From: Pseudomonas sp. R84
Lineage (GTDB): Bacteria > Pseudomonadota > Gammaproteobacteria > Pseudomonadales > Pseudomonadaceae
NCBI RefSeq assembly: GCF_009834515.1
Contig: NZ_CP019426.1
Location: forward strand, 4,019,501-4,083,500
Direction of reading: 5' to 3'
DNA: 64,000 bases
Shown: one piece after another, positions 1-64,000 of the stretch
Layout: each line of letters starts with the position of its first letter
Numbering within the stretch: position 1 is the first letter of the stretch
Notes under the pieces: generated by a model
Database searches by the model: none
Told to the model about the DNA's origin: nothing
What the model saw: only the letters and a program-made list of their open reading frames with translations
Translations under genes and position numbers: made by a program

Positions 1-1078
1 ACCGCTCCTCTTCCTGCTGATCCGCATCAATGGTGATCCGCACCGGCACGCGCTGAGCAATTTTGACGAAGTTGCCGGTGGCGTTATCCGCCTGCAACAG
101 GGCAAATTCCGAGCCCGTCCCCGGCGAAATATGCTGCACATGCCCGGTGAATTTGCGGTGGTTCAGCGCATCGACGGTGAAGCGCACCGGTTGCCCGACG
201 CGGACGTTGTCCATCTGGGTTTCCTTCATGTTGGCGATCACCCATTTCTGGTTCGGCACCAACGCCATCAACTGCGCCCCGGAATTGACGTAGGCGCCGA
301 GGCGCACGCCGATCTGCCCGAGCTGACCGTCACGCGGGGCGACGATGCGCGTGTTCGACAAGTCGATCCGCGCCAGTTGCACCGCTGCTTCGGCGCTGGC
401 CACTGCGGCTTCCAGCGAGCCGCGATTGACGATTACCGTTTGCAGATCCTGGCGGGCGATTTCCAGATTGGCCTTGGCCTGGGCCACCGCTGCAATGCTT
501 TGCGCATTCGCCGCCAGCGCTACATCCATCTCACGCTTGGACACCGAACCGTCACGCACCAATTCCTGATTCCGTCGCAGATCAGCCTCGCTTTTGCGCA
601 ACTGCGCTTCGCTGTCGGCCTGCACGGCCTGACGCAATTTGATTGTGGCCTCGGCGCTGTTGCGTTGCTGCACCACGTTGGCCAGCGCGGCCTTCTGCAC
701 CGCCAGTTGCGCCAGCGCCTGATCGAGGCGCTGCTGATAGATGCGATCGTCCAGACGCACCAACAAATCGCCAGCCTTCACGTACTGGAAATCCTGCACC
801 GGCACTTCATAGACATAACCGGCGAGCTGCGGGCCGATGATCGTCACCTGGCCACGAATCAGAGCGTTTTCGGTGGTCTCGACCGCACTGCTGAACGGCG
901 GCAATTGCCAGGCATACAGCACGATCAGCACGCCAACGATGGCAATCGCCGCGAAGCCCAGCGAGGAAATAATCCGCACCCGCAGCGAGCGTGGCTCGGT
1001 GTTCGGCGATGACGGTGGCGCCACACCTTCGGGCGTGGCGGCAATGGCATTGGTGGTTGTGGTGGTCGGTTCGGTCAT
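1..1078 (-). CDS. EmrA/HlyD-family efflux adaptor (partial, C-terminus off the left edge)
   Basis: Periplasmic adaptor of a tripartite drug efflux pump, expected to link the DHA2 permease encoded just upstream to an outer membrane channel. The 359 visible codons give a short cytoplasmic N-terminus, one membrane anchor (about residues 33-55), a biotinyl/lipoyl-like segment (VTIIGPQLAGYV...GDLLVRLDDR), a long Gln/Ala-rich alpha-hairpin and the second lipoyl half (RIVAPRDGQLGQIGVRLGAYV). The late motif NATGNFVKIAQRVPVRI is typical of EmrA-type proteins. The start ATG overlaps the stop of the permease gene by 4 bp (ATGA), so the two are translationally coupled. The stop lies outside the window. 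Substrate cannot be told. Confidence 0.9.
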   Translation of the reverse strand, partial: MTEPTTTTTNAIAATPEGVAPPSSPNTEPRSLRVRIISSLGFAAIAIVGVLIVLYAWQLPPFSSAVETTENALIRGQVTIIGPQLAGYVYEVPVQDFQYVKAGDLLVRLDDRIYQQRLDQALAQLAVQKAALANVVQQRNSAEATIKLRQAVQADSEAQLRKSEADLRRNQELVRDGSVSKREMDVALAANAQSIAAVAQAKANLEIARQDLQTVIVNRGSLEAAVASAEAAVQLARIDLSNTRIVAPRDGQLGQIGVRLGAYVNSGAQLMALVPNQKWVIANMKETQMDNVRVGQPVRFTVDALNHRKFTGHVQHISPGTGSEFALLQADNATGNFVKIAQRVPVRITIDADQQEEER

Positions 1079-2730
1079 GAAGAAGTGGCACCGCTCGAAG
1101 GTGTGGATGGCGCAGGGGCGACGGCTTTGGTGGTGCTCATCAGCCACAGCGCACGAATGGACAGCCAGATCATGGTCAGCACCGCAATCACGGAGATCAG
1201 CATGAACACATCGTTGTAGGCCAGCACGTTGGCCTCACGGGTGGCGGCGTTGGCCAAGCTGCGAATACCCGCAAGGTTGCGCAGACTCGGGTCGGCCAAC
1301 AGCGATCCGTACGCCGAGCCGCCGCTCTGCACGCGCGCAGCCACCAAAGGGTCAGACAGCGTCAGGTGCTCAACGATTTGACTGGAATGAAATTTTTCCC
1401 GGACGATCTGAAACGTGCCCAGAAGTGCCGCACCGAGCAGGCCGCCGAGGTTGTTGCAGATCCCGAACAGCACCGAAAAGCTCACCAGATTGCGCGGATT
1501 GGTCAACACGTTACGGGTGCCGAAGACCATGGTCGGGCCAAGGAAAAACGTGCTGCCGAAGGCCAGCAGGAACTGACTGAAGTAGAGGTTTTCCGGGCGC
1601 GTCAGGTTGTTGGAAAAACTGTCCATCACTGACCCGGTGGCCATCAGACCCAGCGAGATAATCAACGGCATCAGCAGGTGTTTGGGGTCGATCGTCAGTG
1701 CGCTGGTCACCAAACCCGCGACGCTGCCGATCAGCATCACCACATACAGGCTGTGCAACTGCTCGTAGCCCATGTTCAGGTTCTGCATGAAACCGACCGC
1801 ACCGGTGGACTGCTCCGAGGTGACCATGCGAATCAGGGTCACCGCCAGCGCCAGCCGGATCATCGTCCCGCTGCCCAGCCAACGGGTCATCAGCAGCGGG
1901 TTGCTGCGGTTATGTTCGATGGCCAGACCGGCAATAATCAGCGCGATGGACGATGCCAGAGCGACGCCAATCCAGTCCGACTCCAGCCACCAGTCAATCC
2001 GCCCCAGCGACAACACCGCACACAGCAGCGCCACGCCAGTGGCGAGAATGGCGAAGGTGAGAAAGTCGAGTATTTCGAAGGTTTTGAAACGGTCGCCGGG
2101 CGGTAATTTGAGCAGCAATACGCAGCCTAGCGACAGCAACGCCATGCCCAGTTCGAACAGGTACAAGCCGCGCCATTCGGCGATCTGCAGCAAATCTTCG
2201 GAAAATAATCGCGCCAATGGCAACGCCAGTTGTGACGTGCCGAGGCCGAGCACCAGCGCCTTCAGCCGCCACTTCGCCGGGAACGCCTGAACCATGTAAT
2301 ACAGGCCCAGCGAACTCAGCGCCGCGCCGACCATGCCGTGGGCCGCCCGCACCGCCACCGCCGAATTCAGATCGTTGACGAACAGATGGCCGAAGGTCAC
2401 CAGCGCGTACAGCACCAGAAACACTTCGGTGAACGCGCGCAAACCAAACTGCTGGCGAAACTTCACCAGCAGCAGGTTCATCGACACGTTGGTCATCACG
2501 TACGCCGCCGGTAACCAGGCCATTTCCGCCGTGGTCGCGCCGAGTGCACCTTGCAGATAAGGCAAGTTGGCAACCACCAGCGAGTTGCCCAAGCCACCGG
2601 TCACCGCCACCAGCAAACCGACCAGCGCATAGGCCAGACGCTTGGGATTGGAGTGCAACGGCGTCGAGGGGGAACCGGGCAGACTGGGCTTTTCGTGGGG
2701 CTGCCAGTTGCGCGGGGCGTATTGATCCAT
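1075..2730 (-). CDS. EmrB-like MFS drug efflux permease (DHA2 family)
   Basis: Proton-driven inner membrane transporter of 551 residues, matching the 14-helix DHA2 class. After a hydrophilic N-terminus of about 30 residues (rich in Pro/Ser) come helices beginning at LAYALVGLLVAVTGGLGNS, with the DHA2-like stretch LPYLQGALGATTAEMAWLPAAYV. It is first in an operon with the HlyD-family adaptor and overlaps it by 4 bp. No regulator gene is visible next to it; the upstream side carries a REPIN and the promoter of the porin gene. Family assignment is firm, the exported compound unknown. Confidence 0.88.
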   Translation of the reverse strand: MDQYAPRNWQPHEKPSLPGSPSTPLHSNPKRLAYALVGLLVAVTGGLGNSLVVANLPYLQGALGATTAEMAWLPAAYVMTNVSMNLLLVKFRQQFGLRAFTEVFLVLYALVTFGHLFVNDLNSAVAVRAAHGMVGAALSSLGLYYMVQAFPAKWRLKALVLGLGTSQLALPLARLFSEDLLQIAEWRGLYLFELGMALLSLGCVLLLKLPPGDRFKTFEILDFLTFAILATGVALLCAVLSLGRIDWWLESDWIGVALASSIALIIAGLAIEHNRSNPLLMTRWLGSGTMIRLALAVTLIRMVTSEQSTGAVGFMQNLNMGYEQLHSLYVVMLIGSVAGLVTSALTIDPKHLLMPLIISLGLMATGSVMDSFSNNLTRPENLYFSQFLLAFGSTFFLGPTMVFGTRNVLTNPRNLVSFSVLFGICNNLGGLLGAALLGTFQIVREKFHSSQIVEHLTLSDPLVAARVQSGGSAYGSLLADPSLRNLAGIRSLANAATREANVLAYNDVFMLISVIAVLTMIWLSIRALWLMSTTKAVAPAPSTPSSGATSS

Positions 2731-2807
2731 GGAAAAGCCTTGTGCGGAAGGTGGGTGAAGTTTGCCGCAAATTCACCTGCAACACACATCCCATGGACAA
2801 CACAGAT

Positions 2808-2904
2808 CCCTTGTAGGAGTGAGCCTGCTCGCGATCGCGTTGTATCAATGATGGAAATGTCGACTGATACACCGCTATCGCGAGCAGGCTCACTCCTACA
2901 AGGG
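2808..2904. repeat. REPIN, family A
   Basis: Two inverted copies of the REP arm TGTAGGAGTGAGCCTGCTCG separated by about 45 bases form a long palindrome between the divergent efflux permease and porin genes. The arm recurs about ten times in this window. Confidence 0.95.
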
Positions 2905-2940
2905 TTCTGTGTGATGACCGAAGTCATCGCACAACTTGCT

Positions 2941-3000
2941 GTTGACATTCCCGGGAAACCTAGGAAATATCCGCACCCATGTTGTACGACGACGTATAAC
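2941..3000 (+). promoter_or_regulatory. Porin promoter with operator shared with udh
   Basis: A TTGACA -35 box lies at 2942-2947, a weak -10 (AAATAT) at 2965-2970, then the near-palindrome GTTGTACGACGACGTATAAC at 2981-3000. The same layout occurs before the uronate dehydrogenase gene (4521-4579) with almost identical spacing. A site just downstream of the -10 suits a repressor; a GntR-family uronate regulator is my guess, and none is encoded in the window. Confidence 0.6.
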
Positions 3001-3038
3001 AAATAATAAAAACAACAAACGAAACAGGGAGCGTCACA

Positions 3039-4334
3039 GTGAGCACACTCGTCTGCAGTTCCGTCCGCCCTTCCCGTCTTTCCGTCACCCGCCCGCGTAC
3101 CGCTTTAAGTCTGATCGGCTGCAGCAGCCTCGCCCTCGCCATACCGATGAGCGCCGAAGCCGAAGGTTTTCTCGACGACAGCAAAGCCACGCTGAACCTG
3201 CGCAACGCCTACTTCAACCGCAACTTCGTCAACCCGGCCAACCCGCAGGGCAAGGCTGAGGAGTGGACGCAGAACTTCATCCTTGATGCCAAATCCGGCT
3301 TCACTCAGGGCACCGTCGGTTTCGGCCTTGATCTGCTGGGGATGTATTCGCAGAAGCTCGATGGCGGCAAAGGCACGGGCGGCACGCAACTGTTGCCGAT
3401 CCACGATGACGGGCGTCCGGCCGACAACTTCGGGCGCCTCGGCGTAGCGCTGAAAGCCAAGGTCTCGAAGACCGAACTGAAGGTCGGCGAATGGATGCCG
3501 GTGCTGCCGATCCTGCGCTCCGACGATGGCCGCTCCCTCCCGCAAACTTTTCGTGGCGGCCAGATCACTTCCACCGAGATCAATGGCCTGACCGTCTACG
3601 GCGGCCAGTTCCGTGGCAACAGCCCGCGCAACGACGCGAGCATGGAAGACATGTCAATGAACGGCCGTGGCGCGTTCACTTCCGACCGCTTCAACTTCGG
3701 CGGTGGCGAATACACCTTCAACGACAAACGCACCCTGGTCGGCGTTTGGTACGCCGAACTCACGGACATCTACCAGCAGCAGTATTTCAATCTCAGCCAC
3801 AGCCAGCCGTTGGGCGACTGGACGCTGGGCGCCAACCTCGGTTTCTTCACCGGCAAGGAAGATGGCAGCGCCCAGGCCGGCGAACTCGACAACAAGACCG
3901 CGTTCGCCATGCTCTCGGCCAAATATGGCGGCAACACCTTCTACGTTGGCCTGCAAAAACTCAGCGGCGACGACGCCTGGATGCGGGTCAACGGCACCAG
4001 CGGCGGCACCCTCGCCAACGACAGCTACAACGCCAGTTATGACAACGCCAAGGAACGTTCCTGGCAGTTGCGCCACGACTACAACTTCGTCGCCCTCGGT
4101 GTTCCGGGCCTGACCCTGATGAACCGCTACATCAGCGGCGACAACGTGCACACCGCCACCACCAATGACGGCAAGGAATGGGGCCGCGAGTCGGAACTGG
4201 CCTACACCGTGCAGAGCGGCCCGCTGAAAAATCTCAACGTGAAATGGCGCAACGCGACGATTCGCCGGGACTTCAGCACCAACGAGTTTGACGAGAACCG
4301 GATCTTTATCAGTTATCCGATTTCGTTGTTGTAA
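3039..4334 (+). CDS. OprD-family outer membrane porin, uronate locus
   Basis: Substrate-specific 18-strand beta-barrel porin of 431 residues. An N-terminal signal peptide with a basic region and hydrophobic core ends near AEA (about residue 41). The mature part starts EGFLDDSKATLNLRNAYFNR, the usual OprD family opening, and contains the conserved NGLTVYGGQFRG and GVWYAELTDIYQQQYFNLSH segments, ending in an aromatic-poor but typical barrel strand. The start is GTG at 3039 with AGGGAG seven bases upstream. Because the promoter is shared in design with the downstream uronate catabolic operon, the porin most likely takes up galacturonate/glucuronate; that substrate is inference. Confidence 0.88.
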   Translation: MSTLVCSSVRPSRLSVTRPRTALSLIGCSSLALAIPMSAEAEGFLDDSKATLNLRNAYFNRNFVNPANPQGKAEEWTQNFILDAKSGFTQGTVGFGLDLLGMYSQKLDGGKGTGGTQLLPIHDDGRPADNFGRLGVALKAKVSKTELKVGEWMPVLPILRSDDGRSLPQTFRGGQITSTEINGLTVYGGQFRGNSPRNDASMEDMSMNGRGAFTSDRFNFGGGEYTFNDKRTLVGVWYAELTDIYQQQYFNLSHSQPLGDWTLGANLGFFTGKEDGSAQAGELDNKTAFAMLSAKYGGNTFYVGLQKLSGDDAWMRVNGTSGGTLANDSYNASYDNAKERSWQLRHDYNFVALGVPGLTLMNRYISGDNVHTATTNDGKEWGRESELAYTVQSGPLKNLNVKWRNATIRRDFSTNEFDENRIFISYPISLL

Positions 4335-4351
4335 TTCGTCGGCAAGTACGC

Positions 4352-4449
4352 CCCCTGTAGGAGTGAGCCTGCTCGCGATAGCGATGTGTCAGACGACATC
4401 CTCTTCGACTGATACACCGCAATCGCGAGCAGGCTCACTCCTACAGGGG
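4352..4449. repeat. REPIN, family A
   Basis: Inverted REP pair (arm TGTAGGAGTGAGCCTGCTCG, with flanking CCCC/GGGG extending the palindrome) immediately after the porin stop codon. It separates the porin from the udh operon and may act as the 3' end structure of the porin mRNA. Confidence 0.95.
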
Positions 4450-4520
4450 ATTGCATTGCAAGGCGAGATCGCCCGGAGGAAAAAACTGTTTCACCTTCCG
4501 TCATCTACGCCAAAAGTCGC

Positions 4521-4579
4521 GTTGACAAGTTCCGGAAACCCTACCGATACTTCAGCGCAGTCATACGACAACCTACAAC
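4521..4579 (+). promoter_or_regulatory. udh operon promoter with shared operator
   Basis: TTGACA at 4522-4527 and a -10-like GATACT at 4546-4551 are followed by GTCATACGACAACCTACAAC at 4560-4579. Compared with the porin promoter, the common core is TACGAC-N-AC-N-TA-N-AAC, 38-39 bases from the -35 box in both. The stretch GGAAACC between the boxes is also shared. Confidence 0.6.
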
Positions 4580-4610
4580 AAACCTAATAACAATGTGTCC
4601 AGGGATTGCC

Positions 4611-5435
4611 ATGACGTCTACCTCTACTCCCCGCGCTCCATTCAATCGCCTGCTGCTGACCGGCGCTGCCGGTGGCCTGGGCAAAGTCCTGCGCGAACGT
4701 ATGCGCCCTTACGCCAATGTCCTGCGCCTGTCGGACATCGCCGCCCTCGCCCCAGCCGTCGATGATCGCGAAGAAATCGTGGTCTGCGACCTCGCCGACA
4801 AACACGCCGTACACCAACTGGTCGAGGGCGTCGACGCGATCCTGCATTTCGGCGGTGTCTCCGTGGAGCGGCCGTTCGAAGAAATCCTCGGCGCCAACAT
4901 CAGCGGTGTGTTTCACATCTATGAAGCTGCGCGCCGGCATGGCGTGAAGCGGGTGATCTTCGCCAGCTCCAACCATGTCATCGGCTTCTACAAACAGGAC
5001 GAATCGCTCGACGCCAGCTCCGCACGGCGCCCCGATGGTTACTACGGCTTGTCCAAGTCCTACGGCGAAGACATGGCCAGTTTCTACTTCGATCGCTACG
5101 GCATCGAGACCGTCAGCATCCGCATCGGCTCCTCGTTTCCCGAGCCGCAGAACCGCCGAATGATGCACACCTGGCTGAGCTTCGACGACCTCACGCAATT
5201 GCTCGAACGCGCGCTGTATACGCCAAACGTCGGCCACACCGTGGTTTATGGCATGTCCGCCAACAAGGACGTCTGGTGGGACAACCGCTTCGCCAGCCAC
5301 CTCGGGTTCGAAGCGAAGGACAGCTCCGAAGTGTTCCGCGAAAAAGTCGAGGCACAACCGATGCCGGCCGCCTATGACCCGGCGCGGATCTATCAGGGCG
5401 GCGCGTTTGTCGCGGCCGGACCGTTCGGCGACTGA
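4611..5435 (+). CDS. udh: Uronate dehydrogenase (NAD-dependent)
   Basis: Oxidises D-galacturonate or D-glucuronate to the aldarolactone with NAD+, the first step of the oxidative hexuronate pathway in Pseudomonas. The 274-residue protein is an extended SDR: Rossmann motif TGAAGGLG at residues 17-24, and active-site Y145-GLS-K149. From memory it is colinear with the P. putida enzyme (FNRLLLTGAAGGLGKVLRER, SSNHVIGFY, IRIGSSFPEPQN). I chose ATG 4611 because AGGG lies six bases upstream; an in-frame ATG at 4593 has no such site. It begins the operon udh-lactonase-TRAP. Confidence 0.95.
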   Translation: MTSTSTPRAPFNRLLLTGAAGGLGKVLRERMRPYANVLRLSDIAALAPAVDDREEIVVCDLADKHAVHQLVEGVDAILHFGGVSVERPFEEILGANISGVFHIYEAARRHGVKRVIFASSNHVIGFYKQDESLDASSARRPDGYYGLSKSYGEDMASFYFDRYGIETVSIRIGSSFPEPQNRRMMHTWLSFDDLTQLLERALYTPNVGHTVVYGMSANKDVWWDNRFASHLGFEAKDSSEVFREKVEAQPMPAAYDPARIYQGGAFVAAGPFGD

Positions 5436-5465
5436 TCTCCCTGACAACGACGCAAAGGAATGAGT

Positions 5466-6359
5466 ATGCAAGCCGAATTGATCGTCGATGCCCGCAACGC
5501 CGTGGGCGAAAGCCCGGTCTGGGTGGCAGAGGAAAACGCGCTGTACTGGGTCGATATTCCCAACGGCGGCCTGCAACGCTGGAGCGCTGACACGGGCCAT
5601 GTGCATGCCTGGAAAACCCCGGAAATGCTCGCCTGCATCGCCCGCCACCACCGTGGCGGCTGGGTGGCCGGAATGGAAAGCGGCTTCTTTCATCTGCACC
5701 CGCACAGCGACGGCAGCCTCGACAGTGAGCGGCTCGCCAGCGTCGCACACAGCCGCGAAGACATGCGCCTCAACGATGGCCGCTGCGACCGTCAGGGCCG
5801 CTTCTGGGCCGGCAGCATGGTGTTGAACATGGGCCTGAATGCGCCCGAGGGCCGGCTCTATCGTTACGGCGCCGGGCAGTCTGACGTGATCGAAGCGCAG
5901 CTCGACGGTTTCATCGTGCCCAACGGCCTCGGTTTCAGCCCCGACGGCAAAACCATGTACCTGTCCGATTCGCACCCCGATGTGCAGTTGATCTGGGCGT
6001 TCGATTACGACACTGACACCGGCACACCATCGAATCGCCGGGTTTTCGTCGACATGAACCACTTCCCCGGTCGCCCCGATGGCGCCGCCGTGGACGCCGA
6101 AGGTTTCTACTGGATCTGCGCCAATGACGCCGGCCTCATTCACCGTTTCGCACCGGACGGCCGACTCGACTTCTCGCTGGCAGTCCCGGTGAAAAAACCG
6201 ACCATGTGCGCCTTCGGCGGCAGCCGGATGGACACCCTGTTCGTGACCTCGATTCGTCCCGGCGACGATCACGACCCGCAATCTCTCGCAGGCGGCGTGT
6301 TCGCCCTGAACCTCAACGTCAAAGGCCTGCCGGAGCCGCTGTTCAACGATTTGCTGTAA
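5466..6359 (+). CDS. SMP-30/gluconolactonase family lactonase (aldarolactone hydrolase)
   Basis: Six-bladed beta-propeller metal-dependent lactonase, expected to open the galactaro- or glucaro-lactone made by Udh. At 297 residues it has the family length. Visible metal and active-site signatures are the early GESPVW (E15 ligand region), VPNGLGFSPDGKTMYLSDS and GRPDGAAVDAEGFYW. Two ATGs lie six bases apart (5460, 5466); the AAGGA at 5455-5459 fits only the second. It follows udh by 30 bp in the same operon, as in P. putida. The exact lactone is inferred from neighbours. Confidence 0.9.
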   Translation: MQAELIVDARNAVGESPVWVAEENALYWVDIPNGGLQRWSADTGHVHAWKTPEMLACIARHHRGGWVAGMESGFFHLHPHSDGSLDSERLASVAHSREDMRLNDGRCDRQGRFWAGSMVLNMGLNAPEGRLYRYGAGQSDVIEAQLDGFIVPNGLGFSPDGKTMYLSDSHPDVQLIWAFDYDTDTGTPSNRRVFVDMNHFPGRPDGAAVDAEGFYWICANDAGLIHRFAPDGRLDFSLAVPVKKPTMCAFGGSRMDTLFVTSIRPGDDHDPQSLAGGVFALNLNVKGLPEPLFNDLL

Positions 6360-6423
6360 CACCCCCCTCTGCTGCACCGCTGCGCCTTGAACACAAAAAT
6401 AACAAGACTGGAGACTCACCCCC

Positions 6424-7395
6424 ATGAACTTCAAACGCACCTTGCTGGCCGCTGCACTCCCGCTGATGTTTACCTTCACTGGCGCCGCTCAGGCACTGCA
6501 ACTCAAATTCGCTGACATTCATCCCGCCGGTTATCCAACCGTGGTGGCCGAAGAAAACATGGGCAAGACCCTGACCAAGGAGACCAACGGCGAGCTGACC
6601 TTCCAATACTTTCCCGGCGGTGTGCTGGGCTCCGAAAAGGAAGTCATCGAGCAGATGCAAGTCGGCGCCGTACAGCTGTCTCGCGTCAGCCTGGGCATCG
6701 TCGGCCCTGTCGTTCCAGACGTGAACGTGTTCAACATGCCGTTCATCTTCCGCGATCATCAACACATGCGTAACGTCATCGACGGCGCAGTGGGCGACGA
6801 AATCCTCGACAAAATCACCAATTCCGAATTCGGCCTGGTGGCCCTGGCCTGGATGGACGGCGGCACGCGCAACGTCTACACCAAGAAACCGGTGCGCAAG
6901 CTCGAAGACCTCAAGGGTATGAAAATCCGCGTGCAAGGCAACCCGATGTTCATCGACATGATGAACGCCATGGGCGGCAACGGCATCGCGATGGACACCG
7001 GTGAAATTTTCAGCGCCCTGCAGACCGGCGTGATCGACGGCGCGGAAAACAACCCGCCGACCCTGCTCGAACACAACCACTTCCAGAATGCGAAGTACTA
7101 CAGCCTCACGGGTCACCTGATCCTGCCAGAGCCGATCGTGATGTCGAAAATCACCTGGGAAAAACTGACGCCGGATCAACAGGCGCTGGTCAAGACAGCC
7201 GCCAAGGCTGCCCAGGCCGAAGAGCGCGTGCTGTGGGACAAGAAGTCCGCTGCCAGTGAAGAAAAACTCAAGGCCGCCGGCGTCGAGTTCATCGAGGTCG
7301 ACAAGAAGCCCTTCTACGACGCCACCGCCCCGGTACGGGAAAAGTACGGCGCGAAGTATGCCGACCTGATCAAGAAAATCGAAGCCGTTCAGTAA
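6424..7395 (+). CDS. TRAP transporter substrate-binding protein, DctP type
   Basis: Periplasmic receptor of a tripartite ATP-independent transporter, 323 residues. Signal peptide MNFKRTLLAAALPLMFTFTG with cleavage after AQA, followed by LQLKFADIHPAGYPTVVAEE. The conserved arginine region of DctP proteins is seen at GMKIRVQGNPMFIDMMNAMGG, which normally salt-bridges the substrate carboxylate, and DGAENNPPTLLEHNHFQNAKYY is the usual C-lobe motif. Position directly after udh and its lactonase points to a hexuronate as ligand. It is followed by the small and large permease genes. Confidence 0.92.
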   Translation: MNFKRTLLAAALPLMFTFTGAAQALQLKFADIHPAGYPTVVAEENMGKTLTKETNGELTFQYFPGGVLGSEKEVIEQMQVGAVQLSRVSLGIVGPVVPDVNVFNMPFIFRDHQHMRNVIDGAVGDEILDKITNSEFGLVALAWMDGGTRNVYTKKPVRKLEDLKGMKIRVQGNPMFIDMMNAMGGNGIAMDTGEIFSALQTGVIDGAENNPPTLLEHNHFQNAKYYSLTGHLILPEPIVMSKITWEKLTPDQQALVKTAAKAAQAEERVLWDKKSAASEEKLKAAGVEFIEVDKKPFYDATAPVREKYGAKYADLIKKIEAVQ

Positions 7396-7471
7396 CGCCT
7401 CCCGCTCCGTCCTCATGAACAAGGCCCGGTGCGCCCGATGACTGCGGCGCGCCCGGTTACGGTGGAACCCG

Positions 7472-7999
7472 ATGAAGAATCTACTGCTGCGTATCAACGA
7501 CAAGATCTACATGACGTGCATCTGGGTCGCCGGCCTTTCCGTCCTGGCGATTTCCCTGATGATTCCCTGGGGCGTGTTCGCCCGCTACGTCCTGGGCACC
7601 GGTTCGAGCTGGCCCGAGCCCACGGCGATCCTGCTGATGATGGTGTTTACCTTTATCGGCGCCGCCGCCAGTTACCGCGCCGGCGCACACATGGCTGTGG
7701 CCATGCTCACCGACCGCATGCCGCCGCAGTTGAGAAGCGCGGCGGCGATTTTTTCCCAACTGCTCATGGCGGCGATCTGCATCTTCATGACGATCTGGGG
7801 CGCCAAGCTGTGCATGTCCACCTGGAATCAGTTCATGGCGGCCCTGCCCGATCTGCGGGTTGGCGTGACCTACTTGCCGATTCCCGTGGGCGGCCTGCTG
7901 ACGCTGATTTTCGTGCTGGAAAAACTCTTGCTCGGTGACCAGAGCAAACGGCGGGTCGTGCAGTTCGACCTGGTTGAAGAAAGTGAAGGTGCCGCTTAA
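7472..7999 (+). CDS. TRAP transporter small permease, DctQ type
   Basis: Four-helix inner membrane subunit of 175 residues (helices near 17-40, 52-70, 90-110, 130-150). Conserved features include VFARYVLGTGSSWPEPTAILLM and FIGAAASYRAGAHMAV. It lies 76 bp after the binding protein and its stop overlaps the start of the large permease (TAATG), implying coupled translation. Confidence 0.9.
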   Translation: MKNLLLRINDKIYMTCIWVAGLSVLAISLMIPWGVFARYVLGTGSSWPEPTAILLMMVFTFIGAAASYRAGAHMAVAMLTDRMPPQLRSAAAIFSQLLMAAICIFMTIWGAKLCMSTWNQFMAALPDLRVGVTYLPIPVGGLLTLIFVLEKLLLGDQSKRRVVQFDLVEESEGAA

Positions 8000-9279
8000 T
8001 GGACGCTCTGATACTGCTGGGCAGTTTTATCGTATTGATCCTGATCGGTATGCCAGTCGCCTACGCGCTGGGCGCCGCCGCGCTGATCGGTGCGTGGTGG
8101 ATCGACATTCCGTTCCAGGCGGTGATGATTCAGGTCGCCTCGGGGGTGAACAAATTCTCGCTGCTGGCCATTCCGTTCTTCGTGCTGGCCGGTGCGATCA
8201 TGGCCGAGGGTGGCATGTCGCGTCGATTGGTGGCGTGTGCCGGGGTGCTGGTGGGTTTTGTCCGCGGTGGTCTGTCACTGGTCAACATTGTCGCGTCGAC
8301 GTTCTTCGGCGCGATCTCCGGTTCGTCGGTGGCGGACACCGCGTCGGTGGGTTCGGTGCTGATCCCGGAAATGGAACGCAAGGGCTATCCACGGGATTTC
8401 TCCACCGCCGTGACCGTCAGCGGTTCGGTGCAAGCCCTGCTGACCCCGCCAAGCCATAACTCGGTGCTTTACTCCCTGGCCGCCGGTGGCACGGTTTCGA
8501 TTGCCTCACTGTTCATGGCGGGCATCGTTCCGGGCTTGCTGATGAGCGCCTGCCTGATGGTGCTGTGCCTGATCTTCGCGAAAAAACGCAACTACCCCAA
8601 GGGTGAAGTGATCCCGATGCGCCAGGCGTTGAAAATCGTCGGCGAAGCCCTCTGGGGCATGATGGCGATGGTGATCATCCTCGGCGGCATCCTGTCCGGC
8701 ATCTTCACCGCGACCGAATCGGCGGCCATCGCCGTGCTCTGGTCATTCTTCGTCACCATGTTCATCTACCGCGACTACAAGTGGAGCGAACTGCCGAAAC
8801 TGATGCACCGTACGGTGCGGACGATTTCGATCGTGATGATCCTGATCGGTTTCGCGGCGAGCTTCGGTTACATCATGACCCTGATGCAAATTCCGGCGAA
8901 GATCACCACGGCGTTTCTGACCCTGTCGGACAACCGCTACGTGATCCTGATGTGCATCAACGTCATGCTGCTGTTGCTCGGCACGGTGATGGACATGGCG
9001 CCGCTGATCCTGATTCTGACGCCGATCCTGATGCCGGTGATTCTCGGCATTGGTGTTGACCCGGTGCAGTTCGGCATGATCATGCTGGTGAACCTTGGGA
9101 TCGGATTGATAACGCCGCCGGTGGGTGCGGTGTTGTTTGTCGGTTCGGCGGTGGGCAAGGTCAGTATCGAGAGCACCGTGAAGGCGCTGCTGCCGTTTTA
9201 CGCGGTGCTGTTCCTGGTGTTGATGTTGGTGACTTACGTGCCGGCACTGTCGCTGTGGTTGCCGCATCTGGTGTTGTAA
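7999..9279 (+). CDS. TRAP transporter large permease, DctM type
   Basis: Main transport subunit, 426 residues, about 12 hydrophobic segments. Typical DctM motifs are GMPVAYALGAAALIGAWW near the start, IPFFVLAGAIMAEGGMSRR, the glycine/serine-rich STFFGAISGSSVADTASVG and the late NLGIGLITPPVGAVLFVGSA. Driven by a Na+ gradient in studied members. It ends the uronate operon and is followed by a hairpin terminator. Confidence 0.93.
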   Translation: MDALILLGSFIVLILIGMPVAYALGAAALIGAWWIDIPFQAVMIQVASGVNKFSLLAIPFFVLAGAIMAEGGMSRRLVACAGVLVGFVRGGLSLVNIVASTFFGAISGSSVADTASVGSVLIPEMERKGYPRDFSTAVTVSGSVQALLTPPSHNSVLYSLAAGGTVSIASLFMAGIVPGLLMSACLMVLCLIFAKKRNYPKGEVIPMRQALKIVGEALWGMMAMVIILGGILSGIFTATESAAIAVLWSFFVTMFIYRDYKWSELPKLMHRTVRTISIVMILIGFAASFGYIMTLMQIPAKITTAFLTLSDNRYVILMCINVMLLLLGTVMDMAPLILILTPILMPVILGIGVDPVQFGMIMLVNLGIGLITPPVGAVLFVGSAVGKVSIESTVKALLPFYAVLFLVLMLVTYVPALSLWLPHLVL

Positions 9280-9290
9280 GCCGATAAAAA

Positions 9291-9322
9291 GATCGCAGCC
9301 CTTGATGGGCTGCGATTTCTTT
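9291..9322. terminator. Bidirectional hairpin terminator
   Basis: Stem TCGCAGCCC / GGGCTGCGA with a five-base loop, followed by a T-rich tract on the plus strand and preceded by AAAAA, so it can serve both dctM and the convergent exporter gene. The stem resembles one arm of the family C REP sequences at 19474 and 23132. Confidence 0.85.
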
Positions 9323-9328
9323 TGAACC

Positions 9329-10129
9329 TCACGCCCGCAACAACATATACCCCGCCACCACGAGACACACACTGGCAAACCCCGCCTGCAACGCCCGCGC
9401 CGGCACCCGCGCACAGAGCTTGCGCCCGATGATCATGCCGACAATGCTGGCGACGATAAACGCCGCGCCCTGCCCGTCAATCCGCACACCGGCATGAAAC
9501 GAGCCGACCACCCCGATCGCCGAGATCAGACTGATCACCATCAACGACGTCGCGACAATCCCGCGCATCTGCACGTCGGTCAGTTGCTTGAACGCCGGCA
9601 CGATCAGAAAACCGCCACCCACACCGAGCAATCCGGAGACCACCCCGGTAATCGCGCCCAAAGCAGCCAGGGTTGCGGTGCACTTGGCGGTCCAGTCAAA
9701 CCGCCCGGTTTGTTCATTGAGCATGCAATTCTTCTGGCCCCAACTGGCATGCCCGTGATCGCTCGGCCCCTCCTGCTGACGCTCACGGCGCAACATGCGC
9801 CAGGCCACCATGACCATCAGCAGGCTGAACAGGACCATCAGGATTTTCTCCGACAACTGGTGCGCGAAGTAAATGCCCAACGGCGAAAACACTGCGCCCA
9901 ACGCCGCAATCAACAGCGCCGCGCGATAGCGCACCAGGCCATGACGCAAACCGTCGATGGCACCGACCGCCGCCGCACTGCCGACCGCAAACAACGCCAC
10001 CGGCGCTGCCTGCGTCATCGTCCAGCCAAGCCCGAGCACCAGCGCCGGCACCGCCAGAATGCCACCGCCGGCCCCGGTCAAACCGAGGACCAACCCCATC
10101 ACCACGCCAAACAGACTTGCCAGCAACAT
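9329..10129 (-). CDS. TauE/SafE-family sulfite exporter
   Basis: Eight-helix membrane permease of 266 residues. The N-terminal repeat GLVLGLTGAGGGILAVPALVLGLGW and the internal second repeat GVVSGLLGVGGGFLIVPAFK are the two signature repeats of the family. Members export sulfite or sulfoacetate. It lies 10 bp downstream of the sulfide:quinone oxidoreductase gene and in the same operon as a BigR-type regulator, so removal of sulfite made by the persulfide dioxygenase is the likely role. Confidence 0.88.
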   Translation of the reverse strand: MLLASLFGVVMGLVLGLTGAGGGILAVPALVLGLGWTMTQAAPVALFAVGSAAAVGAIDGLRHGLVRYRAALLIAALGAVFSPLGIYFAHQLSEKILMVLFSLLMVMVAWRMLRRERQQEGPSDHGHASWGQKNCMLNEQTGRFDWTAKCTATLAALGAITGVVSGLLGVGGGFLIVPAFKQLTDVQMRGIVATSLMVISLISAIGVVGSFHAGVRIDGQGAAFIVASIVGMIIGRKLCARVPARALQAGFASVCLVVAGYMLLRA

Positions 10130-10138
10130 AGGGTTTTC

Positions 10139-11383
10139 TCAGTCGACCTTGGACACACGTGTCAGCCACTCGCGGCCCTTGAGCATGCCGTTCCAGTAGA
10201 ACCACGGCAGCAGCGTCGCCTTGAGAAACCATGCCGAACGCCGCGCCACCGTCGGGTCCAGTGGAAAGGTCGGCAGCAACTTGCCGGCGTATCCGAACTC
10301 GGCAAGGATCACCTTGCCCTTCTCCACCGTTAGCGGGCAGGAACCATAGCCGTCGTACTTCAGCGGCAGCGGTTGTTGCTTGCGTAGGGCCAGCAGGTTT
10401 TCCGCCACCACCACGACTTGCTTGCGCACCGCTGCGGCGGTTTTCGCGTTACTGGTGCCACAGATATCACCGAGTCCGAACACCTCGGGAAAGCGCGGAT
10501 GTTGCAGGCTGTGCGGGTTGACCTCGCACCAGCCGGCGGCATCGGAGAGAGGACTTTGGGCGATGAAGTCCGGCGAGATCTGCGGCGGCACGACGTGGAG
10601 CAGATCGAAGGTTTTCGCCTCACGGGTGACGTTGCCTTCAGCGTCCTTGATCTCGAACCACGCGGTTTTCGCCGGGCCGTCGACCTTGACCAGATTCGAG
10701 TTGAACGCCAGCTGCGCGTTGTATTTTTCGATGTACTTCATCAACGGCGGGACGAACGTCGCCACACCGAACAGCGCGGCGCCGGCCAAGTTGAATTCGA
10801 CATTGATATTATTCAGCGCACCGTTTTTACGCCAGTGATCGCAGGACAGGTACAGCGCCTTTTGCGGCGCGCCGGCGCATTTGATCGGCATCGCCGGTTG
10901 AGTGAACAGCGCTTTGCCGCTGCGCAGTTTCTGCACCTGATCCCAGGTGTATTGCGCGTGCTGGTAGCTGTAGTTGGAGGTGACACCGTGCTGGCCAAGG
11001 CTTTCCTGCAAGCCTTCGATCTTCTCCCAGGCCAGACGCAGGCCGGGGCAGACAATCAGGTTTTGATAGCTGACCGAGCGTTGATCGTTGAGGGTGAGTT
11101 GGCGTTTGTCGGGGTCGATTGCGGTGACCGCCGCTTGCAGCCAGTTCGCTTGCTTTGGCATGACCTTGTTCATGGCCCGGGCCGTGTCTTTCACATCAAA
11201 GGCACCACCGCCGACCAGCGTCCACGCCGGTTGGTAGTAATGCTGGGCGCTGGGTTCGATCACGGTAACTTTCAGCGCCGGATCACGCTTGAGCAGGCTG
11301 GCGACAAAACCGATACCGGCCGTACCGCCGCCGATGACCACGATGTCCGCACTGATGGATGGGCCCCAGTGTTGATCGTTCAT
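10139..11383 (-). CDS. Sulfide:quinone oxidoreductase, type II
   Basis: Membrane-associated flavoprotein (414 residues) that oxidises H2S, passes electrons to quinone and gives the sulfur to a thiol acceptor as persulfide. FAD-binding ADIVVIGGGTAGIGFVASLL is N-terminal. The two redox cysteines of the type II enzymes are recognisable in MPIKCAGAPQKALYLSC and YGSCPLTVEKGKVILAEFGY. A C-terminal amphipathic tail (WFLKATLLPWFYWNGMLKGREWL) matches the quinone/membrane-binding helices. Start ATG 11383 has AAAGGA seven bases upstream; an upstream in-frame ATG at 11404 lacks one. Operon with the exporter downstream. Confidence 0.9.
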   Translation of the reverse strand: MNDQHWGPSISADIVVIGGGTAGIGFVASLLKRDPALKVTVIEPSAQHYYQPAWTLVGGGAFDVKDTARAMNKVMPKQANWLQAAVTAIDPDKRQLTLNDQRSVSYQNLIVCPGLRLAWEKIEGLQESLGQHGVTSNYSYQHAQYTWDQVQKLRSGKALFTQPAMPIKCAGAPQKALYLSCDHWRKNGALNNINVEFNLAGAALFGVATFVPPLMKYIEKYNAQLAFNSNLVKVDGPAKTAWFEIKDAEGNVTREAKTFDLLHVVPPQISPDFIAQSPLSDAAGWCEVNPHSLQHPRFPEVFGLGDICGTSNAKTAAAVRKQVVVVAENLLALRKQQPLPLKYDGYGSCPLTVEKGKVILAEFGYAGKLLPTFPLDPTVARRSAWFLKATLLPWFYWNGMLKGREWLTRVSKVD

Positions 11384-11433
11384 TGCTTGTTCCTTTTGCT
11401 GCACGCAAGGATTTCTCAGCCTTCACACAAATC

Positions 11434-11529
11434 CATTGTAGGAGTGAGCCTGCTCGCGATAGCGGTGTGTCAGTCAATAAGGATGTTGGCTGACCCACCG
11501 CTATCGCGAGCAGGCTCACTCCTACATGG
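11434..11529. repeat. REPIN, family A
   Basis: Inverted TGTAGGAGTGAGCCTGCTCG arms between the ArsR-type regulator and the oxidoreductase. Its placement inside the operon could tune the amount of downstream mRNA. Confidence 0.95.
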
Positions 11530-11549
11530 GATAGCGTGTTGGCTGGCAT

Positions 11550-11897
11550 TTATTGATGACCCAGACTTTTCAGCACGGCTCCGCAATACAACCCGGAGAG
11601 GGTTTTCATCACCTGGATGACCTCCGGACTGGCGAGGCCGTAGAAAATGTACTTGCCTTCACGACGGGTCGCGACCAGCCCTTCATCGCGCAGGATGCCC
11701 AATTGCTGGGACAGCGTCGGCTGGCGCACACCGGTCATTTTTTCCAGTTCGCCGACATTGCGTTCGCCTTGGGTCAGTTGACACAGGATCAGCAGGCGAT
11801 CCTCATTGGCCATGGCCTTGAGCAGCGCACAGGCCTTGGAGGCCGAGGCGCGCAGCTGGGCGACTTCACATTCGGTCAGACTGGATTGCATTTGCAC
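11550..11897 (-). CDS. ArsR-family persulfide-sensing repressor (BigR/SqrR-like)
   Basis: 115-residue winged-helix repressor. The recognition helix region is VRQPTLSQQLGILRDEGLVATRREGKYIFYGL. Two cysteines, C39 (LILCQLTQGERNVGEL) and C105 (LYCGAV), are 66 residues apart, the same spacing as the disulfide/tetrasulfide switch cysteines in BigR and SqrR. Their presence, with sulfide oxidoreductase, exporter and persulfide dioxygenase around it, supports sensing of reactive sulfur rather than metal. A third C10 and C23 are also present. An AT-rich inverted repeat lies between this gene and the divergent dioxygenase gene. Confidence 0.9.
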   Translation of the reverse strand: MQMQSSLTECEVAQLRASASKACALLKAMANEDRLLILCQLTQGERNVGELEKMTGVRQPTLSQQLGILRDEGLVATRREGKYIFYGLASPEVIQVMKTLSGLYCGAVLKSLGHQ

Positions 11898-11924
11898 GAT
11901 GCCTTCAAGGTCACTTAAGCTGCG

Positions 11925-11950
11925 AACATTATGTTTTTAGATAAAGTGTT
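11925..11950. promoter_or_regulatory. Candidate BigR-type operator
   Basis: Imperfect AT-rich inverted repeat AACATTAT...ATAAAGTGTT in the divergent promoter region of the repressor and the dioxygenase. Position and base composition match ArsR-family operators; the protein-DNA pairing is inferred. Confidence 0.5.
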
Positions 11951-11982
11951 GCAACCCATTTCCCTTGTTCAGGTTGGTGTCC

Positions 11983-12846
11983 ATGCCCGCGCAGATTGAA
12001 GCTTTCCTCGACCCCGCCTCTTCGACCTACAGCTATGTGGTCTATGAAGTGGATGGCGGGCAGTGTGCGATCGTTGATCCGGTGCTCGATTACGACGGCG
12101 CTGCCGGACGCACCTGCACCGCCCAGGCCGACAAAATCATCGCCTTCGTTCGCGCCCACAATTTGCAGGTGCAGTGGCTGCTGGAAACCCATGCCCACGC
12201 CGATCACCTGTCCGCCGCGCCTTACCTGCGCCGGGAACTGGGTGGCAAAATCGCCATCGGTGAATCGATCAGCAAAGTGCAGAACGTGTTCAAGGCACTG
12301 TTCAATCTGGAGCCGGAGTTTTGCGTCGACGGCTCACAGTTCGATCATCTGCTTGCGCCGAACGAGTCATTTCGCATCGGCAACCTCAAGGCCACGGCCC
12401 TGCACGTCCCCGGCCACACCCCGGCGGACGTGGCTTATCTGATCGATGGCGAGCAGATTCTGGTCGGCGACACATTGTTCATGCCCGATGTCGGCACGGC
12501 GCGCTGCGACTTTCCCGGCGGCAACGCCCATCAGTTGTTCAATTCGATCCAAAAGCTGCTGGCCTTCCCGGCCAGTGTGAAACTCTACGTTTGCCACGAT
12601 TATCCGCCCGAAGGTCGCGCCTCACAGTGCCAGACCACGGTCGGCGAACAACGCAAACACAATATTCATGTGCATGACGGGATTGATCAGGCAGCGTTCG
12701 TCGACATGCGCACCAAGCGCGATGCCGGGCTGGGCATGCCGACGCTGTTGCTGCCGGCGATTCAGGTAAATGTGCGAGCGGGGAATCTGCCAGCGGCGGA
12801 GGACAACGGTGTGGTTTACCTGAAGATTCCGCTCAATTCGCTATAG
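11983..12846 (+). CDS. Persulfide dioxygenase, MBL fold (Blh/ETHE1-like)
   Basis: Non-heme iron metallo-beta-lactamase-fold enzyme (287 residues) that oxidises glutathione persulfide to sulfite. The metal motif ETHAHADHLSAAPYLRR, further ligands in HVPGHTPADVAYLI and GDTLFMPDVGTARCDFPGG, and the late KLYVCHDYPPEGR are as in the BigR-linked and ETHE1 proteins. ATG 11983 follows AGGT eight bases upstream. Divergent from the repressor, completing an oxidise-dioxygenate-export chain with the minus-strand operon. Confidence 0.92.
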   Translation: MPAQIEAFLDPASSTYSYVVYEVDGGQCAIVDPVLDYDGAAGRTCTAQADKIIAFVRAHNLQVQWLLETHAHADHLSAAPYLRRELGGKIAIGESISKVQNVFKALFNLEPEFCVDGSQFDHLLAPNESFRIGNLKATALHVPGHTPADVAYLIDGEQILVGDTLFMPDVGTARCDFPGGNAHQLFNSIQKLLAFPASVKLYVCHDYPPEGRASQCQTTVGEQRKHNIHVHDGIDQAAFVDMRTKRDAGLGMPTLLLPAIQVNVRAGNLPAAEDNGVVYLKIPLNSL

Positions 12847-12934
12847 GAAAAAACCGCTAGGGCCGTTGCCGGATTATTTTTCCTACGAACGCTGTCGAGG
12901 GTGATGAACTGGTGAAAATCCCGTAAGCGAGCAG

Positions 12935-12962
12935 ACTCCATTGGGCAAACATTCAATGGAGT
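12935..12962 (+). promoter_or_regulatory. Hairpin covering the tyrosinase ribosome binding site
   Basis: ACTCCATTG (12935-12943) pairs perfectly with CAATGGAGT (12954-12962). The GGAG at 12958-12961, ten bases before the tyrosinase ATG, sits inside the stem, so translation may depend on opening it. Confidence 0.55.
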
Positions 12963-12971
12963 TTTCGCAAT

Positions 12972-13871
12972 ATGGATATTCGTCGTAATCACCGTGACAT
13001 GACCGTGGCACAGAAAAACGCGTTCATCAGGGCCATCCTGATCCTGAAAAATCAAACCCCCAGTATCCTGCGACCTGGTCAGCAGTATCGCTACGATGAC
13101 TTTGTACAGATTCACAAGAACTCCATGGGACAGGGCAATCCGATTTTCCCCAACCCCCATCGCAATCCGCTGTTTTTCCCCTGGCACCGCATCCTGATTC
13201 GCCAATTCGAGCGGGAACTGCAAGCCGCAGCCAACGACCCCGGCATTACCCTACCGTACTGGAACTGGAGCATGAGCGGCGCGGACAACCCATTCGTCGA
13301 TGATTTCATGGGCAGGGATGGCGATGCGCGGTTTGAACAGCGCGTAACCATCGGGCCATTTGCTTTCGAGGGGCAGGTCTTTGGCATCAAGGTCTGGGAT
13401 GGTGACGAAGGGATTGCGGCGCTGAGGCGCAATTTCGGCGCAGCGGGTTCGCCACTGCCCACCGTGCAGGAAATCGAGTCAGTCATGAACCGCACACCCT
13501 ACTGGTCCGAACCCGAAGGTTGGGAAAACCAGATGGAGCGGATGCACAACAACGTGCATTCGTGGGTCGGCGGCAACATGGGCACGGCCGCGTCACCAAA
13601 CGACCCGATATTCTTCCTCCACCACTGTCATCTCGATTATCTGTGGGAAAGGTGGAAGCGCCAGCACCCTGCCGAAGAAGTCATATCATTTGCCGAAAAC
13701 GCACCCAACGGCATGCTCGAGGCCACAATGATCTTTCATCCGGACATCGAACCTGCCCCTTGGCAACAGACCTGGAAGATTAGCCAGGCCCTCGACACTG
13801 CGGCACTTGATTATCGGTATGACTTCAGTAGTGCTGGCACCGCGATCACGCCCCCAGAATCAAACCATTGA
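12972..13871 (+). CDS. Tyrosinase (type 3 dicopper oxidase)
   Basis: 299-residue enzyme expected to hydroxylate monophenols and oxidise o-diphenols to quinones with O2. All six copper histidines are visible: CuA H48, H63 and H72 ([25 protein letters not shown]) and CuB H192, H196 and H218 ([30 protein letters not shown]). CuB spacings equal those of Streptomyces tyrosinase. No signal peptide and no caddie-type partner gene nearby. It is flanked by unrelated sulfide and bkd loci and converges on bkdR, overlapping its end by 26 bp. Product (melanin-like or a specific metabolite) unknown. Confidence 0.92.
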
Positions 13872-14334
13872 TCGGCAACGGCAGCGCGGTCTTGTAGCGC
13901 ACCTGCTTGAGCGCGAAGCTTGACCGAATGTTCGCCACACCCGGAACTTTGGTCAGGAAGTCCATCATGAAGCGTTCGAGCGACTGAATGGTCGGCACCA
14001 GGACCCGGATAAGGTAATCCGGGTCTCCGGCCATCAGGTAGCACTCCATCACCTCCGGGCGATCGGAGATGGCTTCCTCGAAATGCTGCAGCGCTTCCTC
14101 GACCTGTTTCTCCAGGCTGACGTGAATGAACACGTTCACGTGCAATCCCAGCAGATCAGCATCCAGCAGCGTGACCTGCTCGCGGATCAGGCCCAATTCT
14201 TCCATTGCCTTGACCCGATTGAAGCACGGCGTCGGCGACAGGTTTACCGAGCGCGCGAGGTCGGCGTTGGTGATGCGCGCGTTCTCCTGAAGGCTGTTGA
14301 GAATGCCGATGTCGGTACGGTCCAGTTTGCGCAT
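13846..14334 (-). CDS. bkdR: Lrp/AsnC-family activator of the bkd operon
   Basis: 162-residue Lrp-type regulator. The HTH is at residues 3-55 ([47 protein letters not shown]) and the RAM ligand domain follows. It is transcribed divergently from bkdA1, the arrangement in P. putida where BkdR activates the operon in response to branched-chain L-amino acids. The 185-bp gap between start codons is AT-rich near bkdR and contains an inverted repeat TTCTTC-N4-GAAGAA around 14455-14470. Confidence 0.92.
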
Positions 14335-14474
14335 GAGACAAAACCACCTGTTTTTTTTGTTTATGCAGAATTTCTATCTGCAAATGATCTCCAGCGCAAT
14401 GAAACAGAGATAAATATTCTTCTTGCCCGGGCCTATGATTGTTGTAGGACAAGATTTCTTCTACCGAAGAATGA

Positions 14475-15755
<1,281 letters not shown>

Positions 15756-15756
15756 C

Positions 15757-16815
15757 ATGAACGATCACAACAACAATATCCAGTTGGAAACCGCCATGAC
15801 CACGACCACCATGACCATGATCCAGGCCCTGCGCTCGGCCATGGATGTGATGCTTGAGCGTGATGACAACGTCGTCGTGTTCGGTCAGGACGTTGGCTAC
15901 TTCGGCGGCGTGTTCCGTTGCACCGAAGGACTGCAGACCAAGTACGGCACCTCGCGGGTATTCGACGCACCTATCTCGGAAAGCGGCATCGTCGGCGTGG
16001 CCGTCGGCATGGGCGCTTACGGTTTGCGTCCGGTCGCCGAGATTCAGTTCGCCGACTACGTCTACCCCGCCTCCGACCAGATTATTTCGGAAGCTGCGCG
16101 CCTGCGTTATCGCTCGGCCGGCGAGTTCACCGCTCCAATGACCCTGCGCATGCCTTGCGGCGGCGGTATCTACGGTGGCCAGACCCACAGCCAGAGCATC
16201 GAGGCAATGTTCACCCAGGTGTGCGGCTTGCGCACCGTGATGCCGTCCAACCCGTATGACGCCAAAGGCTTGCTGATCGCCTCCATCGAAAACGATGACC
16301 CAGTGATCTTTCTTGAGCCGAAACGCCTGTACAACGGCCCGTTCGACGGCCACCACGACCGCCCGGTAACGCCGTGGTCGAAACACCCGCAAGCCCAGGT
16401 CCCGGACGGTTACTACACCGTGCCGCTGGACGTTGCTGCGATCACGCGTCCGGGCAAGGACGTGACCGTGCTGACTTACGGCACCACCGTTTATGTCTCG
16501 CAAGTCGCGGCCGAAGAGTCCGGCGTTGACGCCGAAGTCATCGACCTGCGCAGCCTGTGGCCGCTGGACCTGGAAACCATCGTCAAGTCGGTGAAGAAAA
16601 CCGGCCGCTGCGTGGTTGTTCACGAAGCCACCCGCACCTGCGGTTTCGGCGCCGAACTGGTGTCGCTGGTGCAAGAGCATTGCTTCCATCACCTGGAAGC
16701 GCCGATCGAACGCGTCACCGGTTGGGACACCCCCTACCCGCACGCGCAGGAGTGGGCGTATTTCCCAGGGCCGTCCCGAGTGGGTGCGGCGTTGAAACGG
16801 GTCATGGAGGTCTGA
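15757..16815 (+). CDS. bkdA2: Branched-chain 2-oxo acid dehydrogenase E1 beta
   Basis: 352-residue transketolase-type E1 beta subunit with MTMIQALRSAMDVMLERDDNVVVFGQDVG, FDAPISESGIVGVAVGMGAYGLRP and the C-terminal YPHAQEWAYFPG. The start at 15757 is two bases after the bkdA1 stop and has GGGG upstream; an alternative ATG at 15796 (MTTTTMTM) would give the 339-residue length of the P. putida protein. Confidence 0.96.
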   Translation: MNDHNNNIQLETAMTTTTMTMIQALRSAMDVMLERDDNVVVFGQDVGYFGGVFRCTEGLQTKYGTSRVFDAPISESGIVGVAVGMGAYGLRPVAEIQFADYVYPASDQIISEAARLRYRSAGEFTAPMTLRMPCGGGIYGGQTHSQSIEAMFTQVCGLRTVMPSNPYDAKGLLIASIENDDPVIFLEPKRLYNGPFDGHHDRPVTPWSKHPQAQVPDGYYTVPLDVAAITRPGKDVTVLTYGTTVYVSQVAAEESGVDAEVIDLRSLWPLDLETIVKSVKKTGRCVVVHEATRTCGFGAELVSLVQEHCFHHLEAPIERVTGWDTPYPHAQEWAYFPGPSRVGAALKRVMEV

Positions 16816-18087
16816 ATGGGCACGCACGTTATCAAGATGCCGGACATCGGCGAAGGCATCGCAGAAGTAGAACTGTCGCAGTGGCACGTCAAGGTTGGCG
16901 ATCTGGTGGTTGAAGATCAGGTGCTGGCGGATGTGATGACCGACAAGGCGATGGTCGATATTCCCTCGCCCGTGCATGGCAAGGTGATTGCGCTTGGTGG
17001 TCAGCCGGGTGAAGTGATGGCGGTTGGCAGCGTGCTGATCAGCATTGAGGTTGAAGGTGCCGGTAACTTGAAAGAGTCCGCCGCACCTGCGCCTGTTAAA
17101 GAAGCACCGGTTGCGCCGAAAGTTGAAACCGTTGTTGAGAGCAAACCTGCTCCAGCCGCACCGCGTCCGGCTGCGGTTTGCCAAGGCCCGATGGTTGCCC
17201 GCGAAGCGGATGAGCGTCCGCTGGCCTCGCCGGCCGTACGCAAACATGCATTGGATTTGGGCATTCAATTGCGTCTGGTGCGCGGTTCCGGCCCGGCCGG
17301 TCGTGTGTTGCACGAAGACCTTGAGGCTTATCTCGCGCAAGGTCAGTCGAATGCCGCGGCGCCGGTTGCCGCCGCTTACGCCCAGCGCAACGACGAAGAA
17401 CAGATTCAAGTCATTGGCATGCGCCGAAAGATCGCCCAGCGTATGCAGGACGCCACGCAGCGTGCCGCACACTTCAGCTATGTCGAAGAAATCGACGTCA
17501 CTGCCATCGAAGAACTGCGCGCGCATTTGAATGAAAAACACGGCGCCAGCCGTGGCAAGTTGACCTTGCTGCCGTTCCTCGTCCGTGCGCTGGTCGTCGC
17601 CCTGCGCGACTTCCCGCAAATGAACGCCCGTTACGACGATGAAGCGCAGGTCATCACCCGCCTCGGTGCGGTGCATGTCGGCGTCGCCACGCAAAGCGAC
17701 GTCGGCCTGATGGTGCCGGTGGTGCGTCACGCCGAGGCGCGCAGCCTGTGGGACAGCGCCACGGAAATCTCGCGTTTGGCCAACGCCGCGCGTAACGGCA
17801 AGGCCAGCCGCGATGAATTGTCCGGCTCGACCATCACCCTGACCAGCCTCGGTGCGCTGGGCGGCATCGTCAGCACGCCAGTGTTGAACCTGCCGGAAGT
17901 GGCGATCGTCGGTGTGAACAAAATCGTCGAACGGCCAATGGTCGTCAAAGGCCAGGTGGTGATCCGCAAGATGATGAACCTCTCCAGTTCCTTCGATCAC
18001 CGCGTGGTCGACGGCATGGACGCGGCGCTCTTCATCCAGGCCATTCGTGGCTTGATCGAACAACCTGCCACTTTGTTTGTGGAGTAA
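16816..18087 (+). CDS. bkdB: Branched-chain 2-oxo acid dehydrogenase E2 (lipoamide acyltransferase)
   Basis: 423-residue core of the complex. One lipoyl domain with the lipoylated lysine in [12 protein letters not shown] (near residue 43), an Ala/Pro/Val-rich linker, the peripheral subunit-binding domain ([20 protein letters not shown]) and the catalytic acyltransferase domain ending [17 protein letters not shown]. Starts directly after the bkdA2 stop. Confidence 0.97.
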
Positions 18088-18094
18088 GGCGCGC

Positions 18095-19468
18095 ATGCAA
18101 TCTCTGAACACTACGCTGTTGATCATCGGCGGCGGCCCCGGCGGTTATGTCACGGCGATCCGCGCCGGGCAACTGGGCATTTCGACGATTCTGGTCGAAG
18201 GCCAATCGCTCGGCGGCACCTGCCTGAACATTGGCTGCATCCCGTCGAAAGCGCTGATCCATGTGGCTGAGCAGTTTCACCAGACCCGGCATCACAGCCA
18301 GCATTCGGCGTTGGGCATCAGCGTTTCCGCGCCGAGCCTCGACATCAGCAAAAGCGTCGAGTGGAAGGACGGCATCGTTGATCGCCTGACCACCGGCGTC
18401 GCTGCTTTGCTGAAAAAGAACAAGGTTCAGGTCATCAATGGCTGGGCCAAAGTCATCGACGGCAAAACCGTTGACGTTGGCGACACGCGCATCCAGTGCG
18501 AGCACTTGGTGCTGGCCACCGGTTCGACCAGCGTCAATCTGCCGATCCTGCCGATTGGCGGGCCGATCATCTCTTCCACCGAAGCACTGGCGCCGAAATC
18601 CGTGCCGAAACGTCTGGTGGTGGTTGGCGGTGGGTACATTGGTCTGGAACTGGGCATTGCTTATCGCAAGCTTGGCGCTGAAGTCAGTGTGGTCGAGGCG
18701 CAGGATCGCATCCTGCCGGCCTACGACGCTGAACTGACGCAACCGGTGCATGACGCGCTGAAGCAACTGGGCGTGAAGCTGTACCTCAACCACAGCGTGC
18801 TGGGATTCGACGGTACTTTGCAGGTGCGCGATCCAGAAGGCGAAACCCTGAATCTGGAAACCGATCAGGTGCTGGTAGCCGTTGGTCGCAAACCGAATAC
18901 CCAGGGCTGGAACCTCGAAGCGCTGAATCTGGACATGAATGGCTCGGCGATCAAGATCGACAGCCGCTGCCAGACCAGCATGCGCAACGTTTACGCGATT
19001 GGCGATTTGAGCGGCGAACCGATGCTGGCCCACCGCGCCATGGCTCAAGGCGAAATGGTTGCCGAGTTGATCAGCGGCAAGACCCGCGAGTTCAACCCGA
19101 CAGCGATTGCTGCTGTGTGCTTCACCGACCCGGAACTGGTGGTGGTCGGCAAACCCCCGGACGAGGCCAAGGCTGCAGGTCTGGACTGCATTGTTTCCAG
19201 TTTCCCGTTCGCCGCCAATGGCCGGGCGATGACGCTGGAGTCGAAAAGCGGCTTCGTGCGTGTGGTCGCTCGTCGCGATAACCATGTGATTGTTGGCTGG
19301 CAGGCTGTGGGCGTCGGGGTTTCCGAATTGTCGACGGCGTTTGCGCAAAGCCTGGAAATGGGCGCGCGGCTGGAAGACATCGGCGGCACCATTCATGCGC
19401 ATCCGACCCTGGGTGAAGCGGTGCAGGAAGCGGCGTTGCGTGCTTTGGGGCATGCGTTGCACCTTTGA
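18095..19468 (+). CDS. lpdV: Lipoamide dehydrogenase E3 of the Bkd complex (LPD-Val)
   Basis: 457-residue FAD/NAD flavoprotein that reoxidises the E2 lipoyl group. FAD-binding [21 protein letters not shown], redox disulfide [20 protein letters not shown]-binding [13 protein letters not shown], and the C-terminal His-Glu pair region [22 protein letters not shown] 18095 has AAGG eight bases upstream. Being the fourth bkd gene it is the valine-inducible isozyme, not the housekeeping Lpd. Confidence 0.96.
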
Positions 19469-19473
19469 AGATC

Positions 19474-19549
19474 AAAAGATCGCAGCCTTCGGCAGCTCCT
19501 ACAGAGGTTCGCCGATTCCGTAGGAGCTGCCGCAGGCTGCGATCTTTTC
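19474..19549. repeat. Long inverted repeat, REP family C
   Basis: AAAAGATCGCAGCC-TTCGGCAGCTCCTAC and its complement form a hairpin of more than 25 bp directly after lpdV, likely doubling as the operon's 3' structure. The same family occurs at 23132-23239. Confidence 0.9.
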
Positions 19550-19709
19550 AGCGATGAAAGACGATTTTTCATAAGCAGGCTAATAAATCTGCTTATCCCC
19601 CCATCGTCCGGGCTGCGAAACCGCTCAAGAATGAAGTATTGTTGTGCCCATCCAAAAAACGTCAGAAGCCTTGAACCGTTTCGACGGTTGTTCAGTGATA
19701 GAGGGTGTC

Positions 19710-20729
19710 ATGGGTAACGAAAGCATCAATTGGGACAAGCTGGGTTTTGACTACATCAAGACCGACAAACGCTATCTGTCGTACTTTCGCGATGGCGAGT
19801 GGGACAAAGGCACCCTGACCGAAGATAACGTGCTGCACATCAGCGAAGGCTCGACAGCCCTTCACTATGGCCAGCAGTGCTTCGAAGGAATGAAGGCCTA
19901 TCGTTGCAAGGACGGATCGATCAACCTGTTCCGCCCCGACCAGAATGCCCTGCGCATGCAGCGCAGCTGCGCGCGTCTGCTGATGCCGACGGTCGACACC
20001 GAGCAGTTCATCGAAGCCTGTAAAGAAGTGGTTCGTGCCAACGAGCGTTTCATCCCGCCATACGGCACTGGCGGCGCGCTGTACCTGCGTCCGTTCGTGA
20101 TCGGTGTCGGTGACAACATCGGCGTGCGCACTGCACCCGAGTTCATCTTCTCGATCTTCTGCATCCCGGTCGGCGCCTACTTCAAGGGCGGCCTGACCCC
20201 GCATAACTTCCAGATCTCCAGCTACGACCGCGCCGCCCCACAAGGGACCGGCGCTGCCAAGGTCGGTGGCAACTACGCTGCCAGCCTGATGCCGGGCTCG
20301 AAAGCGAAGAAAGCCAACTTTGCCGACGCGATCTACCTGGACCCGATGACCCACACCAAGATCGAAGAAGTCGGCTCGGCCAACTTCTTCGGGATCACCC
20401 ACGACAACAAGTTCATCACCCCGAACTCGCCGTCCGTTCTGCCAGGCATCACCCGCCTGTCGCTGATCGAACTGGCGAAATCGCGTCTGGGCCTGGAAGT
20501 GGTTGAAGGCGACGTACTGATCGACAAACTGTCGGACTTCAAAGAAGCCGGCGCTTGCGGTACTGCTGCGGTGATCACCCCGATCGGTGGGATCAGCTAC
20601 AACGACCATCTGCATGTGTTCCACAGTGAAACCGAAGTCGGCCCGGTGACCCAGAAGCTCTACAAAGAGCTGACTGGCGTACAGACCGGCGACATCGAAG
20701 CGCCAGCAGGCTGGATCGTCAAGGTTTGA
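19710..20729 (+). CDS. ilvE: Branched-chain amino acid aminotransferase
   Basis: PLP enzyme of 339 residues that interconverts Val/Leu/Ile and their keto acids. PLP lysine lies in GAAKVGGNYAASLMPG; substrate/phosphate-binding motifs ALHYGQQCFEGMKAY and EVGSANFFGI are present. ATG 19710 is preceded by GAGGG; the open frame runs upstream to 19644 without a good site. Placed just after bkd, it supplies the substrates of that complex, though its own terminator and 240-bp gap indicate a separate transcript. Confidence 0.95.
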   Translation: MGNESINWDKLGFDYIKTDKRYLSYFRDGEWDKGTLTEDNVLHISEGSTALHYGQQCFEGMKAYRCKDGSINLFRPDQNALRMQRSCARLLMPTVDTEQFIEACKEVVRANERFIPPYGTGGALYLRPFVIGVGDNIGVRTAPEFIFSIFCIPVGAYFKGGLTPHNFQISSYDRAAPQGTGAAKVGGNYAASLMPGSKAKKANFADAIYLDPMTHTKIEEVGSANFFGITHDNKFITPNSPSVLPGITRLSLIELAKSRLGLEVVEGDVLIDKLSDFKEAGACGTAAVITPIGGISYNDHLHVFHSETEVGPVTQKLYKELTGVQTGDIEAPAGWIVKV

Positions 20730-20750
20730 TCTGACGGCTGCTGATATAGA

Positions 20751-20787
20751 AAAGCCCTCCACCGAGTGATTGGTGGGGGCTTTTTTT
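20751..20787 (+). terminator. ilvE intrinsic terminator
   Basis: Stem AAAGCCCTCCACC / GGTGGGGGCTTT with an 8-base loop and a run of seven T. Confidence 0.92.
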
Positions 20788-20830
20788 ATGGCGTTTGGCG
20801 CAGTATTTGTGGCGTGCTTGAGATTTTCCC

Positions 20831-20990
20831 CCCTCAACCCCAGCCCTCTCCCCCAGGGGGCGAGGGGGAAAGGGAGCCGATTTTTGTGCTTTTCAAAACC
20901 TGAGTTCGACTTGATCGTTCAGGTCGATGTAGTACGCGAGAACACCTCGGTCGGCCCCCTCTCCCTCCGGGAGAGGGCTGGGGTGAGGGT
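20831..20990. repeat. Palindromic repeat, family D, overlapping a gene end
   Basis: CCCTCAACCCCAGCCCTCTC (from 20831) and its inverted counterpart GAGAGGGCTGGGGTGAGGG (to about 20990) form a widely spaced inverted pair, each with its own small CCC/GGG hairpin. The right copy is translated as the C-terminal end of the DUF4130 gene. Confidence 0.85.
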
Positions 20991-21821
20991 AGGCTTTTCG
21001 CTCTTCAAGGCAATCCGTTTACCAAGTCGATCAGCAATCCCACTCGCCTGCCCATTCTGCTGCTTGCCCATCCGCGCCTGCGTAATCAACCCGGGAATCA
21101 ACTCCCCCTCCGGCAGATTCTTCCAGAACCGCGCCGGCAAATGCCCCTGCATGACCTTCTCGTTCAACCGCGCTGGATTAAAGATGTGGCTGTAATAAGT
21201 CAGCCACAGATCACCATGAGGATCATCGACATTCTGCGCCAACTCCTGCCATTCCACCGGGCATTGCCGTTGATGGATCAGTTGCTCGCCATCGTAATAG
21301 ACCCCGTCACGCGGGGTGGCGATCAACCAGCGATGGAGGCCCATTCGCCCGATGAAGTGCTCGCTGGCGCTGTGCAGAATGTCGTGGGCCGGCTCATGCC
21401 ACGCCACATATTGCGGACCCGCGCTGGATAACGGGCGTTCGATGAAGCGCACAAATGCATGCAGATGATGGGCTTCGCGATTGACTTGTTTGATCCGTCG
21501 CTGCAACTCGCTGCCGAGTTTGTCCCCGGCCATCATCGCCGTGCGGTCGCCATGGCTGACGCGCCACAACACTTCATACAACAGGCTCCAGCGTTGATCG
21601 CCGCGATAGCGCGAGGCCTGTTCCAGCGTGTCGAGCAGCGCTCGCGGAATACGTGCCTGAAACGGCCCCTGCCCTTCAGGCACCGGCTCATCACTGGCAA
21701 ACAGATCAGCCACGCCTTGCGTAGCCCAACTCACCAGACTCGGATCGACTTCGTGGCTCAGCAGCCAGCGCGCCTGCTGGCGCCAAGTGTCGAACAGATC
21801 ATCGCAATCGAGATTGATCAT
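20919..21821 (-). CDS. TIGR03915/DUF4130-family protein, partner of radical-SAM repair enzyme
   Basis: 300-residue protein of the DUF4130 family that almost always accompanies the radical-SAM protein encoded upstream; its biochemical role is unknown, with DNA repair or modification suggested by family naming. Segments such as YRGDQRWSLLYEVLWRVSHGD and HLHAFVRFIERP...YVAWHEPAHDIL are characteristic. ATG 21821 overlaps the upstream stop (ATGA). About the last 25 residues (from PTLTPALSRRERG) are encoded by a family D intergenic repeat, so the native C-terminus was probably shorter or different. Confidence 0.85.
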   Translation of the reverse strand: MINLDCDDLFDTWRQQARWLLSHEVDPSLVSWATQGVADLFASDEPVPEGQGPFQARIPRALLDTLEQASRYRGDQRWSLLYEVLWRVSHGDRTAMMAGDKLGSELQRRIKQVNREAHHLHAFVRFIERPLSSAGPQYVAWHEPAHDILHSASEHFIGRMGLHRWLIATPRDGVYYDGEQLIHQRQCPVEWQELAQNVDDPHGDLWLTYYSHIFNPARLNEKVMQGHLPARFWKNLPEGELIPGLITQARMGKQQNGQASGIADRLGKRIALKSEKPTLTPALSRRERGPTEVFSRTTST

Positions 21822-23038
21822 CCCCACAGCCCCATCTGCTGCGGCGTTGGCCGGTCGCGCAGTTGCTGATAGAGCAAATGGCTGGTGACCTCGGCCTGCT
21901 GCGGGTGATAGTCGCTGGTGATGATGAACGGCTTGGCCTTGGCCAGCACACAGCGCATGCGCGCAACGTCTTCGTAACGGATGCGCCGCTGGCGGCGCAG
22001 CTCGACCAGACGCTCGGTGGTGCGCAGGCCGATACCGGGAATACGCGCAATCAGGGAAGCTTCGGCACGGTTCAGATCCAGCGGGAACACTTCACGATTC
22101 TGCAGCGCCCAGGCCAGTTTCGGGTCGATGTCCAGCGCCAGATTGCCCGGGCCCTTGAGCAACTCATCGGCGCTGTAGCCATAACTGCGCAAGAGAAAAT
22201 CGGCCTGATACAAACGGTGCTCACGCATCAGCGGCGGCGCGGCCAGCGGCACGCTTTTCGGGCTGTCGGGGATCGGGCTGAAGGCCGAATAGTAGACCCG
22301 GCGCAAACGGAAATTGCCGTACAAGGCCTGGGCGCTGTGGAGGATGGTGCTGTCGTCGGTGTCGTCGGCGCCGACAATCAACTGTGTGCTCTGCCCGGCC
22401 GGGGCGAACTTCGCCGAGCGCGGTTCGTTCAACACGGTCTGCACGCCGGTGTAGATGGTGTTCATCGCCTGTTTGATCGAAGTGATGTCCTTCTCCGGCG
22501 CCAACACTTGCAGGCTGGCATCGGTCGGCAGCTCGATGTTGACGCTCAGGCGATCAGCGTAGCGCCCCGCCTCTTCGATCAATGCCGGATCGGCTTCGGG
22601 AATGGTCTTGAGATGGATGTAGCCGCGAAACTCATGTTCTTCGCGCAGCAGCTTCGCCACCCGCACCAGTTGCTCCATGGTGTAGTCCGCCGAGCGAATA
22701 ATGCCAGAGCTGAGAAACAGCCCGCTGACGCAGTTGCGCCGGTAGAAATCCATGGTCAGCGCGACGACTTCCTCAGGAGTGAAGCGTGCGCGGGGTACAT
22801 CGCTGGAGCGGCGGTTGACGCAGTACTGGCAGTCGTAAAGACAGAAGTTGGTCAGCAGAATCTTCAACAACGACACGCAACGGCCGTCCGGCGTGTAGCT
22901 GTGGCAGATGCCCATGCCATCGGTCGATCCCAACCCGCTCTTGCCCTCGGAGCTGCGCTTGGGCGCGCCGCTGCTCGCGCAGGAGGCGTCGTACTTGGCG
23001 GCGTCGGCGAGGATGCTCAGCTTGTCGATGATTTGCAT
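21818..23038 (-). CDS. Putative DNA modification/repair radical-SAM protein (TIGR03916 type)
   Basis: 406 residues. Radical-SAM cluster cysteines C66, C70 and C73 (CLYDCQYC) lie in a TIM-barrel core; further conserved stretches are LFLSSGI and YYSAFSPIPDSP. The C-terminus has a helix-hairpin-helix-like DNA-binding segment (ARIPGIGLRTTERLVELRRQRRIRYEDVARMR). Sixteen bases upstream of the start is a canonical LexA box, so it is most likely induced by DNA damage. Function in the family has not been settled to my knowledge. Confidence 0.88.
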   Translation of the reverse strand: MQIIDKLSILADAAKYDASCASSGAPKRSSEGKSGLGSTDGMGICHSYTPDGRCVSLLKILLTNFCLYDCQYCVNRRSSDVPRARFTPEEVVALTMDFYRRNCVSGLFLSSGIIRSADYTMEQLVRVAKLLREEHEFRGYIHLKTIPEADPALIEEAGRYADRLSVNIELPTDASLQVLAPEKDITSIKQAMNTIYTGVQTVLNEPRSAKFAPAGQSTQLIVGADDTDDSTILHSAQALYGNFRLRRVYYSAFSPIPDSPKSVPLAAPPLMREHRLYQADFLLRSYGYSADELLKGPGNLALDIDPKLAWALQNREVFPLDLNRAEASLIARIPGIGLRTTERLVELRRQRRIRYEDVARMRCVLAKAKPFIITSDYHPQQAEVTSHLLYQQLRDRPTPQQMGLWG

Positions 23039-23053
23039 GGCGCGGGCTCTATA

Positions 23054-23069
23054 CTGTTTGCATATACAG
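23054..23069 (-). promoter_or_regulatory. LexA (SOS) box
   Basis: CTGT-TTGCATAT-ACAG, the exact CTGT-N8-ACAG pattern with AT-rich centre, extended symmetrically as TACTGT...ACAGTA. It sits 16 bp before the radical-SAM gene start. Confidence 0.88.
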
Positions 23070-23131
23070 TATAGGGTCGACTGCGGTGATACAAGGTGGC
23101 AAATGCGCCCCTCGTCGGTCAGAAGCTGAAA

Positions 23132-23239
23132 ATCAAAAGATCGCAGCCTTCGGCAGTTCCTACATGGATTGGGTAGGGTCGAGGTTTATCGGGTGTACAC
23201 GATTCCCGTAGGAGCTGCCGCAGGCTGCGATCTTTTGAT
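23132..23239. repeat. Long inverted repeat, REP family C, overlapping a gene end
   Basis: ATCAAAAGATCGCAGCC and GGCTGCGATCTTTTGAT arms with internal GGCAG(T/C)TCCTAC / GTAGGAGCTGCC. The right arm supplies the last codons of the ArsR-type gene. It lies between the radical-SAM promoter and that gene. Confidence 0.92.
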
Positions 23240-23944
23240 CTGCCCGTCTACCGGCCACTCAACGCCAAACCGCGAACCGATCTCCTTGCGCCCCAGCGCC
23301 GTCAACGCCAACGCCCGACTGTCCAGATCCTGTGTCACCCACTTGCGCTTCAACGCGGTCTGCAACAGCGCCGCCCCCAGCGAACCACCGAGATGCGGCC
23401 GGCGCATGCTCCAGTCCAGGCACGGGCAGGCAAACTTGCGGCGCAGGGTCGTCAAATCCTGCACTTCGATGCCCAATCCAATAAACAACGTCTCGCCACT
23501 TTCACTCAAGCGATACGCCTGCTCGTCGGTCGCCACCAACCAACCGCCCTCGATCAAACGGTCATGCAACAACACCGCCAGGGTCCCGGCCATGTGGTCG
23601 TAGCAAGTGCGGGCGAATTGCAGGCGATCCGGCGTATGCGCCTTGAACCTCGGCGCGGCGTTCTGGCCAATCACCATCAACGCTTCCAGCGCCTGCGCCA
23701 CGCGCTGATCGGCGAGGCTGTAATAACGATGACGGCCCTGCACATGCAGGCGCACCAAAGCCAGATCCTTGAGTTTCGCCAGGTGCACACTGGCGGTCGA
23801 GGCGCTGACTTCGGCGATCGTCGCCAGCTCCGTGCTGGTGCGGGCGTGGCCGTCCATCAGTGAACAGAGGATTTTCGTTCGCGCCGGTTCGGCTATGGCG
23901 GCGGCCACTTGGGAAACGCCGATGTCTTGATGTTCTGCGTGCAT
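23186..23944 (-). CDS. ArsR-family transcriptional regulator with C-terminal extension
   Basis: 252 residues: an ArsR winged helix at about 10-85 (AIAEPARTKILCSLMDGHARTSTELATIAEVSASTASVHLAKLKDLALVRL) and a second domain of unknown ligand with a cysteine pair CPCLDW. It is divergent from the P450 gene, 79 bp between start codons, so it probably regulates that gene. The last 20 or so residues (DGQIKRSQPAAAPTGIVYTR) come from the family C repeat, which appears to have replaced the original stop. Confidence 0.85.
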   Translation of the reverse strand: MHAEHQDIGVSQVAAAIAEPARTKILCSLMDGHARTSTELATIAEVSASTASVHLAKLKDLALVRLHVQGRHRYYSLADQRVAQALEALMVIGQNAAPRFKAHTPDRLQFARTCYDHMAGTLAVLLHDRLIEGGWLVATDEQAYRLSESGETLFIGLGIEVQDLTTLRRKFACPCLDWSMRRPHLGGSLGAALLQTALKRKWVTQDLDSRALALTALGRKEIGSRFGVEWPVDGQIKRSQPAAAPTGIVYTR

Positions 23945-24023
23945 AGTTCGCTCCCGGACGAATCATCGTCGTTGCGCAGTGGAGATAGTAGCAACACTTT
24001 CCCCGCCGACAAGGATGCAAACC

Positions 24024-25127
24024 ATGAACCCGATCAGCGCCGCAACGCATGCCGACCCTTATCCCTACTACGCGGAACTGCGCGCAGCAGGTGGACTGAC
24101 GTTTTATCCGGATCTGAAACTGTGGGTCGCCAGCAGCGCCCGTGCGGTGTGTGCGGTGTTGGCCCACGCCGATTGCCGCGTGCGTCCGGCGCAAGAACCC
24201 GTACCCAAAGCGATTGCAAAAGGCATGGCCGGCAAAGTCTTTGGCCAACTGATGCGCATGAATGACGGTGAACGCCAGCGCTGTCCGCGTTCGGCCATCG
24301 AGCCTGAGCTGGCAGCGCTGGACCTTGAACCAATCAATGCTTTGGTCGCCGCGCGGCTGATCACAGCGGACGCCGACGGAGTGTACAAGGCAATGTTTCG
24401 TGGCCCGGTGTGCGTGGTCGCGGCGCTTTTGGGATTCACGCCGGCGCAGGCGCGGGTGGTCAGTGAACTGACGGCGGACTTCGTCGCCTGCCTGTCGCCG
24501 TTGAGCAATGACCTGCAACTGGCCGCAGCAGATGCGGCGGCCGAACACCTGCGCGGCTACTTCAACGAACTGCTCGCCGAACCCGCCAGCGATTTGTTCA
24601 GCGCGTTCCAGCAGCGCTTTACCGGGCATGAAGAAACCCTGATCGCCAACCTGATCGGCCTCTGTTCGCAGACGTTCGAAGCCTGCGCCGGACTGATCGG
24701 CAACACGCTGTTGGCGTTACGTCGTCAGCCGGCGTTACGCGGCGAATCCATCGAAGCACTGCTCAACGAAGTCCAGCGCTTCGACCCGCCGGTGCAGAAC
24801 ACCCGACGCTTTGTCGCCGCGTCCTGTGAGATCGCCGGTGTGCGGGTCGAAGCAGGCGACGCGATTCTGGTGCTGCTGGCCTCGGCCAATCGTGATCCAG
24901 CGCTCAACGAACAGCCGGAGCAGTTTCTGCCGCAGCGCGCCAATCGCCGCAGTTTCAGTTTTGGCAGTGGTCGGCACCATTGTCCGGGGCAAGCGTTGGC
25001 GATGAGTATTGCCGGGACGACGGTGAGGGAAGTACTCAAAAACGGCACCGATCTGAATCGCCTGAACTGGCACTACAAGCCCTCGCTCAATGGGCGCATT
25101 CCAATATTCAGCGACGTCGGCGCCTGA
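24024..25127 (+). CDS. Cytochrome P450 (short, lacking the I-helix threonine)
   Basis: 367-residue heme-thiolate protein, shorter than the usual 400. The heme-binding loop FGSGRHHCPG has the axial C320 and the K-helix ExxR is E249-VQ-R252. In the I-helix, where most P450s have (A/G)Gx(D/E)TT, it reads QTFEACAG, with E219 followed by Ala rather than Thr. ATG 24024 follows AAGGA by nine bases; an open frame from 23979 has no good site. No redox partner genes are nearby. Substrate unknown. Confidence 0.9.
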   Translation: MNPISAATHADPYPYYAELRAAGGLTFYPDLKLWVASSARAVCAVLAHADCRVRPAQEPVPKAIAKGMAGKVFGQLMRMNDGERQRCPRSAIEPELAALDLEPINALVAARLITADADGVYKAMFRGPVCVVAALLGFTPAQARVVSELTADFVACLSPLSNDLQLAAADAAAEHLRGYFNELLAEPASDLFSAFQQRFTGHEETLIANLIGLCSQTFEACAGLIGNTLLALRRQPALRGESIEALLNEVQRFDPPVQNTRRFVAASCEIAGVRVEAGDAILVLLASANRDPALNEQPEQFLPQRANRRSFSFGSGRHHCPGQALAMSIAGTTVREVLKNGTDLNRLNWHYKPSLNGRIPIFSDVGA

Positions 25128-25134
25128 TACTCCG

Positions 25135-25230
25135 TCTTCGCGAGCAGGCTCGCTCCCACAGGGTTATCGGGTGTGCACACTATTGTGGTCACCCGATAAC
25201 TAATGTGGGAGCGAGCCTGCTCGCGAAGAG
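25135..25230. repeat. REPIN, family B
   Basis: Arms CTTCGCGAGCAGGCTCGCTC / GAGCGAGCCTGCTCGCGAAG between the convergent P450 and mntH genes. Confidence 0.94.
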
Positions 25231-25257
25231 GCCAGCCCAGTCACTACAAATGCTGGC

Positions 25258-26577
25258 TCAAACCGCCCACTGCAAAATCAGCCAGCTGTTAGCGCCGCTG
25301 ATCACCACAAACAACCCCCACGCCAATACCTGGGTTGGCCAGCGGTTCACAAACGGCCCCATCAGCTTTTTATCATTGGTCATGCGGATCAATGGGTACA
25401 GGGCAAACGGCAACTGCAGACTCAACACCACCTGACTCAGCACCAGCAACTTGCCAATCGCGTTATCGCCCATCAGCCACACGCCGATAAACGCTGGAAT
25501 CAACGCCAGCCCGCGAGTGATCAAGCGCCGCTGCCAGCAGGGGATCCGCAGGTTCAGGTACCCCTCCATGATCACCTGGCCGGCGATGGTGCCGGTGAAG
25601 GTCGAACTCTGCCCCGATGCGAGCAACGCGACGCCGAACAACACGCTGGCCAGCGCACCGCCCACCAGTGGGTCGAGCAAGTGGTAGGCGTCCTGAATGT
25701 CCACCACGTCGGTGTGCCCGGACTGGTGAAACGCTGCCGCCGCGAGGATCAGGATCGCCGCATTGACCAGCAACGCCAGCGCCAGCGAACCGATGGTGTC
25801 GATGCGCGCCAGTTTCACCGCGTCCTGCTTGCTTGCGAGGTCCTTGCCGATCATCCGCGTCTGCACGATCGAGGTATGCAGATACAGGTTATGCGGCATC
25901 ACCGTCGCGCCGAGAATACCGATCGCCAGGTACAACGGCGCCGCTTCACCAATCGCCGCCAGCGACGGTTTGAAACCTTGGGCGACGTCAGGCCAGTAGG
26001 GTTTGATCAGCAGCAGTTCAACGAAGAAACACACGCCGATGGTTGCGACCAACACCAGCATGATCGCCTCAAGCCTGCGGAAACCGCGATTTTGCAGCGC
26101 CAGCACCAGCAAGGTATCGAACGCCGTCAGGGCAATGCCGAAGGTCAGCGAACAGCCAAGCAGCAAGTGGAACGCCAATGCGCAGCCGAGCACTTCGGCC
26201 AGATCGGTGGCGATGATCGAGATTTCCGCCAGCACCCACTGCAGCCGTGCAGTCGGCGTGCTGTAGCGCTCGCGGGACAGTTGCGCCAGATCGCGCCCGG
26301 TGGCGATGCCCAGCCGCGAACACAGACATTGCACGACCATGCCCGCCAGACTCGCCAGCAACACCACAAACAACAGGCTGTAGCCAAAGCGTGAACCGGC
26401 CTCGATCGCGGTGGCCCAGTTGCCCGGATCCATGTAGCCGATCGACACCAGCAACCCGGGACCGGCAAAACGCAGCACGCGTTTGAAGAACGCGGCATTA
26501 GGGTCAACCGCAACACTACCAGCCACTTCCGGCGGGCAAAACGGCGCGGTGGCGATTTTGGGCAAACTGAATTTCAC
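25258..26577 (-). CDS. mntH: NRAMP-family Mn2+/Fe2+ transporter
   Basis: Proton-coupled divalent metal importer, 439 residues, 11 helices. Metal-binding helix 1 motif SIGYMDPGNWATAIEAGS and helix 6 motif MPHNLYLHTSIVQTR are intact. I chose GTG 26577 (KFSLPKIATAPFCPPEV) with GGA eight bases upstream; the frame stays open to an ATG at 26643 that would add 22 residues. No MntR-type site was recognised. Confidence 0.9.
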   Translation of the reverse strand: MKFSLPKIATAPFCPPEVAGSVAVDPNAAFFKRVLRFAGPGLLVSIGYMDPGNWATAIEAGSRFGYSLLFVVLLASLAGMVVQCLCSRLGIATGRDLAQLSRERYSTPTARLQWVLAEISIIATDLAEVLGCALAFHLLLGCSLTFGIALTAFDTLLVLALQNRGFRRLEAIMLVLVATIGVCFFVELLLIKPYWPDVAQGFKPSLAAIGEAAPLYLAIGILGATVMPHNLYLHTSIVQTRMIGKDLASKQDAVKLARIDTIGSLALALLVNAAILILAAAAFHQSGHTDVVDIQDAYHLLDPLVGGALASVLFGVALLASGQSSTFTGTIAGQVIMEGYLNLRIPCWQRRLITRGLALIPAFIGVWLMGDNAIGKLLVLSQVVLSLQLPFALYPLIRMTNDKKLMGPFVNRWPTQVLAWGLFVVISGANSWLILQWAV

Positions 26578-26649
26578 GCACACATCCAGAAACAAGTCGG
26601 AAAGACGCAGCTTAGAGGTTTCCGCCACAGCCTTGAAGCGCAAAAGAAT

Positions 26650-27186
26650 CTATCGACTCACCCCCAACAACTGTTCGCGCAACTCCGGACTGCGCGTGCG
26701 CGGATCCAGCCAGATATCGAAAAACGCGCGGGCAAACAGCGGGTCATCAATCTCATGCTGCAACTGCTGACCGACAAAAAACCGCGCGCCCTGCCCAGGC
26801 AGATACACGCCGGTAATCCGCGTGCCGGCCTGCACATCGACGAACGATTGCTGCATCTGGATCTGCCAACCGGCCAATTGCGCCGGGCTGACGCGGCCAT
26901 CGGCCAGGCGTTTGATTTCGTCGACGCTGGCCTTGACCAGGTCGTCGCGGGAAATGCTGCGGCGGTAGATCAACTCCAGCGCAAACGGCTGACCGTCGAC
27001 CAAGGGCCGCGCAGCACTCCACAGGCGCGCGTTGTAGACATCGAAACCGAACACGCTGTAATCGCCGGTGCCAATGATCTGCGCGCCGGGCACGGCGTCC
27101 TGCCAATTGGCCCAGGTTGGCGTCAGCAATAGCGCCCACAAGCCGATGCCGCAGCATCCCCGCAACACCTTCGGTGTTCTGTTCAT
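26650..27186 (-). CDS. Chalcone isomerase-like family protein, exported
   Basis: 178 residues with an N-terminal hydrophobic signal (CCGIGLWALLLTPTWA). The body (GTGDYSVFGFDVYNARLW, YRRSISRDDLVKASVDEIKRL, DPLFARAFFDIWLDPRTRSPELREQLLG) matches the bacterial chalcone-isomerase-like domain, which is not known to act on flavonoids and usually lacks a defined role. It ends 72 bp before the mntH start. Confidence 0.75.
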   Translation of the reverse strand: MNRTPKVLRGCCGIGLWALLLTPTWANWQDAVPGAQIIGTGDYSVFGFDVYNARLWSAARPLVDGQPFALELIYRRSISRDDLVKASVDEIKRLADGRVSPAQLAGWQIQMQQSFVDVQAGTRITGVYLPGQGARFFVGQQLQHEIDDPLFARAFFDIWLDPRTRSPELREQLLGVSR

Positions 27187-27333
27187 CGCGGCATCGACTC
27201 CGGCAAGCCCTGATAGTCAAAGCATAGCCGGGTATCGTCGCTGGAACTTTGTATACAAAAACTGCGCACATAGGCAGCAATCGCCGATCGACAATGCTAA
27301 CGTGGCGAACCTTCAACGGATGGAGACTCCTGC

Positions 27334-28107
27334 GTGCTGATCCTCAAACTGCTGCTGATTCCCGGTTTTCTGCTGCTGATTTCCCTGGCGGGCAAACGCT
27401 GGGGGCCGAGCGTGGCCGGGTGGCTGTCGGGATTGCCGGTGGTGGTCGGGCCGATTCTGTTTTTCCTCGCCATCGAACAGGGCTCAGCGTTTGCAGCGCA
27501 GTCGGCGGTGGCGGCGTTATCGGCGATGTTCGCGATGATTGCGTTCTGCATCACCTACGCGCAGGTCGCGCAACGGGCGAACTGGCCGTTGGCGTTGGCG
27601 GCATCGCTGTCGGTGTGGGCCATCATTGCGTGGGTGTTGTCGCTGATCCCGGCGTCACTGCCGTTTTCCGTGGCGGCGGCGGCAATTGCGCTGCTGGCAT
27701 CGCCATACCTGTTTCCCACGGTGCAACCGGTGTTGAACGGCCCGGCGCCGAAGTCGGACAAGCTGATCTGGCGGATGATCGCTGGTGCCGCATTGACGCT
27801 GGTGGTGACGATGCTTGCCAGCACCGTCGGCGAGCGCTGGAGCGGTTTGCTCGCGGTGTTCCCGGTACTCGGCAGTGTGATGGCGGTGTTCTCGCAACAA
27901 ACGCGCGGCCCGGCATTTACCGCCGCATTGTTACGAGCGACGGCGACCGGCATGTATTCGTTCTCGGCATTTTGTCTGGTCTCGGCGCTGACCTTGCCAA
28001 GCATGGGGCTGGGTGGATTCGCCATCGGTGTGGCAGTGTCGGTGGCCATGCTCGGCGTGACCAAACGCCTGTTGGCCCGTCCGTTGGCGAAAGCGCAGGC
28101 GCAGTAA
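27334..28107 (+). CDS. Conserved inner membrane protein
   Basis: 257 residues, about eight hydrophobic helices, with WGPSVAGWLSGLPVVVGPILFFLAIEQG near the start and a related GERWSGLLAVFPVLGSVMAVFSQQ later, suggesting an internal duplication. Start GTG 27334 follows GGAG by eight bases. I do not recognise a function; transporter-like architecture only. Confidence 0.72.
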   Translation: MLILKLLLIPGFLLLISLAGKRWGPSVAGWLSGLPVVVGPILFFLAIEQGSAFAAQSAVAALSAMFAMIAFCITYAQVAQRANWPLALAASLSVWAIIAWVLSLIPASLPFSVAAAAIALLASPYLFPTVQPVLNGPAPKSDKLIWRMIAGAALTLVVTMLASTVGERWSGLLAVFPVLGSVMAVFSQQTRGPAFTAALLRATATGMYSFSAFCLVSALTLPSMGLGGFAIGVAVSVAMLGVTKRLLARPLAKAQAQ

Positions 28108-28191
28108 CCGCTCGGATGATTCGCGCTGGAACGCCCGCCCCCCTCCGTGGGATGATCGCCCGCCTCGCGCGACCATCCACCGGAGATTCAC

Positions 28192-28749
28192 ATGTCATTG
28201 TTGAGCAAAAAAGCCGTCGTCCTGCTGGTGGCTGCCCTCGCCGGTTTCGGCGCCCTCCACGCGCAAGCGGCCAAGAAAAATGCCGGCACCGAGAAAGTCT
28301 CGATGCTCGAGGGCAAGTTCACCTTTGTGCTGCCAAAAGGTTTCGTCGCCGACCCGCTGCCGACCAGCCCGAGCGGGACCACGGGCACGATGTACACCAA
28401 CGAGGCCACAAAAACCGTGGTCATTACCGCTGAAAACAAGATCCCCGAAGGCCAGCACGTCAAGGACAACGACGGCCAGTTCCTCGACGGCAGCGTGTCG
28501 AGCTTCATCGAAGATCAGCGCAAGGCCTTGCCGGATTTCAACAAACTCAGCGAAAAAAGCCTGACCCAGAAAGGCACCGGCCTTGGCCTTCGTCAGGTCG
28601 ACAGCACTGCGACCCAGGGCGGTGGCCAGACCCTCAACACCACGCTAATGGCCGGCTCCGGCACGAAGATGGCGCTGGTGCAGGTGATCTCCCGCGCCAG
28701 CGACAAGAGGGGTCACGATGCCTTGGTGAAAACCATCCTCAAGGATTGA
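28192..28749 (+). CDS. Exported protein of unknown function
   Basis: 185 residues. Signal peptide about residues 1-26 (VVLLVAALAGFGALHAQA). The mature part (EGKFTFVLPKGFVADPLPTSPSG...LVQVISRASDKRGHDALVKTILKD) resembles small periplasmic proteins with a PsbP/DcrB-like fold, but this is only an impression. Overlaps the end of the convergent hydrolase gene by 11 bp. Confidence 0.7.
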   Translation: MSLLSKKAVVLLVAALAGFGALHAQAAKKNAGTEKVSMLEGKFTFVLPKGFVADPLPTSPSGTTGTMYTNEATKTVVITAENKIPEGQHVKDNDGQFLDGSVSSFIEDQRKALPDFNKLSEKSLTQKGTGLGLRQVDSTATQGGGQTLNTTLMAGSGTKMALVQVISRASDKRGHDALVKTILKD

Positions 28750-29455
28750 GCTGCTGCAACCAGCCGTTCAAGTCGCGCAGCTCGGCCGCACTGATACTGT
28801 GGCCGACGCCGGGATAGGCATGGAACTGCGGTTTGTAGCCCAGTTTCTGTAGTTGCGCATTTGCCTCAGTGCCGTTTTTATACGGCACCGGATCATCGGC
28901 CGTGCCGTGGCCGATGAAGATGCTCAGTGGCAACGGCTGCTGTTCGGCCTTGAGTTCACTCTTCAACACCGGCAACAAACGCCCGCTCAACGCGGCGATC
29001 CCGCCGACCGCCACTGGCGGCCGCAGCCCGACCTCGTAGGTCATCATCGCGCCCTGACTGAAGCCGATCAGGAACACCTTGCTCGGGGTGGTGTGATATT
29101 TCTTCGCCGCTTGCGCGATAAAGTCGCGAAGTTTCTGGCCACTGACCTTCAGATCATCGGTCTCGCCGTTGTAGGCGCCTTCGCCTTTCTTGCGAAACCA
29201 TTGGTAGCGCCCTTCACCCAACGACAGCGGCGCCTGCACCGACAGGTAGTTGTATTGCTTCGGGAGCTGGAATTTCATACCAATCAGGTCGGCCTCGTTA
29301 CTGCCGTAACCGTGCAGGAAAATCACCAGCGGACGCGCCTCGGCGTCAGCGTGCACCTGCTCGATGTACTTGAGCGGCAGATCGGATTGCAGCGTGGTTT
29401 GCGCCTGCACAGCGCTGGACGCCAGCAGGGTCAAGAGAGCAAAGACCTTCAACAT
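28739..29455 (-). CDS. Secreted carboxylesterase/phospholipase-type alpha/beta hydrolase
   Basis: 238 residues with a signal peptide (MLKVFALLTLLASSAVQA). Nucleophile elbow GFSQGAMM, oxyanion region IFLHGYGSNEADLIG and catalytic histidine in YPGVGHSISAAELRDLNGWL are visible; IFIGHGTADDPVPYKNG carries the Asp. ATG 29455 has AAGG at optimal distance. The frame extends upstream into REP sequence, which I excluded. Substrate unknown. Confidence 0.85.
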   Translation of the reverse strand: MLKVFALLTLLASSAVQAQTTLQSDLPLKYIEQVHADAEARPLVIFLHGYGSNEADLIGMKFQLPKQYNYLSVQAPLSLGEGRYQWFRKKGEGAYNGETDDLKVSGQKLRDFIAQAAKKYHTTPSKVFLIGFSQGAMMTYEVGLRPPVAVGGIAALSGRLLPVLKSELKAEQQPLPLSIFIGHGTADDPVPYKNGTEANAQLQKLGYKPQFHAYPGVGHSISAAELRDLNGWLQQLNP

Positions 29456-29538
29456 AGAGCCTTCCTTCACGGAGTGTCGGGTTCGGGGGGAGCCTAACAT
29501 CCTCGGCCGAGGATCCAAATTCGGTGGTGTTGCTGATG

Positions 29539-29614
29539 CCGCCATCGCGAGCAGGCTCACTCCTACATTTGGAATGCGTTCCCCTGTAGGAGTGAGCCTG
29601 CTCGCGATGAGGCC
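29539..29614. repeat. REP pair, family A, reversed orientation
   Basis: Here the arms face the other way (CGCGAGCAGGCTCACTCCTA first, then the inverse) with only about 20 bases between, unlike the other family A pairs. It lies between two convergently placed gene ends/starts. Confidence 0.9.
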
Positions 29615-29636
29615 ATTAGCCCCAACGGAGATCCGG

Positions 29637-30749
29637 TCAGTCGTTGGTCAATTTGCCCGTCCGAAACGCCACCCGCCCCGCCACTTTCGCTTGCCAGATC
29701 CCCGGCTCGGTGTAGCGCCCGCGATCCAGCGCAAACAACACGCCACTGGTGCCTGCACGCACGGTGGTCACGCGATCCTGCAACGGATCCACCACTTCAA
29801 ACAGCGCATCGCCCTGCTCCACCCACTCACCAGCATTGCGCAGGAAACTCACCACGCCATGGTGCGGCGCAAACAGGTATTCAGTGCCCTCGAACGGCAG
29901 ACCTTCACAGCACTCGCTCGGCGCCGCCGGCCACTCGCCGCTGATGAACCCCTGCTCCGCGAGAAAACCGAGAATCGCTTCACAATTGGCCTGCGCCTGA
30001 TCGACCCGGGTGTCGCCCATGCTGCCCAGTTCCAGCGTGGTCGCCAGGTTCGCTGCTGGAATCGCGGCATTCGGGAACGCCCGCGCCAGACGCAGCCACG
30101 GCGTCGAGCAGGACTCATCGAACGAACTGCCGCCGGAATCTTCACACAGCAGCGCCACGCCAGCCTTCAAACGTGCCGCCAGCGATTGCCACTGAGGCCA
30201 GTGCTGCGGCAGCGCGTACAAGTGAATCGCCGCGTCGAAATCACAATGCAAATCGAGGGTGATGTCGGCATCGCAGGCATGGCGCAGCAACAAACGATGC
30301 AACGCTTCCAGTTGCGAGGCCGGGGCCGGCAGCTCATCGAACACCTGGCCCATGGTTTGGCGGATCAGCGCAACGTTGGCCTCGGCGTCCGCGCCCAGAC
30401 GTTCACCGATCAACGCCCCGACCGGTGCGCTGAGTTCGACGAAGGCACGGTTGAAGTTCTTGCCGCTGCCCAGTTCGAAGCGGCCCATGTGCGCGCCTTG
30501 CAGGTGTTGATCGAGGCCGATCGGGTTGGCCACCGGCACCAATTCGATCACGCCTTGCAAACGGCCTTGCTGCTCGAGTTCATTGAAGCGCTGCTTGAGC
30601 TCCCACGCGGTGCGCATGCCCGGCAGTTCATCGGCGTGCAGGCTGGCCTGGATGTACACCTTGCGGGTGCCCGCGCCATAGCGAAACACGCTGAGCGAGC
30701 GTTCGCTGCCCAAATGGCTCCAGGGCAGAACATGGTCGATGCGTTGCAT
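29637..30749 (-). CDS. Succinylglutamate desuccinylase/aspartoacylase family (M14) protein
   Basis: 370-residue zinc carboxypeptidase-fold deacylase. Zinc ligands H38 and E41 (LHADELPG) and the later histidine in ITLDLHCDFDAAIHLY are present. The C-terminal domain is a beta/biotinyl-like fold (HHGVVSFLRNAGEWVEQGDALFEVVDPLQ). Such proteins, including AotO, often sit with basic amino acid transporters; an amino-acid binding protein is encoded just upstream, but a terminator and a REPIN separate them. Confidence 0.85.
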   Translation of the reverse strand: MQRIDHVLPWSHLGSERSLSVFRYGAGTRKVYIQASLHADELPGMRTAWELKQRFNELEQQGRLQGVIELVPVANPIGLDQHLQGAHMGRFELGSGKNFNRAFVELSAPVGALIGERLGADAEANVALIRQTMGQVFDELPAPASQLEALHRLLLRHACDADITLDLHCDFDAAIHLYALPQHWPQWQSLAARLKAGVALLCEDSGGSSFDESCSTPWLRLARAFPNAAIPAANLATTLELGSMGDTRVDQAQANCEAILGFLAEQGFISGEWPAAPSECCEGLPFEGTEYLFAPHHGVVSFLRNAGEWVEQGDALFEVVDPLQDRVTTVRAGTSGVLFALDRGRYTEPGIWQAKVAGRVAFRTGKLTND

Positions 30750-30781
30750 GGGTAACTCCTCAATATCTGGATCACAAAGAT

Positions 30782-30879
30782 CCCCTGTAGGAGTGAGCCT
30801 GCTCGCGATAGCGGTGGGTCAGCCAACACATTCATTGAATGACACACCGCTATCGCGAGCAGGCGAAGGCCTACAAGGG
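30782..30879. repeat. REPIN, family A, one arm decayed
   Basis: Left arm is standard; the right arm reads GAGCAGGCGAAGGCCTACAA instead of GAGCAGGCTCACTCCTACAA, so five or so positions no longer pair. Confidence 0.9.
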
Positions 30880-30898
30880 TCTCACCACAATTAGAGCG

Positions 30899-30937
30899 CA
30901 AAAAAAGTGGCCACCGCGCAAACGGGGCCACTTTTTT
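30899..30937 (-). terminator. Terminator of the amino acid binding protein gene
   Basis: Stem AAAAAGTGGCC / GGCCACTTTTT with a T-run on the minus strand, ending 10 bp after the stop codon. Confidence 0.9.
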
Positions 30938-30947
30938 CTACGGCGTA

Positions 30948-31727
30948 TTAATGGCCGTACACATCAAAGTCGAAGTATTTGTCCTGGACTTTCTTGTACT
31001 CGCCATTGGCGCGGATTTCGGTGATGGCTTTGTTGAATTGCTCGGCCAGCGCGGTATCGCCCTTGCGCACCGCAATGCCGGCGCCACCGCCGAAGTACTT
31101 GGCGTCTTCGTAGGTCGGGCCAACGAATTCGAAGCCTTTGCCGGCGTCGGTTTTCAGGAAACCGTCGCTGAGGTTGACCGAGTCGGCCAGCATCGCGTCG
31201 ATACGCCCGGAAACCATGTCGAGGTTGGCTTCCTGCTGTGAGCCGTAACGCACCAGGTCGATCCCGGCTGGCACCAACACTTCAGTGGCGTAACGGTCGT
31301 GGGTACTGGCACGCAGCACACCGACTTTCTTGCCTTTGAGTTCGGTCAGCGGGTCTTTCACGCCCGAGCCTTCCTTCATCACGAAGCGCGCCGGGGTGTG
31401 GTAGTACTTGATGGTGAAATCGACGTTTTTCTTACGGTCATCGGTGATGGTCATCGACGACAGAATCGCGTCGATCTTCTTCACTTTCAGCGCCGGGATC
31501 AGGCCATCGAATTCCTGCTCGACCCAAGTGCATTTGACTTTCATCTGCGCGCACAGCGCATCGCCGATATCGACGTCGAAACCGGTGAGTTTGCCGTCAG
31601 GGGTTTTCATCGAGAATGGCGGGTAACCGGCTTCGATACCGATGCGGATCGGCTTGGCGTCTTCGGCCACAGCGGTCAGGGACAACATCGACAGTGCCAG
31701 GGCACCGAACATCACTAGCTTCTTCAT
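30948..31727 (-). CDS. Polar/basic amino acid ABC transporter binding protein
   Basis: 259 residues, family 3 solute-binding protein of the HisJ/ArgT/AotJ type. Signal peptide ends at AVA; the mature part [35 protein letters not shown] is the family signature, and [30 protein letters not shown] matches Lys/Arg/Orn or His binders. No permease or ATPase genes are adjacent, so it probably works with a transporter encoded elsewhere. Confidence 0.9.
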
Positions 31728-31878
31728 TTATAACTCCTGTGTGCGGAGGCTTTTATTGGCAGCTTTCGATTCAGCGTTCGGTCATGGCCAATTGGCTACA
31801 AAAACCGAAGTGGCCGGCAGTCTATGGCGGCGCGCACAGGGTAAATTGTGTTTAAGCGACAAATACTTACGAAAGATC

Positions 31879-31912
31879 GGCGCACCGATTGACCGGGGTC
31901 AACGGGTGCGCC
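31879..31912. repeat. Two-part perfect inverted repeat
   Basis: GGCGCACC / GGTGCGCC outside and TTGACC / GGTCAA inside, 34 bases in all, in the 247-bp gap between the binding-protein promoter and the rhodanese gene end. No T-run follows, so it is either an operator or an mRNA 3' structure. Confidence 0.7.
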
Positions 31913-31974
31913 GTCGTGGTGCAAAGGCTGTAGGACAAGCGCTTTTTTTGCTCAGGAATTCTCTTAAACGGACG

Positions 31975-32403
31975 TCAGCATTCGCAGCCGATGGCGGTTT
32001 TGCCGACTTGCTCAACGCTCAGTTGAAAGCCTTCATCCAGCCATCCGGTAACGCCGCCGATCATCTCCTTGACCGGATACCCCAGCGCCGCCAGTTTCAC
32101 CGCTGCCTTGTTCGCGCCGTTGCAGTGCGGGCCGGCGCAATAGACCACGAACAGCGTGGTTTTCGGGTAACTCGCCAGTTCCGCCGCCGTCAGCAAACGG
32201 TTCGGGATATTGATCGCGCCCGATACATGCCCGCGCTCAAAGGCCAGCGGCCCACGGACATCGACCAAGACAAAATCGATCTCGCCGGCCTCCTGGCTGC
32301 TGAACACGTCAGAACAATCGGTCTCGAAGGTCAGACGATTGCTGAAGTGCATCAGGGCAATCGCCGACGTAGCGGCAGGGATGTCGCGAACCAGACTGAC
32401 CAT
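31975..32403 (-). CDS. Single-domain rhodanese-like sulfurtransferase
   Basis: 142 residues. Rhodanese signatures are VLVDVRGPLAFERGHVSGAINIP and the active loop VVYCAGPHCNGANKAA with C89 as the likely persulfide cysteine. AAGGAG precedes ATG 32403. Divergent from the FtrA-like regulator; such regulator/rhodanese pairs recur in proteobacteria, so co-regulation is likely. Confidence 0.88.
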   Translation of the reverse strand: MVSLVRDIPAATSAIALMHFSNRLTFETDCSDVFSSQEAGEIDFVLVDVRGPLAFERGHVSGAINIPNRLLTAAELASYPKTTLFVVYCAGPHCNGANKAAVKLAALGYPVKEMIGGVTGWLDEGFQLSVEQVGKTAIGCEC

Positions 32404-32504
32404 GGGTGTTGCTCCTTTATCTGAACGGGTGTGAACAGACTTTATCGAGCGGTCGCTTGCGGCTACAGTGGCGCACAAGACACTCACCGGGAATTTTCCG
32501 CCAA

Positions 32505-33479
32505 ATGCCGACATCACCAGGTCTGGTCGCAATTCTGGCCTACGACGGCCTCTGCACATTCGAGTTCGGCATCGCCGTGGAGGTCTTCGGCCTGACCCGG
32601 CCGGAGTTCGATTTCCCGTGGTACACCCACGCCATTGCGGCGGTCGATCAAGGCCCGATGCGCGCCTTGGGCGGGATTCAGGTGCTGGCCGATGGCGGTC
32701 TGGAATTGTTGGCCGAAGCGCGCACCATCATCATTCCCGGCTGGCGCGATCGCAGTGCGCCGGTGCCTCCAGCATTGATCGACGCGCTGTGCCAGGCCCA
32801 TGCCCGAGGTGCGCGATTACTGTCGATCTGTTCCGGTGTATTTGTGCTGGCGGCCACCGGCCTGCTCGACGGCCACGGCGCCACCACCCATTGGCGGTAC
32901 ACGGCGGAACTGGCGCAGCGCTTCCCGGCGATTGCTGTCGATGCCGATGTGCTTTACGTCGATTCCGGTCAGTTGATCACTTCGGCCGGCAGCGCGGCCG
33001 GGATCGATGCCTGCCTGCATCTGGTGGCACGGGACTTCGGCACGCAAGTCGCCAACTCGGTGGCGCGGCGTCTGGTGATGTCGCCGCAACGTACTGGCGG
33101 TCAGGCGCAGTTCATTCCGACACCAGTCAGCCCTACCCCGCGCAATGATCTGTCGCGGGTGATGCAATGGGCGCGCGAGCGTTTGCATGAACCGCTGGAG
33201 GTGCGCGATCTGGCCAGTGAAGCGGCGATGAGTGAGCGTACGTTTCTGCGGCGGTTTACCGAGGCTAGCGGGCAGTCGCCCAAGGCGTGGTTGCAGCATG
33301 AACGGTTGGCGCGGGCGCGGGAGTTGCTGGAGAGTACGCCGGACAATACCGAGCAGATTGCCGAGCGTTGTGGTTATCGGTCGGTGGAGAGTTTTCGTGT
33401 GGCGTTTCGTGGGGTGGTGGGGGTGCCGCCGTCGGTGTATCGGGAGCGGTTTGGGCGGGGTGTGAGGGTTGAATCCTGA
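32505..33479 (+). CDS. ftrA: FtrA-like transcriptional regulator (GlxA family)
   Basis: 324 residues: an N-terminal DJ-1/PfpI amidase-like domain (1-170, with LLSICSGVFVLAATGLLDG at the nucleophile-elbow position) and a C-terminal AraC double HTH (WARERLHEPLEVRDLASEAAMSERTFLRRFTEASGQSPKAWL; CGYRSVESFRVAFRGVVGVPPSVYRERF). ATG 32505 preferred; the frame is open further upstream, across the promoter. Codon use in the last 80 codons is notably G-rich. Confidence 0.85.
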   Translation: MPTSPGLVAILAYDGLCTFEFGIAVEVFGLTRPEFDFPWYTHAIAAVDQGPMRALGGIQVLADGGLELLAEARTIIIPGWRDRSAPVPPALIDALCQAHARGARLLSICSGVFVLAATGLLDGHGATTHWRYTAELAQRFPAIAVDADVLYVDSGQLITSAGSAAGIDACLHLVARDFGTQVANSVARRLVMSPQRTGGQAQFIPTPVSPTPRNDLSRVMQWARERLHEPLEVRDLASEAAMSERTFLRRFTEASGQSPKAWLQHERLARARELLESTPDNTEQIAERCGYRSVESFRVAFRGVVGVPPSVYRERFGRGVRVES

Positions 33480-33491
33480 GGTGATTTTGAA

Positions 33492-33569
33492 GGCGCCTTC
33501 GCGAGCAAGCTCGCTCCCACAGGGGGTACGCATTTCAAAGGTGGGAGCGAGCCTGCTCGCGAAGTCGCC
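33492..33569. repeat. REPIN, family B
   Basis: GCGCCTTCGCGAGCAAGCTC and the inverse GAGCCTGCTCGCGAAG-TCGCC, short loop of about 28 bases, directly after the ftrA stop. Confidence 0.93.
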
Positions 33570-33602
33570 CAGTCAAACGCAGCATCATTTAGACATCAGC
33601 CA

Positions 33603-33902
33603 CAAGGCTACAGCGCCTTGCGCCTTTGCCTACAACTACGCCAGAATCCGCCGGCTTGTGCGGCTTGGGGGCTGCCGGTAACTTGGTTCGCGTCACGGAA
33701 TGTTCAGTGATCGGGTTTAGTCGCTCGGTGTCATCTCTAGCTAGCAAGCTGTTATTCAGTCTGGCATTTCCATGCCTGCACTCAATGGCGGCTATGCGCA
33801 GGGCGCTTTCGAGCGCGCCGGTTTAGCTAGGAGGCCGGTCGACTAACCTGCGTATAGCTGCCACCCAATGTTTAGTCGCAAACGGTGTCAGCCTCATTGA
33901 GG
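33603..33902 (+). ncRNA. Structured 5' leader / candidate RNA upstream of the DUF6124 gene
   Basis: The 340-bp stretch before 33914 has no convincing gene but dense potential RNA structure. From 5' to 3': hairpin CAAGGC/GCCTTG (33603-33620); CCGGC/GCCGG (33651-33678); GGCAT-TTCC-ATGCC (33763-33776); then a long-range stem, 33786-33802 with 33847-33863, 17 pairs including two G-U, closing a three-way junction that holds GCGCT-TTCG-AGCGC (33803-33816) and CCGG/CCGG (33818-33838) with AGGAGG in its loop. The motif GTTTAGTCGC-N2/4-GGTGTCA occurs on both sides (33715-33733 and 33870-33890). A last hairpin CCTC-ATT-GAGG (33892-33902) covers the only Shine-Dalgarno-like bases before the ATG. Type (leader, independent RNA, or repeat element) is undecided. 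Confidence 0.5.
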
Positions 33903-33913
33903 TTTCCTAGCAT

Positions 33914-34294
33914 ATGTTCAAAATAACGCCGAATCCGCCCGAAACAGAAGCGGAAGTCGATCCAAATCCAACGTCCCCCTATTCCACACCGGGCTCCAGA
34001 AAACTCCACGAAGCCGCCGAACGCGCCCTCGATCATTACCTGAAACCCACACCGCCATCACCACCGCGCAGACCCAGCACCATGTTCCTCGTCGACCCGA
34101 ACACCGGCGCCGAAGACCTCATGGCCCACGCCTGCGAATCCATGGCCTCGGCCAGCATCATGCTCAGCGACTTCGCCGCCCTGCTCGACTCGCCCTACCG
34201 CAACACCGTGCTTGGCATCCAGCAAGTGGTCATGCTCGGCGAACTCGCGGTCAACCGCGCCCTCGACAAAATCGAACTCGCCCTGAGGCAATAA
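33914..34294 (+). CDS. DUF6124 (formerly DUF3077-like) family protein
   Basis: 126-residue cytoplasmic protein common in Pseudomonas. A variable Pro-rich N-terminus (MFKITPNPPETEAEVDPNP) precedes the conserved helical part FLVDPNTGAEDLMAHACESMASASIMLSDFA and GIQQVVMLGELAVNRALDKIEL. No enzymatic motif. The C-terminal part is predicted all-alpha. Long structured leader upstream; a small gene follows 2 bp after the stop. Function unknown. Confidence 0.85.
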   Translation: MFKITPNPPETEAEVDPNPTSPYSTPGSRKLHEAAERALDHYLKPTPPSPPRRPSTMFLVDPNTGAEDLMAHACESMASASIMLSDFAALLDSPYRNTVLGIQQVVMLGELAVNRALDKIELALRQ

Positions 34295-34296
34295 AC

Positions 34297-34566
34297 ATGT
34301 CCAACAAAACCGATGCACAAGTCGTCGCGGCACTGGTGGCCATGGGCTTCAATGAGCGGGACGGACGCTGGGCACAGAACGCCTGCCTGGTGCTGTTCGA
34401 AAGCGAACGCGAATCCATCGTCGCCTCCGCCGTCACCGCCCTTCCCCAACTCGATGAACTGGAAATCGACGCCGTGCTACCCGCATTGCGCCGCGTAACC
34501 CGCCGGTTCCCCTCACTGCAAAGAACCGTGGCCGACACACTGGCCGAGATGTCGCACGCGGCCTGA
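34297..34566 (+). CDS. Small hypothetical protein co-transcribed with DUF6124
   Basis: 89 residues, acidic/helical (MSNKTDAQVVAALVAMGFNE...LPQLDELEIDAVLPALRRVTRRFPSLQRTVADTLAEMSHAA). Begins two bases after the DUF6124 stop, so the pair is an operon. I recognise no family. GC and codon use match neighbours. Confidence 0.7.
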   Translation: MSNKTDAQVVAALVAMGFNERDGRWAQNACLVLFESERESIVASAVTALPQLDELEIDAVLPALRRVTRRFPSLQRTVADTLAEMSHAA

Positions 34567-34583
34567 TTGACCGCGTGATCGTT

Positions 34584-34680
34584 CTTCGCGAGCAGGCTCG
34601 CTCCCACACTAGATCTGCGGTGGCTCATGGTATTTGAGTACACCGCCGATCCAATGTGGGAGCGAGCCTGCTCTCGATGG
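34584..34680. repeat. REPIN, family B
   Basis: TTCGCGAGCAGGCTCGCTCC and inverse arm GGAGCGAGCCTGCTCTCGA (one transition) between the DUF6124 operon and the toxin gene. Confidence 0.93.
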
Positions 34681-34844
34681 CGTTCTTTCTGCCGACGGAT
34701 ATCTATAACTGCAATCCTCGCTTGATTTATATCCGTTCTGATATAACCTGTTATTAAAGTTCTTTCCGCCATTCCTTGCAACACAACGCTGCATCACGAT
34801 TCCAACCGGGCGATTACGCTTTTCCTATCAACAAGGAGAAGTCG

Positions 34845-35168
34845 ATGCCAAGACACAAGGATGTGAGGTTTGTCGGGAGTGCGCTTAAAGATCTGAAAGA
34901 ATTCCCACCCGATGCCCGCAGAGCAGCGGGGTTTCAGTTGGATCTCTTGCAGCAGGGCGACGAACCGTTTGATTGGCGGCCAATGAAAACGGTCGGACGG
35001 GGCGTCAACGAAATCAGAATCACCGAGGACTCAGGGGCGTTTCGAGTGTTCTACGTGGTCAGCCGACCTGAAGCGATCTATGTGCTGCACGCCATGCACA
35101 AGACCACGCGCAAAACTGAAACGCGAGATATCGAACTGGCACGCGCCAGATACCAGGAAATAAGGTAG
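34845..35168 (+). CDS. RelE/HigB-like toxin (Gp49 family)
   Basis: 107 residues. Family signatures are VRFVGSALKDLKEFPPDARRAAGFQLDLLQQG, FRVFYVVSRPEAIYVLHAMHKTTRKT, ending in a basic tail. Members are ribosome-dependent mRNA interferases or inactive relatives. Start ATG 34845 has AAGGAG six bases upstream. Upstream DNA (34690-34780) is distinctly AT-rich and carries TTGATTTATATC and GATATAACC, a likely autoregulated promoter. The antitoxin gene follows after 3 bp. Confidence 0.88.
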   Translation: MPRHKDVRFVGSALKDLKEFPPDARRAAGFQLDLLQQGDEPFDWRPMKTVGRGVNEIRITEDSGAFRVFYVVSRPEAIYVLHAMHKTTRKTETRDIELARARYQEIR

Positions 35169-35171
35169 ACC

Positions 35172-35483
35172 ATGATGGATCATCAAAATCTTTCCCAGCG
35201 CTATTCAAGTGTCTGGGATGCACTGGAAGACACGCCGCAGGATGCCGCCAATATGCGTCTGCGGGCTAAACTGATGCGCACGCTTTGCGAGACCATTCGA
35301 GCTTGGGAGCTTCCTCAAAAAGAAGCAGCCAAACGCTTGGGAATTACCCAGCCACGGCTTAACGATGTGCTCAATGGAAAAATCGACAAGTTCTCTTTGG
35401 ATGCGCTGGTCAATTTGTCAGCCGCAGCAAAGCTGCAGGTAGACATCTGTTTCCCTTTGGGTCAACCGCTGCAATGGGCCTGA
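35172..35483 (+). CDS. XRE-family antitoxin (HigA-like, HTH_37)
   Basis: 103 residues. HTH at about 45-80 (LPQKEAAKRLGITQPRLNDVLNGKIDKFSLDALVNLSAAAKLQVDI). Downstream of its toxin, the HigBA order. Two ATGs (35172, 35175) are both possible. Expected to neutralise the toxin and repress the operon. Confidence 0.88.
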   Translation: MMDHQNLSQRYSSVWDALEDTPQDAANMRLRAKLMRTLCETIRAWELPQKEAAKRLGITQPRLNDVLNGKIDKFSLDALVNLSAAAKLQVDICFPLGQPLQWA

Positions 35484-35514
35484 TACAAAGCTGACTCGTC
35501 GCCAACATTTTGTA

Positions 35515-35546
35515 CAAAAAAATGATGAGGGGGCATCGCCCCTCTC
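35515..35546 (-). terminator. FKBP gene terminator
   Basis: On the minus strand a GAGGGGC/GCCCCCTC stem is followed by TCATCATTTTTTT, just after the FKBP stop codon and convergent with the antitoxin gene. Confidence 0.85.
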
Positions 35547-35571
35547 ACGGCCAAAGCAGACCCTGCTCAAC

Positions 35572-35910
35572 TCAATCCTCCCGCGTAAGCACTTCCAACA
35601 ACTCAATCTCAAACACCAGATTCGAATTCGGCGGGATCTTGCCCATCGTCCGCTCGCCATACCCCAGATGCGCCGGCACCAGCAATTTACGTTTGCCCCC
35701 CACCTGCATCCCCATCAAGCCCTGATCCCAACCCTTGATCACCCGCCCGGTGCCAATCACGCACTGAAAAGGTTTGCCACGGCTGTAGGAAGAATCGAAC
35801 TCGCTGCCGTCTTCCAGCCAGCCCGTGTATTGGGTGGTGATCAGCGCGCCTTTGACGGCGGCTTTGCCTTCGCCGATCTGAAGATCGATTACCTGTAGTT
35901 CATTGGTCAT
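35572..35910 (-). CDS. FKBP-type peptidyl-prolyl isomerase
   Basis: 112 residues, a single FKBP domain without signal peptide, so cytoplasmic. ALITTQYTGWLEDGSEFDSSYSRGKPFQCVIGTGRVIKGWDQGLMGMQVGGKRKLLVPAHLGYGER and the closing NLVFEIELLEV carry the conserved active-site residues (Y, D, F, V-I, W). ATG 35910 gives the standard start MTNELQVIDLQIGEG; the open frame continues upstream but into the divergent promoter. Confidence 0.93.
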   Translation of the reverse strand: MTNELQVIDLQIGEGKAAVKGALITTQYTGWLEDGSEFDSSYSRGKPFQCVIGTGRVIKGWDQGLMGMQVGGKRKLLVPAHLGYGERTMGKIPPNSNLVFEIELLEVLTRED

Positions 35911-36052
35911 GTTCGTGGACTCTTTACGGTTGGCCCGATCGGGCGCGGATGGCGTTTTTCGCAGAATCCGCTGCCGATGGCAATCCATGGAACCGAAACA
36001 CGCGCCATCGCTCACATGTTTATCGACATCGTATTAAGCCAGGGAAGCTCTG

Positions 36053-37114
36053 ATGACCGACTCACTACTGCGCAGTTTTATTCCACCCTACATCCTCAAC
36101 CGCATCATCGCTCATGGTTCAACGCCGCAGCGTACGGCAGCGATGCTCACGCTCAACCATGTACGCAGCCTGTTGCCCAATCCAGGTGCTCCCGCGCAAC
36201 CGCCGGCACGGGCGATCCTGCCCGAGAAGAGCAAGCCCGGTCTGGCCGAACGCAGCGTGCATGATGCGCAGAACAAAATGCTCCTGCCGGGCAAGATCGT
36301 GCGGCTTGAGGGTCAACCGCCGAGTGGCGATGCGGCGGTCGACGAGGCTTACGACGCGCTGGGCGCCAGCTATGATTTCTTCTGGAAAGTGTTCGGTCGC
36401 GACTCGATCGACAATCAGGGCTTTGCCCTGATCGGCAGCGTGCATTACGGCCAGGGTTACGAAAACGCTTTCTGGAATGGCGCCCAAATGGTGTTCGGCG
36501 ACGGTGATGGCGAAATCTTCCAACGCTTTACGCGCTCGCTCGACGTCATCGGCCATGAACTGGCCCACGGTGTGACCGAAAGCGAGGCCGGGCTGATTTA
36601 TGCTAACCAGTCCGGCGCGTTGAACGAGTCGCTCTCGGATGTGTTCGGCGTCTTGACCAAGCAATACACGCTCGGCCAGACAGCCGAACAGGCAGACTGG
36701 TTGATCGGTGCCGACCTGCTGATGCCGAAGATCCAGGGCAAGGGCCTGCGCTCGATGTCGCACCCCGGAACGGCGTATGACGACCCGTTGCTGGGCAAGG
36801 ATCCGCAACCGGATCATATGCGCAAATTCGTCATCACCAGCGAAGACAATGGCGGCGTGCATATCAATTCCGGCATTCCCAACCGCGCATTTTATCTGGC
36901 AGCCCGAGCGTTTGGCGGCTTCGCTTGGGAAAAGGCCGGACGAATCTGGTACGACACGCTTTGCGATAACCGCTTGAGCCAGGACGCAACGTTTGCCGGG
37001 TTCGCCCAGTTGACGGTCGAACATGCAGGCCAGCGCTTTGGCGCCAACGAAGTCGGTGCAGTGCAACAAGCATGGGCGCAGGTTGGCGTGGAAATAACTG
37101 AGGAGGTTGTATGA
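36053..37114 (+). CDS. Protealysin-like M4 metalloprotease
   Basis: 353-residue thermolysin-family zinc protease. No classical signal peptide; instead a short protealysin-type propeptide starts with SFIPPYILNRI (PPL-like motif). Active site H168-E-L-A-H172 with third ligand E192 (GALNESLSDVFG) and the catalytic histidine in DNGGVHINSGIPNRAFYLA. Its stop overlaps the start of the inhibitor gene (ATGA). Studied relatives cleave actin or are exported by non-Sec routes; the target here is unknown. Confidence 0.92.
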   Translation: MTDSLLRSFIPPYILNRIIAHGSTPQRTAAMLTLNHVRSLLPNPGAPAQPPARAILPEKSKPGLAERSVHDAQNKMLLPGKIVRLEGQPPSGDAAVDEAYDALGASYDFFWKVFGRDSIDNQGFALIGSVHYGQGYENAFWNGAQMVFGDGDGEIFQRFTRSLDVIGHELAHGVTESEAGLIYANQSGALNESLSDVFGVLTKQYTLGQTAEQADWLIGADLLMPKIQGKGLRSMSHPGTAYDDPLLGKDPQPDHMRKFVITSEDNGGVHINSGIPNRAFYLAARAFGGFAWEKAGRIWYDTLCDNRLSQDATFAGFAQLTVEHAGQRFGANEVGAVQQAWAQVGVEITEEVV

Positions 37115-37422
37115 AAACGCTGCCTGAACTGGACGACAAATCCGTAGTACGCGTATCCCGCCAGGGTGGCGTGGCGGCGATTCATAGCCTGACCCGACCG
37201 CGAGAAATCGAATTCGCGCAATGCGACATCAGCCAACGCTCAAGGATCTGCTCGGTGTTGGAGGGTTGCCTGCCCCTGGACAGCAGCGAATCCGGCCGTG
37301 GGGATGAGCGCTTTTATCAAATCGAAGTGAGTTATCACTCGAAGAAAATGCTGCTCAAAGTGCCCGAAGACCAGGCACCTGAGAATCTGGTAATGCTCTG
37401 GGACAAGGGAGAGTTGTTATAA
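37111..37422 (+). CDS. Emfourin-like protease inhibitor
   Basis: 103 residues, no signal peptide. VVRVSRQGGVAAIHSL...YQIEVSYHSKKMLLKVPEDQAPENLVMLWDKGELL fits the emfourin (M4 inhibitor) family described with protealysin in Serratia. The 4-bp overlap with the protease gene supports a bicistronic protease/inhibitor module. Identity rests on context plus remembered family features. Confidence 0.8.
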   Translation: MKTLPELDDKSVVRVSRQGGVAAIHSLTRPREIEFAQCDISQRSRICSVLEGCLPLDSSESGRGDERFYQIEVSYHSKKMLLKVPEDQAPENLVMLWDKGELL

Positions 37423-37439
37423 AGGCGAACGGTGAACAG

Positions 37440-37457
37440 CCAGCCATCCATGGCTGG
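37440..37457. terminator. Perfect hairpin between convergent genes
   Basis: CCAGCCAT-CC-ATGGCTGG lies 18 bp after the emfourin stop and before the end of the convergent rcnB-like gene. No strong T-run, so termination is only likely. Confidence 0.5.
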
Positions 37458-37471
37458 TGGAAAGACCGGAT

Positions 37472-37780
37472 TTAACGCTCCACCGGTTGCATCTCGACAA
37501 TTGTCCCGTTGGTAATCATCACCATCACGTACTTGTCGTTGATCTGCACCCACTGGGCCTGCTCGATCGGTGCTTTCAGGCCTTTGGCTTTCCAGTTTTG
37601 CAGGGCCTTTTCATTGCGCTGATACATTTCAGGCGCCCGGTCGTTGACCTTCAACTCGCGGTCGCTGGTCGGCGACTGCACGGCCTGTTCATTTGAGGTT
37701 TGCGCCGCTTGAACAAGTGGGCTGATCCCGGCGATGCCGGCGACGAGGGCCAGGCTGGCGATTAGGGTTTTGCTGTTCAT
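37472..37780 (-). CDS. RcnB-like periplasmic protein
   Basis: 102 residues with a signal peptide cleaved after VQAA. The C-terminal WVQINDKYVMVMITNGTIVEM matches the RcnB family core, and ALQNWKAKGLKAPIEQAQ the preceding segment. RcnB in E. coli takes part in Ni/Co homeostasis, but there is no His-rich region here and no rcnA nearby, so metal function is uncertain. Confidence 0.7.
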   Translation of the reverse strand: MNSKTLIASLALVAGIAGISPLVQAAQTSNEQAVQSPTSDRELKVNDRAPEMYQRNEKALQNWKAKGLKAPIEQAQWVQINDKYVMVMITNGTIVEMQPVER

Positions 37781-37958
37781 CGGTGAACCTCCTGAGATGT
37801 GTGCTACCTGAACTCGGACTGCCGGGTTCGGGAATCATTCCTTGTTTTTTTGTTTGGACTGGTTGGGGATTGTAGATGTCTGTAAGGCCGCCATCGCTGG
37901 CAAGCTAGCTCACACAAGATTTCAGGGCGTTGCCAAAATCAGAGAGCACGCCGCAGAA

Positions 37959-38053
37959 CCTGTGGGAGCGAGCTTGCTCGCGAAGGGGCCGGCACATTCG
38001 ACATCTTCATTGCCTGGACCACCGCTTTCGTGAGCAGGCTCGCTCCCACAGGT
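37959..38053. repeat. REPIN, family B
   Basis: CCTGTGGGAGCGAGCTTGCTCGCGAA and its inverse between the rcnB-like and MFS genes; a decayed single arm (GCCATCGCTGGCAAGCTAGC) lies just before it at about 37890-37915. Confidence 0.93.
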
Positions 38054-38209
38054 TTAGTCAGGGCGACTCTGGATTGATCCACTTTGCACATCAATCCATG
38101 CCAATAATGCAATTAACATCTCGTTACACCTGCGCCACCATCCGCCTCAATAAAAACCGTGCGCCGCCCTCCCGTCGCGCACGTCATAAAAGCGGTGGAG
38201 TACTTTTCT

Positions 38210-39502
38210 ATGACAGCCTCAATCCCTCACAACGGCTCGCGGGCCGGTGCCATTTTCCGGGTGACCTCGGGCAACTTCCTCGAACAGTTCGATTTCTTTC
38301 TGTTCGGCTTCTACGCCACGCAGATCGCGGCAGTGTTTTTCCCGGCGAGCAGTGAATTCGCTTCTCTGATGATGACCTTTGCCGTATTCGGCGCAGGCTT
38401 TTTGATGCGTCCGCTGGGCGCCATCGTGCTCGGTGCGTACATCGATGATGTCGGCCGGCGCAAAGGTTTGATCGTCACGCTGTCGATCATGGCCAGCGGC
38501 ACGATCCTGATTGTGCTGGTGCCCGGATACGAAAGCATCGGCCTGTTTGCACCGGCGTTGGTGTTGATCGGGCGCTTGCTGCAAGGCTTCTCGGCCGGGG
38601 CGGAATTGGGCGGTGTGTCGGTGTATCTCGCTGAGATCGCCACGCCGGGTCGCAAAGGTTTCTTCACCGCTTGGCAGTCGGCCAGTCAGCAGGTGGCGAT
38701 CATTGTCGCCGCTGCTTTGGGCTATGCGCTGAACGCGTGGATGGCGCCGGAGGTGGTGGCCGATTGGGGCTGGCGGATTCCGTTTTTCGTCGGCTGCATG
38801 ATCGTGCCGTTCATCTTTTTCCTGCGCCGTAACCTGGAGGAAACCGAAGAATTCGCCGCACGCAAACACCGCCCGAGCATGGGCGAAGTGTTCCGCACCC
38901 TCGGCCAGAACTGGGGCGTGGTACTCGGCGGCATGTTGATGGTCGCGCTGACCACCACCGCGTTTTACCTGATCACCGTGTACGCGCCGACCTTCGGCAA
39001 AACCGTGCTGCACCTGAGCACCTCCGATGCGCTGTTGGTGACGCTGCTGGTCGGTGTGTCGAACTTCTTCTGGCTGCCGATTGGCGGCCTGTTGTCCGAC
39101 CGTATCGGCCGTCGTCCGGTGCTGATCGCCATGTCGCTGCTGGCTCTGGCTACCACCTACCCGGCGCTGTCGTATCTGGTGCAGTCGCCGAGTTTCAGCC
39201 ACATGTTGCTGTCGCTGTTGTGGCTGTCGTTTATCTACGGCTTGTACAACGGCGCGATGATTCCGGCGCTCACCGAGATCATGCCGGTCGAGGTTCGCGT
39301 TGCCGGTTTCTCCCTCGCCTACAGCCTGGCCACCGCCATTTTCGGTGGTTTCACTCCGGCGATGTCGACCTTCCTGATTCAGTACACCGGCGACAAAGCC
39401 GCACCGGGTTACTGGATGAGCATCGGCGCGCTCTGCGCTTTGTGCGCCACTCTTTATCTGTACCGCCGTGCCGGTGGTCGTCTGCAACCTGTCGCGGCCT
39501 GA
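38210..39502 (+). CDS. MFS metabolite:H+ symporter (citrate/tricarballylate type)
   Basis: 430 residues, 12 helices, sugar-porter-like MHS subfamily. Signatures: [92 protein letters not shown]. This resembles CitA/TcuC carriers. ATG 38210 has GGTGGAG nine bases upstream. Followed after 12 bp by a binding-protein gene, and by a convergent LysR gene resembling TcuR-type regulators. Confidence 0.88.
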
Positions 39503-39514
39503 GGAAAACTCGCC

Positions 39515-40285
39515 ATGAAAAAACTGTTTACTGTCACCGCCCTGCTCGCCGGTCTCGCGTTCAACCTCGCGGCCCAGGCCGAAGAATTGAGCGTGATGAC
39601 TTCCGGCGGCTTCACCGCCGCCTACAAAATCCTCGGCCCGAAATTCGCCTCCGCCTCCGGCAACACACTGACCACCAGCCTCGGTCCGTCGATGGGCAAA
39701 GCACCCGAGGCGATCCCCAATCGCCTCGCGCGCGGTGAACACGCCGACGTGGTGATCATGGTCGGCTATGCCCTCGATGACCTGATCAAGCAAGGCAAAG
39801 TCGACCCGGCCTCGCGCGTTGAGCTGGCCGATTCGCGGATCGGCCTGGTGGTGCGCGAAGGCGCGCCGAAACCGGACATCAGCAGCGTCGACGGCCTGAA
39901 GAAAACCCTGCTCGACGCACAGTCGGTGGCCTACTCCGACAGCGCCAGCGGCGTGTACATCGAGCAGCAGTTGTTCAAGAAACTGGGCATCGAAGATCAG
40001 CTGAAGCCGAAGGCAAAAATGATCCCGAAAATTCCGGTCGGCTCGGTGGTTGCCAATGGCGACTATCAATTGGGCTTCCAGCAGGTCAGCGAATTGCTGC
40101 CGGTGCCAGGGGTGAGTTTCGTCGCGAAGATTCCGGAATCGGTACAGTCGGTGACGCGTTTTGCCGCCGGGATTCCGGTCGGCGCGCAGCATCCAGAAGA
40201 GGCGAAAGCCTTGCTCGCCTACCTCGCCGCGCCGGCCGCGCAAGCTGACGTGCAGGCCACCGGCCTGGATTCGGTCAAGCGCTGA
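39515..40285 (+). CDS. ModA-like periplasmic binding protein
   Basis: 256 residues. Signal peptide ends at AQA; the mature part ELSVMTSGGFTAAYKILGPKFASASGNTLTTSLGPSMG and IPNRLARGEHADVVIMVGYALDDLIKQGKVDP is of the molybdate-binding-protein fold, yet the gene lacks ABC partners and is coupled to an MHS carrier. A carboxylate or other ligand is more probable than molybdate. The stop overlaps the convergent LysR gene by 11 bp. Confidence 0.82.
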   Translation: MKKLFTVTALLAGLAFNLAAQAEELSVMTSGGFTAAYKILGPKFASASGNTLTTSLGPSMGKAPEAIPNRLARGEHADVVIMVGYALDDLIKQGKVDPASRVELADSRIGLVVREGAPKPDISSVDGLKKTLLDAQSVAYSDSASGVYIEQQLFKKLGIEDQLKPKAKMIPKIPVGSVVANGDYQLGFQQVSELLPVPGVSFVAKIPESVQSVTRFAAGIPVGAQHPEEAKALLAYLAAPAAQADVQATGLDSVKR

Positions 40286-41189
40286 TCGTTGGCGGCTGGA
40301 CTTTCATTTCCACCACCAGCCGCTCCAGTTCCAGTGCCGCCGGGGTCAGCGTACGACCCCGGCGCTTGATGATGCCGACACTGCGCATCACTTGCGGGTC
40401 GGTTAGCGGCACCCGCGTCAGGATCGGATGATCCGGCCCAGGCATCGCCATCAGCGGCACCGCCGCCACGCCCAACCCCGCCTCCACCAGACCGATCATC
40501 GTCGTCACATGCCGGGTTTCGCAGATGCTCGAACGCTGCGGCACCACCGTGCTCAACGCTTGATCGAGCAAAAAGCGGTTGCCGGAGGTCTTGTCGAGCG
40601 AGATGTAATCCTGCTGATAGAACTCATCCCAGCTCACACTGCTGCGTTCGGCCAACGGATGATCGCGGCGACAGGCGACGACGTAGCACTCCTGCACAAG
40701 CGGTTCGAACTCGACTTTGGCATCCTGCGTGCCGAGAAAACTCAAGCCGAAATCCGCCTCGCCATTGACCACCGCACTCAACACATCGTGCGCGCTGGAG
40801 TCGAGCACTTTGACTTTGATCCGTGGGAATTGCTGGTGATAGCGCGCGACCACGCGGGGCATGAAGTAGTAGGCCGCCGAGGGCACACAGGCGACGGTGA
40901 CATGGCCCAGGCGCGTCGAAGCGACTTCGCTGATGCCCAGCAACGCGACATCCAGATCATCGAGCAAACGCTCGACACTGGGCATGAAGCCGCGTCCGGC
41001 CTGAGTCAGACTGACCTTGCGTGTGGTGCGTTCGAAGAGTTTGACGCCGAGGGCGTCTTCGAGCTTTTCGATGCGCCGGCTCAACGCCGGTTGCGAAAGA
41101 CGCACGGTGTCGGCGGCCTTGCGGAAACTGCCCTGCTCGACCACGGCGCGGAAGGCTTGCAGATCGTTGAGGTCGAAGTTGATGGCCAT
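40275..41189 (-). CDS. LysR-family regulator (TcuR-like)
   Basis: 304 residues with the N-terminal HTH DLNDLQAFRAVVEQGSFRKAADTVRLSQPALSRRIEKLEDALGVKLFERTTRKVSLTQAG and a periplasmic-binding-like effector domain. Convergent with the MFS/binding-protein operon rather than divergent, so regulation of that operon is plausible but not shown by arrangement. Confidence 0.88.
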   Translation of the reverse strand: MAINFDLNDLQAFRAVVEQGSFRKAADTVRLSQPALSRRIEKLEDALGVKLFERTTRKVSLTQAGRGFMPSVERLLDDLDVALLGISEVASTRLGHVTVACVPSAAYYFMPRVVARYHQQFPRIKVKVLDSSAHDVLSAVVNGEADFGLSFLGTQDAKVEFEPLVQECYVVACRRDHPLAERSSVSWDEFYQQDYISLDKTSGNRFLLDQALSTVVPQRSSICETRHVTTMIGLVEAGLGVAAVPLMAMPGPDHPILTRVPLTDPQVMRSVGIIKRRGRTLTPAALELERLVVEMKVQPPTISA

Positions 41190-41262
41190 GGCGGGACTCG
41201 GGGGATTGATTTGCTTAGGCTATAAATGTAACCAATTGATGCCAGATATTACAGAAATGATG

Positions 41263-41369
41263 AAGATCCCCTGTAGGAGTGAGCCTGCTCGCGATAGCGG
41301 TGGATCAGTCGACTCATGTGTGGCTGACACACCGCTATCGCGAGCAGGCTCACTCCTACAGGGATCTTC
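41263..41369. repeat. REPIN, family A, extended palindrome
   Basis: Standard arms plus outer pairing GAAGATCCC / GGGATCTTC make this one of the longest palindromes in the window. Confidence 0.95.
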
Positions 41370-41437
41370 TGTGGATCTTGAATCGATTCAGCCCTTATCC
41401 TTGTCACCCCCGCCGTACCGTTGTCAGGAGTCCCCCC

Positions 41438-43246
41438 ATGCCCCATGAAGGCAATCTGTTGCAAGCCGCCGTCGTGTTTCTGTTCGCGGCCGTGCTCACC
41501 GTGCCTTTGGCCAAACGTCTGCAACTGGGCGCCGTGCTCGGTTATCTGTTTGCCGGGGTGATTATCGGCCCTTCGGTTTTGGGACTGATCGGCAACCCGC
41601 AGAGCGTGGCGCACATTTCCGAGTTGGGTGTGGTGTTGCTGCTGTTCATCATTGGGCTTGAGCTGTCGCCGCGACGCTTGTGGGTGATGCGTAAATCGGT
41701 GTTCGGCGTCGGTCTGGCGCAGGTGCTGCTGACCGCTTCAGTGATCGGCGTGCTGGCGCTGTCGGTGTTTGGTCAACCACTGAACAGCGCGATTGTGCTG
41801 GGTCTTGGTCTGGCACTGTCCTCGACGGCATTCGGTCTGCAAAGTCTGGCCGAGCGCAAAGAACTAACCAGCCCCCATGGGCGACTGGCGTTCGCGATTC
41901 TGCTGTTTCAGGACATCGCCGCGATCCCGTTGATCGCACTGGTGCCGATGCTGGCGGGTGGTGCTCACGACACCAGTAACGCGGAAAGCCTGAACCATGC
42001 GTTGCAAGTGCTCGGCGGTATCGCCGTGGTCGTGGTCGGTGGGCGATATCTGTTGCGGCCAGTGTTCCGCGTAGTGGCGAAAACCGGTTTGCCGGAAGTG
42101 TCGACGGCTACGGCGTTGCTGGTGGTAATTGGCACGGCGTGGTTGATGGATCTGGTCGGTGTGTCGATGGCACTGGGGGCGTTTCTTGCCGGTCTGCTGT
42201 TGGCGGATTCGGAATATCGCCATGAACTGGAAGCGCAGATCGAACCGTTCAAAGGTCTGCTGCTCGGGCTGTTTTTCATCAGCGTCGGCATGGGCGCCAA
42301 CCTCAGTTTGCTGCTGAGTGCGCCGATCACCGTGCTGGGGCTGACGCTGCTGTTGATCGGGTTGAAATTGCCGCTGCTGTTCGTCGTCGGGCGTCTGGCC
42401 GGTGGCTTGAACAAGGTCAGTGCGATCCGCCTCGGTATCGTATTGGCGGCCGGTGGTGAGTTCGCTTTTGTGGTGTTCAAGATCGGTCGTGATCAGGGCC
42501 TGTTTGAGCCGCGTCTGTATGACCTGCTGGTGCTGACCATCACCCTGTCGATGGCGGTGACGCCGTTGTTGCTGTTGATCTGTGCGCGGCTGGTCAGTCC
42601 AAAAGTGCAGCCGGTGGAAGTGCCGGAAAAATACCGTGAGATCGACACTGACACCCCGCGTGTAGTGATCGCTGGCATGGGCCGGATGGGCCAGATCGTC
42701 GCGCGGATTCTGCGGGCGCAGAACATCAAATTCGTTGCGCTGGACACGTCGGTGGAAACCATTGAACTGTCGCGCAGCTTTGGCGGTGTGCCGGTGTTCT
42801 ACGGCGACCCGATGCGTCCGGAAATCCTCAATGCGGCTAAGGTCGGCGAGGCGGAATATTTCGTGATTGCCACGGATGATCCGGAGACCAACATCAAGAC
42901 CGCCGAGGTGGTGCGCAAGCTGTATCCGCACATGAAGATCATCGCCCGGGCCCGTAACCGTCAGCACGTGCATCGCTTGGTGGATGTTGGCGCGGAGGCG
43001 ATTCGTGAGACGTATTACTCAAGTCTGGAGATGAGCCGGCGTACGTTGGTGGGACTTGGTCTGACCCAGGCCCAGGCTGATGCGCGGATCAAGCGCTTCA
43101 AGCATCACGACGAACAGGTGCTGGAGGCACAACACGCGATCTACGACGACGCGGCCAAAGTCCTGCAAACCGCCCAGGAAGCCCGTGCGGAACTGGCGCG
43201 GTTGTTCGAATCCGACCAACTCGAAGAAGAATCGCGCAAATCCTGA
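41438..43246 (+). CDS. KefC-like CPA2 cation:proton antiporter with RCK domain
   Basis: 602 residues: a 12-13 helix CPA2 exchanger (GYLFAGVIIGPSVLGLIG, ELGVVLLLFIIGLELSPRRLW, LFQDIAAIPLIALVP) and a C-terminal RCK/TrkA-N domain with VVIAGMGRMGQIVARILRAQ and D at the end of the second strand (VALDTSVE). It ends with an acidic coiled tail. KefB/KefC relatives are potassium efflux systems gated by glutathione adducts; no kefF/kefG ancillary gene is adjacent. ATG 41438 has CAGGAG seven bases upstream. Confidence 0.9.
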   Translation: MPHEGNLLQAAVVFLFAAVLTVPLAKRLQLGAVLGYLFAGVIIGPSVLGLIGNPQSVAHISELGVVLLLFIIGLELSPRRLWVMRKSVFGVGLAQVLLTASVIGVLALSVFGQPLNSAIVLGLGLALSSTAFGLQSLAERKELTSPHGRLAFAILLFQDIAAIPLIALVPMLAGGAHDTSNAESLNHALQVLGGIAVVVVGGRYLLRPVFRVVAKTGLPEVSTATALLVVIGTAWLMDLVGVSMALGAFLAGLLLADSEYRHELEAQIEPFKGLLLGLFFISVGMGANLSLLLSAPITVLGLTLLLIGLKLPLLFVVGRLAGGLNKVSAIRLGIVLAAGGEFAFVVFKIGRDQGLFEPRLYDLLVLTITLSMAVTPLLLLICARLVSPKVQPVEVPEKYREIDTDTPRVVIAGMGRMGQIVARILRAQNIKFVALDTSVETIELSRSFGGVPVFYGDPMRPEILNAAKVGEAEYFVIATDDPETNIKTAEVVRKLYPHMKIIARARNRQHVHRLVDVGAEAIRETYYSSLEMSRRTLVGLGLTQAQADARIKRFKHHDEQVLEAQHAIYDDAAKVLQTAQEARAELARLFESDQLEEESRKS

Positions 43247-43259
43247 GCCCCGCACAAAA

Positions 43260-43352
43260 CCTGTAGGAGTGAGCCTGCTCGCGATGGCGGTGTGTCAGTC
43301 GACTTATTCATTACTGACAGATTGCTATCGCGAGCAGGCTCACTCCTACAGG
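43260..43352. repeat. REPIN, family A
   Basis: Family A inverted pair between the convergent antiporter and hcnC genes, starting 14 bp after the antiporter stop and ending 9 bp before the hcnC stop. Confidence 0.95.
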
Positions 43353-43361
43353 GGATCTGTG

Positions 43362-44621
43362 TCAAGCAGGTTCTAGCGTGCGCTCCTGCTTGACTGGGGC
43401 TGCTGCAAACCGATCCGCCAGAAACGGCGTGATGTCCAGCGGCAGCGGTTCATCGTTGACCAGTTTATCCAGCAACACACCAGTAATCGCCGAGGTCAAA
43501 ATCCCGGTGCGGAAGTGCCCGCAGGCATTCAGATAACCCTCCACCCCACGCATCGGCCCGAGTATCGGCAACTCATCCGGCGAGCCCGGACGCAAACCTG
43601 CCCACGTGCGTTTCAGATTGACGTCTTTAAGTTCCGGCAGACAGCGCACTGCGCCCTGTACCAGCCCGGCGATTTCCGGGTAGGTGGTGGTGACGTCGAA
43701 GCCTTTGTCTTCGGTGGTACTGCCGATCAGTATCTCGCCGTTGTCTTTCTGTGCCACGTAGCAGTCGCTGGTGGTCAGGCAGCCGTTGAGGATTTTCGGC
43801 ATGCGCTCGGTGAGCAGAATCTGGCCCTTCACTGGTTTCACCGGGATGCGAATCCCCGTCGCCCACTCGCTCAGATCCGCCGCCCAGGCACCGCCGGCGT
43901 TGATCAGCGTCTTGCAGTGGAACACGCCCTCCTCGGCCGTCTGCACACCGGTCACGCGGCTGCCATGGTGCAACACACCGGTGACGTTGGTGTTGACGAA
44001 GATGTCGATGCCGTTCTGCCGCGCGCCTTCCATGTAGGCGTCGGCGAGGCGGAACGGGCTGACCTGATGGTCGCAGAGAAACTCCAGCGCTCCGCGTGCT
44101 TCATGGCTGACGCCCGGTTCAGCCTCGCGCAGCGCCGCCTGATCGAGCCAGCGCACCTGATCGGCCAGGTGCGGAATGCAGCCGACGATGTGCTCAGCGT
44201 AGAGCCGGTCTTCGTCGTCATAGATGACAAATTTCAACCCGGTCTTTTCGAACTTGAAATCCATGCCGTGATTGTCTTTCAGCTCTCGGTGCAACGCCGG
44301 GTACAGGGCGTTGGACTGCAGGGCAAAATCGAAAAACGACTCCGGCAGAATATGCGGCGTGCTCGCGTCCACCGCCACCGCCGCGCCTTGGGTTTCGCGC
44401 TTGCGGTTGGCCGACATCATGCGGAAGAAAATCACCCCGCAGCCGAGGCCGACCGACTCACCGATCGCCCACAAACCACCGGCCGAGGCTCGGGTCGCGT
44501 TGCCCGGGCGTTTGGCATCGATCAGCGCCACTTTGAGGTTTTTGCGTTTGGACAATTGATAGGCGCAGGACGCCCCGATCACGCCGCCGCCGGCAATGAT
44601 CACGTCATAGAACTTACTCAT
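43362..44621 (-). CDS. hcnC: Hydrogen cyanide synthase subunit HcnC
   Basis: 419-residue FAD-dependent amine oxidase-type subunit that oxidises glycine to HCN and CO2 with HcnA and HcnB at the membrane. FAD-binding DVIIAGGGVIGASCAYQLSKR, then PGNATRASAGGLWAIGESVGLGCGVIFFRMM, and TWAGLRPGSPDELPILGP near the end, colinear with the P. aeruginosa protein from memory. Overlaps the end of hcnB by 8 bp. Confidence 0.94.
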   Translation of the reverse strand: MSKFYDVIIAGGGVIGASCAYQLSKRKNLKVALIDAKRPGNATRASAGGLWAIGESVGLGCGVIFFRMMSANRKRETQGAAVAVDASTPHILPESFFDFALQSNALYPALHRELKDNHGMDFKFEKTGLKFVIYDDEDRLYAEHIVGCIPHLADQVRWLDQAALREAEPGVSHEARGALEFLCDHQVSPFRLADAYMEGARQNGIDIFVNTNVTGVLHHGSRVTGVQTAEEGVFHCKTLINAGGAWAADLSEWATGIRIPVKPVKGQILLTERMPKILNGCLTTSDCYVAQKDNGEILIGSTTEDKGFDVTTTYPEIAGLVQGAVRCLPELKDVNLKRTWAGLRPGSPDELPILGPMRGVEGYLNACGHFRTGILTSAITGVLLDKLVNDEPLPLDITPFLADRFAAAPVKQERTLEPA

Positions 44622-46023
44622 GGGCAGCGGTCTCCGTGCCGACGGACTGGAACGCGGAAAAAGGAATCGGATCGATCGGGAAACGCGGGCGCAGCCAACC
44701 GACGTCCTTGCGCCCGGTAGCCTGACGCAAGCGATCGCTGCAGTAGCCGACGCACATGCGCCCCTGGCAATCGCCCATGCTCACGCGGGTGCGCATTTTC
44801 AGGCTGGCGATGTCTTGCACGCCCTGCTCCAGCGCCAGGTCGATGTCGGCGCGGGTGGCGTGCTCGCAACGGCAGATCACCGTGTCGGCGGCGGGCAATG
44901 CGGTCTGGCCGACGCCGCGTTCGGTGTAGCGATCGACGGCGGCGCGAAAGCGCACGATGGCTTTGAGTTTGCTCAAGTAGCGGTCGCGGCGAACCCGCGC
45001 CAATTCCTCTTCGAGCACGCCGCGTTGCAGGAGAATCGAGGTCGCGGCGATCTTGCCGGCGAGCATCGCCGCTTCACCGCCGCGAATCCCGCCCATGTCA
45101 CCGGCCAAATGCACGTGCGGTTCGTTGCTTTGCTGCCAGACATTCGCATTGGCGCGCAGATAACCGTCGTTGCTGAAGCCGTGGTCCAGGCCCATCTGCT
45201 GACTCAGTTGCGTGCGTGGAATAAAGCCGTAACCGACCGCCAGGGTCTTGGCTTCGAAGCGCTCGACGCGGCTCATGTCCGGTTCCCAAGTGGCCGAGTA
45301 CGGCGCGACGCTGACGCTTTTCAGCTCGCCCTCGCCGTGGGCCTCGACCACGCCCCAGCCATAGTTCATCGAGATGCCGTGCAGTTTCAGGTAGGCGAGC
45401 ATGCTCAAACCGTCGAGAAACAACTGCGGCTTGTTCAGCAGCGCCAGACTTTCGCGGGCGATTTTGCCGAACGCGCAAGCTTCATACACGCCCGCGACGC
45501 TGACGCCTGCGGCATGCAGTTGTGTCGCCACCAGCGGCAGCAACGGCCCGGTGCCGGCGATGATCACCGGCCCTTGCGGCTTGACCACACCACTTTTGAT
45601 CTGCAGTTGCAGACCGCCGAGCATGATCACCCCCGGCAAGGTCCAGCCCGGAAACGGCACGCTGCGTTCATGGCAACCGGCAGCCAACAGCAACTGCGAA
45701 TACTCGATCTCGTGCAGTTGCTCGTCGCCATCGAGCACCACCAAGGCGCGGGTGCCTTCGGCGCCGACCACACGATGGTTGAGGCGCACGTCGATCAGCC
45801 CGGACTGTTCCTGAAAATCACCGTGCAGTTTGCCCAGCGCTTCGGAGTAGCGCGGGCCGAGATAATCCAGTTGCACGCCATCTCGCAGCGGCCCGCGATA
45901 GACCACGCCGCCGAGCCGCGAAGCTTCTTCGAGCAAGGTGCAGCGCACACCGTGGCGCGCCAGTTCGATGGCCGCCGCCATCCCCGCCGGGCCGCCGCCG
46001 ACGATGACCGGTTGCAGGCTCAT
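44614..46023 (-). CDS. hcnB: Hydrogen cyanide synthase subunit HcnB
   Basis: 469 residues. N-terminal FAD motif PVIVGGGPAGMAAAIELARHGVRCTLLEEASRLGGVVYRGPLRDGV, a second nucleotide-binding stretch VIIAGTGPLLPLVATQLHAAGV and a C-terminal cysteine cluster ICRCEHAT...GDCQGRMCVGYC that likely binds an iron-sulfur cluster. Start overlaps the hcnA stop by 4 bp (ATGA). Confidence 0.94.
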   Translation of the reverse strand: MSLQPVIVGGGPAGMAAAIELARHGVRCTLLEEASRLGGVVYRGPLRDGVQLDYLGPRYSEALGKLHGDFQEQSGLIDVRLNHRVVGAEGTRALVVLDGDEQLHEIEYSQLLLAAGCHERSVPFPGWTLPGVIMLGGLQLQIKSGVVKPQGPVIIAGTGPLLPLVATQLHAAGVSVAGVYEACAFGKIARESLALLNKPQLFLDGLSMLAYLKLHGISMNYGWGVVEAHGEGELKSVSVAPYSATWEPDMSRVERFEAKTLAVGYGFIPRTQLSQQMGLDHGFSNDGYLRANANVWQQSNEPHVHLAGDMGGIRGGEAAMLAGKIAATSILLQRGVLEEELARVRRDRYLSKLKAIVRFRAAVDRYTERGVGQTALPAADTVICRCEHATRADIDLALEQGVQDIASLKMRTRVSMGDCQGRMCVGYCSDRLRQATGRKDVGWLRPRFPIDPIPFSAFQSVGTETAAHE

Positions 46024-46337
46024 ACGATCACCTCCTGCTCGGTGATGCGGTTGACCTGGGTTTCGATCTGCATGCCATCACGCACCACGGTCTGGCAGGC
46101 CCGGCGTTTGTGCCGGCCATTGATTTTCACCAGACAGCACTGGCAAACGCCCATGCCGCAATAGGCGCCGGTAATCTGATCGTGATCGTTGCGGGCAATC
46201 TGGCGTACGCCGAGTGATTGAATAACGCTGAGTACGGTTTCGCCGATGGCGGCGGTGACCGCTTGACCGTTGATGTGGACGGTCATGTCCGCCTGCGCCA
46301 ACGGCTGGATATCGAAAGTTCTTTCTTGGCAGTGCAT
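46020..46337 (-). CDS. hcnA: Hydrogen cyanide synthase subunit HcnA ([2Fe-2S] protein)
   Basis: 105 residues. ADMTVHINGQAVTAAIGETVLSVIQSLGVRQIARNDHDQ and the cysteine motif GAYCGMGVCQCCLVKINGRHKRRACQT define it. Start choice: ATG 46337 gives MHCQERTFDIQPL, like known HcnA proteins, and uses GGA of CACGGATG as ribosome site; an ATG at 46349 is part of that same CACGGATG element. First gene of hcnABC. Confidence 0.94.
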   Translation of the reverse strand: MHCQERTFDIQPLAQADMTVHINGQAVTAAIGETVLSVIQSLGVRQIARNDHDQITGAYCGMGVCQCCLVKINGRHKRRACQTVVRDGMQIETQVNRITEQEVIV

Positions 46338-46346
46338 TGCGATGTT

Positions 46347-46439
46347 CATCCGTGAAAGTTCGGTTGAGGTGGTGTCAGCTCCTTGCTGCACTACAGCGTG
46401 TCGACGCGTTTGTTGTTGCTGTGATTGGGGCGTCGACGC
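46347..46439 (-). promoter_or_regulatory. hcnA leader: RsmA/RsmE site and hairpin
   Basis: TTTCACGGATGAA at the hcnA ribosome site (core CACGGATG, 46347-46354) matches the known RsmE-hcnA contact sequence. A second GGA lies in GCAAGGAGC about 35 bases upstream. GTGTCGACGC (46398-46407) and GCGTCGACGC (46430-46439) can pair over 9 of 10 positions into a leader stem. Confidence 0.8.
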
Positions 46440-46539
46440 GTACTTCGTCAGCGCAACAGAGGTGCGCGAGAAGCACTGTAGTTCATACCTCAGCAAAGGC
46501 CGGGATCATTTACGTTAGGCGATCTCGCCGCAGTAAATA

Positions 46540-46553
46540 TTGATCCAGGCCAG
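46540..46553 (-). promoter_or_regulatory. Anr box of the hcn promoter
   Basis: CTGGC-CTGG-ATCAA on the minus strand, close to TTGAT-N4-ATCAA and like hcnA boxes in other strains. TAACGT at 46513-46518 could be the -10, putting the box near -40 as expected for activation at low oxygen. It lies between hcnA and the end of the upstream membrane gene. Confidence 0.7.
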
Positions 46554-46578
46554 TGAAAACGATTGGATTGTCCAACGA

Positions 46579-47127
46579 TCAGTTGGAGAAGACGAACTGC
46601 CCTTTGATCTTCTTCGCGCCAATGAAACCCAAGTCCGGGAACAGCAGGGATTTGATCCACGCGGCGTAGAACACAATGGCCAGGGTGATGCCGACGGCAA
46701 TCACGGTCGACAGCGGATCTTCCTCATAGCCCTTGAACATGCGTGAAACCTGACTGATGGTGAGGAGGACGTAAACGGTGTAAGCCGCCGCCACGTTCTT
46801 GTAGAAACCCCATGCAAACAACAGCGGAATGCCGCCTGCGATCAGCAGCATGGTCAGTGCCAGGCCGGCGCTGGCGTCATAGAACAGGAAGAAACCGAAG
46901 ACTGCGCCGATCAATGCCTGAATGCAGGTCAACACAACCAGCAGGGTGACTTTGAGTGAATGCTTTTCTCTAAGGGCCGGATCCGGACGCCCGCCGATCC
47001 AGGCTGCCAACACGCGATCTTTGACCGCACCGCCCGACAACGCTTTGAACGTTTCGGTTTTCGAGCGCCCGGCTTCGAGCATTTCCACCAACTGGCGTTT
47101 GATTTCCTTCTTGTCCAACGTGTTCAT
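46579..47127 (-). CDS. Conserved membrane protein of unknown function
   Basis: 182 residues: a charged N-terminus with a short helical segment (KKEIKRQLVEMLEAGRSKTETFKALSGGAVKDRVLAAWIGGRPDP) and four helices (about 58-80, 83-103, 110-130, 140-162). YIP1-like or TM-rich accessory protein architecture. Located directly upstream of the hcn promoter on the same strand. Confidence 0.75.
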   Translation of the reverse strand: MNTLDKKEIKRQLVEMLEAGRSKTETFKALSGGAVKDRVLAAWIGGRPDPALREKHSLKVTLLVVLTCIQALIGAVFGFFLFYDASAGLALTMLLIAGGIPLLFAWGFYKNVAAAYTVYVLLTISQVSRMFKGYEEDPLSTVIAVGITLAIVFYAAWIKSLLFPDLGFIGAKKIKGQFVFSN

Positions 47128-47197
47128 CCTTAAAGAGAGGTAAAAGCGGCCAATCCACTTCCGGCGGCGATTCTCGCCGTTGGCCCCGCAGAAAGCA

Positions 47198-47232
47198 AAA
47201 AGCCGCTTCCACCCGAAGGTGGAAGCGGCCGA
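47198..47232 (-). terminator. Terminator after the 24-residue membrane protein gene
   Basis: CCGCTTCCACC / GGTGGAAGCGG hairpin with CTTTTTGC following on the minus strand. Confidence 0.88.
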
Positions 47233-47254
47233 GGCATGGGCCTCAATGGAGCAA

Positions 47255-47329
47255 TCAGTGCACGAACAGGGCGATCAGGATGATGATCGGGATCGGTACG
47301 CCGAGGAAAAACAGCAGAAGTGAGCGCAT
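47255..47329 (-). CDS. 24-residue hydrophobic membrane peptide
   Basis: Reads MRSLLLFFLGVPIPI followed by an Ile/Leu-rich stretch ending LFVH-stop: a single membrane span with a GVPIP motif. AAGGAG sits exactly seven bases before ATG 47329 (a second in-frame ATG at 47335 is too close). It is 15 bp downstream of the stop of the 309-residue membrane protein gene and followed by a strong terminator, so it is the last cistron of that transcript. Similar tiny proteins occur in many proteobacteria; function unknown to me. Confidence 0.75.
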   Translation of the reverse strand: MRSLLLFFLGVPIPIIILIALFVH

Positions 47330-47344
47330 GGTCATGCTCCTTGT

Positions 47345-48274
47345 TTAACGGACTGGAGTGGTCGTGGTGTAGGTGTCGACTTCTACGTACTCGACGGCAT
47401 CCCGGCGACGACCGCCGTAAGTAGCCGCGAGGCTGGCGAAGAACGCACCGGCCAACAGCGAGATGAACATCCACAGCGAGGTCCAGGCAGCGACTTTCGC
47501 AGCGGTGTCGGCGGCTTGTTGAGCTTTCAGCTTGGCGTCGGCCAGGGCTTTCTGAGTGCGCGCGTAGATCTCATCGACGCGGCGCTCGGCATCGGCCTGA
47601 GTCAGGTTGGTCCGCTGTGCGACCAGCTGCGCCAGGTAGGTACGGTCTTCGGCACTCAACTGACCATTGGCCAGGCTTTGCGCGAAAATACGGGCCACCG
47701 CACCATGCGCTGCGTCATCGCTGACGGAGGCCGGACGGTCATCACGGAACAGGCTGTCGATGTAGTAACCGTACTGATTGCTGTCGGTGTTCGCTGCAGC
47801 AGAGCCGGCCGCTTGGGTCATCGCGCTGGCTGCACCGCCGGCCACACTGGCACCTGCCTGCACACCACCACTGATGACGCTGCTGACCGAGCCGACCACC
47901 AGCACTGCGGTAACCAATGTAGCCACACACCAGGCAAGGAAGCCGTGGGCGGTGTCGCGGAAATACACCTCGTCACCGTGCATGTTCGCCCACTTCACCC
48001 GCAGGCGACCGGCGATGTAGCCACCCATGCCGGAAGCGATGATTTGCGTCGCCGCCAGCCAGACTATCGTAGAAATGCCCAGGCCCTTGGCGCTTACGCC
48101 CTCTCCGGCCCACGGTGAAACGGCAGAGAAACCCAAACCGAACCCGAGCAAAACCAAAATCATCGACAGTGCAGCGGCAGCCGCAGCACCGGCGAAAATC
48201 GCGCCCCAGGACACGCCCGAAACGCTGCTCGACTCTTCAACGGCGGGATAAAACCCATCAGGGGATCTATTCAT
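47345..48274 (-). CDS. Conserved multi-span membrane protein
   Basis: 309 residues. GVSWGAIFAGAAAAAALSMILVLLGFGLGF and IVWLAATQIIASGMGGYIAGRLR at the N-terminus, a Gly/Ala-rich span near VVGSVSSVISGGVQAGASVAGG, a soluble Gln/Ala-rich coiled segment (RRVDEIYARTQKALADAKLKAQQAADTAA) and a last span before TYGGRRRD. Start ATG 48274 has GGAG upstream. Unknown function; stress-related membrane proteins with this N-terminal motif are common. Confidence 0.8.
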   Translation of the reverse strand: MNRSPDGFYPAVEESSSVSGVSWGAIFAGAAAAAALSMILVLLGFGLGFSAVSPWAGEGVSAKGLGISTIVWLAATQIIASGMGGYIAGRLRVKWANMHGDEVYFRDTAHGFLAWCVATLVTAVLVVGSVSSVISGGVQAGASVAGGAASAMTQAAGSAAANTDSNQYGYYIDSLFRDDRPASVSDDAAHGAVARIFAQSLANGQLSAEDRTYLAQLVAQRTNLTQADAERRVDEIYARTQKALADAKLKAQQAADTAAKVAAWTSLWMFISLLAGAFFASLAATYGGRRRDAVEYVEVDTYTTTTPVR

Positions 48275-48581
48275 TGTTGTTCTGCTCCAGGCATGAAAAA
48301 TGGTGTTACAACTCGTCATCAGAGGAATTGCAGTGACCGTGCCAGTCGCGAAAAATAAATAAACCCTTCAGTTTCAATCAGTTAGAAAGAATGAACTTCC
48401 TAGGACCATGCAAATTGCAACAAGGCCCGAATAAGAGCGGGTTTTATGCATTGGCCTCGAATACCAATAGCGCTCGAAATTTGCGTTTGTGACAGGTCAA
48501 CATGAAAGTTAATTTAAAGCGTCAGCGCAATTTCTTGGCAAAATGCTGCCATTCCGTTTGAACCGATCAGCAGGCCTGCCT
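48275..48581. other. AT-richer intergenic region, divergent promoters
   Basis: 307 bp between the divergent membrane protein and response regulator genes. AT-rich tracts (AAAAATAAATAAA near 48350, GTTAATTTAAAG near 48510) suggest promoters; I see no clear operator, RNA gene or open frame. Confidence 0.5.
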
Positions 48582-49265
48582 ATGACTCGTATCTTGACCA
48601 TCGAAGACGACGCCGTGACTGCGCGGGAAATCGTCGCCGAACTGAGCAGCCACGGGCTGGAAGTCGACTGGGTCGACAATGGCCGCGAAGGCCTCGACCG
48701 CGCCGTGAGCGGCAACTACGACCTGATCACCCTCGACCGCATGCTGCCCGAACTCGATGGTCTGGCCATCGTCACCACCCTGCGCACCATGGGCGTGGCC
48801 ACACCGATCCTGATGATCAGCGCCCTCTCCGATGTTGACGAACGCGTACGCGGCTTGCGCGCTGGCGGTGATGACTACCTGACCAAACCGTTCGCCACCG
48901 ATGAAATGGCCGCACGGGTTGAAGTGTTGCTGCGTCGGCAGAACAGCGGCGCGACTCAGGCGACAACCTTGCAGGTGGCCGACCTCGAACTGGACTTGAT
49001 CAGCCACGAAGCGCGCCGTGCCGAACAGGTGCTGACGCTATTGCCGACCGAATACAAGCTGCTCGAATTCCTGATGCGCAACAGCGGCCAGATCCTTTCG
49101 CGGATGATGATTTTCGAGGAAGTCTGGGGTTATCACTTCGACCCGGGCACCAACCTCATCGACGTGCATATCGGCCGTCTGCGCAAGAAGATCGACGCGG
49201 TGGGCAACGTTCCGTTGATCCGCACGGTACGGGGCTCGGGTTATGTCATTGCCGAACCCGTCTGA
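48582..49265 (+). CDS. OmpR-family response regulator
   Basis: 227 residues: receiver domain with acidic pair D9/D10, phospho-acceptor D52 (LITLDRMLPELDG) and K in DDYLTKPF; C-terminal winged helix (LLPTEYKLLEFLMRNSGQILSRMMIFEEVWGYHFDPGTNLIDVHIGRLRKKI...RTVRGSGYVI). ATG 48582 is chosen; the longer frame begins in the promoter. Overlaps the kinase gene start by 23 bp. Signal unknown. Confidence 0.93.
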   Translation: MTRILTIEDDAVTAREIVAELSSHGLEVDWVDNGREGLDRAVSGNYDLITLDRMLPELDGLAIVTTLRTMGVATPILMISALSDVDERVRGLRAGGDDYLTKPFATDEMAARVEVLLRRQNSGATQATTLQVADLELDLISHEARRAEQVLTLLPTEYKLLEFLMRNSGQILSRMMIFEEVWGYHFDPGTNLIDVHIGRLRKKIDAVGNVPLIRTVRGSGYVIAEPV

Positions 49266-50637
49266 CGGCTGGCGCTCCTCCAGCAGCCGCTTGCTGGCGC
49301 TGTACAGTTCGCTGTTCGTGGCCTGGAGCGCGATCCTCATGGGGGTCATGTATTACGAGGTTTCCGGCTACCTCGACAACCTCGCCAAACATTCGCTGAT
49401 GCAACGTCAGCATCTGTTTTCGCACTTTCGCGGCGAGCAACTGGAAGACGCCCTCGCCGCCAGCATGACTTTCGATATTCGCGGCATCGACGCCTATGGC
49501 TTGTTCGATGCCGACGGCGTTTACCTCGGCGGTGCCTTGCAGCAGATCCCCGAGGGCCTACCGCTGGACGGCAAGATCCACATGCTCGCCGACTGCGCCG
49601 ACTCCGATGACCCGACCCTGCCCAATGACAGCTGCGACGCGGTCGCCACGCAAACCCGCGACGGTCGCTGGCTGGTGTTGCTGCGCGACAACGGCTCGCT
49701 GTTCGCCGTCACGCGGATCATTTTGCATGCGTTGTTCTGGGGCGTGTCGCTGACGATTTTGCCGGGGATTGCCGGGTGGCATTTGCTGCGGCGCCGACCG
49801 TTGCGGCGAATTCGCGCGATTCAGGACAGCGCCCAGGCGATTGTCGCCGGCGATCTGACTCATCGATTACCGCTGTCCAATCGCCGCGACGAACTGGATA
49901 TGCTCGCCGCTATCGTCAACGCCATGCTGGAGCGCATCGAGCGTTTGATGAATGAAGTCAAAGGCGTCTGCGACAACATCGCCCATGATTTGCGTACCCC
50001 GCTGACGCGCCTGCGCGCGCAGTTGTATCGCATGCAGCAACAGGCCGGCGAAGGTTCGCAGGAGGCGGCGCAACTGGATCTGGTGCTGGCGGAAGCGGAT
50101 ACGCTGATGGCGCGGTTTCGCGGTTTGCTACGGATTTCCGAACTGGAAGATCGCCAGCGCCGCTCAGGCTTTGTCGAACTCGACCCGGTGCAATTGCTGG
50201 AAGAACTGCATGAGTTTTACCTGCCGCTGGCCGAGGAAGGCGAGCTGCGTTTCGATTTGAACATGCCGGAAACATTACCGGCGCTGAACGGTGATCGGGC
50301 ATTGCTGTTCGAGGCGTTGGCGAATTTGCTGAGCAACTCGATCAAGTTCACGCCGCCGGGCGGCACGGTGATGTTGCGTGGGGTCAACGCGGGTGGACAG
50401 ACGCGGATCGAGGTGCACGACTCAGGACCGGGGATTCCCGAGGCTGAGCGTGAGGCGGTGTTCCAGCGTTTCTATCGCGCCGAGGGTGGGCAGCCGCAGG
50501 GTGGCTTTGGTTTGGGGCTGTCGATTGTCGCGGCGATTGTCAGTTTGCATGGCTTCAGTCTTGAAGTCGGCAGCAGTGATCTGGGCGGGGCGAAACTGGT
50601 GCTCGATTGCCGGCAGAGCCTGATCGAGAATTCCTGA
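49243..50637 (+). CDS. Sensor histidine kinase
   Basis: 464 residues. Two membrane helices (about 17-37 and 160-180) bracket a 120-residue periplasmic sensor with three cysteines. HAMP domain from RRRPLRRIRAIQDSAQAIVAGDLTHRLP, HisKA with H248 in CDNIAHDLRTPLTRLRAQL, and HATPase with N-box ALANLLSNSIKFTP, G1 HDSGPGIP and G2 GGFGLGLSIV. Partner of the overlapping OmpR-type regulator. Confidence 0.93.
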   Translation: MSLPNPSDGWRSSSSRLLALYSSLFVAWSAILMGVMYYEVSGYLDNLAKHSLMQRQHLFSHFRGEQLEDALAASMTFDIRGIDAYGLFDADGVYLGGALQQIPEGLPLDGKIHMLADCADSDDPTLPNDSCDAVATQTRDGRWLVLLRDNGSLFAVTRIILHALFWGVSLTILPGIAGWHLLRRRPLRRIRAIQDSAQAIVAGDLTHRLPLSNRRDELDMLAAIVNAMLERIERLMNEVKGVCDNIAHDLRTPLTRLRAQLYRMQQQAGEGSQEAAQLDLVLAEADTLMARFRGLLRISELEDRQRRSGFVELDPVQLLEELHEFYLPLAEEGELRFDLNMPETLPALNGDRALLFEALANLLSNSIKFTPPGGTVMLRGVNAGGQTRIEVHDSGPGIPEAEREAVFQRFYRAEGGQPQGGFGLGLSIVAAIVSLHGFSLEVGSSDLGGAKLVLDCRQSLIENS

Positions 50638-50660
50638 CCTTTTATATTTGAAATGCACAA

Positions 50661-50753
50661 CCTGTAGGAGTGAGCCTGCTCGCGATGGCGTCGTGTCAGT
50701 CAAAAAAGATATCGACTGACACGACGCCATCGCGAGCAGGCTCACTCCTACAT
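50661..50753. repeat. REPIN, family A, perfect 39-bp arms
   Basis: Both 39-base arms (50663-50701 region and its mirror ending 50752) match without a mismatch, with a 12-base A-rich loop. Other copies have several mismatches in the inner part, so this copy looks recent or conserved. Confidence 0.95.
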
Positions 50754-50769
50754 TGGATCGTGGTGTTCT

Positions 50770-51180
50770 TCAGGTTGGGTAATTGGCTCGGAGTGCTTCG
50801 AGTCCACCCTGGTAGATGCCGCTGAACAGCGCCACCACCTCCTCATCGCTCACGCCTTTGGCGTTGAAGCGCCCCGACCACGTCACCCGTGCGCCCTGCC
50901 CTTGGGCTTCGACCTTGATCGTCGCCAGATAATCAGTGGCCGGGAACGGCGCCTGTTCAATCGAATAGCTGTAGGTTTTCGCGGCGTTGTCGAACGCTTG
51001 CAGACGCTCTACCACCACAGCGCCGTCAGCGGTTTGCAAGGTGCGCACGCGCCCACCGTCGCTCAGTTCACTGTTGGGAATAAAGGGCAGCCAATCGGGC
51101 AGCGTGTTGAAGCCGCCGATCAATTGCCAGACCTGATCGGCCGAGGCCGGGATATCGATGGTTGCTGATGCTGTAGGCAT
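50770..51180 (-). CDS. SRPBCC (START-like, polyketide cyclase type) protein
   Basis: 136 residues with the typical opening ATIDIPASADQVWQLIGGFNTLPDWLPFI and later SYSIEQAPFPATDYLATIKVEAQGQGARVTWSGRFNAKG. A small hydrophobic-ligand-binding fold; no catalytic claim. Last gene of a possible operon with the SDR and aldo-keto reductase upstream (23-bp gap). Confidence 0.85.
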   Translation of the reverse strand: MPTASATIDIPASADQVWQLIGGFNTLPDWLPFIPNSELSDGGRVRTLQTADGAVVVERLQAFDNAAKTYSYSIEQAPFPATDYLATIKVEAQGQGARVTWSGRFNAKGVSDEEVVALFSGIYQGGLEALRANYPT

Positions 51181-51203
51181 AAATAAACGTCTCTCTCGGA
51201 AAT

Positions 51204-52001
51204 TCAGATCGTCAGGCTGTCGACCACGCCGCCATCGACGCGCAACGCGGCGCCAGTGGTGGCCGAGGACAGCGGCGAAGCAATGTAGGTCACCAGATGC
51301 GCGACCTCTTCAACATCCGCGACACGCTGGATAATCGAAGTCGGACGGGCCTTGAGCACGAAGGCGTCGGCTTCATCGCGCAGGTTGCGCCCGGATTCGG
51401 CGGCGGCATCCTTGAGCATGTCTTGCAGGCCATCGGTGAAGGTCGGCCCCGGCAGGATCGCATTGACCGTCACCCCGGTGCCAGCCAGACGTTTGGCCAG
51501 ACCGTGGGACACCGCCAGATTGGCGCTTTTGGTCACGCCGTAATTGATCATGTCGGCCGGCGTGGCGACGCCGGATTCCGAGGACAGGAAGATCACCCGG
51601 CCCCAGCCCTGCTCAACCATCGCCGGCACGTAATGCCGCGCCAGACGTACGCCGGAAATCACGTTGACCTCATAGAAACGCGTCCACTCGCTGTCCGGCG
51701 CTTCGAAGAAATCAACGGCGTCGAAGATACCGAGGTTGTTCACCAGAATGTCCGCGCGCGGTTCAGCGGCGAACAGCTTCTGCGCGCCCTCCGCGGTGCC
51801 CAGATCGGCAGCCAAACCACGCAACTGCGCACCCGGGACTTTCTCGCGAATACTCGCCAACGCCTGTTCAACTTTGGCCGTGTCGCGACCGATGACCACC
51901 ACCGTGGCGCCGGATTCGGCCAGCGACTGGCTGATGCCCAGACCAATGCCGGCGGTGCTGCCGCTGACGATGGCCAGTTTCCCACTCAGATCAATCTTCA
52001 T
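51204..52001 (-). CDS. Short-chain dehydrogenase/reductase
   Basis: 265-residue classical SDR. Cofactor motif SGSTAGIGLGIS, NNLGIF at the NNAG position, active Ser in SSESGVATPADMINYGVTKSA with YxxTK (the usual YxxxK). A variant N of NNAG (Ala to Leu) may affect nothing. Start overlaps the end of the aldo-keto reductase gene (ATGA). Substrate unknown, oxo-acyl or sugar alcohol possible. Confidence 0.88.
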   Translation of the reverse strand: MKIDLSGKLAIVSGSTAGIGLGISQSLAESGATVVVIGRDTAKVEQALASIREKVPGAQLRGLAADLGTAEGAQKLFAAEPRADILVNNLGIFDAVDFFEAPDSEWTRFYEVNVISGVRLARHYVPAMVEQGWGRVIFLSSESGVATPADMINYGVTKSANLAVSHGLAKRLAGTGVTVNAILPGPTFTDGLQDMLKDAAAESGRNLRDEADAFVLKARPTSIIQRVADVEEVAHLVTYIASPLSSATTGAALRVDGGVVDSLTI

Positions 52002-53020
52002 GCTTTCACCTCATCGATTGGCAATGGTGCACGTTCGGAAACCAGTTTGGCGTCGCGCATCGCCTGCCAGAAACCGGCAGGAATGATTGCCGACAACGCC
52101 GCGACATCTTCAGCAATTCGGCCGGGTTTGCTGGCGCCAGGAATGACCGCCGCAACAGCGGGATTGGCCAGCGAGAACTGTAGCGCAGCGGCTTTGATAT
52201 CGACGTGGTAAGCGGCGGCGATGCGTTTGATCTGCTCCACTTTGGCGATGACCTCAGGGCTGGCCTGCTGGTATTCGAAGTGCGAGCCACCGGCCAGGAT
52301 TCCCGAGCTATAAGGGCCACCGACAACGATTTCGACGTTCTGCGCTCGGGCCGAATCCATCAGGCGTTGCAACGGACGTTCGTGGTCGAGCAGCGTGTAG
52401 CGACCGGCCAACAAAAAACCATCCGGTTGCGCTTCGCTGAGGTCGAGGGTCAGTTCGCACGGTTCGACTTTGTTTACGCCCAGGCCCCAGCCCTTGATCA
52501 CGCCTTCTTCGCGCAACCGGGTGAGGACTTTGAATGCGCCGGTGCGGGCCTGGTTGAAGTATTCCAGCCATTGATCGCCATAGAAGTCCTGCGCGATGTC
52601 GTGCACCCAGACGATGTCGAGGCGATCGGTTTGCAGGCGTTTGAGGCTATCTTCGATCGAACGCAAGGTTGCGTCGGCGCTGTAGTCGTTGACGATCTTG
52701 TTCGGCCGACCGTGTTCGAATACCCCGCTCTTCTCGCCGAGATCACGGGCGGCGGCGTCTTCAACTTCATCGAGAATCACCCTGCCGACCTTGCTGCTGA
52801 GCACATAGTCATCGCGTTTGTATTGCTTGAGCGCTTCACCGAGGCGGATCTCCGACAGACCGGAACCGTAGAACGGCGCGGTATCGAAGTAACGCACGCC
52901 GGCATCCCACGCAGCATGCACGGTGGCTTGCGCTTCGGCTTCCGGGATGGCGCGGAACATGTTGCCCAGTGGCGCGGTGCCGAAGCCCAGTTGGCCGGGG
53001 AGTTTGTCTTTTAAGCTCAT
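51998..53020 (-). CDS. Aldo/keto reductase (aldose 1-dehydrogenase type)
   Basis: 340-residue TIM-barrel NADP oxidoreductase. FDTAPFYGSGLSEIRLGEALK carries catalytic Asp and Tyr, SSKVGR the Lys, VWVHDI the His. The long insert and GFGTAPLGNMFRAIPEAEAQATVHAAWDAGVRY resemble D-threo-aldose/L-fucose dehydrogenases. First gene of AKR-SDR-SRPBCC, divergent from a LysR regulator. Confidence 0.88.
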   Translation of the reverse strand: MSLKDKLPGQLGFGTAPLGNMFRAIPEAEAQATVHAAWDAGVRYFDTAPFYGSGLSEIRLGEALKQYKRDDYVLSSKVGRVILDEVEDAAARDLGEKSGVFEHGRPNKIVNDYSADATLRSIEDSLKRLQTDRLDIVWVHDIAQDFYGDQWLEYFNQARTGAFKVLTRLREEGVIKGWGLGVNKVEPCELTLDLSEAQPDGFLLAGRYTLLDHERPLQRLMDSARAQNVEIVVGGPYSSGILAGGSHFEYQQASPEVIAKVEQIKRIAAAYHVDIKAAALQFSLANPAVAAVIPGASKPGRIAEDVAALSAIIPAGFWQAMRDAKLVSERAPLPIDEVKA

Positions 53021-53133
53021 GGGTTTTTCCTCAATAGGTTCTGGGTCTGGGTGACCGTTGAGCAGATCCTAGATTGCGACACCGAGACCGTCCAAGACAT
53101 AATGCGCAGCACTTGAGTCCCTACAGGTCTGAC

Positions 53134-54030
53134 ATGATCGACATCCGCCAATTGCGCTACTTCGTTGTGGTCGCCGAGGAAGAACACGTCGGCCGCGCCG
53201 CCGAACGGCTGCATATTTCCCAGTCGCCGCTGAGCCGACAGATCGCCCAGCTTGAAGAACGATTGGGCCTGACCCTGTTCGAACGCAGCCAGCAACGCAT
53301 TCGCCTGACACGCGACGGCCAGACCTTCCTCGCCGAAACCCGCGCCCTGCTGACCCACGCCAATCGCCTGGAATCCCTCGGCAAACGTCTGGGCCGTGGC
53401 GAAGAAGGCGGCTTGTGCATCGGCTATATCGAAAACGCCATGCACGCCGGCGTCCTGCCCAATGCCTTGCGCGTGTTGCGCGTGGATCGGCCCAGCGTCC
53501 ACGTCGCGTTGTACAACCTCAGCTCCGCCGAGCAACTGGAGGGCCTGCGACAGCGTAGTCTCGATATCGCCTTGGTGAGTGAGCCGCCGACCGATGACGA
53601 TCCGGATCTGCTGAGCTTTCAGGTGCTCGATGACCCGATGCTCTTGGCGTTGCCGGAGCATCATCCGCTGGCCCAGCAAGCGGCGTTGAGTCCCGAGGAT
53701 CTGGCCGATCAGGAATGGATCGGCGTGCAGCCGCGACAGGATGCCAACGATCAGTTTGTCAGCGCCTGCATCCGTGCAGGATTTACTCCGGATGTGCGCA
53801 TGCAGGCGACTGAACCGTTTACTGCGCTGGGGCTGGTGGCGTCGGGGTTGGGGATTGCGATGATTCAGAAAGGTTTGAGCCATAACGCACCGCCGGGTGT
53901 GGTGTTGCGTGAACTGCCATGGCTGACGTTGACCACGCCATTGTGGGCGGCGTGGCACCGGATCAATTTGCGGCCATTGGTGGAGACCTTCCGAAAAGTT
54001 CTGACTGACGGTGAGATAGCCGCTGACTGA
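53134..54030 (+). CDS. LysR-family transcriptional regulator
   Basis: 298 residues, HTH IDIRQLRYFVVVAEEEHVGRAAERLHISQSPLSRQIAQLEERLGLTLFERSQQRIRLTRDG and a full effector domain. ATG 53134 is the standard start for this family (MIDIRQLRYF). The 113-bp gap to the divergent AKR gene is its likely binding region. Confidence 0.9.
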   Translation: MIDIRQLRYFVVVAEEEHVGRAAERLHISQSPLSRQIAQLEERLGLTLFERSQQRIRLTRDGQTFLAETRALLTHANRLESLGKRLGRGEEGGLCIGYIENAMHAGVLPNALRVLRVDRPSVHVALYNLSSAEQLEGLRQRSLDIALVSEPPTDDDPDLLSFQVLDDPMLLALPEHHPLAQQAALSPEDLADQEWIGVQPRQDANDQFVSACIRAGFTPDVRMQATEPFTALGLVASGLGIAMIQKGLSHNAPPGVVLRELPWLTLTTPLWAAWHRINLRPLVETFRKVLTDGEIAAD

Positions 54031-54034
54031 CAGG

Positions 54035-54064
54035 CCCCTTCGCGAGCAAGCTCGTTCCCACAGG
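54035..54064. repeat. Single REP, family B
   Basis: CCCCTTCGCGAGCAAGCTCG-TTCCCACAGG, one arm only, just after the LysR gene stop; no inverted mate is seen nearby. Confidence 0.85.
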
Positions 54065-54115
54065 TTTTGCGGTGGATCTACACTCAACGGATCAGCATCC
54101 AGCCGTGAGTTGACC

Positions 54116-54775
54116 ATGAGAATGTCCGCACAAATGACCGTCGTTGCGGTACTCGCCACACTTGCCTACCTCGGCCTGGCGGTGTGGGGCATTGGTGGTG
54201 TGGCGATGTTCTTTTCCCACGGTTCGCTGGTGATCGTGGCATTGGCGACGGTGGCGATGGTGATTGCTTCGCTGTTCAGTGAGGTCAACCTGAGCGCTGG
54301 CGAGCGTGAAGATCGCGCCAATCGCTGGGTGATTCCGGCGTTCGGTGTGATCGGGCTGGTCAGTGGTTTTCTGCCGGCTTACTGCGACCGGGTGAATTTC
54401 TGGACGGTAGGCGGTGAAGGTGTGCGCTGGCTCGGCGCTTTGCTGTTTATCATCGGCGGCGCGCTGCGGCTGTGGCCGGTGTTTGTGCTGGGGCGGCGGT
54501 TCAGTGGGTTGGTGGCGATTCAGCCGGGGCACCGATTGGTGACCGATGGCATCTATCAACACCTGCGCAATCCGAGTTATCTGGGGCTGGTGGTCAATGC
54601 CGTGGGCTGGGCGCTGGCTTTTCGTTCGGTGGTCGGACTGATGCTGGCAGCGCTGACACTGATCCCGTTGATTGCCCGGATTCATTCGGAAGAAGCCCTG
54701 CTGCGTGCGCAGTTTGGGGCGGAGTACGAGGCTTATTGCGCGCGGAGTTGGCGTTTGGTGCCGGGGGTTTACTGA
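54116..54775 (+). CDS. Isoprenylcysteine methyltransferase-like (ICMT/PEMT) membrane protein
   Basis: 219 residues, five to six helices, with the C-terminal SAM-binding motif HRLVTDGIYQHLRNPSYLGLVVNAVGWAL and RIHSEEALLRAQFGAEYEAYCARSWRLVPG. In-frame TTG at 54110 is possible; ATG 54116 chosen. Bacterial members are mostly of unknown substrate. Confidence 0.87.
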   Translation: MRMSAQMTVVAVLATLAYLGLAVWGIGGVAMFFSHGSLVIVALATVAMVIASLFSEVNLSAGEREDRANRWVIPAFGVIGLVSGFLPAYCDRVNFWTVGGEGVRWLGALLFIIGGALRLWPVFVLGRRFSGLVAIQPGHRLVTDGIYQHLRNPSYLGLVVNAVGWALAFRSVVGLMLAALTLIPLIARIHSEEALLRAQFGAEYEAYCARSWRLVPGVY

Positions 54776-54790
54776 TTTGCGAACACCGTC

Positions 54791-54887
54791 CCCCTGTAGG
54801 AGTGAGCCTGCTCGCGATAGCGGTGTGTCAGGCAACACTTATTTGACTGAAAGACCGCTATCGCGAGCAGGCTCACTCCTACAAGGG
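54791..54887. repeat. REPIN, family A
   Basis: Family A inverted pair between convergent ICMT-like and HAD genes, just before the HAD gene stop. Confidence 0.95.
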
Positions 54888-54898
54888 ATTGGGGGGTG

Positions 54899-55564
54899 TC
54901 AGTTGCGTTGCAGGTGCAGGCCGTTGCTGTCGACTGCGACGCGGATGTCAGCATAACTGGCCAACGTCGCATGAACCGTTTCCAGCGGATGCTGATGTGT
55001 GGTGGTGATGATCATCAGCGGCGCACCGGCGGCTTCAGCCGCCTGAATACCGACGGTGGCGTCTTCGAAAATCAGGCAATCACGCGCGTCCAGCCCCAGT
55101 CGCTTGGCCGCCAGTAAATAGCCGGCCGGGTCGGGCTTACCCGCCTGCACATCTTCAGCGGTGATCATCACCGCCGGCTCTGGAATCCCCGCCGCCGCCA
55201 TGCGCCGCAAGGCGAGATCCCGTGGCGCCGAGGTCACCATCGCCCAGCGATCAGCGGGCAGGCTATTGAGAAATTTCGCCGCGCCGGGAATCTCGACAAT
55301 GCCTTCAACATCTCCGATTTCCGCCTCGGTAATGAACGCCGCTTGCGCCTCGGCATCCACCCCCGGCAGGTTCAGACGGGTGATGGTATCGATGGCGCGC
55401 ACGCCATGAATGGTCGGCAAAAAGGTCTCCACATCGACGCCATGGCGCACGGCCCAGGCTGACCAGATTCGCTCAGCGGCGGCAATCGAGTTGAGGACGG
55501 TGCCGTCCATGTCGAACAGAAACGCGCCGAACGCGCGATCAAATACAGCATCGTGAGCAGACAA
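54899..55564 (-). CDS. HAD-family sugar/glycerol-phosphate phosphatase
   Basis: 221 residues, HAD-IA fold. Motif I FLFDMDGTVLNS, motif II VTSAPRD, motif III Lys in AGKPDPAGYLLAAKRLG and motif IV IFEDATVGIQAAEAAG; this variant set resembles glycerol-3-phosphate and 2-deoxyglucose-6-phosphate phosphatases. I place the start at TTG 55564 (with AGAGGA about nine bases upstream) because no ATG occurs before motif I in frame. Longer readings run into the upstream receiver gene. Confidence 0.82.
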   Translation of the reverse strand: MSAHDAVFDRAFGAFLFDMDGTVLNSIAAAERIWSAWAVRHGVDVETFLPTIHGVRAIDTITRLNLPGVDAEAQAAFITEAEIGDVEGIVEIPGAAKFLNSLPADRWAMVTSAPRDLALRRMAAAGIPEPAVMITAEDVQAGKPDPAGYLLAAKRLGLDARDCLIFEDATVGIQAAEAAGAPLMIITTTHQHPLETVHATLASYADIRVAVDSNGLHLQRN

Positions 55565-55631
55565 AGGGTCGCATCCTCTGGCAAAAGACCGGGCGGGCAA
55601 TGTAGCACTTGCCCGCCCGTTCCACCCAGCG

Positions 55632-56045
55632 TCAGTGCAGACGCGGCACCTTGGATTTGAAGGCGCTGTCGACGCAGTCGAGCAATTGACCAATGGCCCA
55701 CGGCTTTTTGATGAACGCCACCGAATGCTTGACCCCGGAGGTCTCGGGCGTTTCATAACCGGACATGACCATCACCGGTTTTTCCGGCCAGCGGTCGCCA
55801 ACCAGATTGGCCAGATCAGCACCATTGAGGGTGCCGGGCATGGTGATGTCGGTCAGTAGCAACGCCACGTTCGCGGCGTGTTTCTCAAGGTACAGTGATG
55901 CGGCGTCGGCACTGGTCTGCGGCTCGACCTTGAAACCTTCCTCCTGAAGAATTTCGCAGAGAAACTCCAGAATCAACGGATCATCCTCAACCACCAGAAT
56001 CAATCCGTCAGGAAGGTGCGCGTCCGCCGTCGGTGTTGGGCACAT
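55632..56045 (-). CDS. Stand-alone receiver-domain response regulator
   Basis: 137 residues with only a CheY-like domain: acidic pair VVEDDPLI, phospho-acceptor D66 (LLLTDITMPG), Thr/Ser at VMVMSGY and K in AFIKKPW. No output domain, so it acts through protein partners, perhaps as the REC module of a hybrid kinase system. ATG 56045 has GGGAG nine bases upstream. Confidence 0.88.
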   Translation of the reverse strand: MCPTPTADAHLPDGLILVVEDDPLILEFLCEILQEEGFKVEPQTSADAASLYLEKHAANVALLLTDITMPGTLNGADLANLVGDRWPEKPVMVMSGYETPETSGVKHSVAFIKKPWAIGQLLDCVDSAFKSKVPRLH

Positions 56046-56244
56046 GGAACTGCACTCCCTGAATTGCATTAACGATTTAGCGGCTTGAATCCGCTGCTTA
56101 ACTGGTATGAGCAGCGGGCTCTGCAGAAATTCATTTTTGATACAGCTCTTTTGCGAAACGGTATTTTTGCCCGTCAGCGGCAATCGTTCGCAGCGGCGTA
56201 TTTGTGGTTAAAATGCCGGCCCTTTTGCTTGCCGATCCTGACCG

Positions 56245-57186
56245 ATGAACCCTGAAGCCCTCGCCACCCTCCACGCCCATCTGCTGCCGGCCCTCGCGGC
56301 CGCACCGAGCGAAACCCGTCGCCTGTTCCACGGGCGCGGACGCTGCTGGGCCGGGCTGGAGCAGTTGACCGTGGACTGGCTGCAAGGCGTGGTGCTGGTG
56401 TCGCTGTTCAAGGAACCGGCACCTGAGCAACTGGACGATCTCAAAGCGTTGCTGCTGGGCCTCAGCGGTTCCGCCGAATGGAAACAGTCCGGCGCGCACA
56501 CGCTGTTGATCCAGCATCGCTATTTGCCACAGAGCACTGCCGAATGGCTGCTGGGTGAAGAGATCGACGAAATGAGCATCGTCGAGGGCGGCTTGCAGTA
56601 TCGCGTCGATCTGGGGCGCAAACAGAACGCCGGGCTGTTTCTCGACATGCGTTACGGGCGCAACTGGGTGCGCGAACAGGCCGACGGCAAACGCATCCTC
56701 AATCTGTTTGCCTACACCTGCGGTTTTTCCGTGGCGGCCATCGAGGGCGGCGCCAGCCATGTGGTCAATCTGGACATGTCCCGCGCCGCGCTGAGCCGGG
56801 GCCGCGACAACCATCGCTTGAACGGCCATGACTTGAGCAAAGTCAGTTTCCTCGGCCACGACCTGTTCAAGTCCTGGGGCAAGGTGATCAACAGCGGCCC
56901 GTATGACCTGGTGATCATCGATCCGCCGTCGTTCCAGAAAGGCAGTTTCCTGCTGACCAAGGATTACCAGCGCGTGCTGCGTCGTTTGCCAGAATTGCTT
57001 ACGGCGCAAGGCACGGTGCTGGCGTGCATGAATGATCCGGCGTTCGGTTCGGACTTTCTGATTGAGGGCGTGACGCAGGAAGCGCCGAGTCTGCGTTTTG
57101 TAGAGCGGCTGGAAAATCCGCCGGAGTTTCCCGACATAGATCCTCAAAGCGGCCTCAAGGCCCTGGTCTTCCACCGCACTCCCTGA
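56245..57186 (+). CDS. RlmI-like class I SAM-dependent methyltransferase
   Basis: 313 residues of the COG1092 group (23S rRNA cytosine methyltransferases RlmI/RlmK-C). LGRKQNAGLFLDMRYGRNWVRE, SAM motif ILNLFAYTCGFSVAAIEGGASHVVNLDMS and catalytic-site motif DLVIIDPPSFQKGSF are present. It lacks the N-terminal PUA domain of RlmI, so the RNA target is uncertain. Confidence 0.87.
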   Translation: MNPEALATLHAHLLPALAAAPSETRRLFHGRGRCWAGLEQLTVDWLQGVVLVSLFKEPAPEQLDDLKALLLGLSGSAEWKQSGAHTLLIQHRYLPQSTAEWLLGEEIDEMSIVEGGLQYRVDLGRKQNAGLFLDMRYGRNWVREQADGKRILNLFAYTCGFSVAAIEGGASHVVNLDMSRAALSRGRDNHRLNGHDLSKVSFLGHDLFKSWGKVINSGPYDLVIIDPPSFQKGSFLLTKDYQRVLRRLPELLTAQGTVLACMNDPAFGSDFLIEGVTQEAPSLRFVERLENPPEFPDIDPQSGLKALVFHRTP

Positions 57187-57198
57187 CACCCCGAAGAT

Positions 57199-57298
57199 CC
57201 CCTTGTAGGAGTGAGCCTGCTCGCGATAGCGGTCTGTCAGATAACACTTATTTGACTGACACACCGCTATCGCGAGCAGGCTCACTCCTACAGGGGGG
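57199..57298. repeat. REPIN, family A
   Basis: Family A inverted pair, arms extended by ATCCCC / GGGGAT, between convergent methyltransferase and LuxR genes. Confidence 0.95.
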
Positions 57299-57309
57299 AT
57301 TGTGGTGAA

Positions 57310-58089
57310 TCAGGGAGTTGGTGGGCGCAGCACCAGCGCAAACAACTCGCCATGCCCGGTGACATTGAGCTTGTGATACAGATTGCGCCGATGCACCTTG
57401 ACCGTCTCCGGCGAGATGCCCATCTGCTGGGCCATCGCCTTGCTGGAGAAACCCTGCAAAATCAGCCGCGCCGTATCGACCTCGCGCACCGTAAGCCGCG
57501 CATCGAAGCGGTCGAGCAACGCCGCCAGATCACCAACCACCGCCTCCGCCACCGCGCCCTGCGGCGGCAGCAACTGCACATGCCGACGCATCGCCGCCAA
57601 CACCCAGTCACGCACGCACAGAAGCCTGCCCTGCTCGGCCATATCGAACGGCGTCGAGCGGCCCAATGACAAACCGAGTACGCCGCCCCCGACGTTGACC
57701 ATGAACTGCAACTCGTCTTCACCGACCACCGAGCGAAAGTAGCTCTGGTAGTACTCGCTGTGCAGAAACTGGTCCGGGGCCACCGAGGCCAGGCTGTGCA
57801 AGCCGTCGGCAATGCCGGTCGACGCGGTTTGGTAAAACGGATCGAGCAGGTACATCCCGGCGCTGTAGCCGGCCAATTCTTCCTGCTCGTCGGCGCGTCC
57901 GCTGCTGTCGAAGTCGATCAGCAACTGCGGCGCCTGCCCGGCTTTCATCAGCGCCACCAGCGCATTGTCCAGCGGCACCAGCAATCGCAAGGTGTCCACC
58001 AGCGCACGCCAGAAACCAGCCTGACCGACACCGGCAAATACCCGCGCCAGGCTTTGATGCACTGGCAACTCCTGCAGCAACGCGTCCAC
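57310..58089 (-). CDS. LuxR-family transcriptional regulator
   Basis: 259 residues with a C-terminal LuxR HTH (LTVREVDTARLILQGFSSKAMAQQMGISPETVKVHRRNLYHKLNVTGHGELFALV). The N-terminal 180 residues are not an autoinducer domain I recognise. GTG start at 58089. Divergent from the polyamine-binding-protein gene; ACCCATgATGGGaATGGGT (58109-58127) in the gap is a possible operator. Confidence 0.87.
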   Translation of the reverse strand: MDALLQELPVHQSLARVFAGVGQAGFWRALVDTLRLLVPLDNALVALMKAGQAPQLLIDFDSSGRADEQEELAGYSAGMYLLDPFYQTASTGIADGLHSLASVAPDQFLHSEYYQSYFRSVVGEDELQFMVNVGGGVLGLSLGRSTPFDMAEQGRLLCVRDWVLAAMRRHVQLLPPQGAVAEAVVGDLAALLDRFDARLTVREVDTARLILQGFSSKAMAQQMGISPETVKVHRRNLYHKLNVTGHGELFALVLRPPTP

Positions 58090-58108
58090 GCACTACCCCT
58101 TTTGAGTA

Positions 58109-58127
58109 ACCCATGATGGGAATGGGT
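58109..58127. promoter_or_regulatory. Inverted-repeat operator candidate
   Basis: ACCCAT and two ATGGG(T) half-sites in the 110-bp divergent gap between the LuxR and polyamine-binding genes. Assignment to LuxR is inferred. Confidence 0.4.
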
Positions 58128-58199
58128 CAGGCGTGACCGGCCGGATAGGCTGAGCACTCCTGTTCATCACCGGCCTGCACAGGCCAGGAGTGCCGCATC

Positions 58200-59315
58200 A
58201 TGCGTGGTCACCGTGGCTGTATCAACCTCAGCATTAAACTGGGCCTGCTGGCCGGTATTGGCGCCGGCTCGATCGCCATGGCCGCCGACGCGCCGAGCGT
58301 GCACGTCTACAACTGGTACGACTACATCGGCCCGAACACCCTCCACGATTTCCAGCGCGACAGCGGTATCCAGCCGGTCTACGACACCTTCGACAGTGCC
58401 GAAGTCCTCGAAGGCAAACTGATGACCAGCCGCAGCGGCTACGACGTGGTGGTGGCTAGCAACTTCAGCCTGCCGACGCTGATCAAGGCCGGCGCCCTCG
58501 CCCCGCTGCCGCGCGAGCAACTGCCGGGCTGGAAGAATCTCGACAGCGACTTGTTGGCGAAACTGGCCAACAACGATCCCGGCAATCAATACGCCGTGCC
58601 GTATCTGTGGGGCACCAACGGCATCGGCTACAACGTCGACAAGGTGCGCGCGGCGCTGGGCGACAAGGCGCCGGTGGATTCGTGGGATCTGGTGTTCAAC
58701 GAAGCCAACCTCGCCAAACTCGGCCAGTGCGGTGTGGCGATGCTCGATTCGCCGTCGGAGATGCTGCCGGTCGCCCTGCACTATCTCGGCTTGCCACCGA
58801 ACAGCACCGATCCTGAAGACTATAAAAAAGCCGAAGCGCTGCTGCTGAAATTGCGTCCGCATATCGCCTACTTCAACTCGTCGAAATTCATCAGCGACCT
58901 GTCCAACGGCAACATTTGCGTGGCGGTGGGTTGGTCGGGGGCCATGCTGGAAGCCAAGACCAATGCCGAGCAGGCCAACAACGGCATGAAGATCGCCTAC
59001 AGCCTGCCCAAGGAAGGCGCGCCGGTGTGGTTCGACACGCTGGTGCTGCTCAAGGACGCGCCGAATCGTCCTCAGGGTCTGGCGTTTATCGACTATCTGC
59101 TGCGGCCCGAAGTGATCGCGCCGGTCAGTGATCATCTGTCGTACCCCAATGGCAACCGCGCGGCGACTGCGCTAGTTGCAGAGGCCACGCGGGACAACCC
59201 GGCGGTTTATCCCTCCGCCGCAGCGATGGCCACGCTGTACACCCTTGAGCCGTTGCCGAAAGCCACCGAGCGCGTGCGTACGCGGGTGTGGAGCAAGGTC
59301 AAGAACGGCCAGTAA
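58200..59315 (+). CDS. Polyamine ABC transporter binding protein (PotF/SpuD-like)
   Basis: 371 residues. Signal peptide with cleavage near AMAA; mature part SVHVYNWYDYIGPNTLHDFQRDSGI with the binding-site aromatic/acidic pattern NWYDYI, YDVVVASNFSLPTLIKAGAL, WGTNGIGYNVDKV and VAVGWSGAM. No permease/ATPase genes adjacent. Downstream is a P1 aminopeptidase, suggesting uptake and hydrolysis of an amide or peptide-linked amine. Confidence 0.9.
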   Translation: MRGHRGCINLSIKLGLLAGIGAGSIAMAADAPSVHVYNWYDYIGPNTLHDFQRDSGIQPVYDTFDSAEVLEGKLMTSRSGYDVVVASNFSLPTLIKAGALAPLPREQLPGWKNLDSDLLAKLANNDPGNQYAVPYLWGTNGIGYNVDKVRAALGDKAPVDSWDLVFNEANLAKLGQCGVAMLDSPSEMLPVALHYLGLPPNSTDPEDYKKAEALLLKLRPHIAYFNSSKFISDLSNGNICVAVGWSGAMLEAKTNAEQANNGMKIAYSLPKEGAPVWFDTLVLLKDAPNRPQGLAFIDYLLRPEVIAPVSDHLSYPNGNRAATALVAEATRDNPAVYPSAAAMATLYTLEPLPKATERVRTRVWSKVKNGQ

Positions 59316-59340
59316 TCCCTTTTTGAACATTCCACAAAAC

Positions 59341-59434
59341 CCTGTGGGAGCGAGCCTGCTCGCGAAAGCGGTGGGTCAGGCACTGATGTGTTGAAAGTGC
59401 CGACGCATTCGCGAGCAGGCTCGCTCCCACAGGG
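59341..59434. repeat. REPIN, family B
   Basis: CCTGTGGGAGCGAGCCTGCTCGCGAA and inverse in the 160-bp gap between the binding-protein and peptidase genes of the putative operon. Confidence 0.94.
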
Positions 59435-59474
59435 GCGGTGAACAACCCTGCATTTTTTAGAGAGACAGAAATCA

Positions 59475-60593
59475 ATGAAACCTCGTGCCCGTGACCTCAA
59501 CATCCGCATCGGCCAGCTGCCGCCCGGCCCGTTCAACGCCATCACCGACGTGCCCGGCGTGCGCGTCGGCCACAGCAATGTGCGCGGGCGCAGCCGCACC
59601 GGGCGGGACATCTGCACCGGCGTCACGCTGATCGAACCGCGCCCGGGCTCGACCAATCAGCAACCGTGTTTTGCCGGCGTGCATGTGCTCAACGGCAATG
59701 GTGACGCCACCGGGCTTGAATGGATTCGCGAGGCGGGGCTGCTGACCAGCCCGATTGCCTTCACCAACACCCACAGCCTTGGCGTGGTGCGCGATGCATT
59801 GATTGCACTGGATCGCCAACAGCAACCCGACGACGGTCGCCTCTACTGGAACATGCCGGTGGTACTGGAAACCTTTGACGGCTTGCTCAACGACATCAAC
59901 GGTTTTCATGTCCAGCCTGAACACGTCGCCGAAGCGTTGAGCGCGGCCGTCGCCGGTCCCGTGGCAGAGGGCGCGGTCGGCGGTGGCAGCGGCATGATCT
60001 GTCATGAATTCAAGGGTGGCATCGGCACCGCGTCGCGGCGTTTGAGCGATGCTCAGGGTGGCTGGACCGTCGGCGCGATCGTGCAGGCTAATCACGGTAT
60101 TCGCAGTGAGTTGCGGGTCGATGGCTATCCGGTCGGGCGCTATATGGAACAGAAGGATTCGCCGTTCCTGCGCGCCTCATTGCCGCATCCGGGCATGGGT
60201 TCGATTGTCGTCTGCCTGGCCACCGACGCGCCGCTGTTGCCGCACCAGTGCACGCGGCTGGCGCAGCGTGCGAGCCTCGGTCTGGCGCGCACCGGCGGTG
60301 GCAACGAGGATCACAGCGGCGACATTTTCATCGCCTTCGCAACCGGCAACGCTCACGTGCCGCCCGCTGCCTACGAAGGCAAAGGCGCGCCGACCTGTGA
60401 CGGCTTGCGCATGGTCAATAACGACCACATCAGCGAGCTGTTTCTGGCCGCGACCGAGGCGGTTGAAGAGGCGATCATCAATGCCTTGCTGGCCAGTGAC
60501 AGCACCGAAGGTAATGGGCATTCGGTGCCGGGACTCGATGCCAACACCCTGCTCGCAGCCCTCGAAAAATCAGGCTGGCCCGGCTCGCGCTAA
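59475..60593 (+). CDS. DmpA/BapA-type P1 family aminopeptidase
   Basis: 372-residue N-terminal nucleophile hydrolase that self-cleaves before a serine: the site is G242-S243 in HPGMGSIVVCLATDAPLLPHQC. Other family motifs are NAITDVPGVRVGHSNV, CTGVTLIEPRPG and VGGGSGMICHEFKGGIGTASR. Relatives release N-terminal D-Ala or beta-amino acids. No signal peptide visible. Probably expressed with the polyamine-binding protein upstream. Confidence 0.93.
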   Translation: MKPRARDLNIRIGQLPPGPFNAITDVPGVRVGHSNVRGRSRTGRDICTGVTLIEPRPGSTNQQPCFAGVHVLNGNGDATGLEWIREAGLLTSPIAFTNTHSLGVVRDALIALDRQQQPDDGRLYWNMPVVLETFDGLLNDINGFHVQPEHVAEALSAAVAGPVAEGAVGGGSGMICHEFKGGIGTASRRLSDAQGGWTVGAIVQANHGIRSELRVDGYPVGRYMEQKDSPFLRASLPHPGMGSIVVCLATDAPLLPHQCTRLAQRASLGLARTGGGNEDHSGDIFIAFATGNAHVPPAAYEGKGAPTCDGLRMVNNDHISELFLAATEAVEEAIINALLASDSTEGNGHSVPGLDANTLLAALEKSGWPGSR

Positions 60594-60603
60594 CACCGCT
60601 GTT

Positions 60604-60700
60604 CCCCTGTAGGAGTGAGCCTGCTCGCGATGGCGGTTTGTCAGTTGAAGCTGATTTGACTGACCCACCGCCATCGCGAGCAGGCTCACTCCTACGCAGG
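60604..60700. repeat. REPIN, family A
   Basis: Family A inverted pair right after the peptidase stop codon; the right arm ends CTCCTACGCAGG. Confidence 0.94.
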
Positions 60701-60713
60701 ATCACGTCAGTAT

Positions 60714-60920
60714 TTGGGTGCCAGGTTCGCGCCGCCGCCCGGGCGACTGGCGGTACTTGAGCCGTCACTTGCACACTCCTACGATGGAATCACGCAGTGG
60801 CTCCGCTCTATCGAGCGCTGCGTAGGCACGGGTGCTCTGAACCCCAATCAAGCCCGTGCCTTGCTTCATGCGCATCTTGAGCCTCGAGGGCTCTACTTCC
60901 TCCCCATCAAAGAGCTTTGA
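60714..60920 (+). CDS. Possible small protein before a terminator
   Basis: Open frame of up to 68 codons (TTG start at 60714, start uncertain) encoding a plausible helical end: DGITQWLRSIERCVGTGALN and ARALLHAHLEPRGLYFLPIKEL. The stop is embedded in an intrinsic terminator, as for the end of a real transcript. I recognise no family and no clear ribosome site, so this is tentative. Confidence 0.35.
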   Translation: MGARFAPPPGRLAVLEPSLAHSYDGITQWLRSIERCVGTGALNPNQARALLHAHLEPRGLYFLPIKEL

Positions 60921-60932
60921 GGCTCTTTTTTT
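60909..60932 (+). terminator. Terminator overlapping a stop codon
   Basis: AAAGAGC-N6-GCTCTTTTTTT; the TGA of the small frame is in its loop. Confidence 0.8.
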
Positions 60933-60943
60933 GTCTGCGTAAA

Positions 60944-61576
60944 TCAGCAGTCCGGCAGCGCATCGACGCGAATCGAGCGCCAGGCCGCTTGTGCCAGCAA
61001 CTCGCGATAATCCGCCGGGCTGCCCTTCACCCGCCCCGCTAACCAGGCGCGGCAGTAACTGTCGGCCTGACCGATGATCAACGACGGCAACAGTTCGGCG
61101 GGCAAGGCCTTGAGTTCGGCAGCGCGCCCCGATTCGGCCAGCCAGTCGCGCAGACGCAGATTGCGCGTTTTGTTGCGCTCGGCCAGTTCGTCCTTGAATG
61201 GCCCTTTGGTCACGGCAAACCGCGCGTGGTACTGGAAACGCGCCCATTCGGGTTGACGCTCGACCCAATCGACGTAACTGAACACCAGCGCCTGCACACC
61301 TTCCTCGGTGGTTTGCGCTGCATCCAGATACGCATCGCGCAGGCGCGCCTGATCCTCCAGCGCGGTGAAAAACAACGCGGCGACCAAGCCCTCCTTGTTG
61401 CCAAAATGGTGATAGATCGCCCCGACACTCGTGTCGCACTCGGCGCGAATCATCTCGATGGTGGTGGCTTCGATCCCCTGCTCGTTGAACAGGCTCAGCG
61501 CCTTGCGAAAGATATCGCGCTTGAGTTCGGCACGGCGGCCGGGGTAGCTGCGTTCAAGTAGATCTGCGGTGTCCAT
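60944..61576 (-). CDS. TetR-family regulator
   Basis: 210 residues; HTH about 20-65 (KRDIFRKALSLFNEQGIEATTIEMIRAECDTSVGAIYHHFGNKEGLVAALF) and an all-helical ligand domain. ATG 61576 chosen; a longer frame starts at 61636 inside the operator region. Divergent from the thioesterase, with a 33-bp perfect palindrome between them, so autoregulation and thioesterase control are likely. Confidence 0.9.
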   Translation of the reverse strand: MDTADLLERSYPGRRAELKRDIFRKALSLFNEQGIEATTIEMIRAECDTSVGAIYHHFGNKEGLVAALFFTALEDQARLRDAYLDAAQTTEEGVQALVFSYVDWVERQPEWARFQYHARFAVTKGPFKDELAERNKTRNLRLRDWLAESGRAAELKALPAELLPSLIIGQADSYCRAWLAGRVKGSPADYRELLAQAAWRSIRVDALPDC

Positions 61577-61671
61577 GCGGCTCACTGCCTGAAAATCGGG
61601 ATTGAAAGACACACGTCGTGCCCATGGAAAAAACACGCACAGGTTGACAGATTTCCCGCAGACAGAATACC

Positions 61672-61704
61672 GTTCCGTTACAGAATATTATTCTGTAACG
61701 GAAC
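61672..61704. promoter_or_regulatory. 33-bp perfect palindrome, TetR operator candidate
   Basis: Arms GTTCCGTTACAGAATA and TATTCTGTAACGGAAC around a single T. Further CAGAAT (61663) and ATTCTG (61708) half-sites flank it symmetrically, giving four half-sites. TTGACA at 61644-61649 upstream may be the -35 of the thioesterase promoter, so bound repressor would cover its start region. Confidence 0.75.
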
Positions 61705-61740
61705 ATAATTCTGCAAAATCACTTTCCGCGAGGCGTTTCC

Positions 61741-62181
61741 ATGAGTCAGTTTCTCAGCATGTTCAATAGCGCAGGCCCGCAAGCGTTCAGCCAGATGGCC
61801 TGCCAGGTCGCGCCGTACTTCAGCACCATCAACCCGCTGGTGACCGAGCTGCGCGCGAACTCGGCGACGGTACAAGTGCCGTTTCGCCGTGAGATCACCA
61901 ACCACCTCGGCACCGTACATGCGATTGCCATGTGCAACGCGGCAGAACTCGCCGCCGGGATGATGACCGATGTGTCGATCCCGGCCGGCGCACGCTGGAT
62001 TCCCAAAGGCATGACCGTGGAATATCTGGCCAAGGCAAAAACCGATGTGACGGCGGTGGCCAGTGGTGAAGGCGTGGATTGGCAGAGCGAAGGCGACAAG
62101 ATCGTCACCGTGGACATTCACGATACCGAGGGCAAAAAAGTGTTCACGGCGCGGATCACCATGAACGTCAAACTCGGCTGA
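61741..62181 (+). CDS. Hotdog-fold thioesterase (DUF4442/PaaI-like)
   Basis: 146 residues. ITNHLGTVHAIAMCNAAELAAGMMTDVSIPAGARWIPKGMTVEYLAKAKTDVTA is the hotdog core, with N and H near the usual active site and E in AAELAAG. Controlled by the divergent TetR gene, a common pair for acyl-CoA turnover. Substrate unknown. Confidence 0.85.
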   Translation: MSQFLSMFNSAGPQAFSQMACQVAPYFSTINPLVTELRANSATVQVPFRREITNHLGTVHAIAMCNAAELAAGMMTDVSIPAGARWIPKGMTVEYLAKAKTDVTAVASGEGVDWQSEGDKIVTVDIHDTEGKKVFTARITMNVKLG

Positions 62182-62192
62182 ATCGGGGACAC

Positions 62193-62232
62193 AAAAAAGC
62201 CCTTGCTGCGGCATTCACAGCAAGGGCTTTTT
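62193..62232. terminator. Bidirectional terminator
   Basis: AAAAAGCCCTTGCTG / CAGCAAGGGCTTTTT, serving the thioesterase and the convergent GNAT gene. Confidence 0.92.
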
Positions 62233-62245
62233 CAGAGATGTGAGG

Positions 62246-62932
62246 TCAGTGCACGGTCAGGCGCTGGCGGACAAACTCCTCGACATGACGAGTAGTCTGA
62301 TCGAGGTGTCGGTCACGCTGTTTCTCGGCGTCGAGCATCGCGCGCTTGCCGTTTTTCTGCAGCAGATAGGTGTGGATCTGCTGCACTTCCAGCGACCGGT
62401 AAATCGGTGTGGTGTCGATAAATCCGCGCAGACCGTTGCTGCGATAATGCCGGGTGCTCATCAATACCTGCGTTTCACGCTGGCCAATGACCTCAAAACC
62501 CAGCGCTTCGAAGTACGGGACTTTGCCGACCGTGCAGGCCAGTTCCGCGTGGGGATAACGCCCGACCATTTCGCCGATCAGCGCCCGCGCCACACCCTGA
62601 CGCCGATGCCCTTCGCGCACCGCCATATAGGCGACGCTGCACGCCTCCCAATCGCCCTGCACTGGCAGGTACAACAGAAAACCAATGACTTGCTCCGGAT
62701 CATCCTCGTCGGTGGCAACCAGCAACTCGACGTCGGTGCCCTTCTCGCCATTCAACGCTTCCAGATACAGATGCACCTCATAGCCGACTGCGTACTGATA
62801 GACGTTGTACAGCAGGTTGCTCGGGCCGAGGCCAACCGCGCTGATATCGGTCAGGTAGTCGACGACCAGTTGCAGAATCTGACTGTTGACGCTTTCGGGG
62901 CATGGGGATTTGTAGTGGGTGATGCGTGGCAT
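62246..62932 (-). CDS. GNAT-family N-acetyltransferase
   Basis: 228 residues with acetyl-CoA motif A VAYMAVREGHRRQGVARALIGEMV and YFEALGFEVIGQRETQVLM. The C-terminus is a charged helical extension with basic residues. ATG 62932 has CGGAG six bases upstream. Target unknown. Confidence 0.87.
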   Translation of the reverse strand: MPRITHYKSPCPESVNSQILQLVVDYLTDISAVGLGPSNLLYNVYQYAVGYEVHLYLEALNGEKGTDVELLVATDEDDPEQVIGFLLYLPVQGDWEACSVAYMAVREGHRRQGVARALIGEMVGRYPHAELACTVGKVPYFEALGFEVIGQRETQVLMSTRHYRSNGLRGFIDTTPIYRSLEVQQIHTYLLQKNGKRAMLDAEKQRDRHLDQTTRHVEEFVRQRLTVH

Positions 62933-63083
62933 GACGAACTCCGACGGTAAAAAGCGTTGCCGACAACCGCAGCGGTCGACGAACCGCGACATCATACCGT
63001 GACCGGCCCGGCGGACGTCTAAAGTTCCTTTTCCGAGCGCCGATGTAACGGTCTCCTACCAATGTCACCACCAGGGATCGGCC

Positions 63084-63569
63084 ATGTATTACCCACGCGA
63101 AGCTGCCAAGGATCACCTCTACAACCGTATCGTCATGCTCACCGTTGCTTGCTGCGTGGTGCTGCTGCTCGCTGCAATGGCTCACAAGTCCGGCATGCTA
63201 TATGGGGCGCTGAGTTTCAATGGTGTGGAAACCCGTGGCAGCGTCACGGCACTGGAACGGATTCCAATGAACGCCAATGGCAAGGTCATTCACTATCAAT
63301 ACACCGATGCCCAAGGCCAGACCCATGAAGGGCAACATGCCGACGAACGCTACGTCGAGCATACCCAGTATGAAGTCGATGGCCCGATCACCCTGCTGGT
63401 GTCGCCGTGGATGCCGGATAAAAGCTGCATCGCCAGCCAGTTGCAGGGTTACCGTACGAGCTTCTACATCATGACCGGCGGCGTGCTGCTCGCGCTGCTG
63501 TTTCTGCTGATCTCGGGCAGGACGTTCTGGCAGATTCAGGCAATGAAAGAACAGGATCGGTTTTATTGA
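63084..63569 (+). CDS. DUF3592 family membrane protein
   Basis: 161 residues, one helix at about 17-38 and another at 127-148, with a periplasmic beta-rich domain between them (GSVTALERIPMNANGKVIHYQYTDAQGQTHEG...YEVDGPITLLVSPWMPDKS). Matches the DUF3592 pattern; function unknown. Confidence 0.8.
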   Translation: MYYPREAAKDHLYNRIVMLTVACCVVLLLAAMAHKSGMLYGALSFNGVETRGSVTALERIPMNANGKVIHYQYTDAQGQTHEGQHADERYVEHTQYEVDGPITLLVSPWMPDKSCIASQLQGYRTSFYIMTGGVLLALLFLLISGRTFWQIQAMKEQDRFY

Positions 63570-63578
63570 CTGGCGAGG

Positions 63579-64000
63579 TCACTGCTGCGGCGCCACCACT
63601 TTGAATTTGATGGCGATGTCCTTGGACACCACGGTGTCCGCCCACTCCCCCGCGCCGAGGCCGAACTCGTCGCGCTTGAGTATCAGCTCACCGTCGAAAA
63701 TGCCGATGTCGCTGCCCGGTTTCAATTCCACCGGTACTTGCACTTCGCGGGTAATGCCCTTGAGGGTAAGCTGTCCGTCGATCAGGTAGCGGCGCTCGGC
63801 CACTTGGGTGAAACGCCGGGATTCGAACACCGCCACGGGGAATTTTTCGGTGTCGAACCACGCCGGTTTCACCAGTTCGGTGTTGGCGTCTTCGCTGCCG
63901 GCATCGATGCTGTTGAGGTCGATATGCAACGTGGCATGGGCGTTGGCGAGGTTGTCGGTGTCGAAGTCCAGCGTCGATTCGAACTTGCCGAAGGTGCCGT
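63579..64000 (-). CDS. YceI-family periplasmic protein (partial, N-terminus off the right edge)
   Basis: The visible C-terminal 140 residues have the lipocalin-like YceI fold: FGKFESTLDFDTDN, HIDLNSIDAGSEDANTELVKPAWFDTEKFPVAVFESRRF, LTLKGITREVQVPVEL and DEFGLGAGEWADTVVSKDIAIKFKVVA. Family members bind polyisoprenoids; signal peptide and start are outside the window. Confidence 0.9.
   Translation of the reverse strand, partial: GTFGKFESTLDFDTDNLANAHATLHIDLNSIDAGSEDANTELVKPAWFDTEKFPVAVFESRRFTQVAERRYLIDGQLTLKGITREVQVPVELKPGSDIGIFDGELILKRDEFGLGAGEWADTVVSKDIAIKFKVVAPQQ

Follow-up and report, generated by a model that had tools for sequence, protein, structure and literature searches.

C4 antisense RNAs act in the immI (c4-icd-ant) regions of phages P1 and P7, where RNase P cuts C4 from a longer transcript as an RNA of about 77 nt and translation is blocked; the segment a′ of this RNA gives the specificity and the segment b′ covers the ribosome-binding site (PMC5320573). 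In the annotated phage P1 record, the elements follow each other in the order a1, b1, C4, a2, b2 and icd, and icd starts 50 nt after C4. Weinberg et al. 2010 reported two motifs from Proteobacteria and phages, c4 antisense RNA and c4-a1b1, which represent the same RNA and the same upstream motif as those described below (PMC2864571). Moreover, the group 1 C4-like sRNAs of Acinetobacter baumannii form a large family within one genome, with variable a′ segments and signs of processing (PMC5320573), and IsrK of prophage Gifsy-1 is a small RNA produced from the leader of the transcript that it targets (PMC4825925).

In the main articles of the open-licence literature, we found no link of C4 to DUF6124, no many-copy C4 family in Pseudomonas and no paper on DUF6124; a DUF3077 gene of P. 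putida is mentioned in passing (PMC9630843). Here we analyse a C4 locus upstream of a DUF6124 gene in a window of Pseudomonas sp. R84, the window being the whole 64-kb stretch of DNA that was analysed. The RNA family itself is known, and its target, the scale of cognate pairing and the switching of alleles appear to be new.

RESULTS

A C4 antisense RNA precedes a DUF6124 gene

When the whole window was compared with Rfam by cmscan, a single match was returned, the C4 antisense RNA (RF01695), on the plus strand at positions 33781–33868 (76.1 bits against a cut-off of 45, E = 4.2e-13, full model 1–87). The gene behind it (33914–34294, plus strand) encodes a 126-aa DUF6124 protein (PF19619, 71 bits, cut-off 27), which is the presumed C4 target. 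Thus, a preliminary description of this DNA was right in placing a structured regulatory RNA directly upstream of a DUF6124 gene, and the Rfam match supplies the name that it had believed to be lacking. The 17-pair stem with two G–U pairs that it had pointed out (33786–33802 with 33847–33863) is found in the sequence and is stem P1 of C4, the two hairpins seen inside this stem are P2 (33803–33816) and P3 (33818–33821 with 33835–33838), and the AGGAGG noticed in a loop sits in the P3 loop (33822–33834), i.e. in the antisense loop b′.

Covariation, the absence of which had been named as grounds for refuting the element, was present when 30 of the 36 C4 copies in the window's own genome were aligned. 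In this alignment 98.5% of the cells of P1 hold a standard pair and 9 of its 16 modelled pairs have changed on both sides; for the whole C4 structure the values are 98.2% and 15 of 26 pairs, and they were reached by none of 500 shuffles. The long P1 enclosing P2 and P3 is kept by covariation, as expected from the earlier view that selection maintains the pairing. The folding energy of the 344-nt region was not unusual (z = −1.2, 12 of 100 shuffles as good), so that the structural signal comes from comparison and not from energy. Match and alignment identify the element as a C4 antisense RNA, a class originally known from phage P1.

Antisense segments and their target sites

Two segments of the RNA, both on the plus strand as are their sites, would do the pairing. 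The loop b′ (33822–33834) is predicted to pair with b2 and b1, and a′ (UCGACUAA, 33839–33846), which lies between P3 and the 3′ strand of P1, with a2 and a1. Both are complementary to sites ahead of the DUF6124 start codon: a2 (TTTAGTCGC, 33871–33879), at the same place as a2 of phage P1, has 7 nt (33872–33878) exactly complementary to a′, and b2 (TTTCCTAGC, 33903–33911) forms with b′ a 9-nt helix, one G–U included. The b2 site lies between the start codon and a Shine–Dalgarno-like GAGG read from the sequence (33899–33902, 11 nt before the ATG), and is therefore beside the Shine–Dalgarno sequence, not on it. As a positive control, exact complements of b2 and a2 of phage P1 were found in the P3 loop of its C4 and behind P3, as in the window. 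A second target-like pair is located upstream of C4, with a1 at 33716–33724 (complementarity to a′) and b1 at 33736–33744 (9-nt helix with b′). Since the AGGAGG loop is complementary to, and covaries with, the stretch before the start codon of its own mRNA, AGGAGG belongs to an antisense loop, and its reading as a decoy ribosome-binding site was rejected.

The direct repeat GTTTAGTCGC..GGTGTCA, which had been described as flanking the element, is literally present (33715–33724/33727–33733 and 33870–33879/33884–33890), and its first half stands: GTTTAGTCGC marks the target sites a1 and a2, and GTTTAGTCG is retained on both sides in all 21 aligned copies of the window locus. The upstream GGTGTCA half is not kept among orthologues, where GGTGTTT, GGTAATC and others are found, and judging from these sequences it is probably due to chance. 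A direct-repeat search with a minimum length of 12 reported none, because the gap between the repeat halves is unequal.

Leader, flanks and neighbouring genes

A promoter-like pair read from the sequence (33656–33684, plus strand; −35 TTGTGC at 33656–33661, 17 nt, −10 TAACTT at 33679–33684) matches the consensus at 6 of 12 positions and is a weak candidate; a stricter promoter scan of the window locus found no promoter. By a loose TTG..TA...T rule, a pair is present in 25 of the 36 paralogous cassettes, with at least 7 of 12 matches in 17 of them, both counts being without chance control. Between this pair and a1 there is a leader hairpin (33692–33711, plus strand), whose form GTCRCTG..CAGYGA recurs by eye, again without chance control, in other cassettes and in orthologues. 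Of the three upstream hairpins in the preliminary description, this is the one that recurs ahead of a1 in paralogues. On the weak promoter candidate, the DNA upstream of about 33685 probably lies ahead of the transcription start. REP-like inverted repeats (GGGAGCGAGC..GCTCGC) are found on both sides of the C4–DUF6124 cassette, at 33492–33569 (a 29-nt, 93% complementary pair) and at about 34585–34680 (read by eye).

Two bases past the DUF6124 stop codon, the ORF list gives an 89-aa frame (34297–34566, plus strand), which is perhaps co-translated with DUF6124; it matched no Pfam family above its cut-off, and an unsystematic look at the ORF listing of the other cassettes showed no obvious counterpart. 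Just downstream (window 34845–35483), a Gp49-like (PF05973) gene and then an HTH_37 gene have the layout of a HigBA-type toxin–antitoxin system.

The predicted structure of DUF6124 is a helical hairpin of about 120 residues (mean pLDDT 75.5, pTM 0.48). Searches with this model in the PDB and viral fold libraries gave no match with E below 0.2, and the sequence gave only a chance-level match in the PDB (E = 0.21). A common ancestry of the target families was not supported by profile comparison, in which the best pair, DUF6124 and an unnamed family, reached E = 0.024 and 2% probability; profile comparison with P1 Icd showed no similarity.

Thirty-six C4 cassettes in one genome

The window's own genome holds 36 C4 matches, 35 above the Rfam cut-off, and these are followed by 29 DUF6124 genes, 2 DUF3077 genes, 2 Bro-N genes and 3 genes without a Pfam family. 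With the starts used for pairing, the start codon lies 45–57 nt after the C4 match in all 36 cases; for L004 the start used belongs to a 24-aa leader ORF that overlaps a DUF3077 gene, and in L013 and L032 a second possible start lies 9 nt further upstream in the same frame. The b2 helix is within −22 to +2 of the start in 35 of 36 cassettes and overlaps a Shine–Dalgarno-like 4-mer in 20. Counted from the side of the targets, there are 33 DUF6124 domains in the genome, 29 of them directly after a C4 and one as the second of a tandem pair, and 3 of the 33 genes had no C4 match at E 0.01.

The other genes behind C4s also deserve description. In L001 and L036 (by Pfam) and in L072 (by resemblance), C4 precedes a Bro-N (antirepressor-like) gene, and these cassettes are perhaps the ancestral phage type. 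The unnamed family, proteins of about 90–105 aa with a ..LLIDT.. motif, is found behind the C4s of L026, L033, L035, L073 and L080–L082 and as the second gene of L034; the members scanned matched no Pfam family above its cut-off. Leader ORFs of 24–38 aa stand directly behind C4 in L004 and L075–L077, and the overlap of that of L004 with the DUF3077 start suggests translational coupling like that of icd and ant in P1.

Each C4 is predicted to pair best with its own target

Pairing was evaluated from the loop sequences alone, using ViennaRNA duplex energies and the sum of a′/a2 and b′/b2. In the window's own genome the cognate mean was −22.0 kcal/mol and the non-cognate mean −10.7 kcal/mol, a result reached by none of 5000 permutations, and by predicted summed energy the own target was best, ties counted, for all 36 C4s (L028 and L034 tie to one decimal). 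Neither segment suffices by itself. The b′ segment alone chose its own b2 in 28 of 36 cases by helix score and in 27 by energy. The a′ segment alone chose its own target in 30 of 36 by helix score (with ties) and in 10 by energy; it is not specific enough by itself because one a′ is common to nine copies and another to four. Non-cognate combinations matched the weakest cognate one in strength in 31 of 1260 cases, and three targets, those of L020, L028 and L036, each have a foreign C4 whose predicted pairing equals or exceeds that of their own. The upstream sites follow the same pattern over the 36 paralogues: the cognate energy of a′/a1 was below all 5000 permutations, with the own site best in 13 of 36, and b′/b1 was likewise cognate (0 of 5000 permutations), with the own site best in 23 of 36.

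In a second genome, 30 of the 42 C4 matches were examined, including L088 and L095, which lack an open frame where one is expected and were scored with a default start. Here the cognate mean was −21.1 and the non-cognate mean −10.4 kcal/mol, the own target was best in 25 of 30, and again none of 5000 permutations reached the observed value. Three C4s, L095, L096 and one at G005:C1:3630531, are copies about 850 bp apart; L095 and L096 share identical a′ and b′ and are a recent tandem duplication with one copy, L095, decaying.

Cognate pairing is thus strongly supported by the sequences, with each C4 addressing mainly its own mRNA. Crosstalk may in addition be actively avoided. Among C4s with the same a′, non-cognate b′ pairing was slightly weaker (−5.14 vs −5.69, p = 0.028, for pairs that are not independent), and in module permutations for the own genome, the five measures were equalled or undercut by 23, 74, 89, 271 and 676 of 2000 permutations. 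In the second genome (L095 left out) none was significant, with 214 to 766 of 2000. As a selective force, crosstalk avoidance is therefore suggestive only: module permutation gave a marginal result for the own genome and a negative one for the second.

Specificity is kept or replaced as a whole among orthologues

Searching 298 genomes across the genus recovered L037–L057, which comprise the window locus together with 20 clear relatives. In these 21 copies a′ is identical throughout, and b′ occurs in 16 distinct forms. Pairing of b′ with b2 was cognate (−12.9 vs −7.7 kcal/mol, best in 10 of 16, 0 of 5000 permutations), and b1 follows b′ less strictly (best in 5 of 16, 0 of 5000 permutations), so on these alignments b′ and b2 change together among orthologues. 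In the nine closest sequences, the fraction of differing positions was 0.45 in b1, 0.40 in b′ and 0.34 in b2, against 0.096 at third codon positions, 0.09 and 0.04 in the two strands of P1 and 0 in a′; the ratio is approximate, as gaps were counted as differences and loop lengths vary.

In further comparisons, the 36 cassettes were set against 30 of the 43 C4 loci of genome G103 and 30 of the 42 of G025. Differences in b1, b′ and b2 were counted in the best-pairing windows with gaps as differences, and three comparisons under 75% identity were left out. In the looser set of 36 comparisons, 13 showed no more than 1 change and the other 23 showed 7 or more. Where just one flank is syntenic, a neighbour of the true counterpart can be picked (the loop of L007 recurs in L266 and not in the paired L269), which makes such pairs unreliable, and only the 16 pairs with two syntenic flanks were used for counting switches. 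Over the three b sites, 7 of these 16 were unchanged and 9 replaced wholesale, with none intermediate: out of about 38 positions, the unchanged pairs differ at 0, 0, 0, 0, 1, 1 and 1, and the switched pairs at 10, 13, 15, 16, 16, 20, 20, 20 and 22. Seven loci underlie the nine switched comparisons, with shared events among them (L002 and L017 twice each). In the looser 36 comparisons, mean cross-pairing fell from −22.2 kcal/mol in unchanged to −14.8 kcal/mol in changed pairs and cognate pairing stayed near −22 in both. Hence, an orthologous cassette either keeps its address or swaps it wholly, with its own pairing intact.

Third codon positions differ more in switched pairs (180 of 1093) than in unchanged ones (82 of 821), which makes import by recombination a live cause, and wholesale recombination from another strain or a paralogue could be the source of the switches. 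The coding part is little changed in several switched cassettes; at the window locus, 7 of 126 third positions differ from G025.

Distribution and carriage on mobile elements

All 12 relatives searched within the genus have C4 matches (1 to 42 copies each), and so does 1 of 6 genomes from other families of the order. Among 398 genomes sampled across the phylum, DUF6124 was found in 7, six of them of the genus Pseudomonas and one as a sub-threshold match. The best 80 of 301 loci found in named genomes are all titled Pseudomonas, and all 80 have a C4 upstream, which stands 45–55 nt before DUF6124 in 70, ahead of a tandem pair of DUF6124 genes in 8, and further away in 2. IMG/VR contributed 77 DUF6124 loci, 67 with a C4 over 70 bits, and all three neighbourhoods tested there contain a phage tail assembly chaperone gene. 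In GenBank phages, DUF6124 was present in 1 of 50,697 records, at the record edge, and in 0 of 72,556 plasmid records. In Pseudomonas, then, the family resides mostly on chromosomes. The GenBank counts speak against a phage origin of the chromosomal copies, but the IMG/VR loci show that carriage by prophage-like elements is real, so that transfer may have gone either way.

Several IMG/VR contigs have further C4-like features. Prophage-like contigs with two full C4 matches each are those of L231, L233, L203, L214, L243 and L255; in L233 and L231 the first C4 lacks, by eye, a target site downstream. L209, L233 and L255 also contain C4-like hairpins of low score, and a T run comes after some of these.

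DISCUSSION

Taken together, the C4 fold, its covariation, the complementarity at two sites, their position relative to the start codon and the genome-wide cognate specificity, all read from sequence, lead us to propose, with a probability of about 0.82, that the leader of the target mRNA gives rise to a C4 RNA which represses the translation of this same mRNA. A transcript from near 33690 would carry a1–b1, the C4 fold, a2–b2 and the DUF6124 gene, and C4 would be processed out of this longer transcript, so that the earlier idea of a processed small RNA is, by C4 identity, probably correct. Acting in trans, the processed RNA would use a′ to pair with a2 and b′ to pair with b2, which lies at the ribosome-binding region, and would in this way keep DUF6124 translation low; a1/b1 may provide feedback on the leader. 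As the loops differ among the 36 cassettes, each C4 would mainly hit its own mRNA, like the heteroimmune C4s of P1 and P7. The locus is classed as a C4 RNA and not as an immI region, since its target is not icd-ant: control of icd and ant was considered and rejected, the target here being DUF6124, with Bro-N in 2 of 36 cassettes only.

What DUF6124 does may extend this proposal. It is possible, though we would sooner expect otherwise, that the cassettes are addiction modules of the type I toxin–antitoxin kind, with C4 serving as antitoxin RNA and with growth inhibited by DUF6124 and the other proteins of the cassettes. Such dispersed, multi-copy cassettes with cognate-specific RNAs resemble Ibs/Sib, the paralogous type I toxin–antitoxin systems of E. 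coli, in which several dispersed pairs have each RNA matched to its own mRNA. The Ibs/Sib RNAs are encoded antisense to the gene, in few copies, and the toxins are small and hydrophobic. According to the P1 record annotation, C4 of P1 silences icd, a cell division inhibitor, and some copies of the cassette lie in the tail gene block of prophage-like contigs. Against this reading stand the some 120 residues of DUF6124 with a predicted helical hairpin and no fold matches below E 0.2, and the persistence of three DUF6124 copies without a C4. Somewhat more doubtful still is a broader view, in which the P1/P7 heteroimmunity switch has been turned, dozens of times over one genome, into address-specific locks on small paralogous proteins: the block replacement of b1, b′ and b2 would fit selection for new specificities, e.g. 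against phages or cassettes with a matching C4 or target, and DUF6124 would be an effector silenced by its own key.

Control in cis only, in which the nascent leader alternates between the C4 fold and an a′/a2–b′/b2 fold and no free RNA is made, is unlikely. In the cases examined C4 is always on the same strand and just upstream of the target, compensated drift of the loops would likewise yield cognate matching, and the weak signal of crosstalk avoidance beyond chance counts in its favour. But near-identical paralogues have differing loops, the cognate upstream sites a1/b1 have no obvious use in a cis switch, the C4 RNAs of P1 and P7 act as free, RNase P-processed RNAs, and the C4-like RNAs of A. 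baumannii show read peaks at the processed region (PMC5320573).

Repression by a free RNA is also to be weighed against activation, in which the free RNA would open the ribosome-binding site of the long transcript, as for IsrK; this we regard as quite improbable. C4 is in Rfam clan CL00128, to which IsrK belongs too. In trans, the short form of IsrK activates the long one (PMC4825925), and the sign of C4 control is thus not certain, but b′ pairs directly in the ribosome-binding region as in P1, where according to the record annotation such pairing represses. Finally, the sensing leader or protein-binding decoy offered in the preliminary description for a compact three-way junction ahead of a gene has a negligible probability, since Rfam assigns C4 and the variable loops are antisense segments that covary with the target, while a ligand pocket would be a conserved part.

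With the proposed repression, C4 RNAs outside P1-like phages gain a concrete, testable target set, a question left by the A. baumannii work (PMC5320573), and DUF6124 gains a regulatory context. If true, one cell holds a natural library of dozens of matched RNA repressor–target pairs, which would be useful for studying the evolution of antisense specificity and as parts for synthetic regulation. Moreover, because sibling species differ in specificity either wholly or not at all, selection on RNA addresses can be tested directly.

Compared with known systems, IsrK of Gifsy-1 differs in that it activates, its output being AntQ (PMC4825925). The account of the c4 motifs by Weinberg et al. 2010, in the parts that concern these motifs, has no DUF6124 link, copy number or allele switching (PMC2864571). 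For the A. baumannii C4-like sRNAs, as far as that paper's treatment of them goes, other transcripts are suggested as the targets (PMC5320573), whereas here an adjacent cognate target is present, both a′ and b′ vary, and specificity is readable from the sequence. The closest likeness is to the P1/P7 immI region, in site order, in the loop positions of a′ and b′, in start-codon spacing and in the ribosome-binding region as target; in contrast to immI, the targets here are DUF6124, DUF3077, Bro-N or an unnamed family instead of icd-ant, and the Pseudomonas cassettes are chromosomal, with 36 copies in a single genome and differing specificities.
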